Virus record (IMG/VR): IMGVR_UViG_3300030450_000258
Span: 30,292 to 55,427 of that record
Direction: 5' to 3' (one strand)
DNA length: 25,136 bases
DNA from: a virus
The translations under genes were made by a program, and so were the position numbers. This document shows, one piece after another, positions 1 through 25,136 of this stretch. The notes beneath the pieces are model-generated. The model saw only the letters and a program-made list of their open reading frames with translations, had not been told where the DNA came from and ran no database searches. Each line of letters begins with the position of its first letter. Within the stretch, counting starts at the first letter, position 1.

Positions 1-264
1 GGAGATATTAGCGGAAACTCAAATGATAAAGATAGTGGTGTCTCAACATACTCACCTAGCAGTTCTGCAGAAGCACAGAGTGATTGGATAAAAGCAACAA
101 ACGCAGTCAAGGCTGCAGGTAATGATCATCTAGCAAGACATAAAGCTATACTAGCCCAATCAGCAGCAAGTAAAAAGTTTACAGAATTAAAAAAGGCTGA
201 GGTTGCAGAAGATAAGGCTTCAAGAGAAATAGCTCCATCAACAATAGACCAAGAAGCAATATAA
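1..264 (+). CDS. 3' end of an unidentified phage structural-region protein (partial)
   Basis: Frame 1 is open from the first base to TAA at 262-264 and gives the last 87 residues of a protein whose start lies outside the window. The visible part is hydrophilic and rich in Ala, Ser and Lys. It begins with a Ser/Asp-rich stretch (about residues 1-25) and continues as a predicted helical segment with many Lys/Ala/Glu residues. It lies directly upstream of the scaffold gene, where short-tailed phages usually carry the portal gene or a small protein behind it, so the C-terminal tail of a portal is possible. No motif proves this. The gap to the next gene is 69 bases. Confidence 0.6.
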   Translation, partial: GDISGNSNDKDSGVSTYSPSSSAEAQSDWIKATNAVKAAGNDHLARHKAILAQSAASKKFTELKKAEVAEDKASREIAPSTIDQEAI

Positions 265-333
265 TAAAACTAAATTCCATATAACTATAAGGATACCCGG
301 TTACGACTGGCCCCAACATAAGGAGAAAACAAA

Positions 334-1281
334 ATGGTAGAACAAACAGCAGCAGCAACGGAAGAAGCAAAGCCTATAGTAATAGACTCTGCAGCACATC
401 GTAGAAATGCAGAACGTGCTAAACGTGATGAAGAAGAGCTAAAGCAACTCTTAGAGGAACACACAGGTGACTCAGGACAGGAAGAAGAACCCAGTAGCGA
501 AACTGTTGAGGACACCAAAGTTCAGGCAGAGAGTGATTCAGAACAAAAAGAAGAACCAAAAGCTGAAGCACAAGAAGAAGCTGCAGACGATGACTTAAGC
601 GCAGAAGAGAAAACGTTTAAGCAACGCTATGCTGACATCCAACGCCACATGCAAGATAAAGCGGAAGAGCATAAGGCACAAATAGAAAAACTAAAAAATC
701 AGCTAGACTCAGCCGCTAAAAATGAGCTTGTACTACCTAAGTCAGACAAAGAGATAGAAGCTTGGGCTAAGAAGTACCCTGATGTAGCAGGAATAGTAGA
801 AGCTATAGCAGATAAGAAAGCCCAAGAGCGTTCATCAGATATAGATAAGCGTTTAAAAGAAGTAGAAGAGTTACGTGTAAATGCTAAACGTGAGAAAGCT
901 GAAGCTGAATTACTAAGTATGCACTCTGACTTTGAAGCTATTCGTGCAGATGATACTTTCCATGAATGGGCTAAAGAACAGCCTAAATGGGTACAAGATG
1001 CACTATATGAGAATGTTGATGATGCCAAGTCTGTGTCTAGAGTAATAGACTTGTACAAAGCAGACAAAGGTATCACTACAAAGAAACGTAACACAGAGAA
1101 TAAAGACGCAGCTAAGGCTGTTAAGGCTCGTGTACGTAACACACCTGAAACTGAAGAGAGTAATACATATCTTCGTGAGTCTCAGGTTAATAAGATGTCC
1201 ACTAGAGAATATGAGAAACGATCTGATGAGATCATGGAAGCTATTCGTAGTGGAAAGTTTATTTACGATATGTCTAAATAA
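334..1281 (+). CDS. Capsid scaffolding protein
   Basis: This 315-residue protein probably acts as the internal scaffold on which the major capsid protein assembles into a procapsid, after which it leaves or is degraded. Residues 1-90 are extremely acidic and low in complexity (Glu/Ala/Asp-rich), as expected for a disordered scaffold arm. Residues about 90-130 (around KTFKQRYADIQRHMQDKAEE) look like a coiled coil. A second helical charged region at about 170-205 is followed by a compact part with 'HEWAKEQPKWVQDALYEN' and 'VIDLYKADKG', which I recognise from scaffold proteins of marine podoviruses. The C-terminus is basic and aromatic (RSGKFIYDMSK), the usual place for a capsid-binding element. 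ATG 334 is preceded by AAGGAGA at 320-326. Its position immediately before the capsid gene supports the call. Confidence 0.85.
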   Translation: MVEQTAAATEEAKPIVIDSAAHRRNAERAKRDEEELKQLLEEHTGDSGQEEEPSSETVEDTKVQAESDSEQKEEPKAEAQEEAADDDLSAEEKTFKQRYADIQRHMQDKAEEHKAQIEKLKNQLDSAAKNELVLPKSDKEIEAWAKKYPDVAGIVEAIADKKAQERSSDIDKRLKEVEELRVNAKREKAEAELLSMHSDFEAIRADDTFHEWAKEQPKWVQDALYENVDDAKSVSRVIDLYKADKGITTKKRNTENKDAAKAVKARVRNTPETEESNTYLRESQVNKMSTREYEKRSDEIMEAIRSGKFIYDMSK

Positions 1282-1285
1282 TTAC

Positions 1286-1313
1286 TTGACAATAATAAAT
1301 TCGTAAGTATAAC
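1286..1313 (+). promoter_or_regulatory. Predicted sigma70-type promoter for the capsid genes
   Basis: TTGACA at 1286-1291 matches the -35 consensus perfectly. After a 16-base spacer, TATAAC at 1308-1313 matches the -10 consensus at five of six positions. Transcription would begin near 1320. The element starts four bases after the scaffold stop codon, and its only downstream targets are the capsid and later genes, so it would raise capsid mRNA above scaffold mRNA. That host RNA polymerase uses it is inference. Confidence 0.65.
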
Positions 1314-1322
1314 TACTAACAT

Positions 1323-1351
1323 GATAAGAGTGACTTAAATGTTACTCTATC
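1323..1351 (+). promoter_or_regulatory. Hairpin at the predicted 5' end of the capsid mRNA
   Basis: GAT (1323-1325) plus AGAGTGAC (1327-1334) can pair with GTTACTCT (1341-1348) plus ATC (1349-1351). This gives 11 base pairs with one G-U pair and a single bulged A, closed by a six-base TTAAAT loop. It begins a few bases after the predicted transcription start. No T-run follows, so a terminator is unlikely. A 5'-terminal stem that protects the message from decay, or a processing site, fits better. Confidence 0.55.
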
Positions 1352-1518
1352 GTGTGACTAACACTAAGCCACAATAAGAACTACCCAGACATATAGGCCC
1401 AGTAGCTATGAAGTAGGCCAACTGATTAGCAACACTGACTACCCTAATATGAACGGCCTCTTTGGTGGATATGACGTGTACATTTTAACATAGCCATATC
1501 TATATAAGGAGAAACATA
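1352..1518 (+). promoter_or_regulatory. Long capsid-mRNA leader with a stem next to the ribosome binding site
   Basis: With transcription starting near 1320, the capsid message would carry a leader of roughly 200 bases, long for a phage structural gene. TGGATATG (1466-1473) can pair with CATATCTA (1495-1502), forming an 8-bp stem with one G-U pair and a 21-base loop. The stem ends three bases before a strong Shine-Dalgarno sequence, AAGGAGA (1506-1512), which leaves six bases before ATG 1519. A smaller GTGT/ACAC stem lies at 1352-1364. I see no convincing protein gene in this stretch. Confidence 0.4.
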
Positions 1519-2589
1519 ATGGCTTTCGCAACCGCAGCAGGTTATGGCAATTTACCTAATGGTAACTTTTCGCCAATAATCTATTCCAAGCAGGTACAAC
1601 TTGCGTTCCGCAAGAGTGCCGTAGCTAATGCGATCACAAACTCTGATTATTTTGGGGAGATCGCAAACCAAGGTGATACAGTGAAAATTATCAAGGAGCC
1701 AGAAATTTCTGTTTCCTCATATTCTCGCGGTACACAAATCTCAGCACAAGATCTTGATGACGAAGAGTTTCAATTGACTGTTGATAAAGCTAACTACTTT
1801 GCTTTTAAGATGGACGATATTGAAGAAGCTCATAGTCATGTAGATTTTATGCAACTTGCAACAGATCGTGCAGCATACAGACTTGCTGATCAGATGGACC
1901 AAGAAGTTCTAGGCTATCTTTCAGGTTTTAAACAGTCTGCGTTACACGCAAATGCAGGTACAGCTAATGACGTGGTAAACGGCACTAAAGCTGTATCAAC
2001 TGCAGGTTCAGACGAACTTCTTTCTTCTATGAAGTTAAAGAAGGGTTCCTTTGGAAACATTACTACATCATCTGCTGATGATCACTCAATTCCATTGAAA
2101 CCACGTCTAGGTGGCGCAACTGCTGCCGATACTGCAACAGCAACCCCATTACAAGTTATTGCTCGTATGGGGCGTCTTTTAGATCAACAACAAGTTGATA
2201 CAAGAGGCAGATGGTTAGTTGTTGACCCTGTGTTTGTAGAACTACTCAAAGACGAAGACTCACGCATGTTAAATGCTGACTTCGGTGGAGCAGGACTACA
2301 GAATGGTTTGGTATTGAATAACATCCACGGTTTCCGTATGTATACTTCATCAAATCTTCCTTCAATTGGCACAGGACCAGGAACCACAGGTTCGGCTAAC
2401 CAAAACAGTAACTATGGTGTAATCGTAGCAGGTCACGACTCTTCAGTAGCAACTGCAGAGCAAATCAACAAAGTTGAAACTTATCGTGATCCAGATAGCT
2501 TTTCGGACATTGTTCGGGGTATGCACCTATATGGTAGGAAGATTCTTCGTCCAGAAGCAATCGTTACTGCCAAGTACAACGCAGCGTAA
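1519..2589 (+). CDS. Major capsid protein (HK97-fold type)
   Basis: This 356-residue protein forms the icosahedral shell. The N-terminus (LPNGNFSPIIYSKQVQLAF), followed by 'ITNSDYFGEIANQGDTVKI' and a Pro-Glu-Ile strand, matches capsid proteins of marine podoviruses. The C-terminal half holds 'RWLVVDPVFVELLKDEDSRM', then a Gly-rich turn and 'NGLVLNNIHGFRMYTSSNLP', the usual capsid P-domain sequence in this family. The acidic helix at residues 90-135 is also typical. The start has an excellent Shine-Dalgarno sequence (AAGGAGA, 1506-1512). It follows the scaffold and has its own predicted promoter and leader, consistent with very high expression. Codon use here includes more G/C-ending codons than the tail genes, which may reflect high expression. 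Confidence 0.93.
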   Translation: MAFATAAGYGNLPNGNFSPIIYSKQVQLAFRKSAVANAITNSDYFGEIANQGDTVKIIKEPEISVSSYSRGTQISAQDLDDEEFQLTVDKANYFAFKMDDIEEAHSHVDFMQLATDRAAYRLADQMDQEVLGYLSGFKQSALHANAGTANDVVNGTKAVSTAGSDELLSSMKLKKGSFGNITTSSADDHSIPLKPRLGGATAADTATATPLQVIARMGRLLDQQQVDTRGRWLVVDPVFVELLKDEDSRMLNADFGGAGLQNGLVLNNIHGFRMYTSSNLPSIGTGPGTTGSANQNSNYGVIVAGHDSSVATAEQINKVETYRDPDSFSDIVRGMHLYGRKILRPEAIVTAKYNAA

Positions 2590-2603
2590 GGGGGGATTGA
2601 ATA

Positions 2604-3140
2604 ATGGCTACTTATGACATGACTTCAAAGTCCACTGTTGGTGTTAATTCAGACAGCAGTGCAACAGCTACCTCTCGCCATCAAGCAATGGGAATGTACA
2701 TGCGTGAAGCACGTCTTGACATTGCTAAGTTGGTTGCAGCAGGGTACTCATGCGCAGATGGAGACATCTTTCAACTTCTAGAAATTCCTGCTAATACATT
2801 AGTATTGTTTGCAGGTGCTGAAGTTGAAACTGCTTTTAATGGTTCTTCACCAACTGTGGATATTGATTTCGCAGCAGGTGATGACATCGTTGATGGTGGT
2901 GACGTTTCTTCTACTGGCTTTCTAGCTCAAGGTACAAACGGTCAGTCTATGGTCGTGAATACAGCAGCAGCAGATACGTTTACAGCACACGTAACAACTA
3001 CAGATACAATTGACGTTAAGTTGATTGCAGGTTCTGCAGATGTTACTTCTGGTATCTTACGTGTTCTTGCATGTTGCATTGACACAGGTGCTAGAGGAGG
3101 ACGTGCTCCTGATGAAGTAGATAGAGATCTACTTGCGTAA
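2604..3140 (+). CDS. Probable capsid decoration/accessory head protein
   Basis: This 178-residue protein starts 14 bases after the capsid stop, behind a G-rich ribosome site (GGGGGGA), and lies in the same apparent transcription unit, bounded downstream by the hairpin at 3155-3178. A variable Ser/Thr-rich N-terminus (1-25) is followed by 'MGMYMREARLDIAKL' and then beta-rich sequence with many Gly, Asp and Thr residues. The segment 'ILRVLACCIDTGARGG' is near the end. Size, beta character and co-transcription with the capsid gene suggest a protein bound to the outside of the head in many copies. I do not recognise a defined family motif, so another head or head-fibre role is possible. Confidence 0.55.
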   Translation: MATYDMTSKSTVGVNSDSSATATSRHQAMGMYMREARLDIAKLVAAGYSCADGDIFQLLEIPANTLVLFAGAEVETAFNGSSPTVDIDFAAGDDIVDGGDVSSTGFLAQGTNGQSMVVNTAAADTFTAHVTTTDTIDVKLIAGSADVTSGILRVLACCIDTGARGGRAPDEVDRDLLA

Positions 3141-3154
3141 CATAACCTAAAAGT

Positions 3155-3178
3155 GGGGGGCTAGGAAACTAGCCCCTC
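3155..3178 (+). terminator. Strong GAAA-loop hairpin after the capsid/decoration genes
   Basis: GGGGCTAG (3157-3164) and CTAGCCCC (3169-3176) pair perfectly around a GAAA tetraloop (3165-3168). One G-U and one G-C pair at the base extend the stem to ten pairs (3155-3178). The following bases (TCTACGTACATCT) are only mildly T-rich, so this would be a leaky terminator or an RNA end-protecting/processing stem. Its place between head and tail genes fits a stoichiometry control. Confidence 0.65.
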
Positions 3179-3202
3179 TACGTACATCTAAAGGGCATCA
3201 AT

Positions 3203-3931
3203 ATGGCTACTACATATCTTACACTTGTTAATGAACTATTACGTAGATTAAATGAAGTTACTCTAGACACTGCAGGTGATGGTTTTACAACTGTACGTAA
3301 TGTACAAGCTTTAGCAAAAGATGCAATCAATAATAGTATTAGACTCATTGTTCAAACTGGACAAGAGTTTCCTTTTTTAAAAACAACAGAAACACAAACA
3401 CTTACTGCAGGTACTAGACAATATAGTTTTCCTACTGATTACTCAAGCACAGATTGGGATACATTTTATCTTAAAAAGTTAACTTCTAAAGATAATGCCC
3501 CTGTGAGATTAAAGCCAATCAGCTATGATGACTATATTCAAAACCACAGAAATATTGATGACACAGGTGATCAAACAGATGGAGATGGTGCTCCAATATA
3601 CGTATACCAAACACTAGAAGAAAAGTTTGGTGTAACTCCTGTACCTGATGCAGCCTACCAAGTAGAGTACATCTACTGGTCTTTCCCCAGTGACTTAACT
3701 AACTTTAATGATACTTCAGTTATACCTGATAGGTTTAACCACGTTGTTATTGATGGCGCTATGATGTTTATGATGCGCTTTCGTAGCAACGAACAAAGTG
3801 CTGCTATGCATCAAAACAACTTTGATGATGGCATAAAGCAGATGCGTAGAGTGCTAGTTGATGATCCTCTTATTGTAAGATCCACAGTAATAACAAGATC
3901 CAACACAAGTACGTTTGGGAGATTTATTTAA
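3203..3931 (+). CDS. Head-tail adaptor (tail tubular protein A-like)
   Basis: This 242-residue protein probably forms the ring that joins the portal to the tail nozzle, as T7 gp11 and P22 gp4 do. The N-terminus 'TYLTLVNELLRRLNEV', followed by a helix 'VQALAKDAINNSIRLIV', is the familiar opening of this adaptor family in marine phages. It is followed by 'EFPFLKTTETQTLTAGTRQYSFP' split over a beta region, and a late helical stretch with 'HVVIDGAMMFMMRFR'. The gene follows the head genes and precedes the nozzle gene by two bases, the usual podovirus order. ATG 3203 has a modest ribosome site (AAAGGG, 3191-3196). Assignment is by sequence resemblance and synteny. Confidence 0.8.
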   Translation: MATTYLTLVNELLRRLNEVTLDTAGDGFTTVRNVQALAKDAINNSIRLIVQTGQEFPFLKTTETQTLTAGTRQYSFPTDYSSTDWDTFYLKKLTSKDNAPVRLKPISYDDYIQNHRNIDDTGDQTDGDGAPIYVYQTLEEKFGVTPVPDAAYQVEYIYWSFPSDLTNFNDTSVIPDRFNHVVIDGAMMFMMRFRSNEQSAAMHQNNFDDGIKQMRRVLVDDPLIVRSTVITRSNTSTFGRFI

Positions 3932-3933
3932 CA

Positions 3934-5487
3934 ATGGCAGATAATCTAGCCTCGTTTAAGATATTCTGTCAGGGTGGGCTAAACACTAGTAGAGATGTTT
4001 TATCCCAAGGTGAAACTGCACCTGGCTCTGCTATAAAGCTTACAAACTATGAGCCATCTGTTACTGGTGGTTATCGTAAGATAAACGGATTTAGTAATGA
4101 CTATGGGACAGTAACAGGTACAGGAAATGTTCTTGGGGTCTGCGTAGCTAATGGTATTAATGATGGTATACTAGCTTGCCGTACTCCCTCTAGTGGTAAT
4201 AATTATTTACATCATTGGAGTACTTCTGGCTCATCTTGGACTGCTGTATCTACTTCAGGTTCTCCTACAATGTCGGGAGTTACTAAAGTTAGATTTACAA
4301 AGTTTAACTTTGGTAGCCCTAAAGTTATTTTAACTGATGGTGTAAACCCTGCTGCTACATATGATGGATCAACATATACTCAAATAACACACGCCAACGC
4401 TCCTGATGACCCCAAAGTATCTGCTGTATTTCAAAACCATATGTTTCTAGCAGCAGACCCTAATGAAGATACTAACTTATATTTTAGTGCTCCTTTAGCA
4501 GAAACAGATTTTAGCGCAGCTAATGGTTCCGGTGTAATAAATGTAGGCTTTCCTATAGTAGCCATAAAGACGTTTCGTGATGCTTTGTATATTTTTGGCA
4601 GTAACAACATTCGTAAGCTTGTTGGTAATAATATTTCTAATTTCGTATTAGAATCTGTTACAGATAATCTTGGGTGTTTAGCTACAGACAGTGTTATAGA
4701 GATAGGTGGTGACTTATTATTCTTATCTCAGGATGGTCTACGCCCAGTTTCAGGCACAGACAAAATTGGCGATGTAAATCTAGAGACTGTATCAAAAGAC
4801 ATTCAGTCAGTATTTACAGATGTTGTTTTTGATATTGATTTAGATGGTTTAAATGCTGTTGTTATTAGAGGTAAAACTCAGTTCAGATACTTCTTTGCTG
4901 CTGCAGACACTCAAGGTGTTATAGGTGGATTTAGACAAACACCTAATGGTTTACAGTTTGAATATGGGCAATTATTAGGTATCACAGCTACCTGTGCAGA
5001 CAGTGGTTACATAGGACAAAACGAATTTGTATTACATGGAGATAGTACAGGTAAAGTTTATAGACAAGAAAAAGGTAACAGCTTTGGAGGAAGCGATATA
5101 TTTAGTGCTTTCCAAACTCCTTACTTGTATATGCAAGACCCAGAGCAACGTAAAATATTTTATACTATAGCAACTTATTTACGCTCTGAAGGCGATAATG
5201 AAATATTAATGTCAGCAGTGTATGATTACGAAGATGTAAATGTATTAAACCCAAATGACTTTACAATAAGTAATACGAATGCTGCAGCTTATTATAATGA
5301 GGCTGCGTATGCTGCTGCTGATGCTACTAGTGGTGCTGTTTACGATGGTAGTCCTGCGCCTATACGAAGAACAAATGTGTCAGGATCAGGAAAATCAATT
5401 TCAATAAGATATGTTACAAATGACACAAAACCTTCACACAGTATACAAGGTTTCGTAATTACATTTGGGGTAGGAGATAGGTTATAA
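3934..5487 (+). CDS. Tail nozzle / packaged-DNA stabilisation protein (tail tubular protein B-like)
   Basis: This 517-residue, beta-rich protein probably forms the tube below the adaptor and closes the DNA channel, as T7 gp12 and P22 gp10 do. The N-terminal region (residues about 12-53), with 'CQGGLNTSRDVLSQGETAPG' and then 'LTNYEPSVTGGYRKINGF', is a strong family signature. The middle carries repeating beta segments such as 'VILTDGVNPAATYDG', 'FQNHMFLAA' and 'IKTFRDALYIFG', as in propeller-like nozzle domains. It starts two bases after the adaptor stop and its own stop is separated by a single base from the fibre gene ATG, so the three tail genes are likely translated from one message. Confidence 0.82.
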   Translation: MADNLASFKIFCQGGLNTSRDVLSQGETAPGSAIKLTNYEPSVTGGYRKINGFSNDYGTVTGTGNVLGVCVANGINDGILACRTPSSGNNYLHHWSTSGSSWTAVSTSGSPTMSGVTKVRFTKFNFGSPKVILTDGVNPAATYDGSTYTQITHANAPDDPKVSAVFQNHMFLAADPNEDTNLYFSAPLAETDFSAANGSGVINVGFPIVAIKTFRDALYIFGSNNIRKLVGNNISNFVLESVTDNLGCLATDSVIEIGGDLLFLSQDGLRPVSGTDKIGDVNLETVSKDIQSVFTDVVFDIDLDGLNAVVIRGKTQFRYFFAAADTQGVIGGFRQTPNGLQFEYGQLLGITATCADSGYIGQNEFVLHGDSTGKVYRQEKGNSFGGSDIFSAFQTPYLYMQDPEQRKIFYTIATYLRSEGDNEILMSAVYDYEDVNVLNPNDFTISNTNAAAYYNEAAYAAADATSGAVYDGSPAPIRRTNVSGSGKSISIRYVTNDTKPSHSIQGFVITFGVGDRL

Positions 5488-5488
5488 A

Positions 5489-7987
5489 ATGGCAGGTTAT
5501 TCAAGACAATCCTCATCAACAATACAACCTAATGAGGTTATTAAAGCTGCACCAGTAAATGCAGAGTATAACGCAATACGAGATGCGTTTGCTTTGTCAG
5601 GTGGGCATAAACATGACGGTAGTTCAACTGAAGGTGCATACGTACCTCTCATAGCTGACACTGATGCTTTAAATAAAATAGCAGTAGATACTAGCAACAA
5701 TAGGCATGGTGTGTTTGTTGAAGTTTCTTCCTCAGCAGTAGAGCAGCTTAGGTTTCAAGACGGTGTAATTGTACCTGTAACAGATAATGATATAGACTTG
5801 GGCACAAGTTCTGTAGAGTTTAAAGATTTATATCTAGATGGTACAGCTACGGTAGATACACTTCAAGTGGATGAGAACGCTACAGTAACAGGTAATCTTT
5901 CTGTAAATGGAAACACTACACTTGGTAATGCAGCTACAGATACAGTTACAATAACTGCTGATGTTGCTTCTGCTCTTACTCCTTCTGCTGATGATACACA
6001 TGACTTGGGTGCTACAGGTTCTGAGTGGCGTAATTTATACATAGACGGTACAGCTAATATAGATACCCTTGCTGTTGATGCAAATGGTACGGTGGCAGGT
6101 ACTCTTGTAGTGACAGGAGCTACAACACTAAATGGTGGTCTTGTCATGGATACAGATAAGTTTACCGTTGCGGATACAAGTGGTAACACTTCTATTGGGG
6201 GTACTCTTACAGTTGCAGGTGCAACTACGTTAGCTGCTACATCTTTTGGTGACGCAAACATTACCAATGTAGGAGATATAGCGTTAGACAGTATTAGTGC
6301 AGACGGTAGCACAATTACTATTACTGGTAACACTACATTTGCTGATGGCTCTTATGATTTTAACATAGCCTCTCACGATGGAACAAATGGACTTGCTCTT
6401 GGTGGTACAGTAGTAACTGCTTCAGCAGCAGAACTAAACATCATGGATGGAGTAACTGCTACTACTTCTGAACTTAACATTATGGATGGCGTTACATCCA
6501 CGACTGCAGAGTTAAACATACTTGATGGGGTAACTTCAACAGCTGCAGAATTAAATATACTAGACGGTGTTACTGCCACTGCTGCAGAGCTTAATACACT
6601 AGATGGCGTCACAGCAGTCGTGGGGGAACTTAACGCACTAGACTTAGGAAGTACTGCAGTTGGTACTGCTATTGCATCTAAGGCTGTAGTGTTAGACTCT
6701 AATAAAGATTACACAGGTATTCGTAACTTTACAATAACAGGCAACTTGACTGTAGGTGGTACTACCACAGTTGTAGATACTGTTACTATGAATGCACAGA
6801 ATGCTGTGGTATTTGAGGGTGCTACTGCTGATGACTACGAAACTACACTTACTATTGTAGATCCTACAGCAGATCGTACAATTAACCTCCCTAACCAAAG
6901 TGGTACTATTCCTGTACTAGCTGCAGTAAGTACAACTCAAATTAGTGCTACACCTGAAGAGTTAAACATCATGGATGGTGACACTTCTGCTACATCTACT
7001 ACACTTGCAGATGCAGATAGAGTTGTGGTTAATGATGCAGGGACTATGAAGCAGGTAGCCCTTACTGATTTTGAAACATATATGGAGACATCTTTAGATA
7101 CTCTCAGTAATGTAACTACAGTAGGTGCATTGAATAGTGGCAGCATCTCAAGTGGATTTGGTGCTATAAACAATGGTTCAAGTGCTATTACCACAACAGG
7201 CACTGTAACTTATGGTAGCTTGTCAGACGGAACTATAACTATTACAGGCTTTGTTGATGAAGATGATATGTCATCTAATAGTGCAACATTAGTTCCTACA
7301 CAACAATCAGTAGAAGCTCGTATCCAAGCTGTAAATGCGGCTGCTAATAATGTAACAGGTCTTAACGCCACAGGTGCAGAGCTTAATACTGTAGCAGATG
7401 TATCAGCAATTAGTCCTGACACTTCTACAGCAGTAGCAAACAATGATGCAATACTTATGTACGATAATTCAGCTACTGGATTAAAGTATTTTGATGTAGA
7501 TTTACTTGATACGTACTATGCACAAACAACAAAAACATTAACAAACAAAACAATTACAAGCCCTACAGTAAGCGGTTTATATTTAAGTGACGCAGGTATT
7601 ACTATAGAAGGGTCTAGTGCAAACGATTACGAAACTGTTCTAACAGTTACTAACCCTACTGCAGATAGAACTATTACATTTCCAGATGCTACAGGTACAG
7701 TTGCCTTACTAGCAAGCCCTACTTTTACAGGAACGTTAACTTCACCTACTATAAACGCATCAACTGCTTTACAAATAGGTGGAGTAGCAGTAACATCTAC
7801 AGCAGCAGAGCTTAATATTCTTGATGGTGTAACATCTACAGCAGCAGAGCTTAATATTCTTGACGGAGTTACAGCGACAGCCACTGAATTAAATTATGTA
7901 GATGGTGTAACCTCTGCAGTACAAACCCAATTAGACGCTAAAGCAACAACTGGTAAAGCAATTGCTATGGCAATGGTATTTGGATAA
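5489..7987 (+). CDS. Long tail fibre with 13-residue repeats
   Basis: This 832-residue fibrous protein probably attaches to the tail and projects toward the host surface. Residues 1-60 (around 'IQPNEVIKAAPVNAEYNAIRDAF' read in parts, then GGHKHDGSS) look like the virion-attachment end. The shaft is low-complexity Thr/Ala/Asp/Gly sequence with imperfect motifs such as 'LGTSSVEFKDLYLDGTATVD', repeated as 'LGATGSEWRNLYIDGTANID'. Blocks of 13-residue 'AELNILDGVTSTA' repeats lie at residues about 315-392 and 774-812. Two 'DYETTLTIVDPTADRTINLP'-type motifs (about 452 and 715) are known from cyanophage and other marine phage fibres. The C-terminus is short and ends in 'AIAMAMVFG'. Start ATG 5489 follows GGAG at 5473-5476. 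The receptor is unknown. Confidence 0.8.
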   Translation: MAGYSRQSSSTIQPNEVIKAAPVNAEYNAIRDAFALSGGHKHDGSSTEGAYVPLIADTDALNKIAVDTSNNRHGVFVEVSSSAVEQLRFQDGVIVPVTDNDIDLGTSSVEFKDLYLDGTATVDTLQVDENATVTGNLSVNGNTTLGNAATDTVTITADVASALTPSADDTHDLGATGSEWRNLYIDGTANIDTLAVDANGTVAGTLVVTGATTLNGGLVMDTDKFTVADTSGNTSIGGTLTVAGATTLAATSFGDANITNVGDIALDSISADGSTITITGNTTFADGSYDFNIASHDGTNGLALGGTVVTASAAELNIMDGVTATTSELNIMDGVTSTTAELNILDGVTSTAAELNILDGVTATAAELNTLDGVTAVVGELNALDLGSTAVGTAIASKAVVLDSNKDYTGIRNFTITGNLTVGGTTTVVDTVTMNAQNAVVFEGATADDYETTLTIVDPTADRTINLPNQSGTIPVLAAVSTTQISATPEELNIMDGDTSATSTTLADADRVVVNDAGTMKQVALTDFETYMETSLDTLSNVTTVGALNSGSISSGFGAINNGSSAITTTGTVTYGSLSDGTITITGFVDEDDMSSNSATLVPTQQSVEARIQAVNAAANNVTGLNATGAELNTVADVSAISPDTSTAVANNDAILMYDNSATGLKYFDVDLLDTYYAQTTKTLTNKTITSPTVSGLYLSDAGITIEGSSANDYETVLTVTNPTADRTITFPDATGTVALLASPTFTGTLTSPTINASTALQIGGVAVTSTAAELNILDGVTSTAAELNILDGVTATATELNYVDGVTSAVQTQLDAKATTGKAIAMAMVFG
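6431..6664 (+). repeat. Six tandem 39-bp (13-codon) repeats in the tail fibre
   Basis: The codons for Glu-Leu-Asn recur at exact 39-base steps from 6431 to 6626, giving six in-frame 13-residue units of the type ELN-I-[ML]-DGVT-x(4). The DNA copies differ at many third positions, so the array is old, while the protein pattern is well conserved except in the last unit (ELNALDLGS). Confidence 0.85.
7790..7924 (+). repeat. C-terminal 39-bp repeats, two copies nearly identical in DNA
   Basis: A 35-base stretch at 7790-7824 is repeated without change at 7829-7863, a 39-base period. A third, diverged copy follows (ELNYVDGVT, from 7886). Unlike the earlier array, two of these copies are almost identical in DNA, which suggests recent duplication or conversion. 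Confidence 0.85.
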
Positions 7988-8002
7988 TAAAGGAGTTTTT
8001 AA

Positions 8003-8365
8003 ATGGCAAATCCAAATGTAGTAGCAGTAAGCAGTATTTATGCTAATACAGCAGTAGATGCTGATGTTGCCGCAAGTGCGGTAAGTTTACTAACGGCTGC
8101 TTCAAATAAGTTACTTAAGATTAATTCGTTAGTTATAGCTAACATAGATGGTACTAACGCTGCTGATATATCTGTGTGGATTACACGATCAAGTGCAGAC
8201 TATTACATAGCTAAAAGCATTACAGTAGCAGCAGGTAGTTCACTGCTTCCCATAGACAAGAATATGGGGCTATACCTAGTAGAAGGTGACATACTCAAGA
8301 TACAAGCTAGTGCAGCAGGGGATTTATCTGCTGTTTGTTCATATGAAGAGATTGATGACGCTTAA
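8003..8365 (+). CDS. Small beta-rich virion-associated protein, function unknown
   Basis: This 120-residue protein follows the fibre behind a clear ribosome site (AAGGAG at 7990-7995). It has an Ala/Val/Ser-rich N-terminus and a pattern of alternating hydrophobic strands ('LLKINSLVIANIDG', 'DISVWITRS', 'YYIAKSITVAAGSSLLPID', 'LYLVEGDILKIQA', 'LSAVCSYEEI'), which looks like a compact beta-sandwich. Similar small proteins sit near tail fibres in marine phages, so a fibre accessory or small structural role is likely. Its stop TAA (8363-8365) overlaps the next ATG (TAATG), so it is probably translationally coupled to the first propeller protein. Confidence 0.6.
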   Translation: MANPNVVAVSSIYANTAVDADVAASAVSLLTAASNKLLKINSLVIANIDGTNAADISVWITRSSADYYIAKSITVAAGSSLLPIDKNMGLYLVEGDILKIQASAAGDLSAVCSYEEIDDA

Positions 8366-9843
8366 TGAAATCTTTCGGTAACATTGCTAAAGATGGTCAG
8401 GTCAGGGCGGTAGCTTCTGGTGCTTTGACTAATGGTAAACCTGTTTGTGTAAATACAGATGGGACTGTTAGTGAAGTTACTCAAACGACTGCAAGCTTGG
8501 GAACAGAAGGTGCTTTTAATGCATTAAATTCTGTTTATAATACTACTGTTTTTGATAGTTCTAACAATAAACATATAATTGTTTATGGTCATAGTTCTAA
8601 TATGAGATATGTAGTTGCAACTGTAGCATCAGATGGTGGTGTTACTTTTGGAACTGATGCGGTTGCTCTTTCGGGAAATCATCAAGATATTGCTTCTGCC
8701 TTTGATAGCACAAACAATAGAATTGTTGTTGCCGTTAGAAATGCTAATGACAGCAATCATGGCTATGCAATGGTCGGTTCTCTATCAGGAACTACAGTAA
8801 CTTGGGGCAGTGCTACAGAATTTAATAACAACAATAGTAATGAAATGGGTATTTCTTTTGATAGCACAGCAGAAAAAGTTGTTATTTCTTATAGAGATTA
8901 TGGTAATAGTAGTTACGGAACTGCAATAGTTGGTACGGTGTCTGGTACGTCTATTTCATTTGGAACTGCTGTTGTTTTTAACAGTGGCACTACAACAAAG
9001 ACTAGACCTTGTTATGATAGCACTAACAACAGAACAGTTATTTCTTACGGAGATGGAGAAGACGGTTCTGCCAATGGTATGGCTGTTGTTGGAACAGTAA
9101 GTGGAACAGGTATTAGCTTTGGATCAGAGGTTGAATTTGAATCAGGTGCTATAAGCGACTCTGGTTTAGCGTTTGACAGTGATACTGGTAAAGTAGTTAT
9201 TGCATATAGACAAAACCACGAAACTTCTGGCGAAACGGACTTTAAACGAGGAACCGCTGTTGTTGGTACTGTTTCTGGCACAAGTATTAGCTTTGGCACT
9301 CCTGTTGCATTTGATAATACAGGAGACTATGGAGAAAGTTCGCATGGTAATGTGATATATGATACTAATGCTAAGAAAGTTATTGTTGTATATCCACGCA
9401 CAGTCAGTGGTAGTTATTCAAATCGTGGTTATGCGTTTCCTTTAACAGTTTCTGGTACAACTGTTGTTGCAGATACACCAACGGAATTTACCGCAGGGGC
9501 AGCTACAGGTTATACTGCTATATCGTTTGACAGTAATGTAAATAAAAATCTTATAGTTTTTAAAGATAATGGTAACAGTGAGTATGGAACAGCCGTTTCT
9601 TTTACCCCACTTTCGGGCAACATCACCTCAGAGAACTTTATAGGTTTTTCAGATGGTGCATTTGCAACTACTCAAAGTGCATCAATAAACACAGCTAACA
9701 CAATAGACAGAAACCAAAGTAGCCTTACAGCAGGGCAAACTTACTTTGTGCAAGCAGACGGCACACTTGGAACATCAGCAGGAAGTCCCTCCGTAACAGC
9801 AGGGACTGCTATATCAGCTACGGAATTAATAGTGAAAGGTTAA
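8365..9843 (+). CDS. Repeat fibre/receptor-binding protein 1, predicted seven-bladed beta-propeller
   Basis: This 492-residue protein has three parts. An N-terminal cap (about 1-40) holds 'AVASGALTNGKPVCVNTDGT'. Seven repeats of about 50-60 residues follow (about 52-417), each with a 'FDSxxNKVVIxYRDxGNSxYG' strand pair and usually a 'VGTVSGTSISFG' strand. The F/YD motif falls at residues 63, 113, 165, 217, 270, 332 and 388. The C-terminal cap (about 418-492) runs from 'ITSENFIGFSDGA' to 'LTAGQTYFVQADGTLG' and ends 'AGTAISATELIVKG'. Seven units of this length are what a seven-bladed beta-propeller needs. I infer a receptor-binding or head/tail fibre role from gene position and from similar repeats in marine phage fibres. 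No enzyme motif is visible, and there is no signal peptide. Start overlaps the previous stop (TAATG). Confidence 0.7.
   Translation: MKSFGNIAKDGQVRAVASGALTNGKPVCVNTDGTVSEVTQTTASLGTEGAFNALNSVYNTTVFDSSNNKHIIVYGHSSNMRYVVATVASDGGVTFGTDAVALSGNHQDIASAFDSTNNRIVVAVRNANDSNHGYAMVGSLSGTTVTWGSATEFNNNNSNEMGISFDSTAEKVVISYRDYGNSSYGTAIVGTVSGTSISFGTAVVFNSGTTTKTRPCYDSTNNRTVISYGDGEDGSANGMAVVGTVSGTGISFGSEVEFESGAISDSGLAFDSDTGKVVIAYRQNHETSGETDFKRGTAVVGTVSGTSISFGTPVAFDNTGDYGESSHGNVIYDTNAKKVIVVYPRTVSGSYSNRGYAFPLTVSGTTVVADTPTEFTAGAATGYTAISFDSNVNKNLIVFKDNGNSEYGTAVSFTPLSGNITSENFIGFSDGAFATTQSASINTANTIDRNQSSLTAGQTYFVQADGTLGTSAGSPSVTAGTAISATELIVKG
8518..9615 (+). repeat. Seven propeller-blade repeats, first copy
   Basis: Seven in-frame repeats, mostly of 150-170 bases, lie in the first propeller gene. 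Repeats 3 to 5 keep the VSGT-x-ISFG core best, while repeats 1, 6 and 7 are the most diverged. The boundaries are approximate and set by eye from the protein pattern. Confidence 0.7.
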
Positions 9844-9846
9844 AGA

Positions 9847-10110
9847 ATGAAAACTATCGTAGAGACATCAACTAAGTTATGTAAATATCTACTTGCAGAT
9901 GACGTAAAAATCACAGCAACGTCAGATAATATCACAGTGGGAGATCCTGCTCAGTTTATTATCGCTGATCTTAATAGTGGCAATACGACTATTACTGAGA
10001 ACGTGACCAACGCACCAAGCGACTGGACAGGCAACAAGTATAAGTTAGATGGCACAACGTGGTCAGCTAATCCTGCTTGGGTAGATCCTTCAGAGGATGA
10101 CGGAGAGTAA
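9847..10110 (+). CDS. Small conserved protein between the propeller genes, function unknown
   Basis: This 87-residue acidic protein begins three bases after the previous stop and ends five bases before the next start. Its N-terminus (MKTIVETSTKLCKYLLADDV), the 'ITVGDPAQFIIADLN' strand and the 'APSDWTGNKYKLDGTTW' segment resemble a small protein I know beside tail-fibre genes in marine phages, but I know no function for it. It is probably a small beta-barrel. Location suggests a fibre-associated structural protein or a fibre assembly factor. Confidence 0.6.
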   Translation: MKTIVETSTKLCKYLLADDVKITATSDNITVGDPAQFIIADLNSGNTTITENVTNAPSDWTGNKYKLDGTTWSANPAWVDPSEDDGE

Positions 10111-10115
10111 CAATA

Positions 10116-11585
10116 ATGCTACGTGTCATAGGCAACGATCAGAATTTACCAAGACAGGAACACGCTGTAGCTAGTGGTACGTTGCCTAATGGTAAACCTG
10201 TTGTTGTAAATACTAATGGAACTGTAAGTGTTGTCTCTGGTAACGATGATGCAGCAGGTACACCTACACAGATTTCAACTGATTCTAACCTAATGCAAAT
10301 GCAAGCAATTTATGATCCCGATTCAGGTAAAGTTGTTATTGCCTATCATAGAGATACATCATCGTATTACGGTGCAGCAGTTGTTGGAACTGTTAGTGGC
10401 ACAGATATAAGTTTTGGTAGCATAACAAAATTCCAAGCCGACAACTCAAATGGTATGGATGACTTGACTATGGCATACGATACAAACGAAGATAAAGTTT
10501 TACTCGTTTATAAAGACAAAGACAACTCTAGTTATGGTACTGCAATTGTAGGAACTGTGTCTGGAACCTCTATAAGTTTTGGCACTGCTACTGTTTGGCA
10601 AAGCAGTTCTGTAAGTAGAACCCAGATAGGATTTGATAGCAACTCTAATAAATTTTTAGTTGCTTATATGAGAAGTTTGCCAAGAGCTAGAGTGCTTACT
10701 GTAAGTGGCACATCTGTTTCTGCAGGTAGTGAAACAAATATAAGAACAGATACTGATGGAAATATACTTAGACCTGATATGGCTTTTTCAACTTCAGCTA
10801 ACAAGTTTGTTGTAATATATAAAGATAATGATCAATCGGGCAAGGGTCAAGTTGTAGTTTCAACGATTTCAGGCACAAGTGTGTCTCATGGTACGGTGGC
10901 TGACATAGGCAGTGTTGCAGTAGATTCAATATTACGAATTGATTATGACGCTACCTTAGATAAGTTTTTAATAGTTTATATTGATAGTGATGACTCTAGT
11001 AAAGGTAAAGCAGTTGTTGGAACCCTAAGTGGTACAAGTGTTAGTTTTGGAAGTATTGCGACATTTAACAATGCAGCTACGTTAGCCCCTAGTGTTACAT
11101 CTGATGGCAGTGGTAATTTTATAGTTAGTTTTACTGATGATGCCAATTCTGATCGTAAAACTTTTGTATCTGCAACTGTATCTGGTACATCTGTTAGTTT
11201 TGGTAGTGAGGTTGTCATAGAGGATGTTGATGCCGATGACGCATCATCAACGCCCTTATCTGAAATGGCATATGATAGTGCTAATAATAAATTTGTTATA
11301 CCTTATGGTGATTTTACTAATAATAAACTTAAAGCAGCAGTCTTACAATTAGCTTCAACCAACCTTACTTCAGAAAACTACATAGGCATAGCTCGTAGCG
11401 GTGCGGCTTCTGGTGCAGGGGCTATCATAGATACTCAAGGTGCAATAGCCGACAACCTCTCAGGGCTAACGGCAGGTCAAAGCTACTACGTTCAGACTAA
11501 TGGCACACTAGGTACAACGGCTGCTGATCCTAGCGTCTTTGCAGGAACGGCTGTGTCAGCAACAGAATTAATAGTGAAAGGGTAA
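10116..11585 (+). CDS. Repeat fibre/receptor-binding protein 2, predicted seven-bladed beta-propeller
   Basis: This 489-residue paralogue of the 8365-9843 product has the same plan: an N-terminal cap with 'AVASGTLPNGKPVVVNTNGT' (about 17-36), seven repeats, and a C-terminal cap from 'NLTSENYIGIA' (about 406) through 'LTAGQSYYVQTNGTLG' to 'AGTAVSATELIVKG'. The blade motif falls at residues 66, 121, 173, 224, 277, 329 and 386. The third blade is short, and the sixth has lost the aromatic residue before the Asp (TSDGSGN). The blades differ much more from those of protein 1 than the caps do, so exposed loops may differ in ligand. The first ATG of the frame is used, six bases after the previous stop. 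The ribosome site is weak (GGAG within GACGGAGAG). Confidence 0.7.
   Translation: MLRVIGNDQNLPRQEHAVASGTLPNGKPVVVNTNGTVSVVSGNDDAAGTPTQISTDSNLMQMQAIYDPDSGKVVIAYHRDTSSYYGAAVVGTVSGTDISFGSITKFQADNSNGMDDLTMAYDTNEDKVLLVYKDKDNSSYGTAIVGTVSGTSISFGTATVWQSSSVSRTQIGFDSNSNKFLVAYMRSLPRARVLTVSGTSVSAGSETNIRTDTDGNILRPDMAFSTSANKFVVIYKDNDQSGKGQVVVSTISGTSVSHGTVADIGSVAVDSILRIDYDATLDKFLIVYIDSDDSSKGKAVVGTLSGTSVSFGSIATFNNAATLAPSVTSDGSGNFIVSFTDDANSDRKTFVSATVSGTSVSFGSEVVIEDVDADDASSTPLSEMAYDSANNKFVIPYGDFTNNKLKAAVLQLASTNLTSENYIGIARSGAASGAGAIIDTQGAIADNLSGLTAGQSYYVQTNGTLGTTAADPSVFAGTAVSATELIVKG
10287..11330 (+). repeat. Seven propeller-blade repeats, second copy
   Basis: Seven in-frame repeats of about 130-165 bases encode the predicted propeller of the second protein. 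Several blades carry 'VSGTSVSFG' where proteins 1 and 3 usually have 'VSGTSISFG'. Confidence 0.68.
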
Positions 11586-11587
11586 CT

Positions 11588-14188
11588 ATGCTAAAACGTA
11601 TAGGTACTGAAGAAAGTGGTGAGTTTAAAGCGGTAGCCAGTGGCACGTTGTCCAGTGGTAAGCCAGTTGTTGTCAACTCTGATGGGACTGTGAGTGTTGT
11701 AAGTACGACTACATTAACTGAAGCTGCAGGTAGTATTGTTCAATATGAGGCAGGAGGAACGCATGACCAAGAGATCGTATACGATAGTGCTAATGACAGA
11801 GTTGTTATATTTTACAGAGATGCAGGAAACAGCGATTTTGGAACTGCTGTTGTAGGAACTGTTAGTGGTGACTCAATTTCTTTTGGCACTCCTGTTGTAT
11901 TTGAAAGTGCCAATTCAGATAACATAGCGGCTGTTTTTGATAGCTCAAATAATAAAGTGGTTGTAGGTTATAGGGATACTGGAAATAGTAATGCAGGAAC
12001 TGCTATTGTAGGAACGGTTTCTGGTACTTCTATAAGCTTTGGCACGGCTGTAGTTTTTGAAAGTGGAAACACTAATAATAGTATGGGTATGTCTTTTGAC
12101 ACCTCTGCTAATAAAGTTGTTATTGCTTTTAGAGATAATGGTGACAGCAATTATGGTAAGGCTATAGTTGGTACAGTAAGTGGTACAAGTATTAGTTTTG
12201 GCTCTCCTGCCACATTTAGTAGTGCAAGCACTAGTTATGTAGACATAGCCTATGATGTTGCAAATAATAAGCACGTAATAGGATATGTTTTGACAGCAGG
12301 AAATGCAAAAGTTGCAACTGTTTCTGGGACTTCTATAAGTTTTGGTTCTGCAACGGAGTTTGAAAGTGGAGCGACAATACTTACTAAAGTAGTTAATGAT
12401 CCTAATATAAATAGAGTTCTTATATTCTATGCTGATGGTGGTGATAATGACAAAGGCAAAGCTACTATAGGTTCAGTGTCAGGAACAAGTATTTCCTTTA
12501 CAGGACAGTCTACTTTTTATAGTGCTGCACAAGTAACACGGATAGGTGCTTCTTTTAATACTAGCATAAATAAAGTCACAATTTCCACTAAAGATAATGG
12601 TGGTGCTTTGAATATGTTTACGAGTTCTGTAACAACTTCAGCCTTTACACATGGATCAGCTTTCGCAGTTGATGCTAGTATTACTACTGGTGAGGTTAAT
12701 AATGTTCATGTATCAACAGCCAATAGAACTGTTATAGCTTATTCGGATGCAGGTGATTCAGACAAAGGTAAGTCTCTAGTATACACAGGTGGAGGAGATG
12801 TAAAAAACCTCACATCAGAAAACTACATTGGTATGTCACCAGGAGATGTAACATACGATATTGCCACTCAAGCTGTAGGCACATCAGTAACTATGAACTC
12901 AGGCTCTACAACTGGTTTTGCCGCAGCTTTTGACTCTAGCACAGGTAAAGTTGTAATAGCTTTTAGCGATGGTGCTGATTCAAATAAAGGTAAAGCTATA
13001 GTTGGGACAGTAGACGCTGCAAATAATTCTATAAGCTTTGGTTCTGAAGTAACTTTTCAAGATAGTGAAATTACTGGCGATGAAATGGATTGCGTTTTTG
13101 ATAGCAATGCAAACAAGGTTGTTATTTTCTACACAGACACAAACAATCCAAGCACAGACGATAGAACTGGTACAGCTATTGTAGGGACTGTAAGTGGTAC
13201 GTCTATATCTTTTGGCACTAAAGCAGCTTTTGAGTCAGGCAAAACAAAATACATTGTATCAACTTTTGACAGCAATTCAAATAAAGTTGTTGTTGCTTAC
13301 GAAGATGATGATAATTCTGATTATGGCACTGCTGCCGTTGGGACAATATCAGGCACAGACATTAGTTTTGGAACACCTGTTGTTTTTGATTCTCAAGCCA
13401 CAGAATTTCAGGGCATAAGTTTTGATAGCACTGCCAATAAAGTTGTTATTGCTTATAGAGACTTTGGTACGTCAATAGAAGGTAGAGCCGTTGTTGGTAC
13501 TGTATCAGGTACTTCTATTAGCTTTGGTTCCACTGTATCGTTTACCTCTGCAAGCGCAGATTTTTTCAGTCCTGTTTACGACAGTGCTAACAATAAAACA
13601 GTTATTTTTTATAGAGATGCTAATAATAGCGATCATGGTACAGCGAAGGTAGGAACAGTAAGCGGAACTTCTATTAGCTTCGGTAGTGCGGTTGTTTTTA
13701 ACGCAGGAAACTCTAGATTCATACGTGCAATTTATGACTCTAATGCAGGAAAAATATTGGTTCTTTTTAACGATACTGCTAACAGCAATAGACCAACTAT
13801 TATTATTGGCACAGTTAGCGGAACAAGCATTTCGTTTGGCTCAGAAACAGTGGTTATGGATGTTGAAGGAGCCACTATAAATCCTGCTGTAGCATTTGAT
13901 AGCACTAATAATAAGGTTGTTCTTTCATATATAGATACTACTGGAAGTGACAATGGCATGGCACAAGTAGTTCAACTCGCTTATGATAACACAACTAGAG
14001 CAAATATTGCTGATGGCGGCAACGCATCAGTAGATATTATAGGCTCTGTAGTTGATAATCAAAATTCTCTCACCACAGGACAACAATACTTTGTACAGAA
14101 TGACGGAACGATAAGCACAACAGCGGATAGCCCAAGTGTACTGGCAGGGACTGCTATCTCTGCAACAGAATTATTAGTAAAGACATAG
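11588..14188 (+). CDS. Double-length repeat fibre protein 3, predicted tandem seven-bladed propellers (7+7)
   Basis: This 866-residue protein has one N-terminal cap (about 15-38, with 'AVASGTLSSGKPVVVNSDGT') and one complete C-terminal cap (about 815-866, ending 'AGTAISATELLVKT'), but fourteen repeats. The blade motif falls at residues 65, 117, 170, 222, 270, 323 and 375, then at 448, 504, 560, 612, 664, 716 and 770. A remnant of the C-terminal cap, 'NLTSENYIGMSPGD' (407-420), sits between the two sets. No second N-terminal cap is present there. The second set is more regular than the first. The message reads through without a frameshift. It starts two bases after the preceding stop, behind AAAGGG within the end of that gene. 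A receptor-binding role is inferred. Confidence 0.7.
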   Translation: MLKRIGTEESGEFKAVASGTLSSGKPVVVNSDGTVSVVSTTTLTEAAGSIVQYEAGGTHDQEIVYDSANDRVVIFYRDAGNSDFGTAVVGTVSGDSISFGTPVVFESANSDNIAAVFDSSNNKVVVGYRDTGNSNAGTAIVGTVSGTSISFGTAVVFESGNTNNSMGMSFDTSANKVVIAFRDNGDSNYGKAIVGTVSGTSISFGSPATFSSASTSYVDIAYDVANNKHVIGYVLTAGNAKVATVSGTSISFGSATEFESGATILTKVVNDPNINRVLIFYADGGDNDKGKATIGSVSGTSISFTGQSTFYSAAQVTRIGASFNTSINKVTISTKDNGGALNMFTSSVTTSAFTHGSAFAVDASITTGEVNNVHVSTANRTVIAYSDAGDSDKGKSLVYTGGGDVKNLTSENYIGMSPGDVTYDIATQAVGTSVTMNSGSTTGFAAAFDSSTGKVVIAFSDGADSNKGKAIVGTVDAANNSISFGSEVTFQDSEITGDEMDCVFDSNANKVVIFYTDTNNPSTDDRTGTAIVGTVSGTSISFGTKAAFESGKTKYIVSTFDSNSNKVVVAYEDDDNSDYGTAAVGTISGTDISFGTPVVFDSQATEFQGISFDSTANKVVIAYRDFGTSIEGRAVVGTVSGTSISFGSTVSFTSASADFFSPVYDSANNKTVIFYRDANNSDHGTAKVGTVSGTSISFGSAVVFNAGNSRFIRAIYDSNAGKILVLFNDTANSNRPTIIIGTVSGTSISFGSETVVMDVEGATINPAVAFDSTNNKVVLSYIDTTGSDNGMAQVVQLAYDNTTRANIADGGNASVDIIGSVVDNQNSLTTGQQYFVQNDGTISTTADSPSVLAGTAISATELLVKT
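11753..12805 (+). repeat. First set of seven blades in protein 3
   Basis: Seven in-frame repeats of about 145-160 bases. Blades 1-3 are close to consensus, while blades 4, 6 and 7 are degenerate: blade 6 has lost the VSGT core and blade 7 runs into the cap remnant at 12806. Confidence 0.68.
12905..14011 (+). repeat. Second set of seven blades in protein 3
   Basis: Seven in-frame repeats of about 155-165 bases. Blades 2-6 carry nearly identical 'VGT[VI]SGT[SD]ISFG' cores, making this the most uniform set in the window. Blade 2 has a short insertion (NNPSTDDRTG). Confidence 0.7.
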
Positions 14189-14204
14189 GCAAATAAGGAT
14201 TTAT

Positions 14205-14222
14205 ATGTTTAACTATGAGTGA
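14205..14222 (+). promoter_or_regulatory. Possible 5-codon leader ORF overlapping the next start
   Basis: ATG 14205 opens a five-codon frame (MFNYE) ending in TGA 14220-14222, which overlaps the ATG of the next gene at 14215. The only ribosome site, AAGGA (14195-14199), is at normal distance from 14205 but about fifteen bases from 14215. Ribosomes may therefore load on the leader and restart. This is inference. Confidence 0.3.
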
Positions 14223-14469
14223 CATCAAACTTACTCCAGAAGAACTAGAAGAGATGCTAGACAATGCAGCTAGTCGTGGTGCTAAAGAGGCACTGCGTTC
14301 TATTGGGCTACTTGATGATGATGCACAAAAAGATATATTAGAAATGCGTAACTTAATAGAAGCGTGGAGAGATACACGTAGGTCTATATGGTCTACAGTA
14401 GTAAAGTTAGCTACCGTTGGAGTCCTGACATTTATTGCAGGTGCGGTATGGATGACAATGGGTAAATAA
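14215..14469 (+). CDS. Small single-span membrane protein, possible holin or ejection accessory
   Basis: This 84-residue protein has an acidic helical N-terminal part (residues 1-55: 'LTPEELEEMLDNAASRGAKEAL', then an 'AWRDTRRSIW' basic-aromatic segment). One membrane segment follows at about 61-81 (VVKLATVGVLTFIAGAVWMTM, given in part), with a short GK tail outside. The 'RGAKEALRSIGL' and 'MRNLIEAWRDTRRS' motifs resemble a widespread family of small phage membrane proteins often listed as putative holins. It lies just upstream of the ejection-protein block, next to the fibre genes, and could equally act in DNA entry. ATG 14215 is the only reasonable start; an in-frame stop lies at 14194-14196. 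Confidence 0.6.
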   Translation: MSDIKLTPEELEEMLDNAASRGAKEALRSIGLLDDDAQKDILEMRNLIEAWRDTRRSIWSTVVKLATVGVLTFIAGAVWMTMGK

Positions 14470-14479
14470 GGAATAGGAT

Positions 14480-17461
14480 ATGGCAGCAGTAGATAATTTA
14501 GCGTATATTGACCCTGAAGGTGTGTACGGAAACAATGTATCTGTAGTGGATTCATTCACTGCTCCTGATGGAACGGTGTATGAAGCTAGAGCAAGCCATA
14601 TGGGTAATGGTGTTGTTAAAATAACCACTAATGAAGATGGTACAAAATCAACAGAGGAATTACTTTTTCATAAAACTAGAGGCATAGATAAAAAGAGTAG
14701 AGGTAAAAAGAAATCTATTTCGGCTAGAATAAATAAAAACATATCTAAAGTTAATCAAGAATTTGCAGGTTTTAAACAAGCTGCAGAAGCTGCTGCAAGT
14801 ACTACAGAAGCTATAGGGTATACTGATGCTGATGTAACATCTGGTGGAGGAGGACTTTTTCAAAGAGACAAGGCTTCTTTCGTAGACTTAACTGATGCTT
14901 CAGGAAATAGTATAGCGACTATTTCAAGTACACAAGGTAAAACATCTGAAGAGATACGTAGAGTTAAAGCTCTAGCTGATGAACTTATAAACATAAATAA
15001 GTCTGCTATAAATGTTTTAGATGTTGACAATATTCCAATAGATGATATTACAGAAGGTAGTGATGGCACTGACGGTAGTGACGGTGCAGGTACAACAGGC
15101 TTAACAGCAGGTGACTACATGCAGACTGTAGACCCTGCAGTAGCAGGTGGCGCTTTTGATGCTGTAACACCTCCAACAACTGTGCAACAAGTACCTGCAG
15201 GTGGTGTGCCTATTGTTAATCCTGATGAATCTCAAACAGTAATGCAGCAAGTAGCACCAGTTACGTATCAGAATGTAGTACCAACAGCAGGATCAGGTCC
15301 AGGCACAGTTGCAACAACTACACAAACAGGTGGCACGTCTGCAGTACCATCTCAAGTATCTTACAAAACACAATACGCAGGTACACAAGGTGCGGTTGCA
15401 CCTACCCTTGTAACGACTCAGCCAGGAACAGGTGCAGCTTATCCTGCAGTATTTCAAGGCTATCAGACTGTGCCATATGGCAATGAGTTGGGTCAACAAA
15501 TAATGATCACTGAATTTAATGGTCAACCTACTACGTATGTACCGCCAGGATTTTCTAAGAAAGAAGCTACTACAGGTGCTGCAGAAGGTGGGTTGATGGA
15601 AACTATGTCTCTAGAAGGTAAAGACCGTATATATCGTAAAATGGGTTACAATGGTCATAAGACACGAGAGGGTCACGCTAAGTTTGAAGAAGCTAACCCT
15701 GCTGCAAAAGCTAAAGGCTTGGCTATAGGTGGGTACATACAGAAGTTTAATCAAGGTGGTGCAGTAAGAGCTTTTGACGAAGGTGGTGACACTACCGTAC
15801 CTGCAAACTTTACATCAGCAGACTTAGCTGAGATGCAGAAGAGGGCTGTACAACAAACGATGCAACCCATGCAAGCTACTACAGCTATGATGCAACCTAC
15901 AGCAGGTGAGTTTATTCCAGTAGATGCAGGGATGACTGCACCGATAGCTCCCTTCGCTGAAGCTGCTACAGTAGGTAATGTACAACAAGCTGTGTTACCA
16001 ACTGCCCCTGCTGCAAATCTTGCAGGTGTTACTAGTGTTGCACCTCAAGTAGCTACAGAAGCTGCAAAGCTAAAAGCTGCTACAAGTACACCTACACAAC
16101 AGATTATTGCACAACAGCAAGTAGGTACATCCATTACAGGTATGGAAGCTGCTCAAGGTAACGCTATAAAAGTAGATAGTCCTACAGCTAGAAAGTTAGA
16201 AACAGATCCTGTATCAGGTGAAAGTGAAATAATATCTGGTGTCGCTAATGCACAAACTGCTGCTGCATTCACTGAAGCAGTAAACGCTGCAGAAGCTACA
16301 CCAACTAAACAGGCAACAGTTGCAGGTCAGCTAGAAACATTGATGGCTGACTTTGAGGGTGGTGAGACACCTGCTTGGGCTGCAGGATCTATGCGTACCG
16401 CAATGGCTACACTCTCTGCTCGTGGTCTTGGTGCGTCTAGTCTTGCAGGTCAAGCTGTCATACAAGCTGCGATGGAAGCAGCATTACCTATCGCTCAGAT
16501 GGATGCACAAGTTGTAGCACAGTTTGAGATGACTAACCTATCTAACAGACAGCAAAGACAAATGCTCATAGCACAGCAACGTGCTACATTCATGGGCATG
16601 GAATTTGATCAAGCATTCCAAGCTCGTGTAGCTAATTCTGCACGTATAGGTGACATTGCTAATATGAAATTCACGGCTGAACAACAGATAGCTTTAGAAG
16701 ACTCTCGTGCAGCAAACACTATGGAATTGTCTAACCTATCTAACTCACAGGCAATAATAATGGCTGAGGCTGCTGCGTTGTCACAACTAGACATGGCTAA
16801 CCTATCAAACAGACAACAGGCTGCTGTACAGAATGCATCTAACTTTTTACAGATGGACATGGCTAACCTGTCTAATGAACAACAGACTGCTGTATTTAAA
16901 TCACAACAAAACATACAGGCTCTGTTTACAGACCAAGCTGCTACTAATGCTGCTGCACAGTTTAACGCTACGAGTGAAAACCAGACTGATCAGTTCTTTG
17001 CTAACCTATCTAACCAAACTTCACAGTTTAATGCTACACAACAGAATGCTATGGATCAGTTCAACGTCAATAGTGTCAATGCATTGCGTGAGTTTAACTC
17101 AGAGCTACAACAACAGCGTGACATCTTTAATGCACAGAACGGACTAGTGATAGCACAGTCTAATGCAGCATGGAGACAAAGCATAGCTACCGTAAACACA
17201 GCTACACAGAACCAAAGCAACATGGACTTTGCTAAAACTATCAATGCCCTTACTGCATCTAACATGGATCAGATATGGCAAAGAGAGCGAGACATTATGA
17301 GTTTTGCATTCGCTGCTTCTGAGAGTGCTGCAGACAGAGCCAACAGTATTGCAGTAGCAAAACTTACAGCAGATGCACAGGCTGAGGTAGCAGATAATGT
17401 AGGTAAAGGTAAACTAGCAGCTATAGCAGTAGATGCTGTAATTAAGAAGTGGTTAGTCTAA
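14480..17461 (+). CDS. Large internal virion protein with helical NLSN repeats
   Basis: This 993-residue protein is probably carried in the virion and ejected into the host with the DNA, or lines the internal core. Residues 1-200 are a mixed region with a basic helix (IDKKSRGKKKSIS). Residues about 200-480 are low-complexity Gly/Thr/Pro/Gln/Val sequence with no clear fold, and hold the GGYIQKFNQGG motif. The C-terminal half (about 610-993) is Ala/Gln-rich helix with 'NLSN' at about 685, 752, 773, 795 and 841, then QFNA-type repeats and WRQ/WQRE motifs. I recognise this C-terminal part from internal proteins of marine podoviruses. There is no tape-measure-like length of coiled coil for a long tail. 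ATG 14480 follows AAGGAATAGG. Its stop overlaps the next start. Confidence 0.72.
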   Translation: MAAVDNLAYIDPEGVYGNNVSVVDSFTAPDGTVYEARASHMGNGVVKITTNEDGTKSTEELLFHKTRGIDKKSRGKKKSISARINKNISKVNQEFAGFKQAAEAAASTTEAIGYTDADVTSGGGGLFQRDKASFVDLTDASGNSIATISSTQGKTSEEIRRVKALADELININKSAINVLDVDNIPIDDITEGSDGTDGSDGAGTTGLTAGDYMQTVDPAVAGGAFDAVTPPTTVQQVPAGGVPIVNPDESQTVMQQVAPVTYQNVVPTAGSGPGTVATTTQTGGTSAVPSQVSYKTQYAGTQGAVAPTLVTTQPGTGAAYPAVFQGYQTVPYGNELGQQIMITEFNGQPTTYVPPGFSKKEATTGAAEGGLMETMSLEGKDRIYRKMGYNGHKTREGHAKFEEANPAAKAKGLAIGGYIQKFNQGGAVRAFDEGGDTTVPANFTSADLAEMQKRAVQQTMQPMQATTAMMQPTAGEFIPVDAGMTAPIAPFAEAATVGNVQQAVLPTAPAANLAGVTSVAPQVATEAAKLKAATSTPTQQIIAQQQVGTSITGMEAAQGNAIKVDSPTARKLETDPVSGESEIISGVANAQTAAAFTEAVNAAEATPTKQATVAGQLETLMADFEGGETPAWAAGSMRTAMATLSARGLGASSLAGQAVIQAAMEAALPIAQMDAQVVAQFEMTNLSNRQQRQMLIAQQRATFMGMEFDQAFQARVANSARIGDIANMKFTAEQQIALEDSRAANTMELSNLSNSQAIIMAEAAALSQLDMANLSNRQQAAVQNASNFLQMDMANLSNEQQTAVFKSQQNIQALFTDQAATNAAAQFNATSENQTDQFFANLSNQTSQFNATQQNAMDQFNVNSVNALREFNSELQQQRDIFNAQNGLVIAQSNAAWRQSIATVNTATQNQSNMDFAKTINALTASNMDQIWQRERDIMSFAFAASESAADRANSIAVAKLTADAQAEVADNVGKGKLAAIAVDAVIKKWLV

Positions 17462-18486
17462 TGGATAGCATAATAAATAAAACAGCAATACAGAATATAA
17501 TTAAAGAAATAACAGGCGTAGATGATGCGGATGAAGCTCGTGAAAAGTTTTTAACTACAAGCAAAGGTGTGATGAGTAAAGCAAGAGAGTCAGCAGGAGA
17601 GACTAGAGGGCAAGTAGCGTCTGCTGTATCCAAAAGTGTTGAAGATGCACTAGCATCAGTGGTAGGGTTAACTAATTCAACCATAAGTAAACGTACTTTA
17701 CCAGAAGATCAAGAGACACCTGAATTACCTGAAGATCGGCTTGGAGAGTCATTTGATGATACAGATTTATACGTGCCTGAAATTAAAAAGGAGGAACCTA
17801 CAGATGCAGAATCTATTGATACTTCTAGTGATGTCACTGATAGTAGTACTGCCCCAGAGGTGCAGTCAACCTATGGAAAAGTAGGAAATCCTAAACAAGT
17901 ACTATTAAATAAAATTGCTTTTGCAGAGGGTGCTACCCCTGAAGCACTTTTAGCACAAAAAGATCGTGGCATGAGTACTAACGAGTACGATATGGTATAT
18001 GCATATGGCGAGTATGTTGTGCCTGATAAAAATGTATCAGAAATGACATTGAAAGAACTTTATAACTACCAAGTAAAACTTATAAATGCAACTAAAGGTA
18101 AAGTGCCAGGAACTGAATTAGGAACTAGTGCAGTCGGTAAATACCAAATATTGAAAAAGTCTTTATTTGGGTCTGGTACTCCAGAAAAACCTATGGAAGA
18201 TTCATGGGCAGAGAAGTTAGATCTAACACCCGATACAGTATTTACTCCAGAGATACAAGAAAAGATAGCTAGACTTGCCTTAAAAGAAACAGGCTATGAC
18301 TCCTTTGCAGTAGGTAAAAAAACAGAAGAAGACTTTCATAATAGCATAGCAAAAATATGGGCTTCCATAACTAAAGTATCAGGTGAGGACACGTATGATC
18401 AAGGTGCAAGTACTTCGTATTCTGATTTACAATCAATATATAAATTAATTAAACCTAAGATAGCTATAACGAATAGGCAACAATAA
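17461..18486 (+). CDS. Muramidase-like virion lysozyme (peptidoglycan hydrolase)
   Basis: This 341-residue protein probably cuts peptidoglycan, either during DNA entry from the virion or at lysis. Residues 1-140 are a charged, low-complexity N-terminal arm rich in Asp, Glu, Ser and Thr. The C-terminal domain (about 148-320) has the lysozyme-like order 'KIAFAEGATPEALL' with Glu156 as likely catalytic acid, 'EYDMVYAYGEY' (175-185), 'MTLKELYNYQ' (195-204), 'GTSAVGKYQILKKSLF' (221-236) and 'FTPEIQEKIARLAL' (about 261-274), then 'IAKIWAS'. This pattern is known from phage and prophage muramidase/transglycosylase domains. There is no signal peptide. I place the start at ATG 17461, which overlaps the preceding stop (TAATG), rather than at GTG 17449. 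The stop likewise overlaps the next gene. Confidence 0.72.
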   Translation: MDSIINKTAIQNIIKEITGVDDADEAREKFLTTSKGVMSKARESAGETRGQVASAVSKSVEDALASVVGLTNSTISKRTLPEDQETPELPEDRLGESFDDTDLYVPEIKKEEPTDAESIDTSSDVTDSSTAPEVQSTYGKVGNPKQVLLNKIAFAEGATPEALLAQKDRGMSTNEYDMVYAYGEYVVPDKNVSEMTLKELYNYQVKLINATKGKVPGTELGTSAVGKYQILKKSLFGSGTPEKPMEDSWAEKLDLTPDTVFTPEIQEKIARLALKETGYDSFAVGKKTEEDFHNSIAKIWASITKVSGEDTYDQGASTSYSDLQSIYKLIKPKIAITNRQQ

Positions 18487-18929
18487 TGTTTGGATTACCA
18501 CTAGAACTAATCACAATGCTCTTCTCCACTGTGCTAGGTGGAGTAATGTCTATCTGGGGTCAGTCAATGAAGAACCGCCAGTTGCAAAACGAAATGCTAA
18601 TGCAACGTGCAGAGTTTCAACGTAATGCTGTAGCTGATGCAAGGAATGCAGGTAAGAATGATTCACACTTTGCATGGACACGTAGGCTTATAGCTTTATC
18701 TGCTGTGTTCGCTATTATTGTATTGCCAAAGCTAGTTGCTGTATGGTATCCTGAAGTCAGTGTGTTTGTAGGATACACAGAAGCAACTGGTGGCTTTATG
18801 AGTTGGTTGTTTGGACCAGATGAAGCTATCAAGTGGAAGATGGCTCAAGGTTTTGTAATCACACCACTAGACACACACATCGTATCAGCCATAGTTGGAC
18901 TATACTTTGGCGCAGGATTTACAAAATAA
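18486..18929 (+). CDS. Three-span membrane protein, holin-like
   Basis: This 147-residue protein has three hydrophobic segments at about residues 5-25, 66-87 and 130-145. Between the first two lies a charged, Gln/Met/Arg-rich helix (26-60: 'MKNRQLQNEMLMQRAEFQRN'), and the basic 'WTRRLI' precedes the second. The plan, 'LLGG'-like first span, long amphipathic helix, RR before the second span, and 'WK..qGFVI' before the third, matches the three-span holin family of phages and gene transfer agents. It directly follows the muramidase gene with a TAATG overlap, the classic lysis pairing, so it probably releases or permits the hydrolase at the inner membrane. Confidence 0.72.
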   Translation: MFGLPLELITMLFSTVLGGVMSIWGQSMKNRQLQNEMLMQRAEFQRNAVADARNAGKNDSHFAWTRRLIALSAVFAIIVLPKLVAVWYPEVSVFVGYTEATGGFMSWLFGPDEAIKWKMAQGFVITPLDTHIVSAIVGLYFGAGFTK

Positions 18930-18941
18930 GGTACATATAAA

Positions 18942-19508
18942 ATGGAATTACTAAAAGCGCCTATCCCAGGTCAATCATTGACAGATGAACCTAAGAACTA
19001 TCCTTGGGAGAATCCACCAGAGATAACTGATCCTGAAGAAGCCATTGCTATGCACATGAGTAAGTTTAATGACCCTGAAGTTGTTGACAACATGATTGAT
19101 CTACTTGATCTAGGCTTTCCAGTAAATGCATTAGCAGAAAGTATTCTTACAGCTAGTGTTGCTGCAGGGTGGCACACAATAGATATCAGCCTTATTATTG
19201 CACCATTTATGCACGAGCATATAAAGTCTATAGCTCAAGAGGCAGGTGTAAACTTTGTAGAAGGATTAGACGAGCCTGATGTAGAAAAGCAAGCTAGAGA
19301 GCGTCAAGCTATCAGGGCTAGGGTAAGTGAAGCATTATCTGACACACCTCAAGAGGAAAGGGATGCAGGTTATGACATGGCTATGGAAGCATTAGGTGTG
19401 CTAGACAAAGCTGAAGAGGACTACGAAACAATGCAGGAAGCTCCCGAAGAGCCTGTAGAAGAAACACAAGAGCCACAGATGCAACGTGGCCTAATGGCAA
19501 GAGGTTAG
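18942..19508 (+). CDS. Conserved virion-region protein ('APIPGQSLTDEPKNYPWENP' family)
   Basis: This 188-residue protein opens with 'APIPGQSLTDEPKNYPWENP', an almost diagnostic sequence in marine myo- and podoviruses, followed by 'EITDPEEAIAMHMSKF'. The middle ('NMIDLLDLGFPVNALAESI', 'AAGWHTIDISLIIAPFMHEHIKSIA') is helical. The C-terminal 60 residues are highly acidic and probably disordered. I know no function for the family. In such phages it sits among internal virion protein genes, so a structural or assembly role is likely. It starts after a short AAGG site (18927-18930). Confidence 0.7.
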   Translation: MELLKAPIPGQSLTDEPKNYPWENPPEITDPEEAIAMHMSKFNDPEVVDNMIDLLDLGFPVNALAESILTASVAAGWHTIDISLIIAPFMHEHIKSIAQEAGVNFVEGLDEPDVEKQARERQAIRARVSEALSDTPQEERDAGYDMAMEALGVLDKAEEDYETMQEAPEEPVEETQEPQMQRGLMARG

Positions 19509-19512
19509 TAAC

Positions 19513-21723
19513 ATGGCAGGGTTATGGGCAGGTTTTGGTGAGCAACTAAGTGAAAACGTTGAACAACGTAAGAAGACTCTTGATCGTTTAATAGAAGAGA
19601 ATTTAGCTAACGCTCGTGTAGCTAAGGGTAAATATACAAAGAATAAACAAATAGCTAACACAGTAACAAAGTCTGCTGAATCAATAAGAAGTAGATATGG
19701 TCTTAGCAAAGGACAGGCTTTAGCTTTAGCAGAAGCATACGGTTCAGATCTACCTAGACTAGAAGCAACTTTAGACGCAAACAACAATAAGTTAAAAGCT
19801 AATGTAGGTATTGGCTACGATGCTACAGATGTAATGGCATTTGTAAACATGTCAGGTGATCTAGAGTTTCCTGAAGATGCGAATATAGCTGAAGGTGTTG
19901 AGAGATTGATGGGTTTACACTATAATGAGGCAGCTAAAGAAGCTAATCCAAAAAGTGAGAGTGCTAAGTCTCGTAGCTTTATTCGTGCAGCTATGGCATT
20001 TGACCCACAGATGCAAGCAATGGAAAGAATGGAGTCTATCAAAGGTCCAGGTGGTATGACTTATGCACAGCTTCTTGAGTTAGAGGCAGCAGGATTTGCA
20101 CCAGAAGATATATACGGTGGTGTAACAAGAGGTGCAGGACCAACATACGATTACACTGAAGCTACTGGTAGAACTACAAATAACTTCTTTTCAAGCCAGT
20201 TGTCTAATAATGTATTCAAACGTGACTTAACTAACCCAACTGATTATATGAACTATACCGCTAGTAAAGGTCAAGATAAAGCATTACTAAAAGCCAAAGT
20301 AAATAATGGTGGTACAGCAATGCAACGGTTAGAGAAAGAAATAGTACTTGCGTTTAGAGGTACAGACATGGGTTTAGACTCTTTCCGTAAGGGTGTTTTA
20401 CAAGACATCACTTCTATTATACAAACAGAAGCACAGTTAGATAGCTTTATTAGAAGTGTGAACAATCAAGCTGCTATTGGTATTATTAAAGCTAAGAATG
20501 GTCAGTTAAGTACTGAAGACATTCAAGATATTATAGCAGGTAAAGTATTAGAGCGTGAAGAAGATCTAGAAAAGAAAGAAACGACACCTATAGTTATTAC
20601 TGACGATCTTGAGAAAACTATTGTTGATGTAGATGATAGTGACCCAATGGAAGAAATAGGTGCTACTACGACTACTACTTCTGTTGATGACGCTGACTCA
20701 ATGGAGGAAATAGGTGTTACTAAAACTAAGACAACAGAAACTATAGAGACACCTTTAGGTGAAGGACCACTTATACTGAAGTCCATAGATGATTTACAAT
20801 TAAGAGATAGTTACTTTAATGCACCTCCATATATACAAGAACAGATAAACAACCTAGACCCCTCTAATGATACAGAGGTTGCTAGAATGATATTACAGCA
20901 ATTAGAAACTTCTGAAGCAGAAGGTGGTGCACCTTTTATAGATGCAGCAATAAATAAAGTAAATGCTCTTAACTTAGATGATTTATCTGTAGAAGAACAG
21001 GCTGAGAAGATTGCTGAGATTCTTGTACAGGATGCTAACATTACTATACCCACAAATGAAACAGAAATGGGCTTCTTTAAAAACGATCTGAAAGAGGCTA
21101 TAGAAAGTCGTAGCTATACTGTAGACACTGCTGATGGGGAGCAAAAAACAGTAGTACAACCTAGTCTAGAAATATCTCCTTCAGTAGAACAGGCAATAAT
21201 TAAGATGGCTGAACAAGGTGGTCTACAACAGTATCAATTACCTGATGATACACCTAAATTGTCTGAGCAATTACCAGAGCTTAACGCAGCAGGTTTTGTA
21301 GCAGGTAATGCAGGGCAGGTAGCTCTACGTAATATAGAGGCTGCTGATAGTCTCAGAGATAGCATGTCTAACTACACTCGTGCAGAGTGGAATGAGATGT
21401 CTCGCAAAGAGCGTAAAGAAAAAGGCTTACCAGAGAACAGGTTAAACTTGTACTTTGCAGGTAGTGATGCATTTAAAGCACCAGAGAAACAAGCTCCTAA
21501 AGACACTAAAATACAAACATCTCAAGACTTTATTGAGCAAGAGTTCCGTAGCGTCATAGAATACCTTGAAGAAGAAGAGGTTGACTACGAAGATAGAGAA
21601 GACATCAAGACAGGTATAGCTGCATGGTTTGCTGACAATGATGCAAGACTAGATATATCATCTAGCTTAACAACAGACGAAATAACAGATGGTCTTATGC
21701 AGGTCTTACAAGAACAAGGATAG
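19513..21723 (+). CDS. Internal virion (ejection) protein, 736 residues
   Basis: This 736-residue mostly helical protein occupies the position of the middle internal core protein (T7 gp15-like slot). The N-terminus 'GLWAGFGEQLSENVEQRKKTLDRL' is typical of these proteins in marine podoviruses. Residues 1-100 are charged amphipathic helix. A glycine-bearing central domain (about 165-320) holds 'GPGGMTYAQLLELEAAGFAPEDIYGG'. Residues about 350-420 are an acidic linker with an 18-residue repeat, and the C-terminal third is acidic helix. There is no enzyme motif. A role in DNA ejection across the envelope is inferred from neighbours and size. ATG 19513 follows GAGG (19501-19504). Confidence 0.65.
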   Translation: MAGLWAGFGEQLSENVEQRKKTLDRLIEENLANARVAKGKYTKNKQIANTVTKSAESIRSRYGLSKGQALALAEAYGSDLPRLEATLDANNNKLKANVGIGYDATDVMAFVNMSGDLEFPEDANIAEGVERLMGLHYNEAAKEANPKSESAKSRSFIRAAMAFDPQMQAMERMESIKGPGGMTYAQLLELEAAGFAPEDIYGGVTRGAGPTYDYTEATGRTTNNFFSSQLSNNVFKRDLTNPTDYMNYTASKGQDKALLKAKVNNGGTAMQRLEKEIVLAFRGTDMGLDSFRKGVLQDITSIIQTEAQLDSFIRSVNNQAAIGIIKAKNGQLSTEDIQDIIAGKVLEREEDLEKKETTPIVITDDLEKTIVDVDDSDPMEEIGATTTTTSVDDADSMEEIGVTKTKTTETIETPLGEGPLILKSIDDLQLRDSYFNAPPYIQEQINNLDPSNDTEVARMILQQLETSEAEGGAPFIDAAINKVNALNLDDLSVEEQAEKIAEILVQDANITIPTNETEMGFFKNDLKEAIESRSYTVDTADGEQKTVVQPSLEISPSVEQAIIKMAEQGGLQQYQLPDDTPKLSEQLPELNAAGFVAGNAGQVALRNIEAADSLRDSMSNYTRAEWNEMSRKERKEKGLPENRLNLYFAGSDAFKAPEKQAPKDTKIQTSQDFIEQEFRSVIEYLEEEEVDYEDREDIKTGIAAWFADNDARLDISSSLTTDEITDGLMQVLQEQG
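20632..20739 (+). repeat. Two tandem 54-bp repeats in the 736-residue protein
   Basis: The codons for DDSDPMEEIGATTTTTSV and DDADSMEEIGVTKTKTTE follow each other at an exact 54-base step (20632 and 20686). They encode an acidic and Thr-rich linker in which the MEEIG core is kept. Confidence 0.7.
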
Positions 21724-21726
21724 ATA

Positions 21727-24700
21727 ATGTCTAACGCTTTTTCGTATTATACTGCTGAGAGTATGCAGGATAAAAAAGTATCTGACTTAGTAACAAACGC
21801 TGACTTCCTCAAGGATAGTATAACCTTTCTAAAGTCTAACAGAAAGGGTTACACAGATGAAGATATTAGCAAGATGTCAGGTGACGATGTTGTATCTGAA
21901 GTCTTAGAACACTTTCGTTATCAAATTAGTAACGAAGTCACTATGGCTAAAGATGTGTACTACATGAAAGATGATAGTGTAGACATGTCTGAGAAACAAT
22001 CCTTTGGTAGGCTGATGTTTGCCTTTGATAATTCAAAAGGTGAAGGTTTGTTTGACAGAGGTGGTGAGGCATTCTTTGATTACGTTAAGGGTGGCGGTAG
22101 TGCACCTAGTACATACGGATCTATCTTGGCAGGATTTGCTTCTGCAGGTACTGGTGCTGCTGCAATACAAGGTACAAAGGCTGCATCGTTACTTGCACTC
22201 AGAGAGCTAGGCAAGAAAGCTATCAAGCGTAGCTTAATGGCAGGTATGGCAGATGGTGTTGTAGCTGCAGGTCAAGAGTACGGCAATCAGAAGATTAGAG
22301 AAAGTATAGCACCTGAAGTAGGTGTAGACTACGAGGGTAGTAAGGGCGCAGTTGCATTAAGCGGTGCGTTGGGTTTTGGCATGGGTGCAGCAGGTTATGG
22401 AATACCTGCATACACACAACACAAAGGTGCTAAGAAACTAGCTGATACTATTGATATGGGCAGGAAAGCTAATGAAGACAGGATCAAAGCTAGTGCCGCA
22501 ATAGCTAGAAAAAGAGCAGAGGATGCACTTAAAGACAGCAAAAAGTCTGCTAACATGGAAGGTGCTACCAAAAGAGTTCTTCAGTCTATTGACCCTAGTC
22601 TTGTACGTGAAGGTAACTTAGTTAAAAAGTATCTACTTAGTGAAGACATGCCTGATGGATTAATAGGTGGCCTCAGCCTAGAGACAGTACAAAGGTTATC
22701 TGCTGCATCCTATGACTTAGCTGAAAGACTTGGTGTAAATCTAAGTGACCCTAATATACGTATAACTGAAATACTAGCAGACAACATAGGCAAGAACAAA
22801 GATTCATTCTTTCAAGTAGCAGAGTCCTATGGTCTTACACCAAGGCAACTATCCGCAACCTATGCTGCTGAGGTGTCACAAGCTGCTAAGATATTAGGAA
22901 TACAAAGTGGTCTGTCTAAAAGGGCAAGAAGAGAAGACTTAGCCAATCTATCTAAAAAGGTAGACGAACTATTTGAGGCAGGTATGGCTCCTGCAAAAGC
23001 AGAAGATTTAGCAGTTATAGCTAAAGCTACTCGTGACAATCGTAACATTATCTGGCGTACCTTTAAAGATGTAGAGAATGCTAGGCGTTTGTTTATGACA
23101 TCCCAACCTGCTACAACAATGCGTAACAACATATTCTCTGTAGCTATGACAGGTATAGACATCATTGATCAGCTAAATGCTAGTGTGCTTAAGACTGTAA
23201 GTGGTAAGTCTGGTATGCCTGAGTTCAAAGGATCAGTATCCAATTTAAAATATCTAACCAAAGATAACTATGTAGCTGATGCACTTGTAACTATGCTACA
23301 AGGACAATCACCAGAGAAGTTTCAAAAAGTATTCTTTGATGCAGCTATCGTAGAAGCTAACGTTGTTAAAGATAGTAAGCTAACCAAGCTAGGTGCTGCT
23401 GCTAACACACTAAATACTATGTCTGACTTTGTAGTTAAACGTGCTATCATTACTGGCAATATAGATAGAGCGTTAAGGCAAAGAAAAGACTTACATAAAA
23501 GTATTGGTAATAGTGTAATGGATATGTTGGAGAAAGGTACAGCAGATCAGCTACCTGAAGATATACTTGATGCAGCCATAGATGAATCACTAGCCTTTAC
23601 ATTTCAACGTAGATTTGGTGGTAAGGATGCTAGTCAGTTAAACAAAGGTGTAGGAAATTTAGTTAGGTTTATACATAACACAGGCTTAACTGTTGTTATA
23701 CCTTTTCCTAGATACCTAGCTTCTCAAGCTAAGTTTGTATCGGATTACACAGGTCTAACCTTATTGAGAAGACCACTGCTTGATGGTGTAAAACCTACCA
23801 CCCAAGAAACCGCTAAGTTTATGACAGGTGCTATGACATTTGGTGGACTCTACAGCATAAGTAAAGATAAGATACACAGAGGTCTTGAGTGGTTTGAGGG
23901 AGAAGGTGAGGACGGTAGAGTATACAATGCACAGGCTGCTCTTGGTCCTGCGTCTGCACAAGTATACGTAGCAGATTATTATGCTAGAATGATGGAGGGT
24001 TTACCTGTCAAACCTTTGTCAGAGGCATCTAAAGATCTAACAAAGATACTAGGTGGCACAGAGTTTAGACCTGGCGTTGGGCTTGCTGATAATATAATAC
24101 GTGCTGCAGAAAGTGGTAACTGGGAGCCTCTTACAAATCAGATAGGTGATTACTTTAGTTCTTACACATATCCTGCTGCAGTGCTGAAAGACTTCTATGG
24201 TCAGTTTGATCCACGTTCATCCTACTTACCTGAGACAAGAGATGCTACCGTATCTGTTGTAGAGTTTATGGGTATGGACTTTACCATGTCTACCATACAG
24301 AGAATCACAAGACATCTACCAGACTTTGATAGTGATAAAATGTCTGAAGGTTTAGAGAAAGGTCTAGGAATAAAGATAGCTCCTGAGACACTAGCTAAGT
24401 ATCTAGAGTTTGCTAACACATCCACACGTACATACTATCAGACTCAGTACACAAAAGATGCTGATGCTAATAACATGAGACAGGATGCTATACGCTTTGA
24501 TGTATTTGGTAATGGTCCTATCAGGATACTTGACCCTATGGTAAAACAACTTACTGGTTTTGTAGGTAGACCACCAAAGAATGAATTACAACGTGAGATG
24601 ACTAGGCTGCAGATAGATCCGTTTAAGATATACAATCCCTACATGGAAAAGAACCAAGCTCTAGAACTGTTCACACAACAAAAACTACAAGGTAATTTAG

Positions 24701-25113
24701 CAGCTAAAGCTAGTCTGTTTATGATGTCACCTAGATATGCAGAATCTAACGATCAAGAAAAGCAAGTAAGACTCAGAGAGTTCTTGAAAGCAGAGGTTAG
24801 AGTAGCTAGAGCAGATGCTAAGGACACATTACAAAGAATGTCACAACTACCCGAAGCGGCACAAGACTATGAATCTTTTATGCGTGGCGAGTTAAAAGCT
24901 ATGGGTAGACAAGAAAGAAAATTTGCTGACTTAGGATGGGCAGAAATAAGAAGTAAACACGGATATGAAGGTTTGTCTTTTGATGAAGCTCTTGATATAA
25001 TTGATGCAGATAGAGTATTTACGCCTGAAGAGAAAGGCATCCACAAAACCAACTTGATAGACTTATACATAGGACTCAAAGACTATCAGAAGTACATAAG
25101 AGATACACAATAA
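21727..25113 (+). CDS. Largest internal virion (ejection) protein, 1128 residues
   Basis: This 1128-residue protein takes the position of the large internal core protein (T7 gp16-like slot) and is probably ejected to build the channel for DNA entry. It has a charged N-terminus (1-130), then a Gly/Ala-rich hydrophobic region (about 130-235: 'YGSILAGFASAGTGAAAIQG', 'GALGFGMGAAGYG'), which could be membrane-active. A long helical body follows, with 'FMTSQPATTMRNNIFSVAMT', 'FPRYLASQAKFVSDYTGL' and 'YTYPAAVLKDFYGQF'. The last 250 residues are charged helices. I see no lysozyme-like motif at its N-terminus, which T7 gp16 has; that activity appears to lie in the separate gene at 17461. ATG 21727 follows AAGGA (21716-21720). 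Confidence 0.7.
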   Translation: MSNAFSYYTAESMQDKKVSDLVTNADFLKDSITFLKSNRKGYTDEDISKMSGDDVVSEVLEHFRYQISNEVTMAKDVYYMKDDSVDMSEKQSFGRLMFAFDNSKGEGLFDRGGEAFFDYVKGGGSAPSTYGSILAGFASAGTGAAAIQGTKAASLLALRELGKKAIKRSLMAGMADGVVAAGQEYGNQKIRESIAPEVGVDYEGSKGAVALSGALGFGMGAAGYGIPAYTQHKGAKKLADTIDMGRKANEDRIKASAAIARKRAEDALKDSKKSANMEGATKRVLQSIDPSLVREGNLVKKYLLSEDMPDGLIGGLSLETVQRLSAASYDLAERLGVNLSDPNIRITEILADNIGKNKDSFFQVAESYGLTPRQLSATYAAEVSQAAKILGIQSGLSKRARREDLANLSKKVDELFEAGMAPAKAEDLAVIAKATRDNRNIIWRTFKDVENARRLFMTSQPATTMRNNIFSVAMTGIDIIDQLNASVLKTVSGKSGMPEFKGSVSNLKYLTKDNYVADALVTMLQGQSPEKFQKVFFDAAIVEANVVKDSKLTKLGAAANTLNTMSDFVVKRAIITGNIDRALRQRKDLHKSIGNSVMDMLEKGTADQLPEDILDAAIDESLAFTFQRRFGGKDASQLNKGVGNLVRFIHNTGLTVVIPFPRYLASQAKFVSDYTGLTLLRRPLLDGVKPTTQETAKFMTGAMTFGGLYSISKDKIHRGLEWFEGEGEDGRVYNAQAALGPASAQVYVADYYARMMEGLPVKPLSEASKDLTKILGGTEFRPGVGLADNIIRAAESGNWEPLTNQIGDYFSSYTYPAAVLKDFYGQFDPRSSYLPETRDATVSVVEFMGMDFTMSTIQRITRHLPDFDSDKMSEGLEKGLGIKIAPETLAKYLEFANTSTRTYYQTQYTKDADANNMRQDAIRFDVFGNGPIRILDPMVKQLTGFVGRPPKNELQREMTRLQIDPFKIYNPYMEKNQALELFTQQKLQGNLAAKASLFMMSPRYAESNDQEKQVRLREFLKAEVRVARADAKDTLQRMSQLPEAAQDYESFMRGELKAMGRQERKFADLGWAEIRSKHGYEGLSFDEALDIIDADRVFTPEEKGIHKTNLIDLYIGLKDYQKYIRDTQ

Positions 25114-25117
25114 AATA

Positions 25118-25136
25118 AGGGCGCAGTTAGCGCCCT
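25118..25136 (+). terminator. GC-rich hairpin after the last gene, probable terminator
   Basis: AGGGCGC (25118-25124) pairs perfectly with GCGCCCT (25130-25136) around an AGTTA loop, four bases after the stop codon. The window ends at the last stem base, so any T-run cannot be seen. The preceding AAAATAA would make it a bidirectional terminator if mirrored by T's downstream. Confidence 0.7.

Follow-up and report, generated by a model that had tools for sequence, protein, structure and literature searches.

Three repeat genes in the window

The window (the whole stretch of DNA that was analysed, 25,136 nucleotides) is the stretch 30292-55427 of a virus record 55,427 bases long. It comes from an uncultured marine phage that, by DNA and protein matches, belongs with the HMO-2011-type roseophage group. 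By DNA it matches CRP-2, CRP-603 and CRP-1, and its presumed nozzle protein shares 74-77% identity with those of CRP-1, CRP-9, CRP-2 and CRP-13. The window contains three related genes for presumably disc-shaped proteins; we call the genes A, B and C, and each occupies one slot of a module. Upstream of them lie a coat gene (phrog_267), an SU10-type adaptor gene, a nozzle candidate and a gene for an 832-residue fibre shaft. The genes and the parts assigned to the three proteins are as follows.

3934-5487: nozzle candidate, a separate conserved gene
5489-7987, + strand: p832, tail-fibre shaft protein of 832 aa with repeated ..AELNILDGVT.., the 'repeat fibre' of the initial annotation
8003-8365, + strand: p120, conserved gene (120 aa) immediately 5' of slot A, phrog_1276
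8365-9843, + strand: A, the slot A gene, 492 aa, one predicted seven-bladed propeller within a split base domain
8365-8499, + strand: A base domain, N-terminal piece (header ..AVASGALTNGKPVCVNTDGTVS..; base HMM 1-47)
8500-9618, + strand: A propeller, seven predicted blades, the last of which takes its outer strand from the N-terminal side
9619-9840, + strand: A base domain, C-terminal piece (TSENFIG...GTAISATELIVKG; base HMM 34-116)
9847-10110, + strand: p87, small gene (87 aa) between slots A and B, its place kept in relatives
10116-11585, + strand: B, the slot B gene, 489 aa, one predicted seven-bladed propeller within a split base domain
10236-11351, + strand: B propeller cassette, with near-identical DNA in slot A of contig L076
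11588-14188, + strand: C, the slot C gene, 866 aa, two predicted seven-bladed propellers at two sites of one base domain
11720-12799, + strand: C first propeller, predicted blades 1-7
12800-12868, + strand: C base domain, middle piece (NLTSENYIGMSPGD) separating both propellers
12869-13987, + strand: C second propeller, predicted blades 8-14, with 88-100% identical DNA in slot A of contig L005
13988-14185, + strand: C base domain, C-terminal piece (base HMM)
14215-14469, + strand: p84, gene of 84 aa closing the module, phrog_10540

The role of p87 is possibly assembly-related. Downstream of the module, positions 14480-17461 encode a 993-aa protein with repeated NLSNRQQ-like stretches and without a PHROG match.

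A profile HMM of the repeat unit found exactly 7 units in A, 7 in B and 14 in C, each of about 52 residues and spaced 48-62 aa apart. The 14 units of C fall into 7 + 7, parted by a step of 74 aa. These are the numbers, the grouping and very nearly the unit length (about 50 residues) that the initial annotation had given. It had obtained them by counting the motif 'FDSxxNKVVI', which as printed is only a consensus: a tight regular expression matched 5 times in A, 3 times in B and 9 times in C. Because the strict motif is degenerate and such an expression under-counts, the unit count rests on the profile. Single units in the three proteins scored 28-81 bits, and with scores of this size and equal numbers in relatives the 7/7/14 pattern is not due to chance. 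When the whole proteins were scanned against Pfam and PHROG, the only matches were weak or repeat-driven (Cyclophil_like2 inside single repeats) and were judged spurious, and C used as a sequence query against the PDB matched no chain at E <= 1.

Seven-unit arrays and their predicted closure

Two scans of IMG/VR yielded 95 loci with relatives of these genes, and the complete proteins encoded there hold 189 arrays. A seven-unit span was found in 177 of the 189. The 12 exceptions were inspected singly. In six of them the extra match is an N-terminal half-unit; in the other six a short last unit was missed or the array matches weakly, and the proteins are of the usual length. In L041 and L094, the calls of five units come from weakly matching arrays in proteins of usual length and are no proof of another blade number. 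The initial annotation had named other blade numbers in a profile search as the result that would speak against seven; the apparent fives, sixes and eights turned out to be mostly miscalls of end units, or else weakly matching arrays. Lengths of complete proteins are quantised, at 460-534 and 845-885 aa, and the few of intermediate length (703-755 aa) either combine seven units with a different insert or are shaft-bearing proteins.

The ends of the arrays were examined at the level of single strands. The last unit ends after its third strand, so that the outer (fourth) strand is missing. Directly ahead of the first unit is a sequence resembling this D strand, with a median score of 5.2 versus -9.2 for shuffled sequence; of 158 arrays, 98% scored above their own shuffled mean here. 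The stretch that follows the last unit scored -10.5, near the shuffled level of -10.9. By sequence, the end blade is thus built from both termini, as is expected of a closed ring. Complementary ends of this kind point to the Velcro closure described for beta-propellers (PMC3797127), and an open solenoid would have no reason to possess them.

Closure in space rests on AlphaFold2 models and on Foldseek matches to closed propellers. The model of A had a pLDDT of 90.5 and a pTM of 0.86, and its best target-normalised TM-scores among the matches listed were 0.74 (PLL2) and 0.71 (PHL), both seven-bladed lectins. For C, both arrays were mostly above pLDDT 90, the base was low and the pTM was 0.50; the model fixes neither the base domain nor the mutual placement of the two propellers. 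The top Foldseek match of C was a protein of two seven-bladed propellers, at a low TM-score that is probably due to a different relative placement of the propellers. A four-stranded blade pattern is seen in the models of A and C. One closed seven-bladed beta-propeller in A, one in B and two in C is a well-supported prediction. The single-chain modelling proposed in the initial annotation, carried out for A and C, gave models that match seven-bladed (A) and tandem 7+7 (C) propellers, and together the fixed count, the Velcro ends, the models of A and of the C arrays and the Foldseek matches argue for its proposal of closed rings over a solenoid of free length.

It is scarcely credible that the repeats instead form an open solenoid in which seven was inherited by coincidence. 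All arrays are related and their counts are not independent, but many have diverged to about 40-50% identity without any change in unit number, and both the Velcro signature at the array ends and the matches of the predicted structures to closed propellers speak against an open fold. The unrelated five-unit inserts described below are likewise fixed in number. The variable unit number expected of an open beta-solenoid was not seen in the related arrays.

Base domain, slots and the exchange of propellers

The sequences N-terminal to the first blade and C-terminal to the last make up one domain of ~116 residues that is common to A, B, C and their relatives, a cement-like barrel split by the propellers into two pieces in A and B and three in C. 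Header and footer were joined for profile searches only. Among 14 joined members, 10 matched Phage_cement_2, 7 matched Phage_cement and 6 matched the XM1 gp53 minor capsid protein, all weakly. The best E value to Phage_cement_2 (PF09956) among the 14 was 2.8e-4; the joined base of B scored 19.8 bits, below the cut-off of 24; and the match of the base domain to the head decoration family phrog_122 had an E value of 0.054. The likeness to Phage_cement_2 extends over nearly the whole profile, whereas the base domain differs in its score below the cut-off, in being interrupted by propellers and in not adjoining the coat gene. Searched against the PDB, a base-domain profile gave nothing beyond a weak match to an adhesin (E 0.18), which was set aside.

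The second insertion point in the barrel is TSENYIGMSKGGAVADT, which is whole in relatives with a one-propeller slot C and in C itself is interrupted by the second propeller. A third site in the base domain holds a different propeller-like repeat, always of five units, in L008/L032, L054 and L064/L065. One seven-bladed propeller and a five-unit insert occur together in L008 (4904-7120), in the 755-aa ORFs of L064 and L065 and in the 751-aa ORF of L054. Repeats of the five-unit type are also present in 5 copies in ICBM2 gp51 and in 15 copies, arranged as three sets of five, in CRP-2 gp51 (L096 11441-15109), CRP-9 gp42 (L108 8045-11770) and CRP-13 gp43 (L109 8054-11695), which are annotated as hypothetical proteins and may be 5+5+5 propellers. 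Slot A of L005 (6920-9526) has a shortened N-terminal base piece (..IIRAAVSEGINVTQAVG..), likewise found in L040, L048 and L050, and judging from its sequence this piece is another way to carry the first propeller. A fourth related gene, in L038 (703-aa ORF) and L070 (715-aa ORF), has fibre-shaft sequence (LDGVTATAAELN) fused to a base and a divergent propeller.

In the relatives, the conserved gene order is again p832, p120, A, p87, B, C, p84. Slot A carries one propeller in 30 cases and two in 12; for slot B the numbers are 40 and 5, with 3 of other make-up, and for slot C 15 and 26, with 1 other. As a slot can carry either one propeller or two, the 7/7/14 set of the window is one combination beside 7/7/7, 14/7/14, 14/14/14 and others. 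The initial annotation knew of no description of a 7/7/7+7 set. Such a set is indeed present here, and within our partial coverage of the literature we found no paper describing a three-gene set of this kind, but it is one slot combination of several and no unique design. Close relatives can differ in their slots. The core genes of L013 are 92-97% identical in DNA to those of the window, yet its slot A has two propellers, not one, and in L013 and L033 taken together core genes 89-97% identical accompany different slot contents. The small gene p87 (9847-10110) is often better conserved than the surrounding propellers, for example with 93% DNA identity to L013.

Individual propellers could be traced to other slots. 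The B propeller of the window and slot A of L076 are 95-100% identical in DNA over most of about 10236-11350; outside the propeller the identity falls to 38-73%, and the flanks in L076 match slot A of the window. The synonymous difference between B and L076 is 0.00-0.13 in propeller regions versus 0.50 in the base. The second propeller of C is the first in slot A of L005 (88-100% DNA identity over 12870-13950), the first propeller of C is the second one there, and the propeller of A is found in slot B of L005. Among 59 between-contig propeller pairs of 70-99.5% identity, a count of pairs and not of independent events, 29 lie in different slots, 9 differ in position or number and 21 are in the same place. 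These alignments show that whole propellers move between slots, with breakpoints at the propeller edges.

The conserved stretches of base domain beside each propeller could provide the homology for such exchange. Homologous recombination would then swap whole propellers among the three genes and among phages, and the set of heads would be reassorted with no ring broken. A tyrosine integrase gene lies elsewhere in the record (G000 11169-11660, minus strand, outside the window), and such an integrase is a feature of HMO-2011-type phages; it was considered as the agent of the swaps, and nothing connects the two. A diversity-generating retroelement was also considered as a source of variation and rejected, because no match to the reverse transcriptase family PF00078 was found in the 55,427-base record, which is possibly incomplete.

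We tentatively entertain, as a reading somewhat short of probable, a combinatorial repertoire in which each of three barrel 'sockets', having as many as three insertion sites, would take whole propellers, seven-bladed or of the unrelated five-unit kind. Recombination in the base domains would shuffle these between sockets and phages, and specificity would evolve by the swapping of modules and not by mutated or replaced fibre tips. The trading of whole propellers between three adjacent genes suggests a modular change of what the phage would stick to. A module that exchanges propellers only as complete units would offer a clear and testable case of specificity evolving via intact folds, and experiments are feasible since the cultured phages CRP-2, CRP-9 and CRP-13 bear propeller-like proteins of related design.

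Variation is also found within the propellers. Among close relatives, amino-acid differences amount to 24-34% in the B-C and D-A loops; the A-B and C-D loops differ by 9-14% and the strands by 13%. In standard propeller topology, the B-C and D-A loops share one face. Sequence variation is thus concentrated in the loops of one face, with the opposite face conserved. The dN/dS ratios were 0.41-0.55 in the variable loops and 0.25-0.36 elsewhere; being below 1, the former give no direct sign of positive selection in these loops. Their variability is compatible with a binding face and is no proof of selection for change.

Probable recognition function and related proteins

A, B and C probably serve an HMO-2011-type short-tailed phage as interchangeable receptor-binding heads, with propellers inserted in a cement-like barrel. 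The term 'fibre protein' used in the initial annotation is not supported, as they have no shaft and their propellers are seated on the barrel. In such a head, one or two closed propellers would sit in loops of the small conserved barrel, the barrel would fix the head to the virion, with the tail-fibre system as the most likely site, and the loops of the variable face (D-A and B-C) would probably touch glycans or proteins of the host surface. We infer tail attachment, receptor binding and the type of ligand from sequence and models; receptor binding on the tail is suggested by the place of the genes after the fibre-shaft gene, the shaft fusions in L038 and L070, the variability and the exchange.

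Because the base domain resembles cement families, the main rival is a position on the capsid, where A-C would be decorations (head fibres) with the barrel on the capsid and the propellers pointing outward for loose attachment to host or particles. The weak matches of the base to Phage_cement_2, Phage_cement, XM1 gp53 and phrog_122 and the lack of a fibre shaft in A-C agree with this, and the cement families, which are the best Pfam matches, are equally compatible with a head location. The genes, however, follow the fibre-shaft gene and do not adjoin the coat gene, and in L038 and L070 shaft sequence precedes base and propeller. Lentibacter phage ICBM2 gp49 and AG-345-O18 have extra N-terminal sequence ahead of the base, and the equivalent interval in CRP-1, CRP-9 and CRP-13 contains genes whose annotation is tail fibre or tail structural protein. 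With these observations we consider a capsid position unlikely. An enzymatic role, such as that of sialidase-type depolymerases cutting host surface sugars, is less probable again: sialidases are among the Foldseek matches of A and endosialidases exist among phage propellers (PMC4901313), but the best TM-scores go to seven-bladed binding proteins and not to sialidases, no catalytic Pfam family was matched, and the conserved positions look structural, being common to all blades. Phage SU10, whose adaptor family is shared with the window, has a seven-bladed propeller, likewise with Velcro closure, in its nozzle protein (PMC9509320). That A-C are similarly parts of a tail tube is very improbable, given that the nozzle candidate of the window is a conserved gene apart from them, that the propellers are the most variable and most exchanged part of the module and that their number per gene differs between near relatives.

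As receptor-binding heads, A-C would be a variant of already known propeller-bearing phage recognition proteins, and relatives exist in public protein sets. In Staphylococcus phage phi11, beta-propellers serve host recognition (Gp45; PMC4901313). The likeness to A-C lies in a propeller-based recognition protein, a role that is presumed for A-C. Gp45 has five blades per propeller and a trimeric coiled-coil stem and tower, whereas each chain of A-C carries one or two propellers of seven blades in a stemless, cement-like barrel. A receptor-binding protein of the phi11 type was rejected on the seven units and on the N-terminal piece, which is base domain without a stem. The Photorhabdus PLL/PHL lectins have seven four-stranded blades with sugar sites between blades (PMC6943638). 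They gave the best TM-scores for the A model among the matches listed and share its seven four-stranded blades, but the structural match has about 10% identity, a sequence match is lacking, and PLL lectins sit in no other domain, unlike the propellers of A-C, which are inserted in the base domain. Membership of the PLL family by sequence was rejected on this low identity for A and on the PDB search with C.

Matches in BFVD had E values of 6e-20 to 9e-42 and included A0A516MFK3, A0A516MG07 and A0A646QVT1. The last, an entry of 511 aa, is presumably CRP-2 gp52, with which we equate it by length. A split base domain with a propeller, as in A-C, is found in CRP-2 gp52, ICBM2 gp49, A0A516MFK3 and A0A516MG07, for which the papers found hold no functional description; the blades of CRP-2 gp52 and ICBM2 gp49 are divergent from those of A-C. 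In a search of bacterial and archaeal genomes, relatives were found on three MAG contigs (L112, L113 and L114) binned as Maricaulis and Euryarchaeota, which are possibly phage contigs caught in binning.
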